Positions 1-64,000 of a stretch of DNA of 64,000 bases are shown piece by piece. Below the pieces are notes generated by a model, which was not told where the DNA came from, ran no database searches, and worked only from the letters and a program-made list of their open reading frames with translations. The DNA lies in assembly GCA_029243385.1 (NCBI GenBank), contig JAQWSC010000001.1, positions 1 through 64,000 of the forward strand, in the 5' to 3' direction. Within the stretch, counting starts at the first letter, position 1; each line of letters starts with the position of its first letter. Made by a program: the position numbers and the translations under genes. The stretch comes from Flavobacteriaceae bacterium. Its GTDB lineage: Bacteria; Bacteroidota; Bacteroidia; Flavobacteriales; Flavobacteriaceae.

Positions 1-14
1 ATTAAAATAAATAC

Positions 15-87
15 GACTTGGTAGCTCAGCTGGTAGAGCATCTCCCTTTTAAGGAGAGGGTCCTGGGTTCGAACCCCAGCCAAGTCA
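15..87 (+). tRNA. tRNA-Lys (anticodon TTT)
   Basis: The cloverleaf can be drawn directly. The acceptor arm GACTTGG (15-21) pairs with CCAAGTC (80-86), with discriminator A87. The D arm contains TAGCTCAG and the T arm contains GGTTCGAACCC. The seven-base anticodon loop CTTTTAA gives anticodon TTT (Lys, AAA/AAG). CCA is not encoded. It lies 13 bases before tRNA-Leu, so the two are probably co-transcribed. Confidence 0.97.
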
Positions 88-100
88 CTTTCTTTGACAT

Positions 101-184
101 GCGCACGTGGCGGAATTGGTAGACGCGCTAGCTTGAGGGGCTAGTGGGAGTATTCCCGTGGAAGTTCGAGTCTTCTCGTGCGCA
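101..184 (+). tRNA. tRNA-Leu (anticodon GAG)
   Basis: The acceptor arm GCGCACG (101-107) pairs perfectly with CGTGCGC (177-183), and A184 is the discriminator. The anticodon stem CTAGC/GCTAG encloses loop TTGAGGG, giving anticodon GAG (Leu, CUC/CUU). A long variable arm (GGGAG...CCCG) is present, as expected of a class II tRNA. CCA is not encoded. Confidence 0.96.
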
Positions 185-198
185 CAATTCTTTTTTTG

Positions 199-235
199 TA
201 TATTTGTTTAACGTTAACCTTTTTTTGTTAAACAT
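199..235 (+). promoter_or_regulatory. Promoter and predicted MerR/B12-regulator operator of the carotenoid operon
   Basis: TATATTTG (199-206) matches the Bacteroidota -7 element TAnnTTTG exactly. TTGTTTAACGTTAAC (204-218) overlaps it and contains the palindrome TTAACGTTAA. A second related half-site, TTGTTAAAC, follows at 225-233. The 12-mer TTGTTTAACGTT recurs inverted in front of the photolyase operon (9687-9698). Operator placement over the -7 box fits repression. Binding by the adjacent regulator is inference. Confidence 0.6.
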
Positions 236-1129
236 TTGAGCCGAGTCAAGAACCACTTCAGCATTAAAAATTTAGAGCATTTGTCCGGAATCAAAGCTCA
301 CACCATCCGGATATGGGAAAAGCGATACAAGCTTATTGAGCCAAACAGAACCGACACCAACATTCGAGTATATTCATTGGAGAATCTTCAAAAACTACTC
401 AATGTGACTCTTTTATACAACGCAGGAGTAAAAATCTCTAAAATTGCTAAACTTAACGAGCAAGAATTCAATGACCATGTCAAAAAAGTAGCCCTCTCCT
501 CCTCTTCCAATCAAAAGGCATTGAACCTGTTCAAACTAGCCATGATTGACTTTGATCAAAATTTATTTACAAAAACCCTCGAAAATCTTCTTGAAGAGCA
601 CAGTTTTGAGACTGTTTTTAACTCCATACTGGTGCATCTTATGAACGATTTGGGAGTGCTTTGGCTTACCAACTCCATAAGCCCAGCACACGAGCACTTT
701 CTTTCAAGTCTTATCAAACAAAAAATACACAGCTTGAGTCAATCCCTAAATAGTCAACCAATCAAGGATACATCCAAAACATTTGTGTTATTTTTACCAG
801 ATGATGAAATACACGAATTAGGGTTGCTTTATTTAAACTATGAATTATTAGCAAAAGGCTATAAAACCATTTATCTGGGACCGTCAGTTCCTATGAAAAG
901 TCTAGAGTCGCTTCAGGAAATTCAAAAACCATTGCATTTCATATCGTATTTGACTGTAGAACCCTCTGTTGATAAAATCAATGATTACATTGATAGTTTC
1001 GAAAAAGAATTTTTATCCAACACCTCAAATCAATTGTGGTTATTGGGTACCCAAGTCCAATACATACAAAAAGCATATCCTAAAGTTTCATTATTTCATT
1101 CCATACCAAACCTAACAAAAGAAGTTTAA
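236..1129 (+). CDS. MerR-family regulator with cobalamin-binding domain (CarH/LitR-like photoreceptor)
   Basis: The protein has 297 residues and a predicted TTG start; no in-frame ATG lies upstream. Residues about 6-75 form a MerR winged helix (HTIRIWEKRY). Residues about 95-170 look like the helical cap of B12-binding proteins, with W143 and E153-H154 in the spacing Wx9EH. Residues about 182-290 form a Rossmann-like B12 domain with E191-x-H193-xx-G196, the ExHxxG motif whose His is the lower cobalt ligand. In CarH/LitR these motifs bind adenosylcobalamin; light breaks the Co-C bond and releases the repressor from DNA. It is the first gene of an operon with crtI, crtB and a hydroxylase (8-base gap to crtI). 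Family and motifs are seen; light sensing is inferred. Confidence 0.88.
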   Translation: MSRVKNHFSIKNLEHLSGIKAHTIRIWEKRYKLIEPNRTDTNIRVYSLENLQKLLNVTLLYNAGVKISKIAKLNEQEFNDHVKKVALSSSSNQKALNLFKLAMIDFDQNLFTKTLENLLEEHSFETVFNSILVHLMNDLGVLWLTNSISPAHEHFLSSLIKQKIHSLSQSLNSQPIKDTSKTFVLFLPDDEIHELGLLYLNYELLAKGYKTIYLGPSVPMKSLESLQEIQKPLHFISYLTVEPSVDKINDYIDSFEKEFLSNTSNQLWLLGTQVQYIQKAYPKVSLFHSIPNLTKEV

Positions 1130-1137
1130 CATACTAT

Positions 1138-2595
1138 ATGAAGAAAAAAATAGCTGTAATTGGATCTGGATTTTCCTCACTTTCTGCTGCCTGTTATTTG
1201 GCCAAAGAAGGGCACGAAGTTCACGTTTATGAAAAAAACAATACCATTGGCGGTCGAGCTCGACAACTAAAGCGCAACGGTTTCACCTTTGATATTGGAC
1301 CCACTTGGTATTGGATGCCAGATATCTTTGAGCGATTTTTTGGTGATTTTGGAAAAACACCTTCTGATTACTATGAACTTTTAAAATTAGACCCTGCTTA
1401 TTGGGTATATTTTGGAGTTCACGATTATATTGAAATCGGAGGGTCATTGGAACAAATTTTTGAGTCCTTTGAAAAGGAAGAACCCGGTAGTGCTAAGCTA
1501 CTCAAAGCATTTATTGCCGAAGCAGAAGACAATTATAATATCGCCATCAAGGATTTGGTGTATAAAATGTACGGACAATCTCCCATGGAGTTGGTTACCC
1601 TCAAAACCATGACCAAGGTCGGTTATTTTATAAATGATATCAAATCAAAGGTTCGAAAGCGTTTTAAAAACAATCGATTGGCTCAAATTTTAGAATTTCC
1701 AGTACTCTTTTTGGGAGCCAAACCAAGTGATACTCCTGCTTTTTATAATTTCATGAATTTTGCAGATTTTGGACTAGGAACTTGGCATCCCAAAAATGGA
1801 ATGTACAGTGTAGTTGAAGGAATCGAACAATTAGCCCTCTCGTTGGGAGTCCACATTCACACTCAAAGCGATGTAAGCTCCATAGAAGTAAAAAACGGAA
1901 AAGCGTGTGGAATTACGGTAAACAATCAAAAAAATGAGGCCGATTTGGTGTTGAGCGGCGCTGATTATCATCATTCCGAAACCTTACTACCCAAACAATA
2001 TAGAGTGTACTCTGAATCCTATTGGGATAAAAAGAAATTCGCACCTTCTTCCCTATTGTTTTACATTGGTTTTGATAAAAAAATTGAACATGTTGCTCAC
2101 CACACCTTATTTTTTGATGTAGATTTTGATGCACATGCTTACACAATATACGACGAACCATCCTGGCCAAAAGAGCCGTTGTTTTATGCGAGTTTTCCTT
2201 CAAAAACTGACAAAGAAGTGGCTCCCGATGGTTGCGAGTCAGCCATTATTTTAATTCCTCTAGCTCCCGGAATTGAAGACACACCCGAAATAAGAGAACA
2301 CTTTTTTAATATCATTCTTGAACGATTTGAAACACTAACCAAACAACAAATCAAAAAAAACATTATCTTTAAGGAGTCCTATTGCGTCAATGATTTTATC
2401 AAAGACTATAATTCTTACAAAGGAAACGCTTATGGTTTGGCAAATACGTTGCTACAAACTGCTTTTTTGCGACCAAAATTAAAAAGCAAAAAAGTGGAAA
2501 ACCTCTACTTCACGGGACAGTTAACTGTGCCGGGGCCTGGAGTTCCCCCCTCATTAATATCAGGGAAGATTGTAGCAGACTTAATTTGCAAATAA
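1138..2595 (+). CDS. crtI: Phytoene desaturase (CrtI-type)
   Basis: The 485-residue FAD-dependent carotenoid desaturase would convert phytoene to lycopene by successive desaturations at the membrane. The N-terminus carries the dinucleotide-binding fold (VIGSGFSSLSAACYLA, then an acidic residue in YEKN and GGRAR). The C-terminus ends with the family signature YFTGQLTVPGPGVPPS and SGKIVADLI. Length is typical for CrtI (about 490). It sits second in the operon, 6 bases before crtB. A related desaturase or ketolase (CrtD/CrtO type) is the alternative, but pairing with crtB favours crtI. No lycopene cyclase or GGPP synthase gene is in this window, so the final carotenoid cannot be deduced. Confidence 0.93.
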   Translation: MKKKIAVIGSGFSSLSAACYLAKEGHEVHVYEKNNTIGGRARQLKRNGFTFDIGPTWYWMPDIFERFFGDFGKTPSDYYELLKLDPAYWVYFGVHDYIEIGGSLEQIFESFEKEEPGSAKLLKAFIAEAEDNYNIAIKDLVYKMYGQSPMELVTLKTMTKVGYFINDIKSKVRKRFKNNRLAQILEFPVLFLGAKPSDTPAFYNFMNFADFGLGTWHPKNGMYSVVEGIEQLALSLGVHIHTQSDVSSIEVKNGKACGITVNNQKNEADLVLSGADYHHSETLLPKQYRVYSESYWDKKKFAPSSLLFYIGFDKKIEHVAHHTLFFDVDFDAHAYTIYDEPSWPKEPLFYASFPSKTDKEVAPDGCESAIILIPLAPGIEDTPEIREHFFNIILERFETLTKQQIKKNIIFKESYCVNDFIKDYNSYKGNAYGLANTLLQTAFLRPKLKSKKVENLYFTGQLTVPGPGVPPSLISGKIVADLICK

Positions 2596-2601
2596 TGTAG
2601 A

Positions 2602-3441
2602 ATGAAAGCACTTTTTGATCAAGTCTCTGAATACTGTAGTAAAATCGTTACCGAAAGTTACAGCACATCTTTTTCTTTAGCAACCCGAATGCTTAGCAAT
2701 TCGATTCGCCAAGACATCTATAACATATACGGATTTGTTCGTTTTGCAGATGAAATTGTAGATAGCTTTCATGGCTTTGATAAAGAAACCTTGTTGAATC
2801 GTTTCCAAAACGACTTGGACAACGCTCTAAAAGACAAAGTGAGCTTGAATCCCATTCTTAACGCCTTTCAAAAAACGGTTCATCAACATCGTATTGATAG
2901 AGAACTCATTGATGCATTTATGAAAAGTATGCGATGGGATTTACACAAAACCACCTATCTCACGCAAGAAGAATACAAAGAATACATTTACGGCTCTGCG
3001 GATGTCGTTGGCTTAATGTGTTTAAAAGTTTTTGTAGGAGGTGATGAGAAAATGTACACAGAATTAAAGCCATCTGCTATGTCCCTTGGCTCTGCTTTTC
3101 AAAAAGTAAACTTTTTAAGGGACCTTAAAGCAGATATTGACGGCCTGAATCGCTCTTATTTTCCCAATGTAGATATTCACAAATTTGACGATGAATCGAA
3201 GCGAAAAATAATTGCTGAAATCGAAGAGGATTTCAATCGCGGTCTAGAGGGAATCTTTCAATTGCCCCCTACAGCCAAATTTGGTGTTTATACCGCATAC
3301 AAGTATTATTTAAGATTATTAATAAAGCTTAAAAAAACTCCGCCTATGAAAATCAAATCTGCCCGAGTACGTGTTCCAAACTACCAAAAAATGGATGTTT
3401 TAGCACGTTCTTTTGTTCGTTACCAACTTAATATTTTATAA
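2602..3441 (+). CDS. crtB: Phytoene synthase
   Basis: The 279-residue protein condenses two geranylgeranyl diphosphates into phytoene, the first committed carotenoid step. Both Asp-rich Mg2+-diphosphate motifs of squalene/phytoene synthases are visible: DEIVD at residues 50-54 and DLKAD at 174-178 within NFLRDLKAD. It follows crtI by 6 bases and precedes the hydroxylase by 10, so the three are almost certainly one transcript. Squalene synthase is unlikely given the crtI neighbour. Confidence 0.95.
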   Translation: MKALFDQVSEYCSKIVTESYSTSFSLATRMLSNSIRQDIYNIYGFVRFADEIVDSFHGFDKETLLNRFQNDLDNALKDKVSLNPILNAFQKTVHQHRIDRELIDAFMKSMRWDLHKTTYLTQEEYKEYIYGSADVVGLMCLKVFVGGDEKMYTELKPSAMSLGSAFQKVNFLRDLKADIDGLNRSYFPNVDIHKFDDESKRKIIAEIEEDFNRGLEGIFQLPPTAKFGVYTAYKYYLRLLIKLKKTPPMKIKSARVRVPNYQKMDVLARSFVRYQLNIL

Positions 3442-3451
3442 TTCCTACACA

Positions 3452-3889
3452 ATGATTTGGACATTGGTTCTGATACTAACATTTGTATTAATGGAAGGAA
3501 TGGCATGGTTCTCACACAAGTATATCATGCACGGTTTTTTATGGAACTTGCACAAAGACCATCACAAGAAAAATCACAAATCTTGGTTTGAACGCAACGA
3601 CTTCTTTTTTATTTTTTATGCCCTTGTAAGCGCAGGATTCATGGTTCTTTGGGGTGAATATAACTTTTGGCCGGGATTCCCAATCGCATTGGGTATTTTC
3701 TTGTACGGTCTGACCTATTTTTTGGTACATGATATTTTTATTCACCAACGATTCAAACTGTTTAGAAATGCTAATAATTGGTACGCTCGAGGGATTCGAA
3801 GGGCACACAAAATGCATCACAAACATTTGGACAAGGAAGAAGGAGAATGTTTCGGGATGTTGTGGGTGCCGATAAAGTATTTTAAATAG
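3452..3889 (+). CDS. crtZ: Beta-carotene hydroxylase-like (CrtZ family) membrane protein
   Basis: The protein has 145 residues from the ATG at 3452. An upstream in-frame ATG at 3413 would overlap crtB by 29 bases and adds a non-conserved extension, so it was not used. Several hydrophobic helices and clustered histidines (HKYIMH, HKDHH, HDIFIH, HKMHHKH) match the di-iron sterol desaturase/fatty-acid hydroxylase superfamily, to which CrtZ belongs. CrtZ adds 3-hydroxyl groups to beta-ionone rings to give zeaxanthin. It is the last gene of the operon and converges on ribH with a 4-base gap. Confidence 0.88.
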   Translation: MIWTLVLILTFVLMEGMAWFSHKYIMHGFLWNLHKDHHKKNHKSWFERNDFFFIFYALVSAGFMVLWGEYNFWPGFPIALGIFLYGLTYFLVHDIFIHQRFKLFRNANNWYARGIRRAHKMHHKHLDKEEGECFGMLWVPIKYFK

Positions 3890-3893
3890 GGAT

Positions 3894-4367
3894 TTACAAG
3901 CGTGCCATTTTAATTGCAGCAATTGCGGCTTCTGTCCCTTTGTTACCTAATTTACCTCCACTGCGATCCTGAGCTTGTTGAAGCGTGTTGTCTGTAAGTA
4001 CACAAAAAATAACAGGTACTTCCCCATGAACATTCAAGTCTTTTATACCATAAGCAGTAGCCTGACATACAAAATCAAAATGCTTGGTTTCGCCTTGAAT
4101 GACACTTCCAATGGCAATAACAGCATCCACTTTTTGATTTTGGAGAAATTTACTTCCGTAAATCAATTCAAAACTACCCGGAACCGTAATGCGTTGGATT
4201 TGTTCGGGTAGAACTCCTTTAGCGATAAAAAGATCGTAAGCACCCTTATATAGGTTTTCTGTGATTTCTGCATTCCATTCGGATACTACAATTCCAAAAG
4301 AAAGACCTTTTGCACTTGGAACATCTTCCAAGCTTACAGAAAAGGAATTTTGATGAAGAGTAGCCAT
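3894..4367 (-). CDS. ribH: 6,7-dimethyl-8-ribityllumazine synthase
   Basis: The 157-residue protein catalyses the penultimate step of riboflavin synthesis, joining the ribityl-amino-uracil precursor with 3,4-dihydroxy-2-butanone 4-phosphate. Family motifs are present: VVSEWN near the N-terminus, VPGSFEL in the middle, GSVIQGETKHFDFVC with the catalytic His, and FCVLT. Length is standard. It lies 5 bases downstream of the TPR gene, so the two form an operon. Its product is also the antenna pigment of known FeS-BCP photolyases, one of which is encoded at 13624. Confidence 0.96.
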   Translation of the reverse strand: MATLHQNSFSVSLEDVPSAKGLSFGIVVSEWNAEITENLYKGAYDLFIAKGVLPEQIQRITVPGSFELIYGSKFLQNQKVDAVIAIGSVIQGETKHFDFVCQATAYGIKDLNVHGEVPVIFCVLTDNTLQQAQDRSGGKLGNKGTEAAIAAIKMARL

Positions 4368-4372
4368 AACGA

Positions 4373-5128
4373 TTATTTGGACGCTTGACCGATATAAATA
4401 TCAATTAACGAAGCCTCTTCTGAGGAAGCATATTCATTTTTAATAGTTTCAAAATGATCTTTGGCTACGGAGTATTTTTCCAACGCCAAAGCCGTTTGAC
4501 CCGCTTTCATTAGAAATCGTGGCGAAGTAAACGAATTGGGGTTTGATGCAGCTGCTTTTTCGTAATAATCTAGTGCGTCTTCTAACTGATTGATGTTAGC
4601 AAATGCATCGGCAATACCTCCCAGTGCTAGCGCATTGAGCAACAAATCATCTGAAGAAAAATCTTGAAGATATTCAATCGCCTTGTCAAACTTGTTAAGA
4701 TTTAGATAAGACATTCCAGCACTGTAAGTAGCTATACTCGCCGCAGGTGTTCCACTATATTGTTCAATAATATCTAAAAAACCGTACTTACCCGATCCAC
4801 CTTCGAGCGCAAGGGTAAATAAAGAATCGCTAGATTCGGTATCATTTAGTGCTAGATCAAAATATTGTTGAGCTTGAAAGATTTCTTCATTAGCTTCTGA
4901 TATTTTGGGAGACAAAATAAAATTTGTGTAAGCCAAATAACCTAGGACTATAAGTACAACGGCACCTATTCCAGACAGAATGTAGTTTTGGTTTTGAGCA
5001 ACCCAAGCTTCACTTTTAGATGCACTTTCATCCAGTGTACTAAAAACTTCTGCGGTGGTGCTTTCTTGACCTAAGTTGTCGTTTTGTTGGTTTTTGGGTT
5101 TAGACCCTCTTTTCTTATACGTTGCCAT
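4373..5128 (-). CDS. Membrane-anchored tetratricopeptide repeat protein
   Basis: The protein has 251 residues from the ATG at 5128 ([10 protein letters not shown]). A TTG-initiated extension of 6 residues is possible but unlikely. A basic N-terminal segment is followed by a single membrane helix at about residues 47-67 ([18 protein letters not shown]) and TPR-like helical repeats in the remaining part ([40 protein letters not shown]). The topology puts the repeats in the periplasm, like YfgM/YbgF-type scaffolds. A perfect -7 element TATTTTTG on the minus strand (5148-5155) lies just upstream. Specific function is unknown. It forms a two-gene unit with ribH and is divergent from recF, an order common in flavobacteria. 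Confidence 0.88.
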
Positions 5129-5244
5129 GGCTGTTTTTTGAATCAAGCAAAAATAAAATTTTTATTCTAATGATTCGTGCTAAAAACTTGATAATTTTCA
5201 ATAATTTGCAGAACATTATCAATATCCGCAATATTACTTGGGCA

Positions 5245-6333
5245 ATGAGCACTTTACAACTCAACCATTTATCGCTTATCAACTACAAAAATATTGAAGC
5301 CAAATCGTTTGATTTTGACCAAAAAATCAACTGCTTTGTTGGGAATAATGGTGTTGGAAAAACCAATATATTGGATGCTATATACCATCTAGCACTCGGA
5401 AAAAGCTATTTCAACCCTATCGGTTCTCAAAACATTCGCCACGGAGAAGATTTTATGGTCGTTGAAGGTGTTTTTAGTAAAAAAGACAAAAAAGAATCCA
5501 TTATCTGTAGTTTAAAAAGAGGACAGAATAAAATTTTAAAAAAAAATGGAAAAGCCTATGAAAAGTTTTCGGATCACATTGGCTTCATTCCATTGGTTAT
5601 TATTTCTCCTTCAGATCGAGACCTGATAATCGAAGGAAGTAGCATACGACGAAAATTTATTGACAGTGTGATTTCGCAATCCAACAAATCGTATTTGATG
5701 CAAGTCATCAATTATCAAAAAGTTGTTTCTCAGCGCAATGCATTGCTAAAATATTTTGCACTCAACAGTACTTTTGACAAAGACACCTTAGCTGTTTACA
5801 ATCAGCAACTGTGTGAATTAGCGGCTCCCATATTTGAAGCCCGAAACGCTTTTTTAAATGATTTTACACCCATTTTTAAAGACCGTTATCGATCAATTAG
5901 TAGCGGAACAGAAGCTGTAAACATCGTGTATCAAAGCACACTTCACGATACTGACCTTGCCATCCAACTCGAAGAGAATCTCAAACGAGATCGCGTTTTA
6001 CAATACACAAGCGTAGGGATTCATAAAGATGATTTACGCTTTGAAATTGATGAGTTTCCGATAAAAAAATTTGGAAGTCAAGGGCAGCAAAAGTCATTTT
6101 TAATTGCTTTAAAGTTGGCGCAATTTGATTTTATAAAAAACCAATCCAACGTCCCTCCTATTTTATTGCTCGACGATGTATTTGATAAATTGGATGAAGA
6201 ACGTGTTTCTCATATTATGAAGCTGGTAGAGGATTCTGAGTTTGGGCAAATATTTATTTCTGATACGCATCCCGAACGAACCGAACAAGTCATAAAAGAA
6301 TCGCATCAATCGTATAAAATTTTTACGCTGTGA
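5245..6333 (+). CDS. recF: DNA replication and repair protein RecF
   Basis: The protein has 362 residues from ATG 5245 ([18 protein letters not shown]), the usual RecF N-terminus; longer in-frame starts add a non-conserved AT-rich leader. The Walker A motif GNNGVGKTN is near residue 35, the ABC-type signature region GSQGQQKSF near 280, and Walker [12 protein letters not shown] near 310. RecF is an SMC-like ATPase that loads RecA at ssDNA gaps with RecO and RecR. The stop overlaps the GTG of the DUF721 gene by four bases, so the two are translationally coupled. Confidence 0.96.
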
Positions 6334-6623
6334 AACGACAACACGAAAGCAAAAAAATTGGAACCATTTTGAAAGAAATGATTGAAGGAAAACCACTTGA
6401 AAGAGGAATTGACAGTGTGCGTATTCGTGAAGTATGGGAAGAGCAAATGGGAGCGAGTATCTTGGCTTACACCGAAGAAATTGTACTTAAAAACAGTACG
6501 CTTTTTGTAAAATTATCATCGGCGGTGTTGCGCGAAGAACTGGGGTATGGCAAAGAAAAAATAAAAAACTTACTCAACGAATCACTTGACAAAGAAGTCG
6601 TTAAAAAAATTGTATTTCGTTAA
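6330..6623 (+). CDS. DUF721 (DciA-like) protein
   Basis: The protein has 97 residues with a GTG start at 6330 inside GTGA, overlapping the recF stop. It has the DUF721 pattern: a conserved WEEQMG segment followed by a small domain ending [19 protein letters not shown]721 includes DciA, the ancestral bacterial loader of the DnaB helicase; coupling to recF supports a replication role. Family membership is by pattern, not by search. The stop codon overlaps the ndk stop on the other strand by four bases. Confidence 0.85.
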
Positions 6624-7039
6624 AATATTTCTCTTCCAGAAAAATGAAATGCACCTTCAATGGCAGCATTTTCATCACTGTCAGAACCATGAACTGCATT
6701 CTCACCCATAGACGTGGCATAAAGCGCGCGAATGGTTCCTTCGGCTGCTTCTGATGGATTGGTAGCGCCAATAAGCATTCTAAAATCTGCCACCGCATTT
6801 TCCTTTTCCAAAATAGCAGCAACGATAGGGCCACGAGTCATAAAAGTCACCAAATCGCCAAAAAATGGACGTTCTTTGTGAACAGCATAAAAAGCCTCGG
6901 CTTCAGAGATACTCAACTGGGTGTATTTCAAGGCAACAATTGAAAAACCTGCTGCATTGATTTTCTCTAAAATCGCTCCAATATGACCGTTTTCTACCGC
7001 ATCTGGCTTAATCATTGTAAAAGTTCTGTTACTAGACAT
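6620..7039 (-). CDS. ndk: Nucleoside diphosphate kinase
   Basis: The 139-residue protein transfers the gamma phosphate from ATP to NDPs through a phospho-histidine. The NDK core is clear: [13 protein letters not shown] at the N-terminus, [26 protein letters not shown], and the active-site HGSDSDENA with His near residue 116. Length is canonical. A minus-strand -7 element TAGGTTTG (7053-7060) lies upstream, giving a short leader. It is divergent from the DUF2520 gene. Confidence 0.97.
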
Positions 7040-7052
7040 GATATTTTTTTTG

Positions 7053-7101
7053 CAAACCTACTAAATTTTAAAGAGCTACTAACAGTTTATTTGTATTTTT
7101 G
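7053..7101. promoter_or_regulatory. Divergent promoters for ndk (-) and the DUF2520 gene (+)
   Basis: On the minus strand CAAACCTA at 7053-7060 reads TAGGTTTG. On the plus strand TATTTTTG lies at 7094-7101. Both fit TAnnTTTG. The plus-strand box ends only four bases before the ATG at 7106, so transcription would start at or next to the start codon. No clear -33 TTG was found for either. Confidence 0.5.
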
Positions 7102-7105
7102 CAAG

Positions 7106-7873
7106 ATGCTAAACACAGTAATTATTGGAACAGGCAATTTGGCCTTTCAATTAGCAAACGTTTTTTACGAAACAGAAGAAATTCATGTAACCCAAATTTG
7201 TGGAAGAGCGCCTTCACTTCCCAGCGGATTTTATTCTGACATAGATTACTGCTCGACCTATGAAGCATTGTTGGAAGCTGACGTGTATGTTATTGCCGTT
7301 TCAGATTCTGCAATAGCGTCAGTAGTTAAACAACTTCCGTTTAAGGATCGATTGGTTGTCCATACGGCGGGAGCGGTCTCAATGGAAGTTTTGGAAGGGC
7401 AAAATCGAAAAGGAGTATTTTATCCGCTGCAAAGCTTTTCCAAAAATACAACTACCACCTTTACAAACATTCCCATTTGTGTGGAAGCTTTTCAACCAAA
7501 GGATCACGAATTGTTGATAAAGATTGCCAATTATATTAGCAATTCTGTTTATACAATTGATTCGCAACAACGATTGGCATTGCATACAGCTGCCGTTTTT
7601 GTAAACAATTTTACCAATCATTTGTATCAAATAGGATTTGAAATATGCGAGCAACACAACCTGCCTTTTGAGGTTCTAAAGCCCATTATTATAGAAACTG
7701 CTCATAAGATCGCCAACACTTCTCCAAAAGAAGTGCAAACTGGACCTGCAAAGCGAGGAGATACAGACACCCTGAAAAAACACATAAATTCAATTACCGA
7801 TAAAAAACACCTAGAAATCTACAATTTATTAACCCAACATATTTTATCCCAACATGGAAAAAACATCCTATAA
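7106..7873 (+). CDS. DUF2520/Rossmann-fold NAD(P)-dependent oxidoreductase
   Basis: The protein has 255 residues from ATG 7106. A longer frame beginning at 6983 runs back through the ndk start and was rejected. The N-terminus is a Rossmann fold (VIIGTGNLAFQLANVF), then VYVIAVSDSAIASV and VVHTAGAVSM, as in ketopantoate/F420-type reductases. The C-terminal helical DUF2520 part contains HTAAVFVNNFTNHLY and TGPAKRGD. Substrate is unknown. It overlaps kdsC by 20 bases and starts a probable operon with kdsC, maf and the MIP channel. Confidence 0.87.
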   Translation: MLNTVIIGTGNLAFQLANVFYETEEIHVTQICGRAPSLPSGFYSDIDYCSTYEALLEADVYVIAVSDSAIASVVKQLPFKDRLVVHTAGAVSMEVLEGQNRKGVFYPLQSFSKNTTTTFTNIPICVEAFQPKDHELLIKIANYISNSVYTIDSQQRLALHTAAVFVNNFTNHLYQIGFEICEQHNLPFEVLKPIIIETAHKIANTSPKEVQTGPAKRGDTDTLKKHINSITDKKHLEIYNLLTQHILSQHGKNIL

Positions 7874-8387
7874 AAAAAAACTAATTAACATTACCACTTT
7901 CATTTTTGATTTTGACGGAGTCATGAGCGATGGAGACATTACCGTTACTACCGAAGGTGAAATGATTCGCACTATGAACGTTAAAGATGGTTACGCCTTA
8001 AAAGCCGCCTTGAATGCAGGATTTAAAGTCTGTATTATTTCTGGAGGAACCAATGAGGGTGTTCGCAAAAGACTCAGTGACCTTGGAATTGTAGATATCT
8101 ATCTAGGTGCCAACCAAAAAGAGGAAGTTTTAAACAAGTATCTCTCCCAAAAAGACATTCAACCCGAGCACATTTTGTATATGGGAGACGACATTCCTGA
8201 TTATCCAGCTATGAAAAAAGTAGGACTCCCCACCTGCCCACAAGATGCAGTCCCAGAAATTAGAGCCATTTCAGAGTATATTTCTCACAAAAAAGGAGGT
8301 AAAGGATGTGTTCGAGACGTTATCGAACAAGTTCTGAAAATTCACGGAAAATGGATGAATACGACTGATGCTTCGTTGAACGCATAA
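7854..8387 (+). CDS. kdsC: 3-deoxy-D-manno-octulosonate 8-phosphate phosphatase-type HAD hydrolase (KdsC)
   Basis: The 177-residue protein would remove the phosphate from KDO-8-phosphate in lipopolysaccharide core synthesis. HAD motifs are in order: FDFDGVMSDG (motif I nucleophile Asp), IISGG (motif II), K near NQKEEVL, and MGDDIPD (motif IV). The small C0 type without a cap domain and the length match KdsC. The start overlaps the DUF2520 gene by 20 bases. Another C0 HAD sugar phosphatase remains possible. Confidence 0.9.
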   Translation: MEKTSYKKKLINITTFIFDFDGVMSDGDITVTTEGEMIRTMNVKDGYALKAALNAGFKVCIISGGTNEGVRKRLSDLGIVDIYLGANQKEEVLNKYLSQKDIQPEHILYMGDDIPDYPAMKKVGLPTCPQDAVPEIRAISEYISHKKGGKGCVRDVIEQVLKIHGKWMNTTDASLNA

Positions 8388-8393
8388 ATTTTT

Positions 8394-8981
8394 ATGGATT
8401 TTCTTTCAAGCTATCGAGTTATTTTAGGATCGGGTTCTCCGAGAAGAAAGGCATTGCTTGAGGCAATAGGCATTTCGTTTGAAGTACAAATACGATCTAT
8501 TGATGAAACCTTTCCCGACTCTCACAAAGGAGCAGAAATAACCGATTATTTGGCAAAATTAAAGGCAAGTCCCTTTTTATCTGAATTAAAAAACAACGAT
8601 ATTCTTATTACTTCAGATACATTGGTATGGCATGAAGGAAAGGCATTGGGAAAGCCCAATTCAGCAGAGGAAGCAAAACAAATGTTACGCTCGCTTTCTG
8701 GAAAAGTGCACCAGGTAATTACTTCCGTCTGTTTTTCAACCCTTAAAAAACAATACATTGTAAACGATACGACCAAGGTTTTTTTTAAAACATTTACCGA
8801 GCAAGAAATTGATTATTACATTACCCACTTTAAACCATTCGACAAAGCAGGAGCATACGGTATTCAAGAATGGATAGGGCTTGTTGGCGTAGAAAGAATA
8901 GAAGGAAGTTATGAGACAGTGGTCGGTTTTCCAGTATTTTTGGTTTATAAAAATTTACAATCAATCGTTGAAAGCAATTAA
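8394..8981 (+). CDS. maf: Maf-family nucleotide pyrophosphatase
   Basis: The 195-residue protein is a house-cleaning nucleoside triphosphate pyrophosphatase acting on dTTP/UTP or modified nucleotides. The N-terminus ILGSGSPRRKALLEAIG is the Maf signature, followed by ITSDTLVWHEGKALGKP and the C-terminal GAYGIQEWIG with GSYETVVGFP. It follows kdsC by 6 bases, in the order usual for Bacteroidota. Confidence 0.94.
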   Translation: MDFLSSYRVILGSGSPRRKALLEAIGISFEVQIRSIDETFPDSHKGAEITDYLAKLKASPFLSELKNNDILITSDTLVWHEGKALGKPNSAEEAKQMLRSLSGKVHQVITSVCFSTLKKQYIVNDTTKVFFKTFTEQEIDYYITHFKPFDKAGAYGIQEWIGLVGVERIEGSYETVVGFPVFLVYKNLQSIVESN

Positions 8982-8990
8982 TAAGTAACT

Positions 8991-9662
8991 ATGGATATTA
9001 AAAAACAATGGATTGCCGAATTTATAGGAACATTTTCTATGGTATTTTGCGGTACAGCAGCAATGGCGGTAAACGAAGTAACCCAAGGCGGCATTGGACA
9101 TACGGGTGTTGCTATTACATGGGGATTGATTGTCATGGCAATGATTTATGCCTTTGGTGACATTTCGGGAGCTCACTTTAATCCTGCTGTAACTATCGGT
9201 TTTGCCTTTGCTAAAAAGTTTCCTTGGAAACGAGTGCCTGCCTATGTTTTGATTCAAATTTTAGCTGCTATTGCAGCCAGCTATCTAGTAGCCTACCTTT
9301 TTCCTGCCAGTGACACCTTAGGAGCTACCATTCCCACAGTAGATTACACGAGAGCCTTTGTTCTTGAATTTTTTCTCACCTTTTTACTAATGGTGACCAT
9401 CATCAATGTGTCAACGGGAAGTAAAGAAATTGGCCCCATTGCGGGAATTGCAATTGGAAGCGTAATATTGCTAGAAGCGATGTTTGCAGGCCCTATCACA
9501 AACGCATCAATGAATCCAGCTAGATCGATTGGTCCTGCGCTAGTTTCGGGCTACAAAGATCCTTTGTGGCTGTACATTATAGCTCCTATTTTGGGAGTCC
9601 TTTTGGCCGTAATTTCATGCAAATGGGTCAAAAATGATGCTTGCTGTAACAAAGATTGTTAA
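8991..9662 (+). CDS. MIP-family channel (aquaporin fold, NIP/AqpN-like filter)
   Basis: The 223-residue protein has six predicted membrane helices and two NPA boxes: HFNPAVT (64-66) and NASMNPARS (175-177). Aligning by eye with AqpZ and plant NIPs, the aromatic/arginine filter would be W44, A163, A172, R178. AqpZ has Phe, His, Thr, Arg; NIPs have Trp, Val, Ala, Arg. The segments TWGLIVMAMIY and AGPITNASMNPARSIGPA are also NIP-like. This suggests small uncharged solutes such as glycerol or metalloid hydroxides rather than water alone. The C-terminal tail is Cys-rich (CKWVKNDACCNKDC). It is last in the DUF2520-kdsC-maf unit, with a 9-base gap. Confidence 0.88.
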   Translation: MDIKKQWIAEFIGTFSMVFCGTAAMAVNEVTQGGIGHTGVAITWGLIVMAMIYAFGDISGAHFNPAVTIGFAFAKKFPWKRVPAYVLIQILAAIAASYLVAYLFPASDTLGATIPTVDYTRAFVLEFFLTFLLMVTIINVSTGSKEIGPIAGIAIGSVILLEAMFAGPITNASMNPARSIGPALVSGYKDPLWLYIIAPILGVLLAVISCKWVKNDACCNKDC

Positions 9663-9666
9663 GCTA

Positions 9667-9713
9667 TTGTTTAAAATATTGATTCAAACGTTAAACAAAA
9701 ATTAGTATCTTTG
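9667..9713 (+). promoter_or_regulatory. Promoter and predicted shared operator of the photolyase operon
   Basis: TATCTTTG (9706-9713) is a good -7 element, 13 bases before the ATG at 9727. AACGTTAAACAA (9687-9698) is the exact reverse complement of the 12-mer at 204-215 in the carotenoid-operon promoter. A second partial copy, TTGTTTAAAAT, lies at 9667-9677. The operator sits between the -33 and -7 regions, where a repressor would block RNA polymerase. The regulator assignment is inferred. Confidence 0.6.
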
Positions 9714-9726
9714 TGAAAAACCTTTC

Positions 9727-10191
9727 ATGAAGATCTATCAAAAACGCAGCATTCAAAAATTACCAATATCGGTAGAAAAAGCTTGGGATTTTCTTTCGGA
9801 TCCCAAGAACCTAAAGACCATTACCCCCGATTATATGGGTTTTGAAATTCTAAGCGGTGCTGATCGTTCAATGTATCCTGGGCAAATCATTCAATACATC
9901 GTAACACCCATTTTGGGGATTAAAACCAAATGGGTTACAGAGATAACTCATGTAAAAGAAGGCGCCTATTTTGTTGATGAACAGCGCTTTGGTCCATATG
10001 CATTGTGGCACCACAAACACTTCATAAAGCCCATAGAAGGAGGAACTGAAATGGAAGACATCATTGATTATAAAGTTCCTTTTGGGATTTTAGGACAATG
10101 CGTTCATCCTTTTTTAGTAAAACCCAAATTGAAAGAAATTTTTGAATACAGAGAAAAAAAATTGATTGAACTATTTGGAGAATTTAAATAA
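9727..10191 (+). CDS. SRPBCC-family ligand-binding protein
   Basis: The 154-residue protein has the START/Bet v 1-like helix-grip pattern of the SRPBCC superfamily: an N-terminal strand QKLPISVEKAWDFLSDPKNLKTITPDYMGFEI, a central DEQRFGPYALWHHKHFI, and a C-terminal helix. It is typical of the COG4276-type proteins found beside photolyase genes. Ligand and activity are unknown. It is the first gene of the photolyase operon, 6 bases before the SDR gene. Confidence 0.85.
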   Translation: MKIYQKRSIQKLPISVEKAWDFLSDPKNLKTITPDYMGFEILSGADRSMYPGQIIQYIVTPILGIKTKWVTEITHVKEGAYFVDEQRFGPYALWHHKHFIKPIEGGTEMEDIIDYKVPFGILGQCVHPFLVKPKLKEIFEYREKKLIELFGEFK

Positions 10192-10197
10192 CAAAAT

Positions 10198-10899
10198 ATG
10201 AAAAAAAATATTTTATTAATCGGCGGGTCGTATGGTATTGGTCATGAAACTGTAAAGCAGTTACACCAAAGTCACACGGTCTATGTGGCCTCAAGAACAT
10301 CGGAAAACTTATCGGGTTTAAACGTGCATCATATTCCTTTTGACGTCGCCACAGACAAATTGGACCTAACTCAATTGCCCGAGTCAATTGATGGGTTCGC
10401 TTATTTTCCTGGAAGCATCAATTTAAGGCCTTTCAAAGGACTTCGTCCCGAGATATTTGAAAAAGATTTTCGAATCAACGTCTTGTCCATGATTCAGGTA
10501 TTGCAAGACATATTACCAAAGTTATTAGCTTCGGAACAAGCCAGTGTTGTTTTGTACAGCACCGTTGCCGTTAAGGTGGGTATGCCGTTTCATACCAGTG
10601 TTGCAGCAGCAAAAGGAGCTATTGAAGGTTTTGCAAAATCATTGGCCGCAGAATACGCACCCAAGTTGCGTGTCAACGTCATTGCTCCCTCCCTTACCCA
10701 CACACCGTTGGCAGATAAATTTTTGAACAACGACATCAAAAAAGAAAAGGCCGCGCAGCGTCACCCACTCAAACGAGCAGGAGAAGCTACCGATGTCGCT
10801 GCTATGACTTCATTTTTGCTAGGAAATGAAAGCAATTGGATGACCGGGCAAATAGTAGGCGTTGACGGTGGAATATCCACTTTAAATACAGGTAATTGA
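10198..10899 (+). CDS. SDR-family protein lacking the catalytic tyrosine
   Basis: The 233-residue protein has a short-chain dehydrogenase fold. The nucleotide-binding loop is GGSYGIG (9-15), and the C-terminus ends with MTGQIVGVDGG. The usual YxxxK active site aligns to V135-A-A-A-K139, so the catalytic Tyr is replaced by Val while Lys remains. It may bind NAD(P) without classical dehydrogenase activity, or use a different residue. It lies between the SRPBCC gene and the photolyase gene, whose TTG start overlaps its stop (TTGA). Substrate is unknown. Confidence 0.85.
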   Translation: MKKNILLIGGSYGIGHETVKQLHQSHTVYVASRTSENLSGLNVHHIPFDVATDKLDLTQLPESIDGFAYFPGSINLRPFKGLRPEIFEKDFRINVLSMIQVLQDILPKLLASEQASVVLYSTVAVKVGMPFHTSVAAAKGAIEGFAKSLAAEYAPKLRVNVIAPSLTHTPLADKFLNNDIKKEKAAQRHPLKRAGEATDVAAMTSFLLGNESNWMTGQIVGVDGGISTLNTGN

Positions 10900-12194
10900 A
10901 ACAAAAAGTAGTGCTTTTTTGGTTTCGAAGAGACTTGCGTCTTGAAGACAATGCAGGATTGTATGCTGCATTGAACGGACCCTTTCCGGTACTTCCTATA
11001 TTTGTTTACGACACCGCTATCTTGGAAAAATTACCCAAGAAAGATGCAAGATTGGATTTCATTCACACATCCATTGCTCATCTTCAAAAGCAATTACAGC
11101 CCCTAGGGAAATCTATGACTACTTTTCAGGGAAATCCCCTCCAAGTGATCGAAAAACTTTTGGATACGTTTGCTGTTCAAAAAGTAGTTACCAATAGAGA
11201 TTACGAACCCTATGCCAGAGATCGGGACAGCAAAATAGCCTCCTTTTTGGAGTCCAAAGGAATTGAATTTGAAACACACAAAGATCATGTGTTATTTGAA
11301 AAATCAGAAGTTACCAAAGACGATGGATTGCCTTACAAAGTATATACTCCTTACTCACGGAAGTGGATGGCTGCTTTAGACAATACAGGTATAAAACATT
11401 TCCCTTCTGAAAACTGTTTGGAGCGTTTGCTTGCTTACGATCAAGCACTTTTGACACTAGAAAAGATTGGGTTTTCAGAAGCATCACATCGGGCTCCAGC
11501 TTATAATATATCCAACGATATCATTGATCAATACGAAGCAAGACGCAATTTCCCAGCAGTGGCAGGGACTTCCAAATTGGGAGTGCATTTGCGTTTTGGA
11601 ACCGTAAGTACTCGTAAAATGGTGGAAAAGGCTAAGAAAAGTAACGACATTACTTTTTTAAAAGAATTGATTTGGAGAGAGTTTTTCCAACAAATTCTTT
11701 GGCACTTTCCCCACACTCAAACGGATTGCTTTAAGCCTCAATACGAGCGCTTAGAATGGCGAAATAACGAAGACGAATTTAAAAAATGGTGTGAAGGAAA
11801 GACCGGATATCCCTTTGTAGATGCTGGCATGCGAGAACTCAATGCAACCGGTTTTATGCACAACAGAGTGCGGATGCTGGTCGGCAGTTTTTTGTGCAAA
11901 CATTTGTTGATCGACTGGCGTTGGGGCGAAGCTTATTTTGCTGAAAAATTATTGGATTATGAAATGGCAAGCAATGTAGGAAACTGGCAATGGGTAGCCG
12001 GATGTGGAGTAGATGCCGCGCCGTATTTTAGGGTTTTCAATCCCACCGATCAGATTAAAAAATTTGACAAAGCCCATGAATACATTAAAAAATGGGTGCC
12101 CGAATATCAAGAACTGAACTATCCAATGCCCATTGTAGAACACAAAATGGCGCGAGAACGCTGCTTAGAGGTGTACAAAAGTGCCTTAAAATAG
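10896..12194 (+). CDS. phr: Deoxyribodipyrimidine photolyase (class I-like)
   Basis: The 432-residue flavoprotein would repair cyclobutane pyrimidine dimers using blue light. The N-terminal antenna-binding Rossmann domain begins [11 protein letters not shown]; the C-terminal FAD domain has [50 protein letters not shown] and the [20 protein letters not shown] segment that lines the FAD pocket. The start is TTG at 10896, overlapping the SDR stop by four bases; [11 protein letters not shown] is the expected N-terminus, so no long extension is missing. 6-4 photolyase or cryptochrome activity cannot be excluded by eye. Confidence 0.92.
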
Positions 12195-12195
12195 C

Positions 12196-12357
12196 ATGAA
12201 ACGGATTTCCAAACACAACTTACCTACCAAAGTATGTGTAGTGTGCGACCGCCCTTTCTCATGGCGAAAAAAATGGGAGAAAGTATGGGATGAAGTAAAA
12301 TATTGTAGCAAACGTTGTAATAATGAAAGGAACAGCCATCGTATGGTATCGAAATGA
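12196..12357 (+). CDS. DUF2256 small zinc-ribbon protein
   Basis: This 53-residue protein is encoded between the two photolyases. It reads [20 protein letters not shown] at its start and contains CxxC at 14-17 and YCSKRC at 36-41, a four-Cys zinc-binding pattern, plus the WRKKW and [12 protein letters not shown] core of DUF2256. This family is known to sit next to photolyase/cryptochrome genes; its role is unknown. The ATG lies one base after the photolyase stop. Its last 35 bases overlap the start of the DASH gene in another frame. Confidence 0.88.
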
Positions 12358-13627
12358 TTTGAGGGTTCAAGACCATCAATCGTTATTCTTGGCAACCCAC
12401 AGTCATCAGCGGGTTATTACCTATTACACCTTTGATCCCACTCATTATCAAACCACTTCTTGGGGTTTTAAAAAAACGGAAAAATACCGCGCTCAATTTT
12501 TAATCGAAACGGTTAGGGCTTTGCAAAAAGAACTTGAAGCTCTCAATATTACATTGGTTATTGGACAAAAATCGCCTAGGGTGGAGCTACCCAACCTCAT
12601 CAACCAATGGAATGCAACGCATGTGTATTTACAAAAAGAATGGACTTCGGAAGAACAAAACACACTTAGAGAAGTGCAAAAAAATTGCGTTGAAAGTGTA
12701 GTTTTTTCTGAACATTACGATCAGTTTTTGTTTCATCCCAGCGATATTCCGTTTGAAATCCAACAGTTGCCCGAGGTTTTTACCCAATTTCGAAAACAAT
12801 GCGAAGCAAAAGCCTCGGTACGCCCGCTGATTTTAGAGGTGCAATGCATGCCCAAAGAAAATATACTTTCGGAACGCTACTCTACCCCATCGTTATACGA
12901 TTTGGGACTTGACAATCCATCCCAAGACAGTCGAACCGCATTTCCTTTTAAAGGAGGAACGCAAGCGGGAAAGGAACGCATGCAGTATTACGGTTGGGAA
13001 AGCAAAAAATTGTCCTATTACAAAAAAACACGAAATGGGTTGCTAGGTAAAGACTACAGCTCCAAATACTCGGCCTGGCTTGCCAATGGCAGCCTTTCGC
13101 CCAGAACGATTTATTGGGACTTGATGGACTACGAACGCAATGTTGAAAAAAATCAATCGACGTATTGGTTATTTTTTGAACTAGTCTGGCGGGATTATTT
13201 CAAATACATTTCATTGAAACACAGAAATTATATTTTCTACCTTGGAGGAATAAAAGATAGAGACTACGCTTGGAAAAACGATACACAAACTGTTTTGCAA
13301 TGGATTGAAGGGCAAACCGCAGAGCCTTTTGTCAATGCCAATATGTTGGAATTAAAAAACACGGGGTGGATGAGCAATCGAGGGCGGCAAAATGTAGCTA
13401 GTTATCTGACCAAAAACCTTCACATGGATTGGCGTATTGGAGCGGCTTATTTTGAGGCGATGCTGATTGATTATGATGTGCATAGCAACTACGGAAACTG
13501 GATGTATGTAGCAGGTGTTGGCAACGATCCTCGCGATCGAAAATTCAATATATCCCTTCAAGCCCAACGCTATGACTCCAAAGGCGCTTATCAAAAAAAA
13601 TGGTTACAAAACACCCTATTCTCATGA
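12323..13627 (+). CDS. DASH-type cryptochrome/photolyase
   Basis: The 434-residue protein has the photolyase fold starting [15 protein letters not shown]. The FAD-domain signatures are of the DASH type: [40 protein letters not shown], and [20 protein letters not shown] followed by [16 protein letters not shown] proteins repair dimers in single-stranded or looped DNA and may also signal. The start lies inside the DUF2256 gene, 35 bases before its stop, giving unusual overlap. The stop overlaps the next start as ATGA. Confidence 0.9.
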
Positions 13628-15156
13628 CAGTAAGACTTTTGCTTGGCGATCAACTCAACTTGCAGCATTCATGGTTTCAGCAGGTAAACCCTAAAGTTAC
13701 CTATGTCATGTTTGAAATGCGTCAGGAAACCGATTACGTCAAACATCACATTCAAAAAATTGTTGCTTTTTTTGGAGCTATGCGTTCGTTTGCCGACGCC
13801 CTCCAAAAACAAGGACATTCGGTAGTGTATTATCGTATTGGAGATTCGCAAAACACACAACAACTTACCCAAAACCTTCTTCAGGTAATGGATCAGTGTG
13901 ATGCAACTGCGTTTACGTATTTGCACCCAGACGAATATCGGTTGGAAAAGCAATTGCAAGCGTTTTGTGATACGCTATCTATAGCGACAGCGGCATTTGA
14001 CACGGAGCATTTTTTAACTACAAGAGCTACCCTTAAAGAGTTTTATAGCGGGAAAAAGCAGTTTGTGATGGAGTTTTTTTATCGCAAAATGCGAAAGCAA
14101 TTTGACATTCTAATGTTGGCAGGGCAACCCGAAGGAGGCACATGGAATTTTGACAAAAACAATCGCAACAAATGGAAAGGCGCTGATCCCATTCCGAAAG
14201 CCTACGTGCCTAAGGCAAGGAATATCACTGCGATTTATAACGAGGTAGTGGAAAGCGGAATTGTCACTTTGGGAACGTTTAATGCTGATGCATTTTTGTA
14301 CCCTACTTCACGTGAGCAAGCTTTGGAACAACTCCAATATTTTTGTGAGCATTTACTTTACCTTTTTGGCACTTACCAAGACGCCATGCATACCGATGAG
14401 GAAAATTTGTTTCATTCGAGAATTTCTTTTGCCCTTAATGCCAAAATTATCAGTCCTTTGGAAGTAGTGAGTCATGCCATTGCACATTACAGAGAAAACA
14501 CGACAACCATTAGTCTGTCTCAGATAGAAGGTTTTGTTAGACAAATTATTGGATGGCGAGAATACATACGCGGGATGTATTGGATGGAAATGCCTCAATA
14601 CAAAACACGCAACGAACTGGAAAATACCCGTCCACTTCCTTCTTTTTATTGGGATGGAAACACCCAAATGAATTGTCTAAAACACAGCATTCAAAATTCA
14701 TTGGATCATGCGTATGCACACCACATACAGCGACTGATGATTACCGGAAATTTTGCCTTACTCACCCAAACCCACCCCGACGAAGTGGATCAGTGGTATT
14801 TGGGAATCTATGCCGATGCTATTGAGTGGGTGCAATTGCCCAACACCCGCGGAATGAGCCAGTATGCCGACGGGGGAAAAGTTGCGACCAAACCCTATAT
14901 TTCGTCGGGAGCTTATATTCATAAAATGAGTAATTATTGTGCATCGTGTAGCTACAACCACAAAAAAAGATTGGGAGACGATGCTTGTCCGTTCAACAGT
15001 TTGTATTGGAATTTTTTGGACGACAAACGCTCCTACCTCAAAAACAACCATCGTATGGGAATTATGTACCGTTTATTGGATAAAATTCCCGCCGAAGAAT
15101 TGGCCGCCCTAAAAGAACGTGCCTACCAAGTAATAACCCATCCCGAACGATTTTAA
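13624..15156 (+). CDS. Iron-sulphur bacterial cryptochrome/photolyase (FeS-BCP, PhrB-like)
   Basis: The protein has 510 residues from the ATG at 13624 ([12 protein letters not shown]), chosen because it overlaps the DASH stop as ATGA; an upstream ATG at 13600 would add eight residues. Four cysteines at 351, 439, 442 and 455 match the spacing of the [4Fe-4S] ligands of Agrobacterium PhrB (350, 438, 441, 454). The conserved GFVRQIIGWREYIRGMYW and MITGNFALL segments of this family are present. FeS-BCPs repair (6-4) photoproducts and use 6,7-dimethyl-8-ribityllumazine as antenna, the product of ribH at 3894. Confidence 0.94.
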   Translation: MTVRLLLGDQLNLQHSWFQQVNPKVTYVMFEMRQETDYVKHHIQKIVAFFGAMRSFADALQKQGHSVVYYRIGDSQNTQQLTQNLLQVMDQCDATAFTYLHPDEYRLEKQLQAFCDTLSIATAAFDTEHFLTTRATLKEFYSGKKQFVMEFFYRKMRKQFDILMLAGQPEGGTWNFDKNNRNKWKGADPIPKAYVPKARNITAIYNEVVESGIVTLGTFNADAFLYPTSREQALEQLQYFCEHLLYLFGTYQDAMHTDEENLFHSRISFALNAKIISPLEVVSHAIAHYRENTTTISLSQIEGFVRQIIGWREYIRGMYWMEMPQYKTRNELENTRPLPSFYWDGNTQMNCLKHSIQNSLDHAYAHHIQRLMITGNFALLTQTHPDEVDQWYLGIYADAIEWVQLPNTRGMSQYADGGKVATKPYISSGAYIHKMSNYCASCSYNHKKRLGDDACPFNSLYWNFLDDKRSYLKNNHRMGIMYRLLDKIPAEELAALKERAYQVITHPERF

Positions 15157-15164
15157 TTGTTAGT

Positions 15165-15449
15165 ATGAAAAAAACACCTCCTTCCTTTAGCCCACAAGAA
15201 ATTGACCGTATCATAGAAATGGCCTGGGAAGACCGTACTCCTTTTGATGCTATTGCGTTTCAGTTTGGAATTAAGGAACAGGAAGTTATTGAGCTGATGC
15301 GCTCCGAAATGAAAGCCTCTAGCTTTCGTATGTGGCGCAAACGCGTACAAGGAAGAAGCACCAAACACGCCCAACGAAGAGGCGATGACGTTAACCGTTT
15401 TAAATGTTCTCGACAACGCAGCACGGGAAACAAAATTTCCAAGCGGTAA
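15165..15449 (+). CDS. TIGR03643-family protein
   Basis: The 94-residue basic protein fits the TIGR03643 pattern: LSPQEIDRII-like opening (SPQEIDRIIEMAWEDRTPFD), a helix-turn-helix-like FGIKEQEVIELMR, and RMWRKRVQGRSTKH near the end. The family is known to cluster with photolyases and DUF2256; its function is unknown. A DNA-binding role is plausible from the HTH-like middle and the basic tail. It follows the FeS-BCP gene by 8 bases and closes the operon; no convincing hairpin terminator follows. Confidence 0.84.
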   Translation: MKKTPPSFSPQEIDRIIEMAWEDRTPFDAIAFQFGIKEQEVIELMRSEMKASSFRMWRKRVQGRSTKHAQRRGDDVNRFKCSRQRSTGNKISKR

Positions 15450-15632
15450 TTCACTTTTTTATTTTTTTTTGGACATTATAGATATGGAATTTAAAATACA
15501 TTTGCCAAAACTGTATAACCGCGATTAAAGCACCTATCCCTCCGCAAGCTCTGGGTAATTTTACTAAATCTTTCTAGATTATATAAACTTCCTCTAACAA
15601 GCTCAGGTATTTATTTATTATATTTATAACTT

Positions 15633-15640
15633 TATATTTG
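15633..15640 (+). promoter_or_regulatory. -7 promoter element for the FkbM methyltransferase gene
   Basis: TATATTTG matches TAnnTTTG and lies 50 bases before the ATG at 15691. The 240-base gap 15450-15690 is otherwise AT-rich and holds no open frame or RNA gene that I can support. It marks the boundary between the photolyase operon and the next transcription unit. Confidence 0.5.
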
Positions 15641-15690
15641 CAACGAAATTATACACCAAACCATTTCAATTCCTTCACAAAAAGCTTTTA

Positions 15691-16395
15691 ATGAATACTC
15701 AATCAAACACATTAATTTATCGTAAGGTTCGTTCAAAATCCATCCCAATTCAAAAAGTATGTGAAGTAGGGGTTTATTTACCCGAAACCTCAAATATTAT
15801 AGACTTTATCAAACAAGGTGTAGAAACAATTCTTATTGAGCCTGAACCCAATTCAATTCAAGCCATCAAATCGTATTTCCACGATTATAACAATGTTACA
15901 CTGCTTCCGATAGCAATATACAAGCACAATGGCACTCTTACGTTGTCTAAGGCAGAAGCATCGACATTTGTGTCAGATTTGCCCATGAGTCCGGCATTGG
16001 TAAATGATCAGTATCAAATAGATGATAAAAAAAACATTGTGGTGGAATGTAAGTTGTTTTCAGCTATTGATAAAGGAAATATCGATTTACTCAGTATCGA
16101 TACCGAAGGGAGTGAGTGGTATGTGCTTTCAACCATGATTAGTCGTCCGAAAATCATTTCTATTGAAACTCATGGCAAATTTTATATAAATCCTTTTATA
16201 AAAGATATCAAAAAGTGGATGACAGAAAACGATTATGAGGTATGGTTTAAAGATAAAACCGATACTGTTTTTTGTAGAAAAGGACTCATCAATTTTAGCC
16301 TAAAAGAAAAAATCAACTTGCAACTTACTATGTTGTATTTGTGGATTCGAAGAAACAAAAAAGCCATTTCATTTAAATCCATAAAATCTTGCTAG
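15691..16395 (+). CDS. FkbM-family SAM-dependent methyltransferase
   Basis: The 234-residue protein matches the FkbM methyltransferase pattern: SAM-binding EVGVYLPETSNIIDFI, the acidic ribose-binding loop ILIEPEPNSI, and the characteristic IDLLSIDTEGSEWYVL followed by IISIETHG. Such enzymes usually O-methylate sugars of glycans or natural products. No glycosyltransferase or polysaccharide genes are adjacent, so the substrate is unknown. The stop overlaps the TTG start of the DUF1272 gene. Confidence 0.87.
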   Translation: MNTQSNTLIYRKVRSKSIPIQKVCEVGVYLPETSNIIDFIKQGVETILIEPEPNSIQAIKSYFHDYNNVTLLPIAIYKHNGTLTLSKAEASTFVSDLPMSPALVNDQYQIDDKKNIVVECKLFSAIDKGNIDLLSIDTEGSEWYVLSTMISRPKIISIETHGKFYINPFIKDIKKWMTENDYEVWFKDKTDTVFCRKGLINFSLKEKINLQLTMLYLWIRRNKKAISFKSIKSC

Positions 16396-16670
16396 AGATA
16401 AGGCTCAATTGTGAAAATTGTGATAAAAGCTTACCAAATGATAGCGACGAGGCAATGATATGTACATACGAATGTACCTATTGCATGGATTGCGTGAATA
16501 ATGTGCTAAAAAATGTATGCCCCAATTGTGGTGGCGGATTTGAAAAAAGACCCTCAAGACCCAAAAAACAGCTTCAAAATCACCCTCCTAGAAAAGATGC
16601 GATTTTAAAACCCGTTATAGAAAATCGGTTTTTAGAAAAAAACATTGGAATCCATCCAAGAAAAAGATAG
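16389..16670 (+). CDS. DUF1272 zinc-binding protein
   Basis: This 93-residue protein has a predicted TTG start at 16389 overlapping the FkbM stop by 7 bases; MLEIRLNCENCDK is the usual DUF1272 N-terminus, which supports that start. Residues 8-49 hold a treble-clef-like cysteine array (CENC, CTYECTYC, C, CPNCGG), so it should bind zinc. The C-terminal 40 residues are basic and Pro-rich and unlike the family core. Function is unknown. Confidence 0.82.
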   Translation: MLEIRLNCENCDKSLPNDSDEAMICTYECTYCMDCVNNVLKNVCPNCGGGFEKRPSRPKKQLQNHPPRKDAILKPVIENRFLEKNIGIHPRKR

Positions 16671-16696
16671 TTATTTATAGAAAAGGGAAGATATAC

Positions 16697-16718
16697 ATCC
16701 CATTCTTACTGGGATTTT
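16697..16718. terminator. Possible terminator between DUF1272 and murA
   Basis: ATCCCA (16697-16702) and TGGGAT (16710-16715) form a six-base-pair stem with a seven-base loop, followed by a short T run. It sits between convergent genes, where a terminator is expected, but the stem is short and the T tract weak. Confidence 0.35.
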
Positions 16719-16751
16719 CACCCCACTCAGAACCTTGGAAATCAGAAATAT

Positions 16752-18062
16752 TTATAAGGCACGCGTGATTTTCGCACCAATCGCCCTTAGGCGTTCGTCA
16801 ATACGTTCATAGCCACGATCGATTTGTTCGATATTATGGATTGTACTAGTTCCCGAAGCCGATAAGGCAGCAATCAACAGCGAAATTCCTGCACGAATAT
16901 CGGGCGATACCATGGTCATTGCTTTTAAATTGGATTTGAAATCATGACCAATTACAGACGCACGATGTGGATCGCAAAGAATAATTTTTGCCCCCATATC
17001 GATCAGCTTATCAACAAAAAACAAACGACTTTCAAACATTTTTTGGTGGATCAATACACTGCCACGGGCTTGAGTAGCTATCACAAGAATGATACTCAAT
17101 AAATCGGGGGTAAAACCAGGCCAAGGCGCATCCGAAACAGTAAGTATAGAACCGTCTATATAATTTTGAATTTCGTATCCATTGGTATGGGCTGGAATGT
17201 ATATGTCGTCCTCTCTTTTTTCGAGTGTAATTCCCAACTTTCGAAAAACTTCGGGTATCTGTCCCAAATATTCCCACCGAACATTTTTGATGGTCAACTC
17301 GCTTTTTGTCATTGCTGCCAAACCAATCCAACTGCCTATTTCTATCATATCAGGCAAAATAGTATGTTCGGTTCCTTTCAAAGAAGTTACTCCTTCTATG
17401 GTAAGTAAGTTGGAACCAATTCCTTGAATATTAGCACCCATTCGATTGAGCATATTGCAAAGTTGTTGCAAATAAGGTTCACAAGCTGCGTTGTATATGG
17501 TGGTTGTTCCTTTAGCCAAGACGGCTGCCATTACAATATTGGCCGTTCCTGTTACCGAAGCCTCGTCCAAGAGCATATAAGTCCCTTGAAGTTGCTTGGA
17601 TTCTACTCCGTAAAAGTGTTCCTCACGATTGTAACGAAAAGAAGCTCCTAATTTTATAAATCCCTGAAAATGGGTGTCCAAACGTCGTCTTCCGATTTTG
17701 TCTCCTCCCGGCTTGGGAATAAAACCTTTTCCAAAACGCGCCAAAAGCGGACCTACAATCATGATTGATCCGCGCAAACCTTTACCATCTTCCTTAAAAG
17801 CCGCGGATTCTAGATAGTCAAGATCAATGTTGTTTGAAGTAAATGCATACGATCCTGATTTGACTTTTTTTACCTCAACTCCTAAATTTTTGAGTAGTTG
17901 AATGAGCTTGTTTACATCAATTATATCGGGAATGTTATGAATGGTAACCGTATTGGGAGTTAATAAAACTGCGCAAAGAATCTGCAATGCTTCATTTTTG
18001 GCTCCTTGTGGCTGAATACTTCCCTTTAGCTGATGCCCTCCTTCAATTGAAAATGACCCCAT
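16752..18062 (-). CDS. murA: UDP-N-acetylglucosamine 1-carboxyvinyltransferase with Asp in place of catalytic Cys
   Basis: The 436-residue EPSP-synthase-fold enzyme adds enolpyruvate from PEP to UDP-GlcNAc, the first committed step of peptidoglycan synthesis. It opens with GGHQLKGSIQPQGAKNEAL (the Lys-Asn PEP/UDP site) and has GPLLARFGKG. The active-site loop reads PGGDKIGRRRLD, with D121 at the position of E. coli Cys115. Cys-to-Asp MurA is known in Mycobacterium and Chlamydia, where it stops fosfomycin from alkylating the enzyme. It follows the DUF4290 gene by 8 bases in one operon. Confidence 0.95.
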   Translation of the reverse strand: MGSFSIEGGHQLKGSIQPQGAKNEALQILCAVLLTPNTVTIHNIPDIIDVNKLIQLLKNLGVEVKKVKSGSYAFTSNNIDLDYLESAAFKEDGKGLRGSIMIVGPLLARFGKGFIPKPGGDKIGRRRLDTHFQGFIKLGASFRYNREEHFYGVESKQLQGTYMLLDEASVTGTANIVMAAVLAKGTTTIYNAACEPYLQQLCNMLNRMGANIQGIGSNLLTIEGVTSLKGTEHTILPDMIEIGSWIGLAAMTKSELTIKNVRWEYLGQIPEVFRKLGITLEKREDDIYIPAHTNGYEIQNYIDGSILTVSDAPWPGFTPDLLSIILVIATQARGSVLIHQKMFESRLFFVDKLIDMGAKIILCDPHRASVIGHDFKSNLKAMTMVSPDIRAGISLLIAALSASGTSTIHNIEQIDRGYERIDERLRAIGAKITRAL

Positions 18063-18070
18063 ATAATATG

Positions 18071-18739
18071 TTAATAGCTTCTTTTTTTGTTTCTGTAACC
18101 ACCGCCTTTGCGTCCTTTTGAGTAATTGGACTTATTATTGGAACTGTGTTTACTACTTTTTTTATTAGAAATTCTAATCAAATCTTCAGAAACTGTTAAA
18201 GGAGCATCTGCGGCTTTGACCGCTATTTTTCCATCAGAAAGCTCCAATAGGTGATTGTATATCACAGCATCATCAACGGTATCCTTGTTCCAATTTAAAA
18301 AACTTTTTTTCATATGAGTGGCTATAACATGCACAAGCGCTTTTTTCATATCACCTTCTTCCCAACCAATAGCAACATCAATCATTTTTTTAATATTGTT
18401 ACCATAAAATCGATACTTGGGGAAATTTTGAGGATATCCGAGCGGTTCGGGACGTGCTTCCAACACTTCACGCAACGGTTTGGGATACGGAGAATCGGCA
18501 TCCAATTTAAAATCGGACATGATAAACAATTGATCCCATATTTTGTGTTGAAAATCAGATACATCTCGCAAATGCGGATTGAGGTTTCCCATCACATCAA
18601 TAATGGCTTTTGCCATTTTATTTCGTTCATCGCGGTCTTTAATTTCCAGAACTTGATTGACCATTTTTTGTATGTGTCGTCCGTATTCAGGAATAATTAA
18701 AGTTTCACGTTCTGTATTGTATTCTAATTGATCTATCAA
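18071..18739 (-). CDS. DUF4290 protein
   Basis: The 222-residue protein fits DUF4290, a Bacteroidota-specific family: YNTERETLIIPEYGRHIQKMV at the N-terminus, NLNPHLRDVSDFQHKIWDQL, and KMIDVAIGWEEGDMKKALV. The C-terminal ~30 residues are a low-complexity, very basic Lys/Asn/Ser/Gly tail that could bind RNA or DNA. Function is unknown. It lies upstream of murA in the same operon, an arrangement seen in other flavobacteria. Confidence 0.87.
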   Translation of the reverse strand: MIDQLEYNTERETLIIPEYGRHIQKMVNQVLEIKDRDERNKMAKAIIDVMGNLNPHLRDVSDFQHKIWDQLFIMSDFKLDADSPYPKPLREVLEARPEPLGYPQNFPKYRFYGNNIKKMIDVAIGWEEGDMKKALVHVIATHMKKSFLNWNKDTVDDAVIYNHLLELSDGKIAVKAADAPLTVSEDLIRISNKKSSKHSSNNKSNYSKGRKGGGYRNKKRSY

Positions 18740-18789
18740 AATTGGATGGTTTAGTAATGTTTAAGAAATGTAAATTTAGTAAAATAAAA

Positions 18790-19080
18790 TCACAATGAAA
18801 TAATGCCCTCTATTTCAGAGACTTGTTTGTATTTTTTAATGACCATATCCGGAGATTCGACCTTGGCTTTCAAGGTGATACTGGTGTACTTTCCATTCGA
18901 AGATTTCTTAGTGGCTATTTGAGGGTTCAACGACTGAAACATATGTGTTAGTGTATTGATTTTTTTTTCACTGGTAGGAACAATAAACTTGAACACATAT
19001 ACCGATGGCCAAGAAGTGGACTCCAATAATTGTTCATAAAAACGGGTGTAAAACTCTTCTGATTTTAAAGACGAAGACAT
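18790..19080 (-). CDS. DUF493 (YbeD-like) protein
   Basis: The 96-residue protein has an alpha-beta ACT-like DUF493 pattern: WPSVYVFKFIVPTSEKKINTL, a helix, then YTSITLKAKVESPDMVIKKYKQVSEIEGIISL. YbeD-type proteins are thought to be small regulators, with no established activity. It has its own promoter (TATATTTG with TTG 21 bases upstream) and is separated from DUF4290 by 50 bases. Confidence 0.82.
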   Translation of the reverse strand: MSSSLKSEEFYTRFYEQLLESTSWPSVYVFKFIVPTSEKKINTLTHMFQSLNPQIATKKSSNGKYTSITLKAKVESPDMVIKKYKQVSEIEGIISL

Positions 19081-19094
19081 GCAAAATGTTTTGG

Positions 19095-19126
19095 CAAATA
19101 TAGTTTGATTTTTTCGAATTATTCAA
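19095..19126 (-). promoter_or_regulatory. Promoter of the DUF493 gene
   Basis: On the minus strand TATATTTG (19102 to 19095) is preceded by TTG (19126 to 19124) with a 21-base spacer, the canonical Bacteroidota -33/-7 arrangement. The predicted transcript would begin about 8 bases before the ATG at 19080. Confidence 0.6.
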
Positions 19127-19153
19127 CGTAAATTTTCCGTATTTTGCACATTC

Positions 19154-19690
19154 ATGAATCCAAAAAACCAAAAAATAGTCATCATTGGAGCTCCTGGTTC
19201 GGGAAAAACCTCTGTCATTGAAATGTTAATTCAAAAAGGATACGACTGTTTTCCCGAAATATCGCGTGAAGTTACTTTGGAAGCTCGTAAAGAAGGAATC
19301 GATCAATTGTTTCTCCACGATCCTATTTTGTTTAGCACCAAACTCATCGCTGGCCGCTTGAAACAATACGAAGATGCCAAATCCAAAAATCTTGTCTTTT
19401 TTGATAGAGGCCTCCCCGATGTAGTAGCTTACCATCATTATTTGAAAACCGATTATCCGCCCTCTTTTGACACAATATGTCAAGAAAATCCTTACGATGT
19501 TGTTTTTGTGTTGCCCCCCTGGAAAGCTATTTATACGTCTGATTCGGTTCGATATGAATCGTTTGAACAAGCTAAAAAAATTCATGAAAATTTAATGCAA
19601 ACCTACCAGCGCTTTTCAATGACACCTCAACCAGTTCCTTTCGGTGAAGTGGTCGAACGTGTAGCGTTTATTGAGCAACAACTCGCCTAA
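19154..19690 (+). CDS. P-loop AAA-type ATPase/kinase-like protein
   Basis: The 178-residue protein has Walker A GAPGSGKTS near the N-terminus and a kinase-like LVFFDRGLPDVVAYHHYL motif (Walker B region with DRG as in deoxynucleoside and NadR-type kinases). It matches the AAA_28 pattern of single-domain P-loop proteins. Substrate is unknown. The stop overlaps the recQ start by one base (TAATG), so it is co-translated with recQ; whether it works with recQ is unclear. Confidence 0.82.
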   Translation: MNPKNQKIVIIGAPGSGKTSVIEMLIQKGYDCFPEISREVTLEARKEGIDQLFLHDPILFSTKLIAGRLKQYEDAKSKNLVFFDRGLPDVVAYHHYLKTDYPPSFDTICQENPYDVVFVLPPWKAIYTSDSVRYESFEQAKKIHENLMQTYQRFSMTPQPVPFGEVVERVAFIEQQLA

Positions 19691-21591
19691 TGAAAACACC
19701 TCTATCTCTTCTTCAGCACTACTGGAATCATTCTGAATTTAGAATAGGGCAATTAGAGGCTATTCAGTCCATTTTAGAGGGAAACGATACGTTTGTGTTG
19801 ATGCCAACAGGCGGGGGCAAATCGGTTTGCTATCAAATTCCAGCGCTCCTTAAAGAAGGAATTTGCATTGTGGTTTCACCCCTAATTGCCTTGATGAGTG
19901 ATCAGGTCAATCAGCTAAAGGCTAAAGGCATCAAAGCAGTACAGATTACTGGCGGAATATCGGCCGATGAAATCAGTACATTGTTGGACAATTGTTCTTA
20001 CGGAAATTACAAGTTTTTGTATCTGTCTCCCGAGCGAATTCAACAAGAGTGGATTGTGGAACGCCTAAAAACAATGGAAGTAAGCATGGTGGCGGTTGAT
20101 GAAGCGCATTGTGTTTCACAATGGGGACACGATTTTCGACCTGCTTATCAAAAAATCACGGTTTTAAGAGAAGCATTGCCCAAATGTGCCTTTATGGCAC
20201 TAACCGCATCTGCCACTCCCAAAGTAGCAAAAGAAATTATCGAAGGGCTTTCTTTGCATGCTCCTGTCAAAATTCAAACCAGTTTTTACCGATCCAATCT
20301 TGCTTACAAAACTCTTTTTACAGAAGACAAAATGGGTGTTTTACTTTCGCTCCTAAAGAAAAATATGGATGCTGTTATTGTGTACACTCGAAATCGAAGA
20401 AGTACAGAAACCGTTGCCGATCAACTGAATCGTTTGGGCGTTGCAGCACTGTATTTTCACGGAGGGCTTTCTACACAAGAAAAAAACAAACGGCTTAAAC
20501 TTTGGATGAATGAAAAAAAGAAAGTGATGGTTGCCACCACAGCTTTTGGAATGGGAATTGACAAAACCAATGTTCGCAAAGTAATTCATTTGTCCCTTCC
20601 TGAAAGCCTCGAAAGCTATTATCAAGAAGCCGGAAGAGCGGGTAGAGATGGCAAACCAGCAGAAAGCATTATTTTGATCGATCCTTTGGACAAAGATGCC
20701 GTAAAAAATAAATTTATAAATCAACTGCCTACCGTTGAAACTACTTTTTTCGCTTACCGAAAATTGTGTAATTATTTTCAATTAGGATACGGCGAAGGTA
20801 CTGGCGTAACCTTTCCGTTTCAGTTCAATGCCTTTTGCAAAACCTATCAATTGCCCGCTACAAAAACCTATCAAATACTGAAACTATTGGATCGCGAAGG
20901 AATCCTTCAATTTTCAGGAAATTTTAAAGAACAAAATCGCGTGCAAATCACCCTCAGTAACCAAGGGCTGTTTGATTATATGGAAAACCATACTTCGTCG
21001 GCTTTGCTACTGAAAACCTTACTACGAATGTATGGAGGTCTTTTTGAGCGACTAACGCGAATTGATCTAGATGAGGTGTCCAAAAAAACAAATCGACCTA
21101 AAAACGAGCTAACTCAAAAACTGCTTCAACTGGAAAAAGAAAACATTGTGTTGTTGGATCGATTTGAAACCGATACCGAAATCACGTTTTTAGTTCCTCG
21201 AGAAGACGAACAAACACTGCATCCGATTGCGCGTGATATTAAATCACAATACGCCACAAAAAAAGGAATGATTCAGTCTATGATTGATTTTATTGAAAAT
21301 CAGCAGCTGTGTAAATCGGTTCAACTAGCAGCTTATTTTGGAGAAAAGCTAAGTGATTGGTGCGGAGTTTGTTCTGTATGTGAGGATACATTTGCAAAGA
21401 ATAAAAAGCAAATCACCAAAATCATTCGAGAGGAAATACTGGAATTGCTTGAAAAAAAATCTTTAAATTCTGAAAAGATAAGTACCTTGCTACCTTATAA
21501 AATCAACGATTTATTAGACGTTTTGGACCAACTTGTCAACGAAGAAAAACTAGTTGTTGATTCGAAAAATCAGTACCGTTTGCATCAATGA
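19690..21591 (+). CDS. recQ: ATP-dependent DNA helicase RecQ
   Basis: The 633-residue protein is an SF2 3'-5' helicase of recombination and replication-fork repair. Motifs: FRIGQLEAI (motif 0), MPTGGGKSVCYQIP (I), VVSPLIALMSDQ (Ia), VDEAHCVSQWGHDFR (II), LTASATP (III), and YYQEAGRAGRDG (VI). The RQC zinc site is near the end (CKS..WCGVCSVC). It is shorter than E. coli-type RecQ with a full HRDC domain; the C-terminus keeps only a small helical segment. It precedes fmt by 31 bases. Confidence 0.94.
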   Translation: MKTPLSLLQHYWNHSEFRIGQLEAIQSILEGNDTFVLMPTGGGKSVCYQIPALLKEGICIVVSPLIALMSDQVNQLKAKGIKAVQITGGISADEISTLLDNCSYGNYKFLYLSPERIQQEWIVERLKTMEVSMVAVDEAHCVSQWGHDFRPAYQKITVLREALPKCAFMALTASATPKVAKEIIEGLSLHAPVKIQTSFYRSNLAYKTLFTEDKMGVLLSLLKKNMDAVIVYTRNRRSTETVADQLNRLGVAALYFHGGLSTQEKNKRLKLWMNEKKKVMVATTAFGMGIDKTNVRKVIHLSLPESLESYYQEAGRAGRDGKPAESIILIDPLDKDAVKNKFINQLPTVETTFFAYRKLCNYFQLGYGEGTGVTFPFQFNAFCKTYQLPATKTYQILKLLDREGILQFSGNFKEQNRVQITLSNQGLFDYMENHTSSALLLKTLLRMYGGLFERLTRIDLDEVSKKTNRPKNELTQKLLQLEKENIVLLDRFETDTEITFLVPREDEQTLHPIARDIKSQYATKKGMIQSMIDFIENQQLCKSVQLAAYFGEKLSDWCGVCSVCEDTFAKNKKQITKIIREEILELLEKKSLNSEKISTLLPYKINDLLDVLDQLVNEEKLVVDSKNQYRLHQ

Positions 21592-21622
21592 TAAATCGAA
21601 AAAACAGGTAAACAACATTAGG

Positions 21623-22570
21623 ATGAAAAGCTTACGAATCGTTTTTATGGGAACTCCGGATTTTGCGGTAGCGAGTTTGGATGCGCTGTATAATTCGTCC
21701 CATCAAGTGGTAGGTGTTATTACGGCACCCGATCGTCCGGCTGGAAGAGGAAAAAAGATTCATGCTTCTCCTGTAAAGGAGTATGCCGACAAGCAGCAAC
21801 TACCTTTGTTACAGCCTACTCTTCTTAAAGAGCAGACGTTTCTTACGGAATTGAAAAATCTAAAGGCGGATATTTATGTTGTTGTGGCTTTTAGAATGCT
21901 TCCCAAACAAGTTTGGGAAATCCCTCCCATGGGTACTTTTAATCTGCACGCTTCGTTGCTACCCATGTATCGTGGGGCAGCACCTATTCATTGGGCTGTC
22001 ATAAATGGCGAACAGACTACCGGTGTTACCACTTTTTTTATTGATAAAAAAATTGATACCGGAGCCATCCTTTTGCAAGAAAAAACAACTATTTCAAAAA
22101 CCGAAAGCACGGGAGAATTGTACATTCGGCTTCAAGCTCTAGGAAGTAAACTTGTCGTAAAAACAGTTGATCAATTGGCTCTGGGAACGCTTAGCAGTCA
22201 AAAGCAAAAAGAAAGCCATAGACTTTCTGTTGCTCCAAAACTCACTAAAGAAAATACTCGTATTGATTGGAGTGCCTCTGCGGAAACAATTTTTAATTTT
22301 ATAAGAGGGCTTTCCCCCTATCCAAGTGCATGGACTACGCTGCATATCAATGAACAAGCATATTTTTTAAAAATATATGCCTCAACTTTCAAGTTGGCAT
22401 CTCACAACTACACAAACGGAACTGTAGGTATTGAAGACAACCAGTTTAAAGTTTGGACGTTTGATGGGTATATTTTGGTAAACGAATTGCAATTAGCAGG
22501 TAAGAAAAAAATGGCCGCTAAAGATTTATTAAACGGTTTTAAAATTGCCGAGGGTTCAATTCTTCGTTAA
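21623..22570 (+). CDS. fmt: Methionyl-tRNA formyltransferase
   Basis: The protein has 315 residues from ATG 21623 (MKSLRIVFMGTPDFAVASL). A longer frame starting inside recQ was rejected because RIVFMGTPDFA is the normal N-terminus. Fmt formylates initiator Met-tRNA using 10-formyl-THF. Catalytic motifs are present: VVVAFRMLP, NLHASLLPMYRGAAPIHWAVINGE and GVTTFFIDKKIDTGAIL. The C-terminal OB-like domain begins near residue 205. It shares the recQ transcription direction and is probably in that operon. Confidence 0.96.
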   Translation: MKSLRIVFMGTPDFAVASLDALYNSSHQVVGVITAPDRPAGRGKKIHASPVKEYADKQQLPLLQPTLLKEQTFLTELKNLKADIYVVVAFRMLPKQVWEIPPMGTFNLHASLLPMYRGAAPIHWAVINGEQTTGVTTFFIDKKIDTGAILLQEKTTISKTESTGELYIRLQALGSKLVVKTVDQLALGTLSSQKQKESHRLSVAPKLTKENTRIDWSASAETIFNFIRGLSPYPSAWTTLHINEQAYFLKIYASTFKLASHNYTNGTVGIEDNQFKVWTFDGYILVNELQLAGKKKMAAKDLLNGFKIAEGSILR

Positions 22571-22674
22571 GTACTATAAACAGTGATATTTACCGAAAAA
22601 AGGTTGAAATGGGACTCCGTTATTAACAAAGCGCTGAAGTTATCAACAATTTTAAGGATTTCTTTTAATATTCC

Positions 22675-22705
22675 TTGCAATAACGCCATATCCACATTAC
22701 TTTGG
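22675..22705 (+). promoter_or_regulatory. Promoter of the HU gene
   Basis: TTG (22675-22677) and TACTTTG (22699-22705) are separated by 21 bases, fitting the -33/-7 promoter with a one-base-shorter -7 box. The leader to the ATG at 22743 would be about 30 bases. The rest of the 172-base gap 22571-22742 holds nothing else that I can support. Confidence 0.5.
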
Positions 22706-22742
22706 AATAAAATTAATTACATTAACTATAAATTTTAAGATT

Positions 22743-23015
22743 ATGAACAAAACGCAATTAATCGATGCAATGGCAGCAGATGCTGGTGTATCTAAAGCAG
22801 CAGCTAAATCAGCACTTGAATCTTTTCTAGGAAATGTTTCTTCTACTCTTAAAGGTGGAGGACGTGTATCTCTAGTTGGATTTGGATCTTGGTCTGTTTC
22901 TAAAAGAGCTGCTCGTGAAGGAAGAAACCCTCAAACGGGAGCTACAATCCAAATTGCAGCCAAAAATGTTGTTAAGTTTAAAGCAGGTGCTGAACTATCT
23001 AGTTCTGTAAACTAA
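22743..23015 (+). CDS. DNA-binding protein HU
   Basis: The 90-residue nucleoid protein bends and compacts DNA as a dimer. It has the full HU/IHF fold: MNKTQLIDAMAADAGVSKAAAKSAL helices, GGRVSLVGFGSWSVSKRAAREGRNPQTGATIQIAA with the DNA-intercalating RNPQTG arm, and VVKFKAGAEL. Length is canonical. It stands alone between its own promoter and a strong terminator. Confidence 0.97.
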   Translation: MNKTQLIDAMAADAGVSKAAAKSALESFLGNVSSTLKGGGRVSLVGFGSWSVSKRAAREGRNPQTGATIQIAAKNVVKFKAGAELSSSVN

Positions 23016-23035
23016 TTTTTACCGAAACGTATTTT

Positions 23036-23068
23036 AAAAAACACCTCTGTACAGAGGTGTTTTTTTTT
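23036..23068 (+). terminator. Rho-independent terminator of the HU gene
   Basis: A perfect 20-base palindrome (23041-23060, half-site ACACCTCTGT) is preceded by five A and followed by eight T. It lies 21 bases after the HU stop codon. Confidence 0.92.
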
Positions 23069-23106
23069 ATTCTAATTATTTGTACATTTAAGAAAATACT
23101 TTTTGA

Positions 23107-23661
23107 ATGATAATTAACCCACCAAAACAAGGTGATTTATTAATTGCTGAACCTAATATTATTGGAGACACTTCGTTTCATCGTGCAGTTGTTCTGTTAG
23201 CAGAACTTTCTGACAACGGGGTGGTTGGTTTTATTATTAACAAACCGCTTCAATATCAACTTTCCGAATTGATTCCTGAAATCAAAAAAGATATTACCGT
23301 TTACAATGGGGGACCTGTAGAACAAGACAGTTTGTTTTTTCTACACAGTGTCCCAGAACTCATTCCTAATAGCATTCAAGTATCCGAAGAAATGTTTTGG
23401 GGCGGAGATTTCTCTATTGCTTCAGAACTGATTAACAACGGAACACTTTCTTTAGATAAAATTAAATTCTTTTTAGGGTATAGTGGCTGGGAGTTCGATC
23501 AATTGAGTCAAGAGCTTGGAAACAACAACTGGATTGTATCCAAAGAGCAAGAAACGGTACTTTCTAATGTTAACGGAGATTTTTGGAATGAGAAAATGCG
23601 TATTTTGGGAGGCAATTATTTGATTTGGTCCAATACTCCCGAAAACCCTATGCTTAACTGA
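23107..23661 (+). CDS. YqgE/AlgH-family protein (UPF0301)
   Basis: The 184-residue protein has the YqgE pattern: KQGDLLIAEPNIIGDTSFHRAVVLL at the N-terminus, GVVGFIINKPL, VYNGGPVEQDSLFFLH, and FLGYSGWEFDQLSQELGNNNW. The family has a known fold but no proven biochemical role; in Pseudomonas AlgH affects alginate and transcription. The 3' end overlaps the aminotransferase gene on the other strand by 8 bases. Confidence 0.92.
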   Translation: MIINPPKQGDLLIAEPNIIGDTSFHRAVVLLAELSDNGVVGFIINKPLQYQLSELIPEIKKDITVYNGGPVEQDSLFFLHSVPELIPNSIQVSEEMFWGGDFSIASELINNGTLSLDKIKFFLGYSGWEFDQLSQELGNNNWIVSKEQETVLSNVNGDFWNEKMRILGGNYLIWSNTPENPMLN

Positions 23662-24499
23662 GCGATTTTTTAGCCCAATTGTTGAGTGATTCTACAAACC
23701 TCAACGCAACTGTATTAGCAAAATTCTTTTTTCGATAACGACCAACTGGACGAATTCCTTGAATGGCATTGGTTACCCACAATTCATCTGACTTTTGCAG
23801 TTCGAACGGAGAAATTTCTGCCTCCTCCAGAGTGAAATCTGAATGATTATCAACGCATTGAATCAATTGTTTTCGAACAATTCCTTTGATACAACCCGAA
23901 GTTACAGGAGGTGTTTTAATAGTCTTGCCTTGAACAACAAAAAGATTTCCGTTTAAAAATTCTACTACTTGTTTTTGATCGTTCAATAAAATGCAATTGT
24001 CTAGGTCGTTGTCTTGTGCGTAGCGACTTCCAATAACATTCAAAGAGCGATTGTTTGTTTTAAGAGAAGACAACAAACTAGTGGGGACATAAAAATCTTT
24101 GAAAAGATCGACCAAATAATCGCTTGTATCAGCTATAAAAAAATCGTTCTCCAAAGGCTCAGAAACGATCAAAAATTGCACATCGTTGGAAGTAGGCAAA
24201 TAACGTCCTCCAGAATTTCTAAAAACAGTCAATCGAATGCGGGTAGCATTTGAATGGATCGAAACCAGTGTTTTTTGGAGTTCTTTAAGCAGAAACTCAG
24301 GAGTGAAACTCATTGGAATTTCCATACGCATTAGACGCATAGAAGCCATTAGCCTAAAATAGTGATCTTCCCAAAACAAGGGTTTTTGACCTACAACTCG
24401 GAGGGTTTCAAAAACAGCATCTCCGTACAAAAATCCACGATTGTCTGCACTTAGAACGTTCTTTTGTGATTCTAAAACAGTACCATTAAAATTTACCAT
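23654..24499 (-). CDS. Class IV aminotransferase (PabC/IlvE-like)
   Basis: The 281-residue PLP enzyme belongs to fold type IV: FNGTVLESQKNVLSADNRGFLYGDAVFETLRV at the N-terminus, an Arg/Lys-rich active site (IRLTVFRNSGGRYLP), the E near CIKGIVRKQLI, and ELWVTNAIQGIRPV near the C-terminus. It could be aminodeoxychorismate lyase (4-aminobenzoate for folate), a branched-chain or a D-amino-acid aminotransferase; length and YGDAVFETLRV lean to the PabC side. It lies 11 bases downstream of the START-like gene. Confidence 0.84.
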   Translation of the reverse strand: MVNFNGTVLESQKNVLSADNRGFLYGDAVFETLRVVGQKPLFWEDHYFRLMASMRLMRMEIPMSFTPEFLLKELQKTLVSIHSNATRIRLTVFRNSGGRYLPTSNDVQFLIVSEPLENDFFIADTSDYLVDLFKDFYVPTSLLSSLKTNNRSLNVIGSRYAQDNDLDNCILLNDQKQVVEFLNGNLFVVQGKTIKTPPVTSGCIKGIVRKQLIQCVDNHSDFTLEEAEISPFELQKSDELWVTNAIQGIRPVGRYRKKNFANTVALRFVESLNNWAKKSLS

Positions 24500-24510
24500 T
24501 AAAAAAACAA

Positions 24511-24903
24511 TTAGGAAGCTCCAATAACTTGTTTCAGATCAGAAATTTGACTTTCCCATAGCATTTTAGATTCGGACAACTCATCTTTATCACAAAAATC
24601 AGTGACAACTAATGACACATCTTTGGTGATTTCATCCACTACAATTTTCATCTCAAAAAAGTATTGGTCTTGATCCTCTTCTTCTGTAAGCCAACGAAAA
24701 CGGGCAAGTTCGTTTGATTTTTTTGAAATGAGCTTGGCAGGTTCTTCCGAATCATCCCAAATAAATGAAAACAACTCACCGCGTGAATTTACGTTATCGG
24801 CAAACCATTCTGAAAGACCCGATGGCGTGGATAAATATTGGTAAAGCATTTGTGGTGAAGCATGAATTGGAAATTCAATTTCAAACTTTGTTTTTGGTTG
24901 CAT
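24511..24903 (-). CDS. START-like domain protein (AHSA1-type)
   Basis: The protein has 130 residues from ATG 24903 (MQPKTKFEIEFPIHASPQ); an in-frame upstream start at 24927 adds eight poorly conserved residues. It has the helix-grip pattern PQMLYQYLSTPSGLSEWFADNV common to activator of Hsp90 ATPase-1-like and START proteins, and an acidic surface. This small form is widespread in Bacteroidota; function is unknown. It is probably co-transcribed with the aminotransferase. Confidence 0.84.
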   Translation of the reverse strand: MQPKTKFEIEFPIHASPQMLYQYLSTPSGLSEWFADNVNSRGELFSFIWDDSEEPAKLISKKSNELARFRWLTEEEDQDQYFFEMKIVVDEITKDVSLVVTDFCDKDELSESKMLWESQISDLKQVIGAS

Positions 24904-25031
24904 AATCCTTTCAATTAAGGAACACAATATATTGATAAATTATGATGTAATAAGTATTTATTTACAAAAAAAATGCATCTTACTTTTGGGCTACTTATTT
25001 TAATTCTATATTTGCATGCCGAATCAAAAAA

Positions 25032-25105
25032 GGCGAGGTAGCTCAGCCGGTTAGAGCGTCGGATTCATAACCCGGAGGTCGGGAGTTCGAGTCTCCCCTT
25101 CGCTA
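25032..25105 (+). tRNA. tRNA-Met (anticodon CAT)
   Basis: Acceptor GGCGAGG (25032-25038) pairs with CTTCGCT (25098-25104), with G-U pairs at ends 1:72 and 6:67 and discriminator A25105. The D arm contains TAGCTCAG, and the T arm GGGAG/CTCCC closes loop TTCGAGT. The loop TTCATAA gives anticodon CAT. G1-U72 rather than a C1-A72 mismatch argues against initiator tRNA; an Ile(CAU) tRNA read with lysidine cannot be excluded. Confidence 0.93.
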
Positions 25106-25108
25106 CAC

Positions 25109-25138
25109 AAAAGCAATCAGCAATGATTGCTTTTTTTT
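25109..25138 (+). terminator. Terminator after tRNA-Met
   Basis: AAAGCAATCA (25110-25119) pairs with TGATTGCTTT (25124-25133) around loop GCAA, followed by a T run to 25138. It lies four bases after the tRNA 3' end. Confidence 0.88.
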
Positions 25139-25215
25139 GTAAACTTTTAGATAGCAGCTTTTTAGACTTATATCATATTTATTTGTTATTTTTATAAAAA
25201 GTATCTCTTTAAACT

Positions 25216-28200
25216 ATGAAAACCCCATTTTTTTTCTTTTTTCTTTTAATTTCGTTAGGACTAAAATCCCAAGTAATTAGCAAATCGAACCCCTATATGA
25301 GGGACTTGATAAAAGACATTCGAATAAAACAAACGCCTTTTTCTGTAAAAAACAATCAAAAGACCGCTTTAACGCTTCAAGAAATTTCAACACGTTTTGA
25401 AAAGTATTGGGAAGGAAAAGATTATACCCAAAAAGGAAGTGGATACAAACCCTTTAAACGATGGGAAACACATTGGAGTCATTATTTGTTGGCTGACGGA
25501 ACCATTGCCCCAGCCTCTCATTTGTGGAAGGCTTGGGAAGAAAAAAACAAACTGACTGAAAAATCCCTTACTAATAGTATCATGCCAACTAGTAATTGGA
25601 GCAATTTAGGCCCTACCGTTGTGGCCAATACAGCTACCGAAATTGCGGGACAAGGAAGAGTAAATGCAGTCGCAATCGATCCAAACAATCCAAGTATATT
25701 GTATGTAGGAGCTCCTGCAGGAGGTATTTGGAAATCTACTGATGACGGAGTCAACTGGACTCCTTTGGCAGATCATCTTCCGCAGATCGGAGTCTCTGGA
25801 ATTGCAATTGATCCAAATGATTCCGACATTATTTACATTTCTACGGGAGATGACGACGCAGGAGACAGCTACAGTATCGGCGTGTTGAAATCTACAGATG
25901 GAGGTATTTCATGGAATACCACCGGACTGTCATTTGACTACACCTGGAGAGGATCCAATGAAATTTTTATTGATCCAACCAATTCCAATATTATATGGGT
26001 AGCAACTTCTGAAGGGGTTTATAAATCAACCGATGCAGGCAACAACTGGACCTTGATAGTTTCGGGTGATATTGACGATTTAAGACTCAAACCTGGAGAT
26101 CCCAATACGCTTTATGCTGCTAGTCCACAAGACGGTTCAACACCCTCAAAGTTTTATAAAATTACTGGAGGAGGAACTTCTGTTGTGGAAATCTCTTCGG
26201 GAGTACCCAAAGATTCGAAGCGATTTGCCATTGAAGTGACCGAAGCAGATGCTTCTGTAGTTTACTTGTTGAGCACTTACGACAATGGAGAAGATTCATA
26301 CAGAGGAGAAAATGCATTTCAAGGAGTTTACAAATCAACTGATAGTGGAGCAACCTTTACAAAAACATTAGAATCAGATGATATTTTTAACAGTGGACAA
26401 TCCTGGTTTGATATGGCGTTAACCGTTTCTGATACGGATCCAAACACTGTTTTTGTGGGTGTTTTGGATATTTGGAAATCAACCGATGGTGGAGATAATT
26501 TTTCGCAAATCAATTCTTGGAGCAACCATAATCAAGCTTTTACCCATGCAGACATCCATTTTATGCGGTATTTTGACGGTGTGTTATATGCTGGGTCAGA
26601 TGGGGGCATATACCGGTCATCTGACGATGGAGTGAATTTTGAAGACTTAAGTACCAACCTCTCGATAGCTCAAATCTACACGATTTCTGTAGCAAAAACG
26701 AATTCTAATAAAATTGCAGGAGGTTTACAAGACTGTGGTGGATTTGCTTTTGCAAACAATACTTGGAACAGTTATCACGGTGGAGATGGAATGGGGACAG
26801 CCATAGACCCATCCAATGAAGACCACTATTACGGATTCACTCAATATGGAGGTGGTCTGTATCTAACTTCAAGTGCTGGGACGGGCAATACGCAATTCAT
26901 TGCGTCGTCTCCTACCGATGGAGAATGGGTAACTCCGCTTGTTTTTAATAAAAATAGTGAGTTATATGCGGGTTACGACCAACTGTATGTTTTAAAGGAA
27001 AGTGGATGGAATCAGGTGTCCAATCACTCCTTTAGCGGAACACTGGATCAAATTGAAATTGACCCTACAAACAATAATATTATGTATGTTTCAGAAGGCA
27101 ACTCTCTTTTTAAAAGTGCCGATCGCGGACAAACTTTTACAAATATTCTCTCAACAGCTTTTAGTATTCGTTCTATTGAAGTTCATCATACCGATAGCAA
27201 CATCCTTTGGGTAACTACTAGTCAAAATGTGTTAAAATCAATCGATGGAGGAGCTACATTTACAAACATTAACAGCAACTTGCCTGGCGAAAGCAAACGT
27301 GTAATAAAACACCACCCGTACAGTCAAGACAACGCAGTGTATCTTGGAACTTCTTTAGGAGTTTATTATTTAGATGACACAAGTACTAATTGGCAGGTAT
27401 TTTCAACCCACTTACCCAATGTTGCAGTAACAGATCTTGAAATTAATATTGAAGACAACACCCTTTCAGCTGCAACCTTTGGTAGAGGCGTATGGAAAAC
27501 ATCCATTCCATCGGTTGTTAAACCCCAACGAGACATCGACCTCTACTCAATTTCTGGAGGAAATATTTCAAATTATGCATGCGATTCAGAAGTTGCTGTC
27601 AACGTAAAAGTATATAACAACGGAACACAAACAGCAACAGCTTTTGATATAGAATACGTTTTAAATGGAGGAAGTAAGGAAACGATGTCTTGGACCGGGA
27701 ACTTAGCGTACGGTCAAGAAACACTTGTAAATCTCCCCTTATCGGGAGTAGCGCCTAACATGAATGCGTTGGAGGTTGACATTCTATACAACAACGATCA
27801 ATACATCCTAAACAACGATGAAACAATCAATTTTGGGCCTATTACGACTCCTCAAAACACCAGTGAAGATGTCAACGAATTGAACACTTTTGAAGTAGCC
27901 GAAAGCGATGAATGGCTTGTTGTTGGAGATACGAATGTTTGGTCCATAGGTGCTCCTTCGGGTACAAAGCTCAATACAGCATCAGGCACCAAAGCTTATG
28001 TAACGAATCCTTCTGGAAATTACCCCAATTCTGTGAATTCTCAATTGGTCTCTCCTTGCTACGATATATCAATATTATCAGACCCTTTGCTAAAATTTAA
28101 AATGGTCTATGATATAGAACTCAACTGGGATTATCTGTATCTTGATTATTCGACAAACAAGGGAATCACTTGGGAAACTATGGAAACATGGACTGGTGTA

Positions 28201-28614
28201 TCTGAAAACTTAATAGACTATACTTATAACTTGCAAACATTAACCAATGAGTCCAATGTTGTTTTTAGATTTCGATTTATTTCGGATGGTTTTGTAAATC
28301 AAGAAGGCGTGGTGCTGGATGACTTTATCATAGTGGGAAACATCATGAGTATTGAGCCAGACAATCCTCAATTTGTAGGCATATATCCTAACCCAAGTTC
28401 GGGTGATTTTTCGGTTGTTTGGAACCCAAACGGAGAGCTTGTCAAAATTGAAATTTATGATGTTACAGCTCGAAAAATCAAAGAAATTACTTCTAAAAAA
28501 GAAGATAGAAATCGACTCAAAATAGACTTGAGCAACGAAACCAACGGTGTTTATTTTGTAAAGGTGACTCTCGAGAGTGCGAATGTTTACAAGAAAATAA
28601 TCCTTTCTAAATAA
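25216..28614 (+). CDS. Secreted beta-propeller (sortilin/BNR-like) protein with T9SS sorting domain
   Basis: The 1132-residue protein begins with a signal peptide (MKTPFFFFFLLISLGLKSQ). Residues about 95-770 carry at least eight repeats of the form KSTDDGxxW (for example GGIWKSTDDGVNW, GVYKSTDAGNNW, LFKSADRGQTF, VLKSIDGGATF), as in VPS10/sortilin and BNR propellers. Around 790-870 lies an Ig-like CARDB-type region (EVAVNVKVYNNGTQTATAF), then a MAM-like segment with SQLVSPCYDIS. The last ~75 residues (YPNPSSGDFSV to VYKKIILSK) form a type A type IX secretion domain. It should be exported and attached or released at the surface. Whether it hydrolyses glycans or binds proteins is unknown. No hydrolase active site was recognised. 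Confidence 0.87.
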   Translation: MKTPFFFFFLLISLGLKSQVISKSNPYMRDLIKDIRIKQTPFSVKNNQKTALTLQEISTRFEKYWEGKDYTQKGSGYKPFKRWETHWSHYLLADGTIAPASHLWKAWEEKNKLTEKSLTNSIMPTSNWSNLGPTVVANTATEIAGQGRVNAVAIDPNNPSILYVGAPAGGIWKSTDDGVNWTPLADHLPQIGVSGIAIDPNDSDIIYISTGDDDAGDSYSIGVLKSTDGGISWNTTGLSFDYTWRGSNEIFIDPTNSNIIWVATSEGVYKSTDAGNNWTLIVSGDIDDLRLKPGDPNTLYAASPQDGSTPSKFYKITGGGTSVVEISSGVPKDSKRFAIEVTEADASVVYLLSTYDNGEDSYRGENAFQGVYKSTDSGATFTKTLESDDIFNSGQSWFDMALTVSDTDPNTVFVGVLDIWKSTDGGDNFSQINSWSNHNQAFTHADIHFMRYFDGVLYAGSDGGIYRSSDDGVNFEDLSTNLSIAQIYTISVAKTNSNKIAGGLQDCGGFAFANNTWNSYHGGDGMGTAIDPSNEDHYYGFTQYGGGLYLTSSAGTGNTQFIASSPTDGEWVTPLVFNKNSELYAGYDQLYVLKESGWNQVSNHSFSGTLDQIEIDPTNNNIMYVSEGNSLFKSADRGQTFTNILSTAFSIRSIEVHHTDSNILWVTTSQNVLKSIDGGATFTNINSNLPGESKRVIKHHPYSQDNAVYLGTSLGVYYLDDTSTNWQVFSTHLPNVAVTDLEINIEDNTLSAATFGRGVWKTSIPSVVKPQRDIDLYSISGGNISNYACDSEVAVNVKVYNNGTQTATAFDIEYVLNGGSKETMSWTGNLAYGQETLVNLPLSGVAPNMNALEVDILYNNDQYILNNDETINFGPITTPQNTSEDVNELNTFEVAESDEWLVVGDTNVWSIGAPSGTKLNTASGTKAYVTNPSGNYPNSVNSQLVSPCYDISILSDPLLKFKMVYDIELNWDYLYLDYSTNKGITWETMETWTGVSENLIDYTYNLQTLTNESNVVFRFRFISDGFVNQEGVVLDDFIIVGNIMSIEPDNPQFVGIYPNPSSGDFSVVWNPNGELVKIEIYDVTARKIKEITSKKEDRNRLKIDLSNETNGVYFVKVTLESANVYKKIILSK

Positions 28615-28717
28615 ACGTTTACAAATAGATTCTCTTTTCTAAGCATTGATTTCTTTTTTAAACTGATTTGATGTAAAGCCACAATGTTATTCAATTATTT
28701 TGAATATATTTAGGGCT

Positions 28718-29701
28718 ATGGAACAGCAAAAAGCACCTTTTATAGATTCCCTCTCTCTTCCGGCAGTTGCCGCACCTATGTTTTTAATTTCGGGACCAAA
28801 ACTAGTCATAGAATGTTGTAAAAATGGTATTGTGGGAACATTTCCTGCTTTAAACCAACGTACAACCGAAGGATTTGAGAAATGGGTTGTTGAAATCAAA
28901 CAAGCTTTGGCTGATTATGAAAAAGAGACTGGTAAAAAACCAGCCCCTTTTGGTGTTAACCTCATTGTGCATCAAACGAACAAACGAGTTCAGGCGGATT
29001 TAGCAATTTGCATCAAACATCAAGTACCACTAATTATCACATCTCTTGGAGCAGTTCCACAACTTATTAATGCTGTTCATTCCTACGGAGGACTTGTTTT
29101 TCATGATGTAATCAAAAAGCGTCATGCCCAAAAAGCTGCCGAAGCGGGTGTAGATGGACTGATTTTGGTTGCGGCAGGAGCTGGAGGACATGCAGGGACT
29201 TTGAACCCTATGTCATTGGTAACCGAAATAAAAAGTTTTTTTAATAAAACTATTTTACTTTCGGGTTGTATTAGTACAGGGAGAGACATCGCCTCTGCCA
29301 TGCAAATGGGAGCCGACATGGCTTACATGGGAACGCGTTTCATTAATACAACCGAAAGCATGGCAGATGAAAAATACCGACAAATGATCATTGACAGTGG
29401 TGCAAGCGATATTGTATATACTGCTGCAGTTTCAGGAGTCAATGCAAACTTTTTGCGACCTAGCCTAGAAGCCATGGGAATTACGGAAGAACAGTGGTCT
29501 CAGCCTTCAAAAATTAAGTTTGGAGCTGACGAAGATGCTATGAAAGAAGAAGCCAAAGCTTGGAGTACGATTTGGTCGGCGGGACAAGGCGTAACTTCGA
29601 TTAAAGAAACACTTTCTACTCACGATTTGATAACACAACTAAAGTCAGAATTTAGAACGGCTATTGAGGAACAACAAAAACTCTTGGAACAGTACCCTTA
29701 A
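28718..29701 (+). CDS. NAD(P)H-dependent flavin oxidoreductase/nitronate monooxygenase-like
   Basis: The protein has 327 residues from ATG 28718 (MEQQKAPFIDSLSLPAVAAP); a TTG at 28700 would add six residues. It is a TIM-barrel FMN protein of the 2-nitropropane dioxygenase/FabK superfamily: GVNLIVHQ, HDVIKKRHAQKAAEAGVDGLILVAAGAGGHAG with the FMN phosphate loop, GADMAYMGTRF. Members detoxify alkyl nitronates or reduce enoyl-ACP; the GAGGHAG type favours nitronate monooxygenase. The stop overlaps the thiolase stop (opposite strand) by four bases. Confidence 0.87.
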   Translation: MEQQKAPFIDSLSLPAVAAPMFLISGPKLVIECCKNGIVGTFPALNQRTTEGFEKWVVEIKQALADYEKETGKKPAPFGVNLIVHQTNKRVQADLAICIKHQVPLIITSLGAVPQLINAVHSYGGLVFHDVIKKRHAQKAAEAGVDGLILVAAGAGGHAGTLNPMSLVTEIKSFFNKTILLSGCISTGRDIASAMQMGADMAYMGTRFINTTESMADEKYRQMIIDSGASDIVYTAAVSGVNANFLRPSLEAMGITEEQWSQPSKIKFGADEDAMKEEAKAWSTIWSAGQGVTSIKETLSTHDLITQLKSEFRTAIEEQQKLLEQYP

Positions 29702-30879
29702 AATTCCGTTGATAATAGCAAACTAGAAGCTCCTCCTCCACCGTTGCAAATAGAAGCAAGTCCTTTTTGGAGTTTTTCTTGGCGCATAGTATGAATCAAT
29801 GTAGTTACTATTCTAGCTCCTGAAGTTCCGAGCGGATGTCCTATAGAAACTGCTCCTCCACGAGGATTGATTTTATCAAGTGATATTTGACATTTTTTTG
29901 CAAAAACCAAGGGAACCATGGAAAAGGCCTCGTTTACTTCAAACACGTCGATATCGGCAAACGACAAAGCATGTTGCTTTATTATTTTTTTTGCAGATGC
30001 AACAGGTGCGACAGTGAATTTTTCGGGAGACAAAGCAGCATCAGCATAGCCCATAACTTTTACCAAAGGAGTAAGCTTATGCAATTCCAAAAATTCTTTG
30101 CTTACCAACACCAGCGCTGCTGCGCCGTCATTGATCGTTGAAGCATTAGCAGCTGTAGCAGTTCCATCTTTGGTAAATGCCGGGCGCAAGGAAGGAATTT
30201 TCTCAAAATTTACTTGTGTGTATTCTTCGTCTCGAGTCATGCAAATAGGATCTCCTTTTCGTTGAGGAATCAATATCGGTGTTATTTCATCCTCGAACCA
30301 GCCTTGATCAAAAGCAATTTTGGCCCTTGTATAGGATGCTATAGCATATTGATCTTGTGCTTCTCTAGAGATGGCTTCTTCAGCAGCAACTGTATCCGCA
30401 TAAACTCCCATAGCTTGTTGATCAAAAGAATCTTTGAGTCCATCTTCAGAAAGTCCGTCAACAACTTTGGCATCGCCGTATTTTGATCCCCAACGTTGGT
30501 TGGGAAGATAATAAGGGATATTGGACATGCTTTCCATTCCGCCACATACTACAACGTGATGGATGCCCAACTGAATGCTTTGAACTCCAAAAAAAATAGA
30601 TTTCATTCCAGACGCACATACCTTATTGATAGTTGTACAAGGAGTTGTTTTCGAAATTCCTGATTGAAGTGCTACCTGACGAGCAGGAGCTTGTCCCAAA
30701 TTGGCTGAACAAACATTCCCCATAAAAACCTCATCAACAGAGTCTGGAGAAATTCCTACTGATTCCAAAGCTGCTTTCACAGCTTCAACACCCAAATCAA
30801 TTGCTGAAAATCCTTTTAAGGCACCTCCAAAACTGCCTTGTGGAGTTCTTTTTGCGGCACAAATATATACTTCGTTCAT
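29698..30879 (-). CDS. Acetyl-CoA C-acetyltransferase (thiolase)
   Basis: The 393-residue thiolase interconverts acetoacetyl-CoA and two acetyl-CoA. Active-site motifs: NKVCASGMKSI (nucleophilic Cys near residue 89), GGMESMSN, NEAFSMVP, GHPLGTSGAR (His) and CNGGGGASSLL (second Cys). It lies 10 bases after the CoA-transferase B gene, giving a three-gene set that activates acetoacetate with succinyl-CoA and cleaves it. Poly-hydroxybutyrate synthesis is less likely because no phaB/phaC lies nearby. Confidence 0.93.
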   Translation of the reverse strand: MNEVYICAAKRTPQGSFGGALKGFSAIDLGVEAVKAALESVGISPDSVDEVFMGNVCSANLGQAPARQVALQSGISKTTPCTTINKVCASGMKSIFFGVQSIQLGIHHVVVCGGMESMSNIPYYLPNQRWGSKYGDAKVVDGLSEDGLKDSFDQQAMGVYADTVAAEEAISREAQDQYAIASYTRAKIAFDQGWFEDEITPILIPQRKGDPICMTRDEEYTQVNFEKIPSLRPAFTKDGTATAANASTINDGAAALVLVSKEFLELHKLTPLVKVMGYADAALSPEKFTVAPVASAKKIIKQHALSFADIDVFEVNEAFSMVPLVFAKKCQISLDKINPRGGAVSIGHPLGTSGARIVTTLIHTMRQEKLQKGLASICNGGGGASSLLLSTEF

Positions 30880-30889
30880 TGTGGTATTT

Positions 30890-31549
30890 TTAAATATTCA
30901 TTTCAGGAATTGGCTCCTCGATTATGAGCGTTCCTTCGGTAGCTTTTTTAATTTCTTCAACGCTAACTCCAGGGGCGCGTTCCAAAAGTTTAAATCCATG
31001 ATCGGTCACTTCTAGAAAAGCCAAGTTTGTTGCTATTCGCTTAACACAACCCACACCTGTTAAGGGCAAAGAACAGCGTTTGAGCAATTTTGATTCCCCT
31101 TTTTTGTTGGTATGCATCATGGCTACAATGATGTTTTCGGCAGAAGCCACCAAATCCATAGCACCACCCATTCCCTTGACCATTCGCCCAGGAATTTTCC
31201 AATTGGCAATGTCGCCATTTTCTGCAACCTCCATAGCGCCCAAAATAGTAAGATCTACGTGTTGTCCTCGTATCATAGAAAAACTGGTAGAAGAATCAAA
31301 AAAACTAGCGCCTGGCAATGTGGTTATTGTTTGTTTTCCGGCATTGATTATATCAGGATCTTCTTCGCCTTCAAACGGAAAAGGCCCCATGCCCAACACG
31401 CCGTTTTCGCTTTGAAATTCAAGTTCAATATCGGAACGAACATGATTTGCAACCAAAGTAGGAATTCCTATCCCCAAGTTTACATAATATCCATTCTTTA
31501 CCTCCTGAGCTATACGTTTGGCTATTCCGTTTTTATCTAACATAATCAA
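30890..31549 (-). CDS. 3-oxoacid CoA-transferase subunit B
   Basis: The 219-residue beta subunit carries the catalytic glutamate in FQSENGVLGMGPFP, the SENG motif of family I CoA-transferases, with TTLPGASFFDSSTSFSMIRGQHVDLTILGAMEV following. It transfers CoA from succinyl-CoA (or acetyl-CoA) to acetoacetate. The start may be the second Met of MIML (31543). It lies 12 bases from the A-subunit gene and 10 from the thiolase. Confidence 0.94.
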   Translation of the reverse strand: MIMLDKNGIAKRIAQEVKNGYYVNLGIGIPTLVANHVRSDIELEFQSENGVLGMGPFPFEGEEDPDIINAGKQTITTLPGASFFDSSTSFSMIRGQHVDLTILGAMEVAENGDIANWKIPGRMVKGMGGAMDLVASAENIIVAMMHTNKKGESKLLKRCSLPLTGVGCVKRIATNLAFLEVTDHGFKLLERAPGVSVEEIKKATEGTLIIEEPIPEMNI

Positions 31550-31561
31550 TGACTTAGGTTA

Positions 31562-32263
31562 TTAATTTCGAGGTCGAACCGTTCTTTGTTCAATACGTTT
31601 CTCGTATGTTTTTCCTTGAAATATTCGTTGAACAAAAATTCCAGGAACGTGAATATCGTTTGGATCAAGGCTACCCACAGGAACCAATTCTTCAACTTCA
31701 GCAACTGTAATTTTAGCCGCTCCAGCCATACAGGCATTAAAGTTTCTAGCGGTTCCTTTAAAAATTAAATTCCCAGTCGAATCGCCTTTCCAAGCTTTTA
31801 CAAAAGCAAAATCAGCTTTGAAAGCATGTTCTAACAAATGCATTTTCCCGTTAAACTCTCTGCTTTCTTTGCCCTCTCCTACTTCGGTGCCATAACCGGC
31901 AGGGGTGTAAAAAGCAGGAATACCCGATTGAGCAGCTTTGCAGCGTTCTGCTAAAGTTCCTTGTGGGATCAAATCTACTTGGAGTTCTCCGCTGAGCATC
32001 TGTCGTTCAAACTCATCATTTTCTCCTACATAAGAAGAAATCATTTTTTTTATTTGACGCTGCTGTAAAAGCAATCCGAGCCCAAAATCATCGACGCCGG
32101 CATTGTTAGAAATACACGTAATGTCTTTGACGCCTGTCTTTACCATTTGCGCAATACAATTTTCAGGGATGCCACAAAGACCAAAGCCTCCAAGCATTAA
32201 TGTCATTCCGTCTGAGAGCCCATTCAGAGCCTCTGAGACACTGGCCACTGTTTTATGGATCAT
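31562..32263 (-). CDS. 3-oxoacid CoA-transferase subunit A
   Basis: The 233-residue alpha subunit has the glycine-rich [20 protein letters not shown] loop that binds CoA, and [15 protein letters not shown], followed by [31 protein letters not shown]. It pairs with the B subunit directly downstream. First gene of the acetoacetate-use operon (A, B, thiolase). A leucine-degradation HMG-CoA lyase that yields acetoacetate is encoded at 42938. Confidence 0.94.
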
Positions 32264-32317
32264 AGTAGATTGTTTTTTGAACTTCTAAGTTACAAAAAAA
32301 GTAAATTAAAAAAGCGG

Positions 32318-33013
32318 TTATTCTTCTTTAACAAGAATGATAGTCGCTGAAGAACCGCTAGAAAGGTTCCATTTGTTGGAGTGAATCAATAAACCTTCTG
32401 AATCATACACTTTCATTTCTGCGGTATTGGGTCCTAACCGACCTTGATTCAGTGCTGTGAAATCGATTTTGTTAAACCCTTTCTTAAGCGGAAGATTTAT
32501 TTTAAAAAACTCAGAAGTAAGCCATATATCGGCTATCACCACTTCGTCATTGACCAAAACAGAGATTCGATCGCCATCGACATCCCCAAAATCACGACAT
32601 AGAATTAAAACAGAAGGAGAAGCTGTTTTAAAATCTCCTAAATAAGAATCCCCAAAATAAGTTTTAGAATCACCTTCTTCATCCCTATAACTTTTATTAA
32701 TGTCTCGTTGATACGACGCTCCTGGATTCAAAAATTTTTCTTGATCGGCCATAGAAAACGAGGGAGTGGATTGCGTAGATTCGGGTTTTTTAATAGAAAA
32801 ATAGTTTGGATTTTTTGCAGCATCAGAAATCCCAATGACTAAAGGAGCTTTGGGTTTTTCAACAATCAATAGCTTTTTTTCAGATTGTTCTTGTGAAAAT
32901 ACTGAACCAAAAAAAAGTAAAACCACGATTTTTATAACCGTTTTTACCCAAACGATTTTCCAAAAAACAGGTTTGTTGAATGTATCAAACCCGTTATTTT
33001 TTTGCCAATTCAT
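32318..33013 (-). CDS. Secreted or membrane-anchored protein of unknown function
   Basis: The 231-residue protein has a long N-terminus with a hydrophobic segment at about residues 27-41 (VIKIVVLLFFGSVFS) ending in SQEQ, a possible signal peptide if translation begins further in; no later Met is well placed. The mature part has a predicted all-beta C-terminus (DGDRISVLVNDEVVIADIWLT ... GPNTAEMKVYDSEG), resembling carbohydrate-binding-like sandwiches. I do not recognise a family. Its start overlaps the end of the 68-residue gene at 33010 by four bases, coupling it to the ccsBA operon. Confidence 0.72.
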   Translation of the reverse strand: MNWQKNNGFDTFNKPVFWKIVWVKTVIKIVVLLFFGSVFSQEQSEKKLLIVEKPKAPLVIGISDAAKNPNYFSIKKPESTQSTPSFSMADQEKFLNPGASYQRDINKSYRDEEGDSKTYFGDSYLGDFKTASPSVLILCRDFGDVDGDRISVLVNDEVVIADIWLTSEFFKINLPLKKGFNKIDFTALNQGRLGPNTAEMKVYDSEGLLIHSNKWNLSSGSSATIILVKEE

Positions 33014-33216
33014 TTTTTAATTTTTAATACTATGGCACCTCCAATAAAGCACAGACCTGCATTTATAAGAACCAACGACAATGTTCCCATCCAAAACCAT
33101 GCCTTATTGTTGAATTTAGATAAAAGAGCTTCTCCAAAAACACACATTCCAGCACCCACACACAACAGACCCATCACAGAATAAATCCACCAACGTAGTT
33201 GTGTGTTATAAGCCAT
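33010..33216 (-). CDS. Small membrane protein, two helices
   Basis: The 68-residue protein has two hydrophobic helices (about 9-29 and 41-63) separated by a short polar loop (GEALLSKFNNKAWF). Its start codon overlaps the last base of ccsBA and its stop overlaps the next gene, so it is translated as part of that operon. No family is recognised; an accessory role with CcsBA is only a guess from position. Confidence 0.7.
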   Translation of the reverse strand: MAYNTQLRWWIYSVMGLLCVGAGMCVFGEALLSKFNNKAWFWMGTLSLVLINAGLCFIGGAIVLKIKK

Positions 33217-36200
33217 TATCGAAAGTATTTTTTGTGTTTGAAATAGGATAAAAATCCAAGTAAGAACACAAAGACCATGGAGTAATATACAAAATTAGGC
33301 GTAATAACTTTATCACCACTGGCATAAGAATGCAAGCCAGAGAGATAAAAATTAACTCCAAAATAAGTCATTACAATACTGGCGAAAGCAATGATAGCTA
33401 TCAAGTTGAACAACCACTTGCTTCGCAGTCCGGGAATAAGTCGCATATGAATAACGAAAGCATAAATCATAATGCTGATCAGTGCCCATGTTTCTTTTGG
33501 ATCCCATCCCCAGTATCGCCCCCAACTTTCATTGGCCCACATTCCTCCTAAAAAGTTTCCAATAGTAAGCATAACCAATCCTACTGTAAGTGCAAGTTCA
33601 TTGACCACTGTCAGTTCGCTCAGATAGAGCTTCATTTTTTCTTTGTTTTTGGCATTGGTAAGCAACATAAGTAGTAAAGAAACTACTCCCAAAATCATTC
33701 CTAAGGTAAAAGGGCCGTAACTACCTACAATTACAGCAACATGAATCATCAACCAATAGCTATCCAAAACGGGCTGAAGATTGGCAATTTCAGGATCCAT
33801 CCAATTCCAATGCGCTATCATTAAGATCATAGACGCAACAAATGCAGTTGAAGCTAGGGTTAAATCGGATTTTCGTCCGAAGGCCAATCCCATGGCTACG
33901 GTGGCCCAAGCGACATAAATCATAGATTCGTATGCGTCGCTCCAAGGCGCATGACCGGATATATACCAGCGAGCAATCAATCCTGCTGTTTGGACTAAAA
34001 ACAAGCCAACAATGGCGTATTTCATAATGGAGACTCCAATTTGGATCCAGCGTTTGTTGTTGAATATTTGAACAATCAAAAGCACAAACATCAATGCTCC
34101 AGCATACATATACCAGCTAAAAAGAGTTTTGAAAATATCGAACCTGTTGTAAAGTACTTCCGATTTTATTTTTTGGTCGGAAGGAACTACCTCAGCCCCG
34201 TATTTTTTTTGAAAACCTTTGAGGCTTTCTAGTAATTGATCGGCTTGATCGAAATCATTGCTCCTCAAAGAACTGAAATACAATGGAAGTATGTTTTTTA
34301 CATATAAAGAATCTGTTCCTTTAAAATTGACAGTTTCCAATTCCGAAAACGATATCCATTTGTTGTTTTGGTCGTTGGGAATTGGAAATATTCGAAGCAT
34401 TTTCCCTTCAAGAGCCGAGTATAATAAATTAACGCGCCGATCTACCTCGATGAAATCTTTTTGAAATTGATTAGGAACAGCTGATTTATAGGCCTTTTCC
34501 AATTGATTTGCCAATTTATAGTTGCCCTTTCCGTCAAAAAAATCAACAAAAGAGGCGTATTTGTTTTTAGGAGCAATTCCCAGAATATTCCGAAGGCTGT
34601 CGTTTCCGCGTTTCAAATAAATGATAGGCGTTTGATACCACATCAAGGGATTTTGCAAAATGGAAAGCATTACCTGATCAGCAGACAGTCCTTTGTAGGT
34701 GTCACTTTTACTCACCTTTCTAAGCAACTCAGACGCAAAGGTATTTATAGGCTTCATTCGACCCCCTAAATCTTGAATAATCAAATGCCCAAACTTATCT
34801 GCTTCGGGCGAGGGAACCGCCTGTGAAATAAGGAGGGTGTCGGAAATTTGCAACGGACTCACTTCGTGTTGATGCGTTTGGCTCATTGCTAGGCTAGAAA
34901 ACAGCAAAGTAGCCAAACCAAGAGCGGCTTTTTTCTTTTTTATTTTTTCCAGTTGAACTGATAAAGACTTGAAGCGTGTTTTTCCAAAAAACATAATTCC
35001 CATTAATCCAATGTACAATAAAAAATATCCAACATAAGTAACCCAAGTACCCCAAAAGTCGTGATTGACAGACAATACCGTTCCTTTTTCGTCGGGATCA
35101 AAAGATGCTTGAAAAAAACGGTATCCTTTGTGATCTAGCACATGGTTCATAAATATTTCGTAATCGAAAGAGGTTTCGTCTTCTACAGTAATTTTACTTT
35201 TAAAGCTGCTGTAACTTTTTTCAGTTCCAGGGTAACGTTCTGCAATAAAATCATTGAGTCGTATAGAGAAAGGCAATGTAAGTTCTATCGAACCGAAAGC
35301 CACCCAAAAATCCAACCCACCTAATGATATTTTCTTGGGCGGGTTTACAGATCCTTTGCCTCCCAAAACTTTCACAGTCTGTGTTTGTCCTTGGGTAGTA
35401 ATAGAGACTTCCAAAGCATCTTGAACCGCTTCCTCTGGATTCGCTGCAGCCACTACTCCGTAACGCCCTTTGACAATAGGGTCGGGAATCACAAATTGCA
35501 TTCCAGCCAAATTATACAACGAACGAAGCTGAAGGGCTTGTTCTTTTTCCTGATCAACAGCCCCTTGTTGTTGATCGGCCATTCTTAGATATGAACCTGA
35601 AAAGGGTGACTGAATAAAATAATTTTCTCCATCGAATCGAATATTGATAGCTCCTGAAGTTGGTTTGTTCAATGCAAACAAAACGTTGTGAATATTGGAA
35701 ACTTCCCCAGACTTAAGATAATGATCGTGTCGGTTTCCATCCCCTGCCTCAACTATTTTAAGGAATTCTTCGCCATTGGGATCTTCGACCAGTCCTTCTT
35801 CAGCATTTTCAATAAATCCTTGGTATTGAATTTGAAAAGATTGTCCATTGAAATCGTTGTTCCAGACAAAATCATTCTGAGTTACCGCCGCCAAAAGCAT
35901 GTCGTCTTGTAATTTTTTTCTACGAGGCTCTCCCCCAATTTCTCCATCTACAAAAACAGTTAAATACGTTTTTTCAGACATAAAAACTTGTTCCGAAGCA
36001 CCTTCTCGAATGGGCATAATTCCTTCGTAACCGATATAACGGGTGATGAAGGCACCGAAAATGATAAGAATCCATGAAACGTGTAGCATTAAAACAGGCC
36101 ACTTTTCCCAGCGAAGCAATCGGTAACGAGCAATGTTTCCAACAAAATTCACCACAAACATACCCATCATGGCTTCGAACCACCAAGCATTGTATATCCA

Positions 36201-36335
36201 AATTTTGGCAGTGGTGGTGTTGAAATCGTTCTCAATAAAAGTACCTATACCCATAGAAACGGAAAAGGCAATGAAGAGGACAGCTGTTAAACGAGTAGAA
36301 AACAGCGCATTAATAAGTTTATCTTTCAAATTCAT
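33216..36335 (-). CDS. ccsBA: Cytochrome c biogenesis protein CcsBA (ResB-CcsA fusion)
   Basis: The protein has 1039 residues from ATG 36335 (MNLKDKLINALFSTRLTAVLF); a start at 36389 would add 18 unconserved residues. The N-terminal part (about 1-450) is ResB-like: membrane helices with an early WFEAMMGMFVVNFVGN. A periplasmic region (~470-700) contains HEVSPLQISD and PEADKFGHLIIQDLGGRMKP. The C-terminal CcsA part has eight helices and the haem-binding Trp-rich loop WGRYWGWDPKETW with flanking His residues. System II CcsBA carries haem across the membrane and attaches it to apocytochrome c. The fusion is usual in Bacteroidota. Confidence 0.93.
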   Translation of the reverse strand: MNLKDKLINALFSTRLTAVLFIAFSVSMGIGTFIENDFNTTTAKIWIYNAWWFEAMMGMFVVNFVGNIARYRLLRWEKWPVLMLHVSWILIIFGAFITRYIGYEGIMPIREGASEQVFMSEKTYLTVFVDGEIGGEPRRKKLQDDMLLAAVTQNDFVWNNDFNGQSFQIQYQGFIENAEEGLVEDPNGEEFLKIVEAGDGNRHDHYLKSGEVSNIHNVLFALNKPTSGAINIRFDGENYFIQSPFSGSYLRMADQQQGAVDQEKEQALQLRSLYNLAGMQFVIPDPIVKGRYGVVAAANPEEAVQDALEVSITTQGQTQTVKVLGGKGSVNPPKKISLGGLDFWVAFGSIELTLPFSIRLNDFIAERYPGTEKSYSSFKSKITVEDETSFDYEIFMNHVLDHKGYRFFQASFDPDEKGTVLSVNHDFWGTWVTYVGYFLLYIGLMGIMFFGKTRFKSLSVQLEKIKKKKAALGLATLLFSSLAMSQTHQHEVSPLQISDTLLISQAVPSPEADKFGHLIIQDLGGRMKPINTFASELLRKVSKSDTYKGLSADQVMLSILQNPLMWYQTPIIYLKRGNDSLRNILGIAPKNKYASFVDFFDGKGNYKLANQLEKAYKSAVPNQFQKDFIEVDRRVNLLYSALEGKMLRIFPIPNDQNNKWISFSELETVNFKGTDSLYVKNILPLYFSSLRSNDFDQADQLLESLKGFQKKYGAEVVPSDQKIKSEVLYNRFDIFKTLFSWYMYAGALMFVLLIVQIFNNKRWIQIGVSIMKYAIVGLFLVQTAGLIARWYISGHAPWSDAYESMIYVAWATVAMGLAFGRKSDLTLASTAFVASMILMIAHWNWMDPEIANLQPVLDSYWLMIHVAVIVGSYGPFTLGMILGVVSLLLMLLTNAKNKEKMKLYLSELTVVNELALTVGLVMLTIGNFLGGMWANESWGRYWGWDPKETWALISIMIYAFVIHMRLIPGLRSKWLFNLIAIIAFASIVMTYFGVNFYLSGLHSYASGDKVITPNFVYYSMVFVFLLGFLSYFKHKKYFR

Positions 36336-36352
36336 AGCGTAAATTTGCGTGT

Positions 36353-36360
36353 CAAATGTA
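36353..36360 (-). promoter_or_regulatory. -7 element of ccsBA
   Basis: CAAATGTA on the plus strand reads TACATTTG on the minus strand, matching TAnnTTTG. It ends 17 bases before the ATG at 36335. No -33 element with standard spacing was found. Confidence 0.45.
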
Positions 36361-36469
36361 CGGGTTTTTCCGCAAATTTTTACTATCAACCTCCTGCTTT
36401 GGAAGGTCGATTTTCAAATATTTTAAGAAATTAAAAAACAAACAAATAACGCTTTCTAAATGAGCATAT

Positions 36470-36754
36470 TTAAAGCAAAACAAGCCCATTGATTGCAATT
36501 AGAAAGAGGTTTAGAAACAGGCTAAGAAGAAGAAGATTGAAATTCACTTTCGTAGGCAACTGTGCCAAAACACCTCCGTTGTAAAATCCACATGAAAAAA
36601 CAACCAAACTTAATTGAAAAACGGATCCAAAAGAAATCCCTTGCATCAAAACCAACATCGCTGCAATAGACCCAATACAAGATTGTAAAATAATAGTGAG
36701 TGGAATAAGCATATAATAGTGAGCTGCGAAGACAGAAAAACTTTTATTGTACAT
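36470..36754 (-). CDS. Small three-helix membrane protein of unknown function
   Basis: The 94-residue protein has three hydrophobic segments (about 15-37, 43-62, 73-94) with few charges, ending LFLIAINGLVLL. The pattern (YYMLIPLTIILQSCIGSIAAM, SCGFYNGGVLAQL) recalls flavobacterial hypothetical membrane proteins, but I cannot name a family. It stands alone between surA and ccsBA. Confidence 0.7.
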   Translation of the reverse strand: MYNKSFSVFAAHYYMLIPLTIILQSCIGSIAAMLVLMQGISFGSVFQLSLVVFSCGFYNGGVLAQLPTKVNFNLLLLSLFLNLFLIAINGLVLL

Positions 36755-36856
36755 GATAGTAGATTTGATACTTCAAAGCTAAAGCATCACAAACCCAAAA
36801 AACATGACTAATATCAGTTAACGTATATTAAAATAAAGAGAGCTATATACCAAAAA

Positions 36857-38236
36857 CTACTCCTTAACCCATTGGTTAGAAAACTCGCAACTTTTGTTGT
36901 CTTCATTGACACTTACGTAGGTGTCTTCAATTTTTTCTACCATCCATTTTTGAATGGTTTTGAGTTGTTTTTCTTTTAGAGCGAGTTCTTTAACTCGGGT
37001 GTAATCGTTTACATAGTCAGCTACGTGTTCATCAAATCGATTGGTCACTTTAAGAATTTTGTATTTCTTCACTCCTGTTCGAGATTCTTCAATGAGTGGA
37101 GTAGAAATTTCGTTGTCTTTCAGTTTTTGAACTTGACTGTAAAAAACCGGATCCATTTTGGTAAGCTCAAATCGTGTATCGCCTGTAGAGGGATTGATTA
37201 AAACGCCTCCGTTGGCACGCGTTTCTTTTTCGTCTGAAAAAGAGCGCGCCGCTTCCTCAAAAGTAAGTTCATTATCGACTATTCGATCACGAATCTTTTG
37301 GATCTTTTCTTTGGCCTCTTTGAGCGCCTGCGAGGTAACTTCGGGAATCATTAGGATGTGGCGAACATCGACTTCCTGTCCTCTAATTTTGTCAACCATT
37401 ACAATATGCCATCCAAAATCGGTTTTGAAAGGGTCTGAAATCTCACCTTCTTGTAAGCGAAAAGCCGCATCGCGAAATTCTTTGACCATTTGAGGGCGTT
37501 TTCTGTAAAGCGTGTATTTTCCACCTCGGGATCGTGAACCAGGATCTTGAGAGTACAAAATGGCTTTGGTCGAAAAGCTTGATCCATTTTCAAGCACATC
37601 GATTCGAATGGATTCGAGTTGCTTTATAATTTTATCGGTAGCTTCTTGGGTAACTTTTGGCTCAATGACAATTTGAGCGACTTCCAATTCTGCACCAAAA
37701 ACAGGACGTTCATCGACAGGGATGTTGTTAAAGAATTGACGAACTTCTTCGGGGGTAAGTTCTACCTCCTCAACGACTTTGGCTTGCATTTTTTGAGCAA
37801 GCTGTTGGGTTTTATTGATTTCAAAAAGTTCGTCACGAAAAGATTGTTCGTCTTTTTTGTTGTAGAATTCAAGCACTTTATCAACACTTCCTAACTGTTG
37901 AACAAAATAATCGATTGTTTGATCTACGTAAGAATCAATATCCTGTTTGGAAACCTCCAAGCTATCCTGTTCTGCATGGTGAGCATAGAGTTTATCTTCC
38001 ATTAATTTTCCTAGCAAGCTACACCTTTCGATGTCCTTAACTGAAACGCCCTGTGATTGAAGATCAATGAGTGTCTTGTCAATATCCGATTCCAAAATAA
38101 CATAATCGCCAACCACTGCAGCAACTCCATCAACTTTGAGTCGTTGAGTTGAGGGTGAATGGGTTTGCAAACTGTCTTGGGCAGATCCAACAAAAAGAAA
38201 AAAGGCGAAAAAAAAGGATGCGAAGTATTTATTCAT
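36857..38236 (-). CDS. surA: SurA-like periplasmic peptidyl-prolyl isomerase
   Basis: The protein has 459 residues from ATG 38236 (MNKYFASFFFAFFLFVGSAQD), giving a normal signal peptide; the start at 38290 would bury it. A SurA N-terminal chaperone domain (VDGVAAVVGDYVILESDIDKTLIDLQ) is followed by two parvulin domains (~residues 175-275 and 280-385: EVAQIVIEPKV..., DVRHILMIPEV...FEEAARSFSDE..NGGVL). SurA folds outer-membrane proteins such as the porin encoded at 41681. The ATG overlaps the stop of the lipoprotein gene by 8 bases. Confidence 0.92.
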   Translation of the reverse strand: MNKYFASFFFAFFLFVGSAQDSLQTHSPSTQRLKVDGVAAVVGDYVILESDIDKTLIDLQSQGVSVKDIERCSLLGKLMEDKLYAHHAEQDSLEVSKQDIDSYVDQTIDYFVQQLGSVDKVLEFYNKKDEQSFRDELFEINKTQQLAQKMQAKVVEEVELTPEEVRQFFNNIPVDERPVFGAELEVAQIVIEPKVTQEATDKIIKQLESIRIDVLENGSSFSTKAILYSQDPGSRSRGGKYTLYRKRPQMVKEFRDAAFRLQEGEISDPFKTDFGWHIVMVDKIRGQEVDVRHILMIPEVTSQALKEAKEKIQKIRDRIVDNELTFEEAARSFSDEKETRANGGVLINPSTGDTRFELTKMDPVFYSQVQKLKDNEISTPLIEESRTGVKKYKILKVTNRFDEHVADYVNDYTRVKELALKEKQLKTIQKWMVEKIEDTYVSVNEDNKSCEFSNQWVKE

Positions 38237-39092
38237 TGAGATTGTAAATTTCAAATTCGTTTTTCCGAAGGGCATCTTGTAATATTTCATTATTAAAGTT
38301 TCTACTAAATTCTACTTTTCTCTTGTTAGTAAGAATTTGTTTAATGGTAGGTTTTACATATTCCAGCGGAGCTGTGTCACCTCGCTCCAGTTTTTCATTA
38401 ATATGGACCAAATATACTTCTAATGAATCTTCCAAACGTTGGAATTTAGATTTTTTTAAGAAGTTGTTGTAATCGTTCTTTGAGAGGGGTGAAATCTTGT
38501 TTAAAAACTTTTGAGACTGAACCCATATAGAGTCGTTAAGCAAAAAAGAAGAAAACTGAAGCGCAATAGAGTCTATAAAAACAATGTCTTTTTCAGAAAA
38601 TCTTCGAAATCGCTTTACAATTTCTCGCATGTTATAATTTTCTTTAAAAATCCTAATATACCTACCTTTTAACAAAGGTTCATTGAGTTTGAAATTCCTT
38701 TTGTTGAGTTCGTAATACTCTAAAATCTCTTCTTGAGAAATGAGTGTGTCAATTTTGGTTTTAACTAATTTTTCCTTGTAGGTTTTTGTATACAGATCTG
38801 TTTTGTATGATTGAACCAATATGTTCAATCTTTTAATCTCTGCTTCCCTTAAGTTTACATAAGCATTGCTTAACAACAATTGTTTGGTTGCCCAATTTTT
38901 AATAAGGTTGTTTACAACCAAAAGGCTGTCGTTAACGTTTTGAAAACTAGATATACTGCCCTGAATATCTTCCAAAAAAAGGTATTCATTTTGCACCCGA
39001 GCAATGGCTTTGGAAGGCTTCCCTTGAGATAGGGTACACCCCAGCATCAATAGTCCCAAACCCAAAACAATAAGCAACGATTTAGACTTCAT
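38229..39092 (-). CDS. Lipoprotein with SurA N-domain-like fold
   Basis: The 287-residue protein starts with a lipoprotein signal (MKSKSLLIVLGLGLLMLGC; lipobox LMLGC, Cys 19). Then KAIARVQNEYLFLEDIQGSI is the parvulin/SurA-type N-terminal strand-helix; the remainder is helical and charged, without a clear parvulin domain. It may be a catalytically inactive outer-membrane chaperone that works with SurA, directly downstream and overlapping. It follows guaB by 6 bases. The function is inferred from position and fold only. Confidence 0.78.
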   Translation of the reverse strand: MKSKSLLIVLGLGLLMLGCTLSQGKPSKAIARVQNEYLFLEDIQGSISSFQNVNDSLLVVNNLIKNWATKQLLLSNAYVNLREAEIKRLNILVQSYKTDLYTKTYKEKLVKTKIDTLISQEEILEYYELNKRNFKLNEPLLKGRYIRIFKENYNMREIVKRFRRFSEKDIVFIDSIALQFSSFLLNDSIWVQSQKFLNKISPLSKNDYNNFLKKSKFQRLEDSLEVYLVHINEKLERGDTAPLEYVKPTIKQILTNKRKVEFSRNFNNEILQDALRKNEFEIYNLNE

Positions 39093-39098
39093 ATGAGA

Positions 39099-40571
39099 TT
39101 AGCGGGAATAATTAGGAGATTCTTTAGTGATCGTCACGTTGTGAGGATGACTTTCTTGAATTCCCGAAGAAGTGATTCGAATGAATGAAGCACTTTGCTT
39201 GAGAGTTTCGATGTCTTTTGCTCCGCAATATCCCATACCAGCTCGAAGTCCGCCAATAAACTGGTGTATGCTTTCAAACAACTCACCTTTGTATGGAACA
39301 CGCCCAACAATACCTTCTGGAACAAGTTTTTTGATATCCGCTTCAACGTCCTGGAAATAACGATCTTTACTTCCTTGTTTCATGGCTTCTACTGAACCCA
39401 TTCCACGATAAGTTTTGAATTTTCTACCTTCAAAAATAATCGTTTCACCTGGAGATTCTTTAGTACCTGCCAACAACGATCCTAGCATTACAGAATCAGC
39501 ACCTGCAGCTATGGCTTTGGGAATGTCGCCAGTATATCGTATTCCTCCATCAGCAATTAGCGGAACTCCTGTTCCTTTGAGTGCTTTGGCTACCTCTAAA
39601 ATAGCTGAAAACTGAGGATAGCCAACTCCGGCAACAATTCGTGTTGTACAGATAGACCCTGGACCAATTCCCACTTTGACAGCATCAGCTCCAGCATTCA
39701 CCAAATAGGTTGCCGCTTCGGCCGTTGCAATATTTCCGACCACCACATCGAGATCTGAAAATGAGGATTTGATTGACTTTAAAACACCCACTACTCCTTG
39801 TGTATGTCCGTGGGCGGTATCTATTACGACTGCATCCACCCCTGCATTAACTAGAGCTTCGCAGCGGTCAACCGCATCGGCAGTGACACCAATAGCGGCA
39901 GCAACTCTTAGTCGACCGTATTGGTCTTTATTGGCGATGGGTTTTTGAGTTAGTTTGGTGATATCTCGAAAAGTAATCAACCCAATTAATTCGTTGTCTT
40001 TAGATACTACTGGTAATTTTTCAATTTTGTGTAATTGCAGAATTTCTTCAGCTTCACTCATTGAAGTACCCTCAGACGCTGTGATTAGGTTTTCAGAAGT
40101 CATGACCTCGCTAACCGAACGCTCATTGTTTTTTTCAAAACGCAAATCTCGGTTGGTTAAAATTCCTATCAATTTGCCTTGATCATCGACAATGGGGATT
40201 CCACCAATTCGATACTCAGTCATGCATTTTTTGGCGTCAGCTACTTTGGCTGTTTTTGGAAGCGTAACGGGGTCAATAATCATTCCAGATTCTGCACGTT
40301 TTACCTTGCGAACCTTTTCGGCTTGTTCATCGATGGTCATATTTTTGTGAAGAACTCCAATACCCCCTTCTTGCGCCATGGCAATAGCCATTTTGCTTTC
40401 GGTTACCGTATCCATGGCCGCAGAGGCAATAGGAACGTTTAACGAAATATTCCGAGTGAATTTGGACTGGATGCTGACATCTCTAGGTAAAACTTCAGAG
40501 TATGCAGGAACGAGTAAAACATCATCGTAAGTGAGTCCAGTTCCAATAACTTTATTTTGTTGAGCTTGCAT
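39099..40571 (-). CDS. guaB: Inosine-5'-monophosphate dehydrogenase
   Basis: The 490-residue enzyme oxidises IMP to XMP in guanine nucleotide synthesis. Motifs: [18 protein letters not shown] at the N-terminus, two CBS domains (~residues 95-210), [28 protein letters not shown] with the catalytic Cys, and [11 protein letters not shown] Bacteroidota promoter and an inverted repeat lie in the leader. It is the first gene of a run with the lipoprotein and surA. Confidence 0.97.
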
Positions 40572-40572
40572 A

Positions 40573-40602
40573 GCAATTAGTAATTAATTGCAAGCAAATA
40601 TA
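40573..40602 (-). promoter_or_regulatory. guaB promoter and leader inverted repeat
   Basis: On the minus strand TATATTTG lies at 40602-40595, with TTG at 40623-40621 (18-base spacer). Between the -7 box and the ATG lies the inverted repeat GCAATTA-GTAAT-TAATTGC (40573-40591). It sits across the expected transcript start and could be a regulator site; no binding protein is known. Confidence 0.45.
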
Positions 40603-40617
40603 AGGAAAATTTAGCCG

Positions 40618-41118
40618 TTACAAGGGCTTTTTTGAAAGATATAATTCTTTGAAAATCAATAAGGTAGCGATAATAAATGTAGCCGTCATCAATGTTCCTG
40701 AAAAAACAACTACATAAGCAAACCATTCTACTCCGTACCAAATCATGTAAATTCCTCCAAAAGTAACCAAGACAGAAGCAAAAGGTTCAATCATCAAAAA
40801 TTGTTTCCATTTTTTGGAAATGGAAGTTATCGCTAAAAGTCCTCCCATGAAAAAAAAGATGAAAGACATGGACAAAATATGCGTATGTACAATCGTAAGC
40901 ATTTCGCGTTGACTCTTTTTGAATTTCATGACAGGGGCATCTTCTATTTCCTCATTACCGTTGTAGTTTTCAACAACTCCATCAGGTGTTGTGCTTTCGG
41001 TTTGTCCTACAAATGTGAGTCCTGAAAAAAAGCCTACATTGAGCACCACCAAAAAAGCTGCGATAAAGTTTTTTACTTCGGAAGGTAGCTCCCTTATGGG
41101 AGTTAAAAAATGCATCAT
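40618..41118 (-). CDS. Four-helix membrane protein of the porin/FMN-binding operon
   Basis: The 166-residue protein has four predicted membrane helices (about 17-37, 73-99, 108-128, 133-158) and an acidic periplasmic loop (~38-62). Helix 2 starts with H78-T-H80 (TIVHTHILSMSFIFF), and helix 3 has a Trp-rich IWYGVEWF end. Paired histidines in membrane helices could bind haem, but no family is recognised. It lies 7 bases downstream of the FMN-binding gene, third in the operon after the porin. A role as the membrane electron donor to the flavin protein is inference. Confidence 0.75.
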   Translation of the reverse strand: MMHFLTPIRELPSEVKNFIAAFLVVLNVGFFSGLTFVGQTESTTPDGVVENYNGNEEIEDAPVMKFKKSQREMLTIVHTHILSMSFIFFFMGGLLAITSISKKWKQFLMIEPFASVLVTFGGIYMIWYGVEWFAYVVVFSGTLMTATFIIATLLIFKELYLSKKPL

Positions 41119-41125
41119 AATTCCC

Positions 41126-41656
41126 TTAAATTTTTTGTTGGAGTCGCAGTTGATATAACGATTGGTTCAAAACATTAATGGCTCTGGTCATGGATGTAAC
41201 CGAAATCGTTGCACCCGATATAGCGGCAATATTTTGCTGCAACAAAAACGAAGTTTCTACCGATTTTCCTTCGAACTGACGCAGCCAACGTTTGCTGCCA
41301 ATTTCCCCTCCGTAATCTTCTCGATATACAAGGACTTTTGCTTTTTGGATAATCAAATTAGCATTAAACAAAACTAGATATTCAAAGGTATCTGTTTTGC
41401 TCGGTGCGTTTCCGACATAGGCATAGCCTATCAACTTTTGATCTTGTAAAACCTCAAAAAAACGATTTTGGGAAAAATCTGAGACTACCAAATCCGAGCT
41501 TTCAAAAACAAGTGGATTGAGTGTAAAAGTTTCGGTTTTAAAGGTTTTATTAATTTCTTTCTTAACCTTTTTCTGAATGTTTTTAGGCAATGAAAATGCA
41601 CTGCAAAATAGAGCAGTTACTAAAATACCAGCAAAAAGTTTGAAGTGCATTTTCAT
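41126..41656 (-). CDS. FMN-binding (flavinylated) periplasmic protein
   Basis: The 176-residue protein has a signal peptide (MKMHFKLFAGILVTALFCSAFS) and an FMN_bind-type domain. SGATISVTSMTRAIN (147-161) contains the S-G-A-T150 flavinylation site found in RnfG/NqrC, where ApbE attaches FMN to threonine through phosphate. The preceding segment with VYREDYGGEIGSKRWLRQFEGK is also typical. No rnf or nqr genes are present, so this is a standalone extracytosolic flavin protein. It lies between the porin and the membrane protein genes (24- and 7-base gaps). Confidence 0.88.
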   Translation of the reverse strand: MKMHFKLFAGILVTALFCSAFSLPKNIQKKVKKEINKTFKTETFTLNPLVFESSDLVVSDFSQNRFFEVLQDQKLIGYAYVGNAPSKTDTFEYLVLFNANLIIQKAKVLVYREDYGGEIGSKRWLRQFEGKSVETSFLLQQNIAAISGATISVTSMTRAINVLNQSLYQLRLQQKI

Positions 41657-41680
41657 ATTGCAAAAGTAATCAGTTGAACG

Positions 41681-42829
41681 TTAGAACCAAAATCCTAAGC
41701 CAACATTAAATTGTTTGGCATCATCACTGCCATCAAGTGCAGTAGCCTTATTTTGGTAATCGATCTTAAAAACCGCACCAGGAGCTATATGATACGACAC
41801 TCCTGTAGTCCATTCCGAACGGTGAAAAGTATCATTTTCTGTAATTCCATCGACCTCAGCATGGGTGTCAAAATTTTCATATCGAACAAATAGGTCCAAC
41901 TTTTGACGGTGAGCAACCGGAAGTACGTTGTAAGCCACTTCTGCATAGTAGCCGGACATGGCCGAACCTAAGTCCGCTCCAGTCAGGTCGTTGTAGGCTT
42001 TTGTATCGTCAAGCGAGGTGTAGATATATTGTCCTCTAGCAGAAAATTGTTGTTTCACGTACCGGGCATCAAATCCAAGCATTGACACTCCGATATCAGC
42101 ACCTTTGGGCGCATCGTCTGGCGCTTGGGTTCTACCCGTATAAGAAGCCAATCCCAATCGCAAACCTGGAATTCCGTAGTATTCTACTTTGGCAGCAAAG
42201 TTGAAATCAGATACTGTGGATTCTGCTCCTTTTTGACGACCGGAACGCAATCCGTTGGATCCTTTTAAAATTCCTTTATCTGTGTAGGAAGAAAATCCGT
42301 TCATAATGTATGCTTGGTAGCGAATAGAAGCGGAATTGATCCGTCCTGAAACTCCAAAACCAATTTCACGCCATGTGGTTGGAATCACTTTGTTGTCCAA
42401 ACTTGGGCGCTCAACTCCGTTGTAGGTTGTAGGTTCGTGGTATTCATTAATGATTCCCATTGGGACCAACATCAATCCACCGCGAAGATTGAAATTATCT
42501 GTAAGGCTGTAGTTGATAAAAGCCTGCTCTACATATACCTCTTTTACATGTTCAAATTCGATTTCGGTAACCATTTGCACACGATCGTCAAATTTGTATC
42601 CAAAAAGGATTACCAAACGCTGAACATCGAGCTCTCCGTTTTTGCCAGAAGGCTGATTGTATGTGATTTCTCCGTATCCACCAATGGTCAGTCCTTTTTG
42701 GACGCCGTCTAAAACCGAAATTATTTTTTGGTTTCCATTTAACTGCAAAGTGTCTTGTCCGAAGAAACTCAAAGAGGGCATCAGAAAACAAGCAATTAAC
42801 AAGTTTTTGAGTGTAATTTTGTTAGTCAT
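41681..42829 (-). CDS. Outer-membrane porin (OprO/OprP-like)
   Basis: The 382-residue protein has a signal peptide (about residues 1-25, SLSFFGQDT) and a beta-barrel pattern of alternating residues with a C-terminal aromatic (VGLGFWF). QRLVILFGYKFDDRVQMVTEIEFEHVKEVYVEQAFINYSL and LRGGLMLVPMGIINEYHEPT are typical of the phosphate/anion-selective porin superfamily in Bacteroidota. Substrate is unknown. The promoter is flanked by two Fur-like boxes, so iron may be involved. First gene of the three-gene operon. Confidence 0.87.
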   Translation of the reverse strand: MTNKITLKNLLIACFLMPSLSFFGQDTLQLNGNQKIISVLDGVQKGLTIGGYGEITYNQPSGKNGELDVQRLVILFGYKFDDRVQMVTEIEFEHVKEVYVEQAFINYSLTDNFNLRGGLMLVPMGIINEYHEPTTYNGVERPSLDNKVIPTTWREIGFGVSGRINSASIRYQAYIMNGFSSYTDKGILKGSNGLRSGRQKGAESTVSDFNFAAKVEYYGIPGLRLGLASYTGRTQAPDDAPKGADIGVSMLGFDARYVKQQFSARGQYIYTSLDDTKAYNDLTGADLGSAMSGYYAEVAYNVLPVAHRQKLDLFVRYENFDTHAEVDGITENDTFHRSEWTTGVSYHIAPGAVFKIDYQNKATALDGSDDAKQFNVGLGFWF

Positions 42830-42838
42830 GATGTCTTT

Positions 42839-42923
42839 ATTTAGAATTAGTTTAAATTAAAATATGGCGCAAATATATACTCCGAAATCGAAATACACAA
42901 ACTTATTTAGAATTAATTTAAAT
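42839..42923 (-). promoter_or_regulatory. Porin-operon promoter flanked by two Fur-like inverted repeats
   Basis: Minus-strand TATATTTG (42877-42870) and TTTG (42901-42898) with a 20-base spacer make a canonical promoter. ATTTAGAATTAGTTTAAAT (42839-42857) and ATTTAGAATTAATTTAAAT (42905-42923) are near-identical 19-bp inverted repeats, 66 bases apart. The first lies in the leader, the second directly upstream of -33. They resemble the 19-bp AT-rich Fur box architecture. Fur binding is inferred. Confidence 0.6.
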
Positions 42924-42937
42924 AAAGAAAAGGTGTT

Positions 42938-43801
42938 TTATACAAACTGAGAAAAAATATCAGTAGCCTTGTTGTAAGCGGCCTCAAAATGAAGCGGGTT
43001 TAGGGCGATGGGAATGTTTTTGGAGGTACAAAAAGAAAGGAGTTTTTCGGTAGGCATGTTGCCGATCAGATCGTCTTTAGCCATCGGGCAGCCTCCGTAG
43101 CCTTGAATGGCGCCGTCAAAACGACGGCAACCCGAATCATAAGCAGCAGTGATTTTTTCCAACCAATGATTTGGGTGGGTATGAAAATGCGCGCCAAACT
43201 CAATATCGGGATAGGCGGGAATAAGGTGAGAAAAAAGAAATCGAATGGCATCGGGTTGGGCAGTGCCGATGGTGTCGGACAAGGAAATAATTTGAATTCC
43301 GAGCTTGGAAAGGGTCGCCGTCCACTCCCCGACTATTTCGGTACTCCACGGATCTCCGTATGGATTTCCAAAACCCATGGACAGATACACCACCACTTGT
43401 TTTTGATGAGAATGCGCCACATCAACAATCTGTTGCAATACCGTAACCGACTCTGAAATGGTTTTGTGGGTGTTCCGCATTTGAAAGTTTTCGGAAATGG
43501 AAAAAGGAAATCCCAAATAAGTGATTTCTGGAAATTGACAGGCAGCTTGTGCTCCGCGCAGATTGGCTACTATGGTAAGCAATTGCGTTGTGGTTTTGGA
43601 AAGGTCGAGCCCTTGGATGACTGCTGCGGTGTCTTTCATTTGAGGTATAGCTTTGGGCGAAACAAAACTACCAACGTCCAAGGTGTCAAATCCAACTTCC
43701 AATAACGACTGATAATAGGCGATTTTGCGAGCTGTAGGCACCCACTTTTTGATACCTTGCAGGGCATCACGGGGACATTCTATGATTTTGAGCGGTGTCA
43801 T
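42938..43801 (-). CDS. Hydroxymethylglutaryl-CoA lyase
   Basis: The 287-residue TIM-barrel enzyme cleaves HMG-CoA to acetyl-CoA and acetoacetate, the last step of leucine breakdown. Motifs: ECPRDALQGI (Arg-Asp metal site), VGFDTLDVGSFVSPKAIPQM, SLSDTIGTA, FGAHFHTHPN (metal-binding His pair) and the Gly-rich DGAIQGYGGCPMAKDDLIGN with the catalytic Cys. It is a stand-alone gene. Its -7 box TACCTTTG (43813-43806) ends four bases before the ATG, predicting a leaderless mRNA. Confidence 0.93.
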   Translation of the reverse strand: MTPLKIIECPRDALQGIKKWVPTARKIAYYQSLLEVGFDTLDVGSFVSPKAIPQMKDTAAVIQGLDLSKTTTQLLTIVANLRGAQAACQFPEITYLGFPFSISENFQMRNTHKTISESVTVLQQIVDVAHSHQKQVVVYLSMGFGNPYGDPWSTEIVGEWTATLSKLGIQIISLSDTIGTAQPDAIRFLFSHLIPAYPDIEFGAHFHTHPNHWLEKITAAYDSGCRRFDGAIQGYGGCPMAKDDLIGNMPTEKLLSFCTSKNIPIALNPLHFEAAYNKATDIFSQFV

Positions 43802-43805
43802 TTTT

Positions 43806-43813
43806 CAAAGGTA
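43806..43813 (-). promoter_or_regulatory. -7 element of the HMG-CoA lyase gene
   Basis: CAAAGGTA on the plus strand is TACCTTTG on the minus strand, a match to TAnnTTTG. Only four bases separate it from the ATG at 43801, so the transcript should start at the start codon. Confidence 0.45.
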
Positions 43814-44246
43814 CAAAATCCTTTTAGGGTGAAAGAGGTTGTATACCAACTCCTAAAAAAGGTTGTTGTAGTTTGTATATTTTACTTAGCAGTAGAAACG
43901 CTCCAAAAACGATTCTACAATTTCTAAAGACCTACATTTTCAGTTCTGTTTTATAGATTTTACAAACATTGATTTTTTGGATGCAGTTGCTTCAAATATT
44001 TACCCCATTGGGGTGGCTATCAGAACAGGTTCGGATATACAGGAGTTGGATTACATTCAGCCTTTGGCTGACCAAAGTTGCTCCATCCCGAATACTCGGG
44101 ATTCCCGCCCCTTTGGAAATGGAATCCAACAAAACCCCAGATGAAACAGTCGTGCATCGCCTCATTGAAAAAAGAGCGTAAGCAAAACAAAAATATGTGT
44201 TGGGATTTTGTTATCAAAAACGGGTAGCCATTTACCAAAGATGCCT
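43814..44246. other. Non-coding or decayed interval with stem-loops
   Basis: This 430-base stretch holds no convincing gene. Within 44058-44102 two perfect stem-loops lie close together: CAGCC-TTT-GGCTG (44058-44070) and ATCCCGA-ATAC-TCGGGAT (44085-44102). The block 44020-44180 is more GC-rich than its flanks. Weak open frames exist on both strands (43969-44181 plus; 44020-44340 minus), but none has a recognisable domain or proper start. It could be a small RNA gene, a dispersed repeat or the remnant of a lost gene. Confidence 0.4.
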
Positions 44247-44254
44247 TATTTTTG
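44247..44254 (+). promoter_or_regulatory. -7 element of the DUF3050 gene
   Basis: TATTTTTG matches TAnnTTTG and ends 19 bases before the ATG at 44274. No good -33 element with normal spacing was found. Confidence 0.45.
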
Positions 44255-44273
44255 TAGCGAAAAAGAAAACAAT

Positions 44274-45035
44274 ATGACGGCATCACAAACTTTAGAGGCT
44301 CAAATAGAGCCTTTGAAATCACAATTAATTTCACATCCATTATACAGTACGCTCACAAACAAAAAGTCCATTCAATTGTTTATGGAAACCCACATTTTTG
44401 CGGTTTGGGACTTTATGTCGCTTGTGAAAGCCTTGCAACAACACCTCACTTGCACCACTACCCCTTGGATACCTGTTGGGAGTCCAAGCACCCGACGATT
44501 GATCAATGAAATTGTGTTGGGTGAAGAAAGTGACGTAGATCAACACCAGCAGCCTGCCAGTCATTTTGAACTTTATACAGATGCTTTGGAAGCCCTTGGT
44601 GGAAACACAAATGCACTTCATCAATTGGTTGAAAATATTCGCGCGGGCGCTTCATATCAAGCTGCGTCCGAACAGCTCGATATTCCTGTTGCTGCCAAAA
44701 CTTTTATGGATTTTACCTTTGAAATAATTGAAACAGGCCAGCCGCATTTGATCGCCGCTGTTTTTACTTTTGGTCGCGAAGATTTGATTCCCGATATGTT
44801 TATTGAAATCGTTCAAAAACTTGCCCAAGAAAACACCACCGATTTTGTTGCGTTGCTCTATTATTTAGAACGTCATATCGAAGTTGACAGTGAAGAACAC
44901 GGCCCTATGGCACTTCAAATGATTAACGAACTCTGTGGCGACGATTCTCAGAAATGGGAAGCCTGCATCGAAGTTTCCCAACAAGCACTTTATCACCGTA
45001 TTGCTCTATGGGATAGCATCTATCAATCTTTATAG
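44274..45035 (+). CDS. DUF3050 (haem-oxygenase-like fold) protein
   Basis: The protein has 253 residues from ATG 44274 (MTASQTLEAQIEPLKSQL); upstream in-frame codons lie before the predicted promoter. Conserved DUF3050 features: FMETHIFAVWDFMSLVKALQQHLTC, NEIVLGEESD, TFEIIETGQPHLIAAVFTFGREDLIPDMF and YLERHIEVDSEEHGPMAL, with His/Glu residues that in this helical superfamily can bind haem or a di-metal site. The reaction is unknown. Confidence 0.88.
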   Translation: MTASQTLEAQIEPLKSQLISHPLYSTLTNKKSIQLFMETHIFAVWDFMSLVKALQQHLTCTTTPWIPVGSPSTRRLINEIVLGEESDVDQHQQPASHFELYTDALEALGGNTNALHQLVENIRAGASYQAASEQLDIPVAAKTFMDFTFEIIETGQPHLIAAVFTFGREDLIPDMFIEIVQKLAQENTTDFVALLYYLERHIEVDSEEHGPMALQMINELCGDDSQKWEACIEVSQQALYHRIALWDSIYQSL

Positions 45036-45086
45036 CAATTTTGTTTATTGTTAGGGTTTGAGTACTTTTATGAAAAACAAAAAATC

Positions 45087-46061
45087 ATGAAAAAATTACT
45101 TTTAGCCCCGCTTTTTATTTCCATGGTGTGTTGTGCTCAACCCAACCTTACGCAACAAGACTTTGCAAATACCATTGACGCTGCCGAGCTCAGAGTCCTT
45201 TTGTACACCTATGCTTCCGATGAATTTGAAGGAAGAGAAATGGGTACTGCTGGAGAAGAAAAAGCCGTACAGTTTTTAAGAGATCAATACAAGGCATTGG
45301 GTATTGCTTCTGGAACCAAAGACGGATCTTATTTTCAGCCCATGACATTGGATGTTCGAGGTAAAAATGTAGCTTCTAAAAATGTACTGGCTTTTATTGA
45401 AGGTAGCGAAAAACCCGAAGAGGTGTTGGTAATTTCAGCACATTTGGATCACGAAGGTGTTAAAAACGGAAAAATATACAACGGCGCGGATGATGACGGA
45501 TCCGGAACGGTAGCCATGTTGGAAATTGCCGAAGCGTTTCAGCTTGCGGTTGCCTCGGGTCAAGGTCCTAAGCGATCTATCCTTTTCCTTCATGTATCTG
45601 GAGAGGAAAAAGGGCTATTAGGGTCTAAGTACTACACCGACAATCCGGTTTATTCGCTTGAGAATACGGTGTCCAACCTTAATATTGACATGATTGGAAG
45701 AACCGATCCCAAGCGAAAAGGAAATCGAGATTATATTTACTTGATTGGCTCTGACAAACTGAGCCAAGACTTACACGATCTTTCGGAGGAAGCCAACAAA
45801 AATTTTACCAACCTCACATTGGATTACACATTTAATGCGGATGACGACCCCAATCGATTCTATTACCGTAGCGATCATTACAATTTTGCAAAAAACAACA
45901 TACCCGTTATTTTTTACTTTAACGGAACACACGATGATTATCACCAACCAACAGATACGCCCGAAAAAATTCAGTACGATTTGCTCGAACAACGCGCTCA
46001 ATTAATTTTCCATACCGCCTGGGAAATTGCCAATCGTGACCAACGGGTTGTTTTGGACTAA
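45087..46061 (+). CDS. M28-family metallopeptidase, secreted
   Basis: The protein has 324 residues from ATG 45087; an upstream start at 45048 is unlikely because MKKLLLAPLFISMVCCAQ is a normal signal peptide (possibly a lipoprotein at Cys16 or 17). The M28 di-zinc site is complete: H119 in SAHLDHEG, D135 in NGADDDGSG, E173-E174 in SGEEKG, D201 in NIDMIGR, and H286 in DDYHQPTDTP. It would be an aminopeptidase that releases amino acids in the periplasm or outside. Confidence 0.92.
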   Translation: MKKLLLAPLFISMVCCAQPNLTQQDFANTIDAAELRVLLYTYASDEFEGREMGTAGEEKAVQFLRDQYKALGIASGTKDGSYFQPMTLDVRGKNVASKNVLAFIEGSEKPEEVLVISAHLDHEGVKNGKIYNGADDDGSGTVAMLEIAEAFQLAVASGQGPKRSILFLHVSGEEKGLLGSKYYTDNPVYSLENTVSNLNIDMIGRTDPKRKGNRDYIYLIGSDKLSQDLHDLSEEANKNFTNLTLDYTFNADDDPNRFYYRSDHYNFAKNNIPVIFYFNGTHDDYHQPTDTPEKIQYDLLEQRAQLIFHTAWEIANRDQRVVLD

Positions 46062-46080
46062 TCACTGGTATCATACAAAC

Positions 46081-46114
46081 AAAAAAAGCCTTCTCAATGA
46101 GAAGGCTTTTTTTT
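46081..46114. terminator. Bidirectional terminator between the M28 peptidase and tRNA-His
   Basis: AAAAAAAGCCTTCTC (46081-46095) is complementary to the sequence at 46099-46113 around loop AAT, giving a 15-base stem with A and T tracts on both sides. It ends the plus-strand peptidase transcript and the minus-strand tRNA-His transcript, whose 3' end is at 46116. Confidence 0.92.
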
Positions 46115-46115
46115 G

Positions 46116-46190
46116 GGTGGAAGACGGGATTCGAACCCGCGACCCTTGGTACCACAAACCAATGCTCTAACCAACTGAGCTACAACCACC
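46116..46190 (-). tRNA. tRNA-His (anticodon GTG)
   Basis: Read on the minus strand, the gene starts with an encoded G-1 (46190), then acceptor GTGGTTG, TAGCTCAG D arm, anticodon loop with GTG, T arm GCGGG/CCCGT, 3' acceptor CTTCCAC and discriminator C, as expected for tRNA-His. Two U-U oppositions (5:68 and 6:67) interrupt the acceptor stem. CCA is not encoded. Confidence 0.92.
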
Positions 46191-46260
46191 GTTTTAGCGA
46201 ATGCAAATGTAATGGATTTCGCAATTGTTGCAAAGAAAAAAAAGAAACTTTAGCGATTTT

Positions 46261-46965
46261 TTAAAGCAAGGATTCCAAACGATTTATCCCAATCATTTTT
46301 TGAGTCGTAAAACCTTCGGCGTGATCGACTCCAATCAGCCGCCCCAAGTCTGCCGCCCTATGCGATACATTGTCTAAAAATCCTTGAGCACTAATGGGTG
46401 TTTCGGGCTCGTTGCTATTGGGATCATAAAACTGCGAACCATACGCCAAAATAGCGTTCATTTTTTGATTCATAAAACCGGAAACATCTACCACAAAATC
46501 GGGCGTATCATTGTTCCATTGCATGTAGTGATACACTTGCTTCGGACGCCATGCTTTGAGAGTGTCTGTTTTGATTTTCACCAATCCACTCAAAAAACAC
46601 GCATCTGCTACCAATGAAGCACCGCGACCGTGATCGATATGTCGATCGTGTTGCGCATTACACAACACAATATCGGGCTGAAAAGTTCGAATACATTCAA
46701 TGATCTCAAGCTGATGCTCTTCATCATTTTTAAAAAACCCATCTCTAAAACCCAAATTCTTTCGAACAGAAACTCCCAATATCTCAGCAGCCTTAGCCGC
46801 CTCTTGATCCCTAATTTCAGCCGATCCACGGGTTCCTAACTCACCTCGGGTTAGGTCAATTATTCCCACTTTTTTTCCTAAAGAAACTTCTTTGGCAATC
46901 AAAGCACCGCATCCCAACTCTACGTCATCGGGATGGGCGCCAAAAGCTACTATATCTAATTTCAT
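46261..46965 (-). CDS. bshB1: Bacillithiol biosynthesis deacetylase BshB1
   Basis: The 234-residue PIG-L/LmbE-type deacetylase removes acetate from GlcNAc-malate to give GlcN-malate, step two of bacillithiol synthesis. Zinc-binding motif AHPDDVE is at the N-terminus, with DLTRGELGTRGSAEIRDQEA (the BshB1 signature) and a distal HIDHGRGASL His cluster. Length is typical. No bshA or bshC is in the window. It has a single-gene layout. Confidence 0.94.
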   Translation of the reverse strand: MKLDIVAFGAHPDDVELGCGALIAKEVSLGKKVGIIDLTRGELGTRGSAEIRDQEAAKAAEILGVSVRKNLGFRDGFFKNDEEHQLEIIECIRTFQPDIVLCNAQHDRHIDHGRGASLVADACFLSGLVKIKTDTLKAWRPKQVYHYMQWNNDTPDFVVDVSGFMNQKMNAILAYGSQFYDPNSNEPETPISAQGFLDNVSHRAADLGRLIGVDHAEGFTTQKMIGINRLESLL

Positions 46966-47050
46966 CCATTTTATTTAGACAATAAAAGTATTAAAAGAAT
47001 ATCACTCTAGAAAAAATACCATAAAGCAAGTCTTGAAGCTGCTGAATAAT

Positions 47051-47058
47051 TATCTTTG
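47051..47058 (+). promoter_or_regulatory. -7 element of the HAD hydrolase gene
   Basis: TATCTTTG matches TAnnTTTG and ends 17 bases before the ATG at 47076. Confidence 0.45.
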
Positions 47059-47075
47059 TCAAAACCAATAACAGC

Positions 47076-47735
47076 ATGCTTAAAGCAGTACTTTTTGATA
47101 TGGACGGCGTCATTGTAGATACCGAACCACTCCATCACAAGGCCTACAAAATGATGTTCGATGAAGTAGGAATTGATGTTTCAGACACAATGTATCGAGG
47201 TTTTACTGGGCAGTCAACCAAAGAGATTTGTCGTTTTCTTTGCAAACACTTCCAACTGAATCAATCTCCTGAAACCTTGGTGCAAATCAAGCGAACAAAT
47301 TTTACTCGCTTGTTTTTTGAAGACGATACATTGACACTTTTGAAAGGCGTTGAAGACTCAATTAAAGACTATCACAAAAACGGCCTTACATTGGTTGTGG
47401 CATCTTCTGCATCCATGTTTACCATTAATAATGTAATGGAACGGTTTCAACTGAATCCCTATTTTAAAGACAAACTGAGCGGCGCAGACCTAAAAGCGTC
47501 CAAACCACATCCAGAAATATTTACAAAAGCAGCGGCAGCAGCAGGTTACCAGGCATCAGAATGTATTGTTATTGAAGATTCAACCAACGGAATCATTGCT
47601 GCTAAAGATGCAAACATATATTGTATTGCATACAAAAGCGAACATTCAAAAGATCAAGACTATTCACGCGCCAATCAATTGGTATCTGACTACAAATCCA
47701 TAAAATTTGATAAAATAAAGACGATTCTTAACTAG
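47076..47735 (+). CDS. HAD-family phosphatase (beta-phosphoglucomutase-like)
   Basis: The 219-residue protein has HAD motifs LFDMDGVIVDTEP (I), VASSA (II), K in LKASKPHPEIF (III) and VIEDSTNGIIAAKDA (IV), with a helical cap domain between I and II. GxxxKP(H)PEIF is typical of beta-phosphoglucomutase/phosphoglycolate phosphatase subfamily IA. Substrate cannot be told from sequence. It is transcribed alone and converges on the glutathione peroxidase gene. Confidence 0.88.
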   Translation: MLKAVLFDMDGVIVDTEPLHHKAYKMMFDEVGIDVSDTMYRGFTGQSTKEICRFLCKHFQLNQSPETLVQIKRTNFTRLFFEDDTLTLLKGVEDSIKDYHKNGLTLVVASSASMFTINNVMERFQLNPYFKDKLSGADLKASKPHPEIFTKAAAAAGYQASECIVIEDSTNGIIAAKDANIYCIAYKSEHSKDQDYSRANQLVSDYKSIKFDKIKTILN

Positions 47736-47764
47736 CTCCTAAGTGCTTTAATACACGGGATGAA

Positions 47765-48325
47765 TTAGGATTTGATCCAATCAATAATACTTTGATCATC
47801 GGGAAGCACTCGAGGACCAACCACACGGATCAATTTACCGTTTTCGTCTATCAGGTATTTTTGGAAATTCCATTTAACCTTAGAATCGATCACGCCGTTT
47901 TGTTCTTTCTTTGTTAGAAACGCATATAGAGGATGTATTTTTCGCCCTTTGACCGATATTTTACTCATCATCGGGAAAGTAACTCCATAATTTTTTTCAC
48001 AAAAGGCTCCGATTTCTTCATCCGAACCGGGTTCTTGCCACAAAAAATTGTTGGCAGGAAAACCGATAATCTCAAAGTTATCACAATTGTACTGGTCGTA
48101 CAGTTCCTGCAAATTTTGGTATTGAGGAGTCAATCCACATTTGGATGCCGTGTTGACTATCATCACCTTTTTTCCTTTCAGTGAAGCCATATCAAACGGT
48201 TCTCCAGAAATATCAGTTACTGTAAATTGATGAATACTTTGTGACATAGAATGTGATTTTTGAGCATAAGTTACAATAAAGCTCATTAGCAAGAGAAAAC
48301 TACTGATGTTTTTGAATCGGGTCAT
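47765..48325 (-). CDS. Glutathione peroxidase-family thiol peroxidase, exported
   Basis: The 186-residue protein has an N-terminal hydrophobic segment (NISSFLLLMSFIVTYAQ) that looks like a signal peptide, then the GPX fold: VMIVNTASKCGLTPQYQNLQELY with the peroxidatic Cys, FPANNFLWQEPGSDEEI and VKWNFQKYLID. Cys replaces selenocysteine. As bacteria of this group lack glutathione, reduction by thioredoxin-like proteins or bacillithiol is more likely. Its -7 box TACCTTTG (48337-48330) ends four bases before the ATG. Confidence 0.92.
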   Translation of the reverse strand: MTRFKNISSFLLLMSFIVTYAQKSHSMSQSIHQFTVTDISGEPFDMASLKGKKVMIVNTASKCGLTPQYQNLQELYDQYNCDNFEIIGFPANNFLWQEPGSDEEIGAFCEKNYGVTFPMMSKISVKGRKIHPLYAFLTKKEQNGVIDSKVKWNFQKYLIDENGKLIRVVGPRVLPDDQSIIDWIKS

Positions 48326-48329
48326 CCTA

Positions 48330-48337
48330 CAAAGGTA
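48330..48337 (-). promoter_or_regulatory. -7 element of the glutathione peroxidase gene
   Basis: CAAAGGTA on the plus strand is TACCTTTG on the minus strand. It is separated from the ATG by four bases, the same spacing as at the HMG-CoA lyase and DUF2520 genes. Confidence 0.45.
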
Positions 48338-48360
48338 TCAAATTCTTTTTGGTAACGCTT

Positions 48361-48684
48361 CTATACAATTTCTGCACTCAATCCTGCAGCTAATAGTTTT
48401 AGACACATCGGCTCAAGCTCGTCGTAAGAACCTGATTTTACCGCACATTTCCCTTTATAATGAACTATTAGTGAGCATTGTTCCGCTTGTTCGGGTGTAT
48501 GTCCACAAACCACAATAAGGGTTTGAATGACATGCTCGAAGGTGTTCACCTCATCGTTGTAGAGGATGATTTCATGTTCAAATTCTGATTCCGTTTCGAC
48601 TAGAAGTTCTTCGGACACTTCCTCTTCTGGTGTCGCACTGTTAGGATAAGTCGAATGTTTTAGAAAACAATTATTGATAAACAA
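48361..48684 (-). CDS. clpS: ATP-dependent Clp protease adaptor ClpS
   Basis: The protein brings N-degron substrates to ClpA/ClpC. The ClpS core is clear: IILYNDEVNTFEHVIQTLI, CGHTPEQAEQCSLIVHYKGKCAVKSGSYDELEPM. The start is uncertain: the longest frame begins at TTG 48684 and gives 107 residues, with no in-frame ATG; a GTG (VSEELLVETE) about 22 codons in is the other choice and would give a length closer to the family. It follows prmA on the same strand. Confidence 0.9.
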   Translation of the reverse strand: MFINNCFLKHSTYPNSATPEEEVSEELLVETESEFEHEIILYNDEVNTFEHVIQTLIVVCGHTPEQAEQCSLIVHYKGKCAVKSGSYDELEPMCLKLLAAGLSAEIV

Positions 48685-48715
48685 AACACTTTATTATTTA
48701 GAATTTATGACCTTA

Positions 48716-49546
48716 CTAAAGTACAAATTTTGCAGCAATCCATTTCTCTTTTTGTAGATGTGAATCGAAAGTAAGTCCATTTTCAGTGCACTTCTGCACA
48801 ATCAATGGCAAATCTTCTTCATAAAAACCACTAAGAAACAAAATTCCAGGTGCTTGCAGCGCGCTAGTGTATGTTGGGATGTCTTGTAACAAAATATTAC
48901 GATTGATATTCGCTAAAATTACATCGTATTTTTTATTTGTTAGCAAACTTGCGTCACCCAGCAAAGGAGTAATATTTTTACAGCGGTTGCGCTCAATATT
49001 TTCGGTGGCATTTTCAAAACACCACGCATCAATATCTATGGCCTCGAGTTGGATGGCGCCCTGTTTTTCTGCCAAAATAGCCAAAACTCCTGTTCCGCTA
49101 CCCATGTCCAAAACTGTTTTTAGAGAAAAGTCTTCTTTTAAAACAAATTGAATCATCATATGGGTTGTTTCATGATGGCCGGTTCCAAAACTCATTTTGG
49201 GTTCAATCACTATATCCATTTTTGTTGAAGCAGGTTGGTGAAACGGAGCACGAACCGTGCACACATCATCCACTACGATGGCTTGAAAATTGGATTCCCA
49301 AGTTTCGTTCCAGTTTTCAGGTGCAATTTCATCAACAGATGTTAATGACAAGCTATCTTTTTGAAGAGAGCTTATTTCTTTTAACAGTCCTTGATTCCAA
49401 TCGTCTTTGGCTATGTAGGCTTGAACACCATTTTGAGTTTCCTCAAAACTTTCAAATCCAACTGCGCCCAATTCAGCAATCAGAATATCGGTGTCGTCTT
49501 GAGAAGAAGACATCGAAAAACTACACTGTATATAGGATTTAGACAT
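48716..49546 (-). CDS. prmA: Ribosomal protein L11 methyltransferase
   Basis: The 276-residue SAM methyltransferase modifies ribosomal protein L11. Key segments: IEPKMSFGTGHHETTHMMIQF, VLDMGSGTGVLAILAEKQGA (motif I), IDIDAWCFENATENIERN (motif II) and DVILANINRNIL (motif IV, NPPY-like). It abuts tpiA (start directly after the tpiA stop) and precedes clpS, a common Bacteroidota order. Confidence 0.95.
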   Translation of the reverse strand: MSKSYIQCSFSMSSSQDDTDILIAELGAVGFESFEETQNGVQAYIAKDDWNQGLLKEISSLQKDSLSLTSVDEIAPENWNETWESNFQAIVVDDVCTVRAPFHQPASTKMDIVIEPKMSFGTGHHETTHMMIQFVLKEDFSLKTVLDMGSGTGVLAILAEKQGAIQLEAIDIDAWCFENATENIERNRCKNITPLLGDASLLTNKKYDVILANINRNILLQDIPTYTSALQAPGILFLSGFYEEDLPLIVQKCTENGLTFDSHLQKEKWIAAKFVL

Positions 49547-50299
49547 TTATTTATTGGCTGTGACAATTGCATTGAAGTCGTCTGCATTAAGAGCCGCTCC
49601 ACCTATCAAACCGCCGTCAACGTCTGCTTTACCAAAAATTTCTTCTGCATTGGCAGGTTTTACGCTTCCACCATATAAAATAGAAACTTCTTGAGCCAAA
49701 GCGTCGTCGTAAGCAGCGGCTAAGGTTGTTCGAATAAAGGCGTGCATTTCTTGGGCTTGTTCTGGCGAAGCCGTTTCTCCGGTTCCGATTGCCCAAACAG
49801 GTTCGTATGCCAATACAATATTGTTCCAAGCCGAAGAAGGCAGTGTGAAAAGTGCGTTTTTTAGTTGCGATGCGACCAATTCGAAATGTTTTTCAGACTG
49901 ACGATCTGCAAGCTCTTCTCCAAAACAAAACACAACACGAAGTCCATTGTCTAAAGCAGCTTTTGTTTTTTCAGCAAGAATAGCGTCCGTTTCCCCAAAA
50001 TAAGCCCTACGTTCTGAATGACCAATAATAACGGTTTCAACACCAATATCTTTGAGCATAGCAGCAGAAATTTCTCCAGTATATGCACCGCTTTCTGCTT
50101 GATGCATATTTTGCGCGATTACTTCAATGTGTGAATCATTGGTTTGCTGAACAGCAGCATGAAGGTTTACAAATGTAGGTGCAATCATGACTTCTACATC
50201 AGAAGGATTTAATTGGTTTTTAAGAGCGTCTATTAACCCCTTTGTTTCAGACGCGGTTTTGTTCATTTTCCAGTTTCCGGCAACAATTTTTTTTCTCAT
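49547..50299 (-). CDS. tpiA: Triosephosphate isomerase
   Basis: The protein has 250 residues from ATG 50299 (MRKKIVAGNWKMNKTASE); a longer frame starting at 50356 overlaps the permease gene and was rejected. Catalytic residues are visible: Lys in NWKMNK, His in IGHSERRAYFGE, Glu in AYEPVWAIGTG. It interconverts DHAP and glyceraldehyde 3-phosphate in glycolysis. It lies 26 bases after the permease gene and touches prmA. Confidence 0.97.
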   Translation of the reverse strand: MRKKIVAGNWKMNKTASETKGLIDALKNQLNPSDVEVMIAPTFVNLHAAVQQTNDSHIEVIAQNMHQAESGAYTGEISAAMLKDIGVETVIIGHSERRAYFGETDAILAEKTKAALDNGLRVVFCFGEELADRQSEKHFELVASQLKNALFTLPSSAWNNIVLAYEPVWAIGTGETASPEQAQEMHAFIRTTLAAAYDDALAQEVSILYGGSVKPANAEEIFGKADVDGGLIGGAALNADDFNAIVTANK

Positions 50300-50325
50300 G
50301 CTTTGATTTAAAAGTGATTTAATTT

Positions 50326-51399
50326 TTAATTTACTCGAACTTTTGGATCGAGCCATCCGTATAATAAGTCGACAAAGATATTAATCAAAATGAAAAGAGA
50401 GGCAATAACTAACACTGAACCCATCAAAACAGGAACATCTAGGGTGTTAAGTGCCCCAACAATTTCTTTTCCAAGACCGTTCCAGCCAAAAATATACTCC
50501 ACAAAAACCGCTCCTGCCAATAGGCTTGAAAACCAACCTGAAACAGCCGTTAATACGGGATTTAAAGCGTTTTTAAGAGCGTGTCTTAGTACTACTTGTG
50601 ATTTGGACAACCCTTTAGAATAGGCTGTTCGTATATAATCCAACTGCAATACATCCAACAACGAATTTCGCATCAATTGGGTAACTACTGCAATAGGGCG
50701 AATCCCCAAAACTACTGAAGGGAGAATCAAATTTCGCCATTGTATGTGAAAGCGTTCTCCAAAATCATCCAATTCATACAAACTTCCGGTCATATTCAAA
50801 TGCGTGTATTCTTTTAGTACAAACCCAAAAAACCACGAGAACAATATCGCACTAAAAAAAGAGGGAACACTCATTCCCATGGTACTTAGTAATTGAATCA
50901 TCCGATCAAACCACCCTTCTTTATTTAGAGCAGACACTATTCCCAAACCAATTCCAATCAACAGAGCTATAAGAATAGAACTCAAGGCAAGAACAACGGT
51001 GTTGGGAAGTGTATTGGATATAATTTCAGAAACGCTGACGCCATTCTTTTGATAAGATTCTCTCAAATACGGTTGTTTAATTACCCAATGATAGCTTCCC
51101 CACGAAAAAAGAGGGAACGCACTGTATTTTTGAGGTGCTAAAAAAGTAAAATCTTGTTCGTTTAGAGAGTGAATCGAAAAGGGAGACAAATCATTGACAT
51201 AATAGGCATATTGATGAAGTATCGGTCGATCAAAGCCATATTTTGTTTTGATAACTGCTAACTGCTCCGAGTTTTCATTTTGATCAAGCATCATTTGCGC
51301 GGGATCTCCTGGCAAAACTGTAAACAAGAAAAAAACTACCGAAGCCACACCCCATAGAGTAAGCAACACATAGCTTGTTTTTTTAAGAAGATAAATCAT
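50326..51399 (-). CDS. Peptide-type ABC transporter permease (DppB-like)
   Basis: The 357-residue inner-membrane protein has six predicted helices and the BPD-permease features of the DppB/OppB group: VLPGDPAQMMLDQ near the N-terminus, and the EAA loop region with YIRTAYSKGLSKSQVVLRHALKNALNPVL that contacts the ATPase. Neither a partner permease, an ATPase nor a binding protein is nearby, so it is an orphan here; partners must be elsewhere. Neighbours (BT_3928 upstream, tpiA downstream) are unrelated. Confidence 0.88.
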   Translation of the reverse strand: MIYLLKKTSYVLLTLWGVASVVFFLFTVLPGDPAQMMLDQNENSEQLAVIKTKYGFDRPILHQYAYYVNDLSPFSIHSLNEQDFTFLAPQKYSAFPLFSWGSYHWVIKQPYLRESYQKNGVSVSEIISNTLPNTVVLALSSILIALLIGIGLGIVSALNKEGWFDRMIQLLSTMGMSVPSFFSAILFSWFFGFVLKEYTHLNMTGSLYELDDFGERFHIQWRNLILPSVVLGIRPIAVVTQLMRNSLLDVLQLDYIRTAYSKGLSKSQVVLRHALKNALNPVLTAVSGWFSSLLAGAVFVEYIFGWNGLGKEIVGALNTLDVPVLMGSVLVIASLFILINIFVDLLYGWLDPKVRVN

Positions 51400-51450
51400 T
51401 CTTCAAAGGTTGATGGGTTTTGCTGTTGGACTTTTGAACCTTTCCAAAGT

Positions 51451-52548
51451 TTATTCTTTGAAAATGTTCATATCGTTCCAATGTAATTTTTGTTGTATTA
51501 CACCCCTTTCAATTACGACTATTCCAGGATTGGAACGAATGATTGTTTTGAGTGCTGTTTCGTCACAGAAATAAAAAGGGAAATCCAATGCCGATTCCCA
51601 ATCCATCGCTTCTTCGGGTCCTGAAGCCGTGGCGCCGGCAACAAGATAGCCATAAGATCGTGCTTTCTCAATTAAATTTTTCAAAGACTCCAAGCTATCA
51701 AACTCAAAATTGCTTAGGTTATAAGCTACAATCAACAGAAGTTTTTCTTCACTTAAAAGTTCTTGTGTAAAATCTTGCCCGTTTTGCTCCAAACTAAAGT
51801 CATGGATAGGCGGTTCGTATCCTTGAGAAATGGTTTTGGTAGCCACCGAAAGTAACGAACCTGCCACATCGGGGTATTTTCCCATAGTTGTAACTGTTAC
51901 TTCTTTTCCATTTTGATCAAACAGCCATTGATATTCCACCACGGGTTGGGGCGCATCTTCAGGGTAGCTCATGGCTTCTGGAATGTTCGTTCCTACTTTA
52001 TAAGCACGAAAATCCCACGCTGGTAAATGATTCAATACATGAATGCCAAAATACACAGACCCTAATAGAACGATTGACAAAATAGCCATAAGGGGTTTTG
52101 AAGAAAAAACAGGTCTAACCCAATGCTTGTTTTGAATTAAAAAAACAATCAATAGTAGCAATATGATGTCTTTGGTAAACGATTCCCAAGGAGTAAGCGG
52201 AATGGCGTCTCCAAAACAACCGCAATCGGTCACTTTGTTGAAATATGCTGAATAGAAAGTAAGAAACGTGAACAAAACAATCATCGCCAATAAACTCCAC
52301 AGCACGGCTTTAGTTTGATACCCTAAGAGCAAAGCTACACCCAAAACTACTTCAACAATCACCAAGATGATAGCTAATAACAGTGCGTAAGGGATAATAA
52401 ACTCTAAATTGAGAATTTGAGGGTCAGCATATTCTTGGAGTTTATACGAAAACCCCAACGGATCGTTGAGCTTTATAAGTCCACTAAAAATAAATAGGAC
52501 TCCAACAAAAATCCGAGCAAATTGTGTTAAAATAAGGGAAATTGACAT
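51451..52548 (-). CDS. BT_3928-family membrane protein (DoxX-like plus thioredoxin-like domain)
   Basis: The 365-residue protein has a DoxX/MauE-like membrane half (~residues 1-170; FARIFVGVLFIFSGLIKLNDPLG, EVVLGVALLLGYQTKA) with a DCGCFGD motif whose two cysteines could be redox-active. The C-terminal half (~235-365) is thioredoxin-like without an obvious CxxC (LLLIVAYNLSNFEFDSLESLKNLIEKA, FYFCDETALKTIIRSNPGIVVI). A disulfide/thiol transfer role in the envelope is plausible. It lies 2 bases after the DUF1599 gene, in the order DUF1599-BT_3928-tpiA usual for Bacteroidota. Confidence 0.86.
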   Translation of the reverse strand: MSISLILTQFARIFVGVLFIFSGLIKLNDPLGFSYKLQEYADPQILNLEFIIPYALLLAIILVIVEVVLGVALLLGYQTKAVLWSLLAMIVLFTFLTFYSAYFNKVTDCGCFGDAIPLTPWESFTKDIILLLLIVFLIQNKHWVRPVFSSKPLMAILSIVLLGSVYFGIHVLNHLPAWDFRAYKVGTNIPEAMSYPEDAPQPVVEYQWLFDQNGKEVTVTTMGKYPDVAGSLLSVATKTISQGYEPPIHDFSLEQNGQDFTQELLSEEKLLLIVAYNLSNFEFDSLESLKNLIEKARSYGYLVAGATASGPEEAMDWESALDFPFYFCDETALKTIIRSNPGIVVIERGVIQQKLHWNDMNIFKE

Positions 52549-52550
52549 TT

Positions 52551-53093
52551 TTATTTCTTATTTTGAAGGTGGATAAGTGCAAACACAGCATAATTAATCA
52601 TATCTTGATAATTGGCATCAATTCCTTCACTGACCAGTGTTTTTCCTTCGTTATTTTCAATTTGCTTGACACGAAGTAATTTTTGAAGAATCAAATCAGT
52701 AAGTGAACTTACTCGCATATCTCGCCAAGCTTCACCGTAATCGTGGTTTTTGTTTTCCATCAATTGTTTAGTGACCTCAACGTGTTTGTTGTACAATGCT
52801 ACCGCTTGATCGAGTGACAAATCGGGTTGCTCAACAATGCCTTTTTCGATTTGAATAAGCGCCATCACAGAATAATTAATAATTCCTATAAATTCAGATA
52901 CTTCTCCCTCGTTTACCTTTCGAACCTCATTTTGTTGCAAACTTCGTATTCGTTGGGCTTTTATAAATATTTGATCGGTCAGTGAAGAAAGCCTTAAGAT
53001 ACGCCATGCGCTTCCGTAATCTTTCATTTTTTTACTAAATAAAGAACGACATTGTTCAATGACTTGATCGTATTGTTGAGAAGTATGATGCAT
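52551..53093 (-). CDS. DUF1599 protein
   Basis: The 180-residue protein is an internal tandem duplication of about 80 residues: KMKDYGSAWRILRLSSLTDQIFIKAQRIR (about residues 22-50) and NHDYGEAWRDMRVSSLTDLILQKLLRVK (~118-146), each followed by an acidic NEGxxVSEG/IxxxYxxxMxNYxVxALI region. This matches DUF1599, a MazG-like nucleotide pyrophosphohydrolase-related helical family. The activity is unproven. It is the first gene of a run with BT_3928 and the permease. Confidence 0.85.
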   Translation of the reverse strand: MHHTSQQYDQVIEQCRSLFSKKMKDYGSAWRILRLSSLTDQIFIKAQRIRSLQQNEVRKVNEGEVSEFIGIINYSVMALIQIEKGIVEQPDLSLDQAVALYNKHVEVTKQLMENKNHDYGEAWRDMRVSSLTDLILQKLLRVKQIENNEGKTLVSEGIDANYQDMINYAVFALIHLQNKK

Positions 53094-53196
53094 GAATTAC
53101 AATCTATTTTGCGTAAATTTCGGGCAAATTTTTGAAATGGAATCCCCATTTTTGTAAAAAATTTACAAAGATTATCAACTGATTTGTATTTGAATT

Positions 53197-54024
53197 ATGA
53201 TTATTCACTGTAATAGCACTCATGTAGATTGTAAAAACCCAAAAATCATGGGGATTCTGAATGTCACTCCTGACTCATTTTATGATGGGGGAAAATTCAA
53301 TGATCCTACACAGATAGTTTATCAAGTTCAAAGCATGTTGGACCATGGCGCCACATTTATTGATGTTGGAGGGTATAGTTCTCGACCGGGTGCCGATACT
53401 GTTTCGGAAAAAGAGGAGTTGAATCGAGTGATTCCAGTGATTAAACTTATTGTAGAAAATTTTCCAAAAACTCTTATTTCCATTGATACATTTCGAAGTC
53501 GAGTTGCCTACAAAGCTGTCGAATCGGGAGCTTGTATTGTAAACGATATCTCAGCAGGAAATATCGATGATGCAATGATGCATACTGTTGCCGAAATGAA
53601 AGTGCCTTATATTATGATGCATATGCAAGGAACTCCTCAAACTATGCAAGTCCAGCCAGAATACAAACAAATTGTTTCAGAAATTGTCGCTTTTTTTGAA
53701 AAAAAACTTGAAAAGGCTACCTCTCTAGGTATTGAGGAGATGGTAATTGATCCTGGGTTTGGGTTTGGCAAAACCGTAACTCACAATTACGAAATTCTTC
53801 AAAATCTATCCGAGCTTGTTGCTATTGGCGCTCCTGTTTTGGCCGGTATTTCAAGAAAGTCCATGATTTACAAACCTTTAAACACAACACCCGAAAAAGC
53901 TTTGAACGGCACTACGGCATTGAATATGGCAGCATTGATGAACGGAGCCCGCATTCTGCGAGTTCACGATGTTAAGGAAGCGAAAGAAACAATCACACTC
54001 TTCAATAAGCTTCAATCGTCATAG
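53197..54024 (+). CDS. folP: Dihydropteroate synthase
   Basis: The 275-residue TIM-barrel enzyme joins 4-aminobenzoate with dihydropterin diphosphate in folate synthesis; it is the sulfonamide target. Motifs: MGILNVTPDSFYDGGKF, DVGGYSSRPGADTVS, ISIDTFRSRVA, GACIVNDISAG, IDPGFGFGKTVTHN and GISRKSM. Length is normal. cdaA follows by 36 bases, a conserved Bacteroidota pair. Confidence 0.96.
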   Translation: MIIHCNSTHVDCKNPKIMGILNVTPDSFYDGGKFNDPTQIVYQVQSMLDHGATFIDVGGYSSRPGADTVSEKEELNRVIPVIKLIVENFPKTLISIDTFRSRVAYKAVESGACIVNDISAGNIDDAMMHTVAEMKVPYIMMHMQGTPQTMQVQPEYKQIVSEIVAFFEKKLEKATSLGIEEMVIDPGFGFGKTVTHNYEILQNLSELVAIGAPVLAGISRKSMIYKPLNTTPEKALNGTTALNMAALMNGARILRVHDVKEAKETITLFNKLQSS

Positions 54025-54060
54025 CCATTTTTTTTATGTATTTTTAGAAAAAATTTACCG

Positions 54061-54846
54061 TTGGGAAAATTCGACTTTTTAGAGCTAAGCATTATCGACA
54101 TTATCGATGTGGTGTTGGTTGCCATCCTTCTTTATTACGTTTACCGACTTGTAAGAGGCACTGCAGCCATTAAAATTTTTATTGGAATTGTCATTATCTA
54201 CTTAATTTGGAAATTGACAGATGCGCTGAACATGGACGTGTTGAGTAATATCCTCGGTAAGTTTATCAGTGTAGGGGTTTTTGCGCTAATTGTTGTTTTT
54301 CAACAAGAAATCCGCAAATTTTTACTCCTTCTCGGTTCTCCCAAACTGTCCAATCGTAAAAGTGTGGTACGTTATTTGAATTTTTTCAAAGGGAGTTCCA
54401 TGGCTTTGGAAGTTGATAGCGACATGCTTATTGATGCTTGTAATACTTTGGGACAAAATAAAACCGGAGCGCTTATTATTTTGGAGCGTAACAACGACCT
54501 TGACTTTGTAAAAGGTTCTGGAGATCCTGTATCGTTAAAAGCTTCAATCCCTGTCATTGAAAGTATTTTCTTTAAAAACAGTCCGTTACACGATGGTGCT
54601 ATTATCATTGAAGGAGACACCATTACGGCTACTCGAGTGGTGCTTCCTGTATCTGATAACAAACAAATTCCAGCTCGTTTTGGACTAAGACATCGTGCGG
54701 CTATCGGAATTACCGAAAAAACAGATGCTTTAGCGTTGGTGGTTTCGGAAGAAACAGGAGGGATTTCTTATATCAAAAATGGAGAGTTTTCGTATTTTAA
54801 AGATCATGATGCTCTAAAAAAAATCCTGGCGGAAGATTTGTCTTAG
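54061..54846 (+). CDS. cdaA: Diadenylate cyclase (CdaA)
   Basis: The 261-residue membrane protein makes cyclic di-AMP from two ATP. The predicted start is TTG at 54061 (MGKFDFLELSIIDIIDVV). Three N-terminal membrane helices (about 10-75) precede the DAC domain with its two signatures: HDGAIII (DGA) and LRHRAAIG (RHR). c-di-AMP controls potassium/osmotic balance and wall homeostasis. The stop overlaps the ABC exporter stop on the other strand by four bases. Confidence 0.94.
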   Translation: MGKFDFLELSIIDIIDVVLVAILLYYVYRLVRGTAAIKIFIGIVIIYLIWKLTDALNMDVLSNILGKFISVGVFALIVVFQQEIRKFLLLLGSPKLSNRKSVVRYLNFFKGSSMALEVDSDMLIDACNTLGQNKTGALIILERNNDLDFVKGSGDPVSLKASIPVIESIFFKNSPLHDGAIIIEGDTITATRVVLPVSDNKQIPARFGLRHRAAIGITEKTDALALVVSEETGGISYIKNGEFSYFKDHDALKKILAEDLS

Positions 54847-56618
54847 GCAACCGACTCTTCTTTTAAAAACTGGACTTCGTACAGCTTTTTATACAAGCCA
54901 TCTTTTACTTGCAACAATTGCTCATGAGTACCTGTTTCAACAATTTTTCCTTTGTCCAAAACAATAATTTTGTCAGCATTTTGAACGGTTACCAATCGAT
55001 GTGCGATGATTACAGAAGTTTTTCCTTCTGTAATCTTATTCATTGCACTTTGAATTAATTCTTCGGAATTGGTGTCAATTGAAGAAGTGGCTTCATCCAA
55101 AACCAACAAAGCAGGATGGCTAACATAGGCTCGTAAAAAAGCAATTAATTGACGTTGTCCAGATGAAAGCATAATACCTCTTTCTTTGACGTTGTAGTCA
55201 TATCCTCCAGGCAAACTCATTATAAATTCATGAACCCCAATACGTTTTGCTGCATCAATCACTTGAGCCTTAGTAATGGATTCGTCCCAAAGAGTGATAT
55301 TATTTAAAATGGTGTCGGCAAACAAAAACACATCTTGCAACACAACAGCCATTTGTGAGCGTAAAAAAGACAACTCATAGGAAGAAATTGGCGCATTGTC
55401 TAGATAGATATTTCCTGAATTTATTTCATAAAAACGATTCAACACGTTGATAAGAGTTGTTTTGCCTGATCCCGTAGCTCCAACAATGGCTAGAGTTTGT
55501 CCAGGGGCTACTTCAAATGATATTTTTTTCAATACCGGCTCATCGGATTTGTATGAAAATTCTACATTGTCAAACCTAAGGTGTCCTTTGATTTCTTTGG
55601 GTTGATTCTCTCCCTGATTGGCAATAATGCTTTGAGTGTCCAAAATAGTAAATACACGATTGGCAGCAATCATTCCCATTTGAAGAGTATTGAATTTATC
55701 CGCTATTTGACGGAGCGGACGAAACAACATTTGCGACATCTGGATAAACAAAAATATGGTTCCTAACGAAATATCGGTAGTCTGAGCAACAACGTTCATC
55801 CCTCCAAACCAAACAATTAGCCCAACCGTAACGGAAGTGGAAAGTTCAGCAATGGGAAAGAAAATAGAGTTGTACCACACCGTTTTTAACCACGCTTTTT
55901 TATGTCGTTCGTTGATTTCTTTAAATTTCTGGTATTCAATTCGTTCACGCGTAAAAAGCTGAACTATTTTCATTCCCGTTATACGTTCTTGAACAAACGA
56001 ATTTAAATTGGCAACTTGGGTTCTTACATCATCAAAAGCTTTTTTCATTGCCTTTTGAAACTTGCGAGTCGCAAACAAAATAAAAGGCAATACCAAAAAA
56101 ACGAGCAATGACAACTCCCAACTTACGGCCAACATAACAATGATTACCAATAACATTTTTAACAAATCGGCAACAATCATAAACAATCCTTGACTGAAAA
56201 TACTGGCAATAGTTTCGATGTCACTAACCGCACGCGTTACCAATCGTCCTACGGCCGAAGTATCGTAATAGGCCATCTTAAAACGAACCATGTGTTTGAA
56301 AAGACGAATTCTGATATCTCTAATCACTTGTTGCCCTAACCAATTGGCATAATAAATAAACGAAAATTGAAAAATGACTTCCAAAAGTAAGGTTCCCAAC
56401 ATGAATGAAATCATCAAAACCAACCCTTCGTAATCCTTAAGTGTGATATAGTCATCTACCGTTATTTTCAACAAATATGGCGTAAGCGTCGAGAATGCTG
56501 AAAGTAAAATAGCCGCAAGCATCACAAAAACAAATGTCCCTCGGTAAGGGCGAACATAAGCCATGAGTCGCCTCAACAATACGGTATCTAAAATTTGCCC
56601 TTGCCCTTTGTTAGCCAT
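54843..56618 (-). CDS. ABC exporter, fused membrane and ATPase domains (MsbA-like)
   Basis: The 591-residue half-transporter has a six-helix type IV membrane domain (~residues 15-310) and a C-terminal ATPase with Walker A GATGSGKTT, signature MLSSGQRQLIAFLRA (LSSGQ) and Walker B LLVLDEATSS with H-loop IAHRLVT. Such proteins export lipid A core, other lipids or drugs. It overlaps truA by 8 bases (truA is upstream). The substrate is unknown. Confidence 0.92.
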   Translation of the reverse strand: MANKGQGQILDTVLLRRLMAYVRPYRGTFVFVMLAAILLSAFSTLTPYLLKITVDDYITLKDYEGLVLMISFMLGTLLLEVIFQFSFIYYANWLGQQVIRDIRIRLFKHMVRFKMAYYDTSAVGRLVTRAVSDIETIASIFSQGLFMIVADLLKMLLVIIVMLAVSWELSLLVFLVLPFILFATRKFQKAMKKAFDDVRTQVANLNSFVQERITGMKIVQLFTRERIEYQKFKEINERHKKAWLKTVWYNSIFFPIAELSTSVTVGLIVWFGGMNVVAQTTDISLGTIFLFIQMSQMLFRPLRQIADKFNTLQMGMIAANRVFTILDTQSIIANQGENQPKEIKGHLRFDNVEFSYKSDEPVLKKISFEVAPGQTLAIVGATGSGKTTLINVLNRFYEINSGNIYLDNAPISSYELSFLRSQMAVVLQDVFLFADTILNNITLWDESITKAQVIDAAKRIGVHEFIMSLPGGYDYNVKERGIMLSSGQRQLIAFLRAYVSHPALLVLDEATSSIDTNSEELIQSAMNKITEGKTSVIIAHRLVTVQNADKIIVLDKGKIVETGTHEQLLQVKDGLYKKLYEVQFLKEESVA

Positions 56619-57366
56619 GAGTTTTTATTAATTCGTTAGGATATCCTACTTCGGTAAGATACAAACCATGAGCGGGAACAGAAAATCCAGCACTGCTTCG
56701 ATCTTGACTCTCTAGTACTTCTTGAAGATGAGTGACAGGATGCTTACCCTGTCCGATTTCTAAAAGGGTTCCCACAACAGCGCGCACCATATTGCGCAAA
56801 AAACGATTAGCAGTAATCGTAAAAACGCTATACTCGTTATGAGATTTCCAATTTGCCTTGGTGATGTTGCATTCAAAAGTTGAAACGTCGGTATTGCTTT
56901 TTGAAAAACATTTAAAATCTTGATGATGCAACAACAAATCAGCTGCTTGGTTCATAATATCAAAATCAACATTGGATTTCAAACGATAAGCGAACGGTTC
57001 CAAAAAAGGGTTTTTAGACTCATAAACCCAATACTCATATGTACGATAAATGGCATCAAAACGGCTGTGCGCGCTATCAGATACCTGAAACAACTTTTTA
57101 ATTACGATATCTTTTGGAAGCATTGCATTCATTCTAAAAACAAAATCTGAAGCATCATCGAATTTGTAATTGGTATCGAAATGAGCATACATTTGTTTGG
57201 CATGTACTCCTGTATCTGTTCTTCCAGCTCCCATAATAGATACAGCTTCATTAAGCAAAATCGACATCGAAGCCTCTACAACCTGCTGCACCGTTTCTGC
57301 ATTGGGTTGCCGTTGCCACCCATGATATTGAGTTCCACGATAAGCTATTTCTAAAAAAAATCGCAA
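56611..57366 (-). CDS. truA: tRNA pseudouridine synthase A
   Basis: The 251-residue enzyme makes pseudouridine at positions 38-40 of tRNA anticodon arms. Motifs: YRGTQYHGWQRQPNAETVQ, MGAGRTDTGVHAKQMYAHFDT with the catalytic Asp, RYAIYRTYEY-like DAIYRTYEYWV, and FLRNMVRAVVGTLLEIGQGK. Length is normal. A -7 box TATCTTTG (57400-57393) lies upstream. The ABC exporter gene overlaps its 3' end. Confidence 0.95.
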   Translation of the reverse strand: MRFFLEIAYRGTQYHGWQRQPNAETVQQVVEASMSILLNEAVSIMGAGRTDTGVHAKQMYAHFDTNYKFDDASDFVFRMNAMLPKDIVIKKLFQVSDSAHSRFDAIYRTYEYWVYESKNPFLEPFAYRLKSNVDFDIMNQAADLLLHHQDFKCFSKSNTDVSTFECNITKANWKSHNEYSVFTITANRFLRNMVRAVVGTLLEIGQGKHPVTHLQEVLESQDRSSAGFSVPAHGLYLTEVGYPNELIKTHG

Positions 57367-57392
57367 TAGAAAACGTATGTTTGTTAATTCAA

Positions 57393-57400
57393 CAAAGATA
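57393..57400 (-). promoter_or_regulatory. -7 element of truA
   Basis: CAAAGATA on the plus strand is TATCTTTG on the minus strand and matches TAnnTTTG, 26 bases before the ATG at 57366. No good -33 was found. Confidence 0.45.
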
Positions 57401-57433
57401 CCTTTTAATTAAAAAAACCAATGCTATTGTTTC

Positions 57434-57940
57434 ATGAAAAAAATTCTACTTCTTTCAGACACACATAGCCACATGGATGAGCGTATTATTAGTTACGCAA
57501 AGAAAGCCGATGAAGTTTGGCATGCGGGCGACATTGGAGATTTGTCAGTAACCGATGCTTTAGAAAAAATCGCACCCCTACGAGCTGTGTTTGGAAATAT
57601 TGACAATGCTAAAATTCGAACGGTCTTTCCATTATTTAATGCCTTCAAATGCGAGAAGGTTTCGGTGCTAATTACACACATAGGAGGTACACCAAAACGC
57701 TACGCTAAAGGAGTGAAAGAACAATTGGATATGCACAAACCCAAATTATTTATTTGCGGTCACTCCCACATCCTTAAAGTTCAATTTGATTCCAAAAATC
57801 AGATGCTATATATGAATCCAGGAGCAGCTGGCAGATCTGGATTTCACAAAGTCCGAACCCTGCTTCGATTTGTCATTGACGGTAATGATATAAAAGACTT
57901 GGAGATCATAGAATTGGGGAGCCGAAGTCAAAGCAATTAA
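57434..57940 (+). CDS. YfcE-like metallophosphoesterase
   Basis: The 168-residue protein has calcineurin-type metal-binding motifs: LLSDTHSH (D-x-H), HAGDIGD (GD-x-x-D), VFGNID (GN), ITHIGG (H) and GHSHI (GHxH). The compact single-domain form is that of MJ0936/YfcE-like phosphodiesterases. The physiological substrate is unknown. It is divergent from truA and transcribed ahead of purL, with a 123-base gap. Confidence 0.92.
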   Translation: MKKILLLSDTHSHMDERIISYAKKADEVWHAGDIGDLSVTDALEKIAPLRAVFGNIDNAKIRTVFPLFNAFKCEKVSVLITHIGGTPKRYAKGVKEQLDMHKPKLFICGHSHILKVQFDSKNQMLYMNPGAAGRSGFHKVRTLLRFVIDGNDIKDLEIIELGSRSQSN

Positions 57941-58022
57941 AAGCAATTTCAGTTGTTAATAAACACGGTATAATTGTGTTGCGAACTCTCAAATAAATTT
58001 ACACATTTCGATTCCCTTTGCG

Positions 58023-58030
58023 TATCTTTG
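58023..58030 (+). promoter_or_regulatory. -7 element of purL
   Basis: TATCTTTG matches TAnnTTTG and ends 33 bases before the ATG at 58064. No standard -33 element was seen. Confidence 0.45.
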
Positions 58031-58063
58031 AAACTGCTATACAAACCATAATATTTCCAAACT

Positions 58064-61000
58064 ATGATCCTCTTTTTTGGTGACAGAAATCAACGAATCT
58101 TTGCTGTTCAATCCGATTCCAAACTTGATGCCTCAACCATTGAAAAGCTCGAATGGCTGTTCGGTGGTTTCCCTTATATACATTCCCAAACTATCGAAAG
58201 TGAGTTTGTAGGCCCTAGAAAAACAATGATTACGCCTTGGAGTACCAACGCCGTTGAAATTACCCAAAATATGGGAATTAAAGGATTGATTCGAATCGAA
58301 CAATTTGTTACTTTTTACAAGGAATTTGATCCCATGCTATTGGAGCAATACAACACGTTGGATCAAACTATTTTTGAGGTCAACATTCAACCCGAATCTA
58401 TTCTTGAAATCGAAGACATAGGAGTATACAACCAGCAGGAAGGTCTTGCGCTCAACGACGAAGAAGTTGCTTATTTAGAAGCTTTGTCCGTACGGCTCAA
58501 TCGTAAACTTACTGATTCTGAAGTTTTTGGATTTTCTCAGGTCAATTCCGAGCATTGTCGTCACAAAATTTTTAATGGAACGTTTGTAATTGACGGTCAA
58601 GAAAAACCCGCTTCTCTTTTCAAGCTTATCAAAAAAACCGCCGCCGAAAATCCAAACGATATTGTCTCGGCTTACAAAGACAATGTGGCTTTTGTAAAAG
58701 GCCCTGTTGTTGAACAATTTGCACCCGAACGCCCAGATATTCCTTCCTATTTTAAAAAATCAGATTTTGAATCAGTGATTTCTTTGAAAGCAGAGACTCA
58801 TAATTTTCCAACAACGGTAGAGCCCTTTAATGGAGCTGCCACAGGTTCGGGAGGTGAAATTCGAGATCGTCTCGCAGGAGGAATTGGCTCACTGCCTTTG
58901 GCAGGAACTGCTGTGTATATGACAGCCTATTCTCGATTAGAAAACAACCGCCCATGGGAACGAATGAAAGAACGCGATTGGCTTTATCAAACTCCCATGG
59001 ATATTTTAATAAAAGCCTCCAACGGAGCCTCTGATTTTGGAAACAAGTTTGGTCAACCGCTTATTTCGGGTTCTGTTTTTACTTTTGAACACGAAGAAAA
59101 TTCCAAAAAAGTGGGCTTTGACAAAGTTATCATGCTAGCAGGCGGAATAGGATATGGAAAGGCCAACCAAAGTCTTAAAAACACGCCACAAAAGAATGAT
59201 AAAATTGTCATCCTTGGAGGAGAAAATTATCGAATTGGAATGGGTGGAGCCGCAGTTTCTTCAGCCGACACGGGTAAATTTAGTAGTGGAATCGAGCTCA
59301 ATGCTGTTCAACGATCCAACCCTGAAATGCAAAAACGAGTTGCCAATGCCATTCGAGGTATGGTGGAGTCAAAAGAAAACCCCATCGTCTCTATTCACGA
59401 TCATGGAGCGGGTGGTCATTTGAACTGCCTTTCGGAACTGGTCGAAGAAACAGGAGGTGAAATCAATTTGGATAAATTACCCGTTGGTGACCCTACCCTT
59501 TCGGATAAAGAAATTATTGGAAACGAATCTCAGGAAAGAATGGGAATCGTTATAAGCGAATCTGACATAGAAACCCTCAAAAAGGTGGCCGAACGCGAAC
59601 GCGCCCCCTTTTACGAAGTTGGAACAGTAACTGACGATGATCGCTTTTTGATAACCTCTAAAAAACGAAATACAACTCCCATGAATTTGGCGCTTTCTGA
59701 TATGTTCGGAAGCTCTCCCAAAACCATCATGGAAGACCAGACTGCTTCTCCGAATTATACAAAGGTTAGTATCAGCAATCACAACATCTATGAGCTTACA
59801 GAACAGTTGTTACAATTGGAGGCTGTGGGATCCAAAGACTGGCTCACTAATAAAGTAGATCGATGTGTAACAGGAAGAGTCGCCAAGCAACAAACTGCTG
59901 GTCCGCTTCAATTGCCACTAAACAATTGCGGTGTTATGTCATTGGACTACAACGGAAAGCAAGGAGTAGCAACCTCAATTGGACACGCTCCAGTAAGTGC
60001 TCTTATCGACTCCAAAGCTGGGAGTCGGATTGCTATTACCGAGTCGCTAACCAATTTGGTTTGGGCTCCCTTAGAAAAAGGATTGCAATCAGTTACTTTA
60101 TCCGCCAACTGGATGTGGCCTTGTAACAATGCAGGCGAAGATGCCCGCTTGTACGAGGCGGTTGAAGCTTGCTCTGATTTTGCAATTGCATTGGGGATTA
60201 ATATTCCCACAGGGAAAGACTCTCTTTCAATGAAACAAAAATATCCGAACGACGAAGTCATCGCGCCGGGAACTGTAATTATATCTGCAGCTGGACATTG
60301 TAATGACCTCACCAATGTTATAGAGCCTGTTTTACAAAAAGAAAAACAATCTATATATTACATCAACTTTTCTCAGGATACCTACAAATTGGGAGGGTCG
60401 TCTTTGGGGCAAATTTTAGGACAAGTAGGCGCTGAAACTCCCGATGTAAAAGATGCTGAATTTGTTAAAAATGCTTTCGATACCATTCAACAACTCATTC
60501 AAAAAAATACTGTTTTGGCCGGACATGATGTAGGCTCGGGTGGATTGATCACTACATTGTTAGAAATGTGTTTTGCTGACAATCAGTTAGGAGCAACACT
60601 GGATCTATCATCCATAAAAGCTCCTGATTTGACCCACCTACTGTTTAGTGAAAATATGGGGATTGTTTTTCAAGCAGACGCTGCTGCAGAAGAGCTATTA
60701 AACCAGCACTTTATTCCTTTTCACAAAATTGGAACTGTTACTGAGAGCAACGTGTTATCCATTCAATATTTTGAAGAACAACTAGAATTTGACATCGCCA
60801 AGTATCGAGATATTTGGCACAAAACTTCTTATTTATTGGATCAAAAGCAAAGCGGAGCGATAAAAGCTAAAGAACGTTTTGAGAATTACAAACACCAAAG
60901 ACTTTCTTTCAAGTTCCCTTCGTCCTTTGACGGAAAGCGACCCCAAATTCCTACAGGTCAAAAAATCAAAGCTGCAGTCATTCGAGAAAAGGGTAGTAAC

Positions 61001-61711
61001 TCGGAACGCGAAATGGCTTATATGATGGATCTTGCTGGTTTTGAGGTAAAAGATGTTCATATGACCGATTTGATTTCGGGAAGAGAAACCTTAGAGGATG
61101 TTCAGCTCATTGTTGCTGTTGGTGGGTTTTCCAACTCCGATGTATTGGGATCGGCCAAAGGCTGGGCAGGGGCTTTTAAATACAATGCTAAAGCCCGAAA
61201 CTCGCTCCAAAAATTCTTTGAAAGAACAGACACTTTGTCTTTGGGCGTTTGTAACGGCTGCCAGTTATTTATGGAACTCGGACTTCTCCATCCTAATGAT
61301 GAGGAAAAACCCAAAATGCTACACAATGATTCTCGCAAGTTTGAATGTACTTTTACATCAGTAACTATTCCACAAAACAATTCGGTAATGCTTCAAAACT
61401 TATCAGGAAGCACACTTGGAATTTGGGCGGCTCACGGAGAAGGGAAATTTCATTTACCAAAAAACGAAAATCATTACAAGATTGTTGGAAAATACACGTA
61501 CGATTCCTATCCTTCGAATCCCAATGGCTCTGATTACAATACAGCCATGCTTTCTAGTAATGACGGAAGACATTTGGTCATGATGCCTCACTTGGAGCGA
61601 TCGATTTTTCCTTGGAACTGGGGACACTATCCCAACGAACGAAAAAACGATGAATTGTCCCCATGGATTCAGGTATTTATAGACGCTGAAATGTGGTGTA
61701 AAAATCACTAA
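58064..61711 (+). CDS. purL: Phosphoribosylformylglycinamidine synthase (large PurL)
   Basis: The 1215-residue fused enzyme converts FGAR and glutamine to FGAM in purine synthesis. It has an N-terminal PurS-like part (~1-150), a duplicated AIRS-type ATP domain (SEHCRHKIFNGTF, KAETHNFPTTVEPFNGAATGSGGEIRD, GGENYRIGMGGAA, VSIHDHGAGG), and a class I glutaminase (~residues 965-1215: AVIREKGSNSERE, VGGFSNSDVLGSAKGWAGAF, LGVCNGCQLFMELG with nucleophilic Cys, and AAHGEGKFH). Long form is of the proteobacterial/Bacteroidota type, without separate purS and purQ. Confidence 0.97.
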   Translation: MILFFGDRNQRIFAVQSDSKLDASTIEKLEWLFGGFPYIHSQTIESEFVGPRKTMITPWSTNAVEITQNMGIKGLIRIEQFVTFYKEFDPMLLEQYNTLDQTIFEVNIQPESILEIEDIGVYNQQEGLALNDEEVAYLEALSVRLNRKLTDSEVFGFSQVNSEHCRHKIFNGTFVIDGQEKPASLFKLIKKTAAENPNDIVSAYKDNVAFVKGPVVEQFAPERPDIPSYFKKSDFESVISLKAETHNFPTTVEPFNGAATGSGGEIRDRLAGGIGSLPLAGTAVYMTAYSRLENNRPWERMKERDWLYQTPMDILIKASNGASDFGNKFGQPLISGSVFTFEHEENSKKVGFDKVIMLAGGIGYGKANQSLKNTPQKNDKIVILGGENYRIGMGGAAVSSADTGKFSSGIELNAVQRSNPEMQKRVANAIRGMVESKENPIVSIHDHGAGGHLNCLSELVEETGGEINLDKLPVGDPTLSDKEIIGNESQERMGIVISESDIETLKKVAERERAPFYEVGTVTDDDRFLITSKKRNTTPMNLALSDMFGSSPKTIMEDQTASPNYTKVSISNHNIYELTEQLLQLEAVGSKDWLTNKVDRCVTGRVAKQQTAGPLQLPLNNCGVMSLDYNGKQGVATSIGHAPVSALIDSKAGSRIAITESLTNLVWAPLEKGLQSVTLSANWMWPCNNAGEDARLYEAVEACSDFAIALGINIPTGKDSLSMKQKYPNDEVIAPGTVIISAAGHCNDLTNVIEPVLQKEKQSIYYINFSQDTYKLGGSSLGQILGQVGAETPDVKDAEFVKNAFDTIQQLIQKNTVLAGHDVGSGGLITTLLEMCFADNQLGATLDLSSIKAPDLTHLLFSENMGIVFQADAAAEELLNQHFIPFHKIGTVTESNVLSIQYFEEQLEFDIAKYRDIWHKTSYLLDQKQSGAIKAKERFENYKHQRLSFKFPSSFDGKRPQIPTGQKIKAAVIREKGSNSEREMAYMMDLAGFEVKDVHMTDLISGRETLEDVQLIVAVGGFSNSDVLGSAKGWAGAFKYNAKARNSLQKFFERTDTLSLGVCNGCQLFMELGLLHPNDEEKPKMLHNDSRKFECTFTSVTIPQNNSVMLQNLSGSTLGIWAAHGEGKFHLPKNENHYKIVGKYTYDSYPSNPNGSDYNTAMLSSNDGRHLVMMPHLERSIFPWNWGHYPNERKNDELSPWIQVFIDAEMWCKNH

Positions 61712-61780
61712 TATTCGTAATTAAAGATTGTCATTAAAATTATTTGATTAAATTTATACACTATCAATATAATTTCATTT

Positions 61781-63553
61781 ATGAAACCTAGTCGAATATT
61801 TGATTTTTTAGCACATCAAGCTGCTCACTCCCCAATGGACAACATTTTATCCACAAAATACGAGGGGGTTTGGAAAGGAATTTCTACGCAGGAGTATTAT
61901 GCCGAAGCTCAAAAAATGAGTCGTGCTCTTTTAAAACTAGGAGTCAAAGCTCAAGACAAGGTTGCTATGATTACTTCCAACAATCGAACCGAATGGTGTA
62001 TCGTAGATGCAGGTATTGCACAAATTGGCGCAATCAATGTGCCTCTTTATCCTACCATTTCTAAAGAAGACTATCAATACATTCTTAGCCACTCAGAGTC
62101 AACCTATTGTTTTGTATCTGATACTGAAATTTATGAGAAAGTCTTGGCTATTAAAGATCAAGTTTCGACTTTGAAAGAAGTTTATTCATTTGATAAAATT
62201 GACGGTTGCAAACACTGGTCTGAACTCAAAGAATTAGGAAACGACGAGAATGATCAAGACAAAGTTGAATTACTAAAAAGTAAGGTAAAGCCCTCTGATT
62301 TGGCAACTATAATTTACACCTCAGGAACCACAGGAAAACCCAAAGGAGTGATGCTAAGCCATAACAATGTTGTCTCTAATGTGTTTGCGGCTTCTGAAAG
62401 ATTGCCTCTAAAACACGGCGAATCGACAGCCTTAAGCTTCTTGCCCGTTTGCCATATTTACGAACGGGTACTCTTGTATATTTATTTATACAATGGTATT
62501 AGAGTTTCCTTTGCAGAGTCTATTGAAAATATCAAACAAAACCTCAACGAAAGGAAACCCGAAGTGATGAGTGCTGTCCCTCGATTGTTAGAAAAAATGT
62601 ATGATTCTATCATTGGTAAGGGAGCAGACTTGACAGGTCTAAAAAAGAAATTGTTTTTTTGGGCAGTGGGACTTGGTCTTCGCTACGAGCCTTTTGGAAG
62701 AAACGGGCTTTTTTATGAACTGCAACTCAAAATTGCTCGCAAACTTATTTTTAGTAAGTGGAAAGCGGCCTTGGGAGGCAATCTGAAGTTAATTTCTTCA
62801 GGAAGTGCTGCTTTACAGCCACGATTGGCAAAGGTTTTTACAGCTGCAGGAATTACCATTAACGAGGGATACGGTCTTACCGAAACCTCTCCTGTGATAT
62901 CTGTTAACATGCTCAAAAAAGGGTTTTACAAATTTCATACGGTAGGAAAAGTCATCGCTGGCGTTGTAATCAAAATCGCTGAAGATGGGGAAATTTTGTG
63001 CAAAGGACCCAATGTAATGATGGGGTATTACAAAGATCCAGATAAAACAAAACAAGTGATGACTGGAGAATACTTCCATACTGGCGATATTGGAATTATA
63101 GATGAAGAAGGGTTTTTACGAATTACGGATCGTAAAAAAGAAATGTTTAAAACCTCAGGAGGGAAATATATTGCTCCTCAAGTAATCGAAAACATAATGA
63201 AACAATCCCTTTTTATTGATCAAATAATGGTTATGGGAGAAAGCGAAAAAATGCCTTCAGCCTTAGTTTTAATTAATGAGTCTTTTGTTAAAGAATGGGC
63301 ACAAAAACATTCAATAGACGTGGGCACTGATTTAAAAACCATTACTCAAAATTCCCGAGTAATCGAAAGAATTCAACAAGAAGTTGACCTATACAATGAA
63401 CGACTTGGGAAATGGGAAAAAGTTAAGAAGTTTGAGTTAACTCCTACCCTATGGACTATTGATGATGGGCATCTCACACCCACAATGAAACTCAAAAGAA
63501 AATCCATACTTTCCATCTATTCTTCCTTATATAATAAAATTTACAAAGACTAA
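61781..63553 (+). CDS. Long-chain fatty acid-CoA ligase (AMP-dependent synthetase)
   Basis: The 590-residue adenylate-forming enzyme activates fatty acids to acyl-CoA. Motifs: IIYTSGTTGKPKGVMLSHNN (P-loop), GYGLTETSPV, GEYFHTGDIGIIDEEGFLRITDRKKEMFKTSGGKYIAPQVIE. Residues about 20-130 contain the N-terminal domain with a VAMITSNNRTEWCIVDAG pattern usual for the FadD15/long-chain family in Bacteroidota. It lies 98 bases before a MarR gene with an operator-like palindrome, so fatty acid use is a likely context. Confidence 0.93.
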   Translation: MKPSRIFDFLAHQAAHSPMDNILSTKYEGVWKGISTQEYYAEAQKMSRALLKLGVKAQDKVAMITSNNRTEWCIVDAGIAQIGAINVPLYPTISKEDYQYILSHSESTYCFVSDTEIYEKVLAIKDQVSTLKEVYSFDKIDGCKHWSELKELGNDENDQDKVELLKSKVKPSDLATIIYTSGTTGKPKGVMLSHNNVVSNVFAASERLPLKHGESTALSFLPVCHIYERVLLYIYLYNGIRVSFAESIENIKQNLNERKPEVMSAVPRLLEKMYDSIIGKGADLTGLKKKLFFWAVGLGLRYEPFGRNGLFYELQLKIARKLIFSKWKAALGGNLKLISSGSAALQPRLAKVFTAAGITINEGYGLTETSPVISVNMLKKGFYKFHTVGKVIAGVVIKIAEDGEILCKGPNVMMGYYKDPDKTKQVMTGEYFHTGDIGIIDEEGFLRITDRKKEMFKTSGGKYIAPQVIENIMKQSLFIDQIMVMGESEKMPSALVLINESFVKEWAQKHSIDVGTDLKTITQNSRVIERIQQEVDLYNERLGKWEKVKKFELTPTLWTIDDGHLTPTMKLKRKSILSIYSSLYNKIYKD

Positions 63554-63596
63554 TTTCAAATTTTATAAAAGCTATTTTTTGCAAATATTCTTTTCG

Positions 63597-63634
63597 ATTT
63601 ATTATGCATGCATAATAAATTTTTTGTACTTTTG
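63597..63634 (+). promoter_or_regulatory. MarR-gene promoter with a 24-bp perfect palindrome
   Basis: Positions 63597-63620 are a perfect inverted repeat with half-site ATTTATTATGCA. Seven bases later TACTTTTG (63627-63634) is a -7 element, and the ATG is at 63652. The palindrome therefore covers the -33 region, where a dimeric repressor would block transcription. It is most simply the autoregulatory site of the downstream MarR protein. A weak terminator (the palindrome is followed by T) is the other reading, but its stem is very AT-rich. Confidence 0.65.
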
Positions 63635-63651
63635 ACTACAACCTGTTAAAA

Positions 63652-64000
63652 ATGCAACAAAAAAGAACTATCGATCATGTTTTAAGAGCTACCTGGCAAG
63701 CCGTTGCAAAAATGTACAACGAAGAGGCTGCCAAGGCAGACAGCACTATGGCAACCGGCTTTGCTTTATTGAGTATCGATCCTGATGAAGGAACACCCTC
63801 TACAGCACTTGGACCAAGAATGGGAATGGAAGCTACCAGCTTATCTAGGATATTAAATTCAATGGAGGAAAGAGGGCTTATTGCCAGAAAACCACATCCC
63901 AACGATCGGAGAAGCGTTTTGATTCATCTTACCGATTTGGGGTTGGAAAAAAGAGCGGTTTCAAGAGAGTTTGTGTTGCAATTTAACAACCGGATCCGAG
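63652..64000 (+). CDS. MarR-family transcriptional regulator (truncated by window end)
   Basis: The first 116 codons are present (MQQKRTIDHVLRATWQAVAK...); the 3' end lies outside the window. A winged-helix domain is clear: LGPRMGMEATSLSRILNSMEERGLIARKPHPNDRRSVLIHLTD, with the conserved DRR of the MarR wing. In flavobacteria such a regulator often precedes a beta-oxidation operon, and an acyl-CoA ligase lies just upstream. The ligand is unknown. Confidence 0.88.
   Translation, partial: MQQKRTIDHVLRATWQAVAKMYNEEAAKADSTMATGFALLSIDPDEGTPSTALGPRMGMEATSLSRILNSMEERGLIARKPHPNDRRSVLIHLTDLGLEKRAVSREFVLQFNNRIR

Follow-up and report, generated by a model that had tools for sequence, protein, structure and literature searches.

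The locus described here raises the question of what a porin, a predicted flavoprotein and a small membrane protein of no named family might do together in the envelope of a flavobacterium. The window (the whole stretch of 64,000 nucleotides analyzed, from a Flavobacteriaceae bacterium) carries the three genes at positions 40618-42829, in one direction and in the order porin, FMN protein, TM4. The porin gene (41681-42829, minus strand), the 5'-most gene of the operon, encodes a 16-strand outer-membrane porin of 382 aa; the FMN protein gene (41126-41656, minus strand) encodes a putatively exported FMN_bind protein of 176 aa with an SGAT site, predicted to be flavinylated at T150; and the TM4 gene (40618-41118, minus strand) encodes a four-helix inner-membrane protein of 166 aa with an H78-x-H80 pair. 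Stop-to-start spacing is 24 bases between the porin and FMN genes and 7 bases between the FMN and TM4 genes.

A porin-FMN-TM4 trio is conserved across the Bacteroidota

The trio is flanked by IMPDH and HMGL-like genes, housekeeping in appearance, whose linkage to it amounts to family synteny and is gone in distant loci. The trio operon is devoid of iron transporter genes, both in the window and in the loci of relatives. Elsewhere in the window, a DUF3050 protein that weakly matches heme-oxygenase-like proteins is encoded near the trio on the opposite strand (44208-45035), and a 1057-aa open reading frame (33216-36389) resembles, by inspection, a fused cytochrome c biogenesis protein of the ResB-CcsA type.

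Among Flavobacteriales relatives, represented by 21 loci from 17 genomes and 4 contigs, the three genes occur in the same order and on the same strand in every case (21/21, with the porin of L033 truncated where its contig stops). A profile search detected TM4 in 38 of 395 genomes of the phylum, many of them from other classes, and 33 of the 35 further loci carry the trio in order. In total, the order and strand are kept in 54 of 56 other TM4-bearing loci from several Bacteroidota classes, and an FMN gene adjoins or lies near TM4 in all 56. Chance adjacency is rejected by this conservation of order (21/21 and 33/35 loci). Furthermore, pairwise distances within the porin, FMN and TM4 families correlate with r of at least 0.91 for each pair, a value to which species history contributes. 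As judged from sequence, the porin, the FMN protein and TM4 form one conserved module whose parts belong together.

Variants of this layout were also observed. At L082 (6340-8936), a DUF6607-type protein replaces the porin beside the FMN protein and TM4, with a ferritin gene adjoining on the other strand. Separately, L029 (1164-5464, genome G019) encodes a second FMN_bind paralogue and a DUF6607 protein, divergent from a heme-uptake pair consisting of a TonB receptor (HmuR) and HmuY.

The FMN protein carries an invariant flavinylation motif

The FMN protein scores 25.2 bits with the FMN_bind model (PF04205; cut-off 22), and contains the segment ISGATIS, in which G148, A149 and T150 are 100% invariant across 58 FMN sequences. 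Its N terminus resembles a signal peptide by inspection, and we infer from these features that the protein is exported and bears covalent FMN at T150. The window's genome encodes a single copy of ApbE, on a different contig from the trio. In 14 loci outside the order to which the window belongs, ApbE is encoded beside or close to the trio, suggesting that the flavin transferase travels with these genes; it is the main informative recurrent neighbor there, and the remaining recurrent neighbors look like local synteny.

The possibility that the trio is a remnant of an Nqr or Rnf complex was rejected, as no other Nqr/Rnf subunits are encoded beside it. RnfG models match the FMN protein only far under cut-off, and the genome's nqr operon resides on a separate contig (C9).

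TM4 and the porin

The structural model of TM4 consists of four long helices (pLDDT 88). H78 and H80, located near the start of helix 2, are its sole conserved histidines, and the residues invariant across 57 sequences are G54, H78, H80, F88 and P112. Mean charges over the same number of sequences are +1.9 for the N terminus, -3.4 for loop 1, +1.9 for loop 2 and +1.2 for the C terminus, a pattern that would keep the N and C termini inside, with H78/H80 then on the periplasmic side of that helix.

No Pfam family matched TM4 above cut-off and no NCBIfam family matched at all, including the family models for PepSY, MsrQ and DUF4405. No solved relative was found in sequence comparisons, a fold search of the PDB returned nothing with E <= 0.001, and no TM4 was found on plasmid records. 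Two family assignments were tried and rejected: DUF5336, which scored 22.5 bits with the window's TM4 against a cut-off of 28.6, turned up in 2 of 13 members and is likely a match of transmembrane composition, and a DUF4405-type cytochrome, for which hhalign comparison to two DUF4405-like plasmid proteins gave 0.3% probability. PepSY, MsrQ and DUF4405 cytochromes have a four-histidine, bis-His pattern, whereas TM4 has one HxH pair; paired axial histidines on separate helices are absent from it, H78 and H80 both being on helix 2. The conservation of just two histidines thus argues against a classic diheme cytochrome, and H78/H80 may possibly form a site for quinol, for a metal, or for a heme shared within a dimer. 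The HTHILSM segment may resemble helix X of heme-copper oxidases and other HxH membrane proteins such as DUF2871 and NnrS. TM4, a putative redox protein, matches no known electron-transfer family.

The porin was modeled as a 16-strand barrel (pLDDT 73), and its fold matches general porins of the OmpU/OmpC type in the PDB (Foldseek, E down to 6e-13). It ends in GFWF, and thus has the C-terminal Phe of general outer-membrane porins. The phosphate-selective Porin_O_P family (PF07396) is matched by the porins of 12 of the 21 relatives (best 2.6e-10), with the window's porin unmatched. The porin is of the general or Porin_O_P type, with no iron-specific feature.

These results agree with what an earlier note had read from the letters of this DNA. 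The three open reading frames that it placed here are present on the minus strand; its outer-membrane porin has 16 strands in the model and general-porin matches in the PDB; its periplasmic SGAT protein scores above the FMN_bind cut-off with T150 invariant; and its four-helix protein with H78/H80 at a helix start has the modeled helices and two invariant histidines. The conserved three-gene synteny that it proposed to look for was found in 54 of the 56 loci, and its statement that no Rnf/Nqr genes are nearby holds for the genes adjoining the trio, the nqr operon being on another contig.

Fur-like sites suggest a link between the trio and iron uptake

Upstream of the porin gene, two near-repeats of the form ATTTAGAATTARTTTAAAT were identified, a proximal one (ATTTAGAATTAGTTTAAAT, 42839-42857) and a distal one (ATTTAGAATTAATTTAAAT, 42905-42923), strand not being applicable to either. 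Each agrees at 17 of 19 positions with the Fur box of Riemerella anatipestifer, ATTTAGAATTATTCTAAAT, reported in a study whose EMSA experiments showed Fur binding to four promoters that carry putative boxes (PMC5609570). Between the two sites lies a predicted promoter of the Bacteroidota type, a pattern match to TTG-N20-TATATTTG on the minus strand (42870-42900), and this layout of a promoter between two sites recurs in most Flavobacteriales relatives. The degenerate motif has four matches in the window (the two sites, on both strands), against 0.07 expected. With significance estimated from 200 shuffles per locus, the upstream region contains a match at p <= 0.01 in 23 of 24 Flavobacteriales loci and in 16 of 31 others.

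A scan of the window's genome, which encodes one Fur protein, returned 14 matches to the site pattern and 3 to a reversed-pattern control. Besides those at the trio, sites occur 5' of feoAB, between the heme-synthesis genes hemH and hemACDE, 5' of the Fe-S assembly genes Mrp-NifU, 5' of nqr and by a cytochrome c, together with one weak site. The site upstream of the nqrA-F operon (L157:10942, corresponding to C9:74941 in the window's genome) has 3 mismatches. The feoAB site is also found in genomes G033 and G022, the latter having additional sites at its HmuR/HmuY genes (TonB/HmuY receptors) and at hemA. The Fur-like control that the earlier note had asserted, rather than derived, now has a basis in the two 17/19 sites that flank the promoter and are conserved in relatives; at the sequence level, these data support the view that the trio is under Fur-type control in common with feoAB.

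No FecCD siderophore or heme permease was found in the window's genome, compared to 13 of 14 control genomes in which such permeases were found, and PepSY_TM was likewise missing from the window's genome. Among the systems sought, Feo would therefore be the only importer, and the trio the only candidate ferric reductase. The ferrous transporter feoAB is available and bears the same type of Fur-like site as the trio. Among relatives, FeoB is present in all 18 trio genomes (the window's own included) and in 34 of 42 trio-less ones, and its frequency in the latter makes the co-occurrence weak evidence. An anticorrelation between the trio and FecCD was not found, FecCD being missing in 4 of 18 trio genomes and 12 of 42 trio-less ones.

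A candidate ferric reductase and its alternatives

Taken together, these data lead us to favor, with moderate confidence, a reading in which the trio is a Fur-repressed, flavin-based ferric reductase that supplies Fe(II) to FeoB. It would be an iron-starvation module carrying electrons from the inner membrane to periplasmic ferric iron. TM4 would draw electrons from the membrane (quinol), possibly via heme or metal at H78/H80 near the periplasmic face, and pass them to the exported protein, whose covalent FMN would in turn reduce the Fe(III), as such or in weak chelates, that enters through the co-expressed porin, and the resulting Fe(II) would be imported by FeoAB. Iron repression, as the direction of control, is what we infer from feoAB. 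Several observations count against this reading: the operon encodes no iron transporter, TM4 lacks a solved relative and has two conserved histidines where a transmembrane diheme conduit would have four, and the porin shows nothing iron-specific. The ferric reductase route suggested in the earlier note is supported in part, with regard to the three-gene module, the flavinylation-type protein, ApbE as a neighbor in other lineages, and Fur-type control. More tentatively, and with somewhat less than even confidence, we propose that TM4 belongs to a new class of electron conduits in the inner membrane, in which a single HxH near the periplasmic face (serving as a quinol site or as ligands of heme or metal, perhaps within a dimer) reduces the flavinylated protein and, with the dedicated porin, provides a phylum-wide ferric route to FeoB.

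The same regulatory evidence is compatible with a role in which iron is not the substrate, the flavoprotein and TM4 replacing heme-containing periplasmic carriers during iron starvation and feeding another periplasmic enzyme. Fur-like sites near nqr and a cytochrome c in the window's genome would fit such an iron-sparing carrier, as would the suggestion of a 2021 flavinylation survey that flavin transfer is perhaps favored in iron-poor settings (PMC8238504). We nevertheless consider this role unlikely, as it leaves unexplained the dedicated porin that is the first gene in nearly every locus, and no recurrent periplasmic acceptor enzyme is found near the trio.

Another oxidized small molecule, such as an organic acceptor or an anion, might also enter through the porin and be reduced by the flavoprotein and TM4 for respiration or detoxification. 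The Porin_O_P matches among relatives are in line with this idea, proteobacterial analogues of the trio adjoin cytochrome c peroxidase or copper oxidases, and at the distant locus L113 (4318-8306) a rearranged TM4 and FMN_bind pair stands beside EB_dh-like and c-type cytochrome proteins, an arrangement that suggests another use for the same parts. Four loci from one genus of another class (L096, L097, L100 and L101) encode ApbE 5' of the trio and a PCuAC copper chaperone 3' of it, with phosphate-transporter-like genes beyond, and these GC-rich loci are without a Fur-like site. The L113 context and the lack of such a site in L096-type loci indicate that some lineages may use the trio for other acceptors. 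As a general account, however, this explanation appears quite improbable, since the Fur-type sites and the predicted co-regulation with feoAB favor iron and no dedicated reductase subunit is present in the operon. The pairing of a porin with a redox protein also recalls porin-cytochrome conduits, but dissimilatory or extracellular electron transfer, with the porin as a conduit for flavoprotein electrons to external metals, is very improbable given a single small FMN domain with no multiheme partner, the iron-type control, and the presence of the trio in small-genome Flavobacteriales.

Comparison with known systems

The trio appears to be an undescribed form of flavinylation-linked envelope electron transfer, one that most likely serves iron assimilation. 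Published flavinylation surveys cover PepSY, MsrQ, DsbD, Nqr/Rnf-like, P19 and DUF4405 contexts, and the word "porin" is not present in the main text of either (PMC8238504, PMC11334425). Targeted searches of the open-licence literature returned no description of a porin-FMN-TM4 trio, and within that literature the earlier note's "apparently undescribed" holds.

The closest counterparts are the iron-reduction systems of Meheust et al. 2021, namely PepSY-like systems, MsrQ-like systems with VIT1, and P19-FTR1 with FMN_bind (PMC8238504). As is predicted for the trio, they combine an exported, ApbE-flavinylated FMN_bind protein with a membrane electron donor and an iron or Fur link. In the trio, however, TM4 is neither PepSY nor MsrQ, the outer-membrane partner is a porin, and the predicted tie to FeoAB is through common Fur-type sites rather than gene adjacency. 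The DUF4405/FezC cytochromes (PMC11334425) likewise place a small membrane protein by a flavinylated protein, often with apbE, but DUF4405-like proteins have four conserved histidines, in contrast to the one HxH of TM4, which has no profile similarity to two plasmid DUF4405-like proteins. The trio is also comparable to FsrB of Bradyrhizobium, a siderophore reductase feeding FeoAB (PMC10760861), in that periplasmic ferric reduction would supply FeoAB in both. FsrB is an alphaproteobacterial ferric-siderophore reductase, the abstract that describes it mentions no porin-FMN-TM4 trio, and the likeness is one of description only.

Periplasmic ferric reduction ahead of FeoB in Gram-negatives is a step whose agent is often unknown. 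The trio offers a compact, conserved and concrete candidate in a small-genome flavobacterium without FecCD and PepSY_TM, with a prediction for each gene, and, if the proposal is true, a new membrane electron donor would join the known flavinylation partners.

Proteobacterial plasmid operons (L115, L116, L159 and L160) provide a further comparison. They too combine an outer-membrane protein, FMN_bind and a small membrane protein; unlike the window's trio, they include ApbE within the operon, the order being outer-membrane protein, FMN_bind, ApbE, and then a small membrane or hypothetical protein. The outer-membrane protein is a related porin (~30% identical) in Ideonella, Bradyrhizobium and Methylocystis and a DUF6662 protein in Sphingomonas. 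The membrane proteins of L115 and L116 conserve four histidines between them, with a weak DUF4405 match in one, and have no profile similarity to TM4, so that the membrane part has apparently been swapped within the same layout. That the layout recurs with another type of membrane protein supports the assignment of TM4 as the electron donor and, if the proposal is true, a single envelope architecture could have its membrane component exchanged between phyla.
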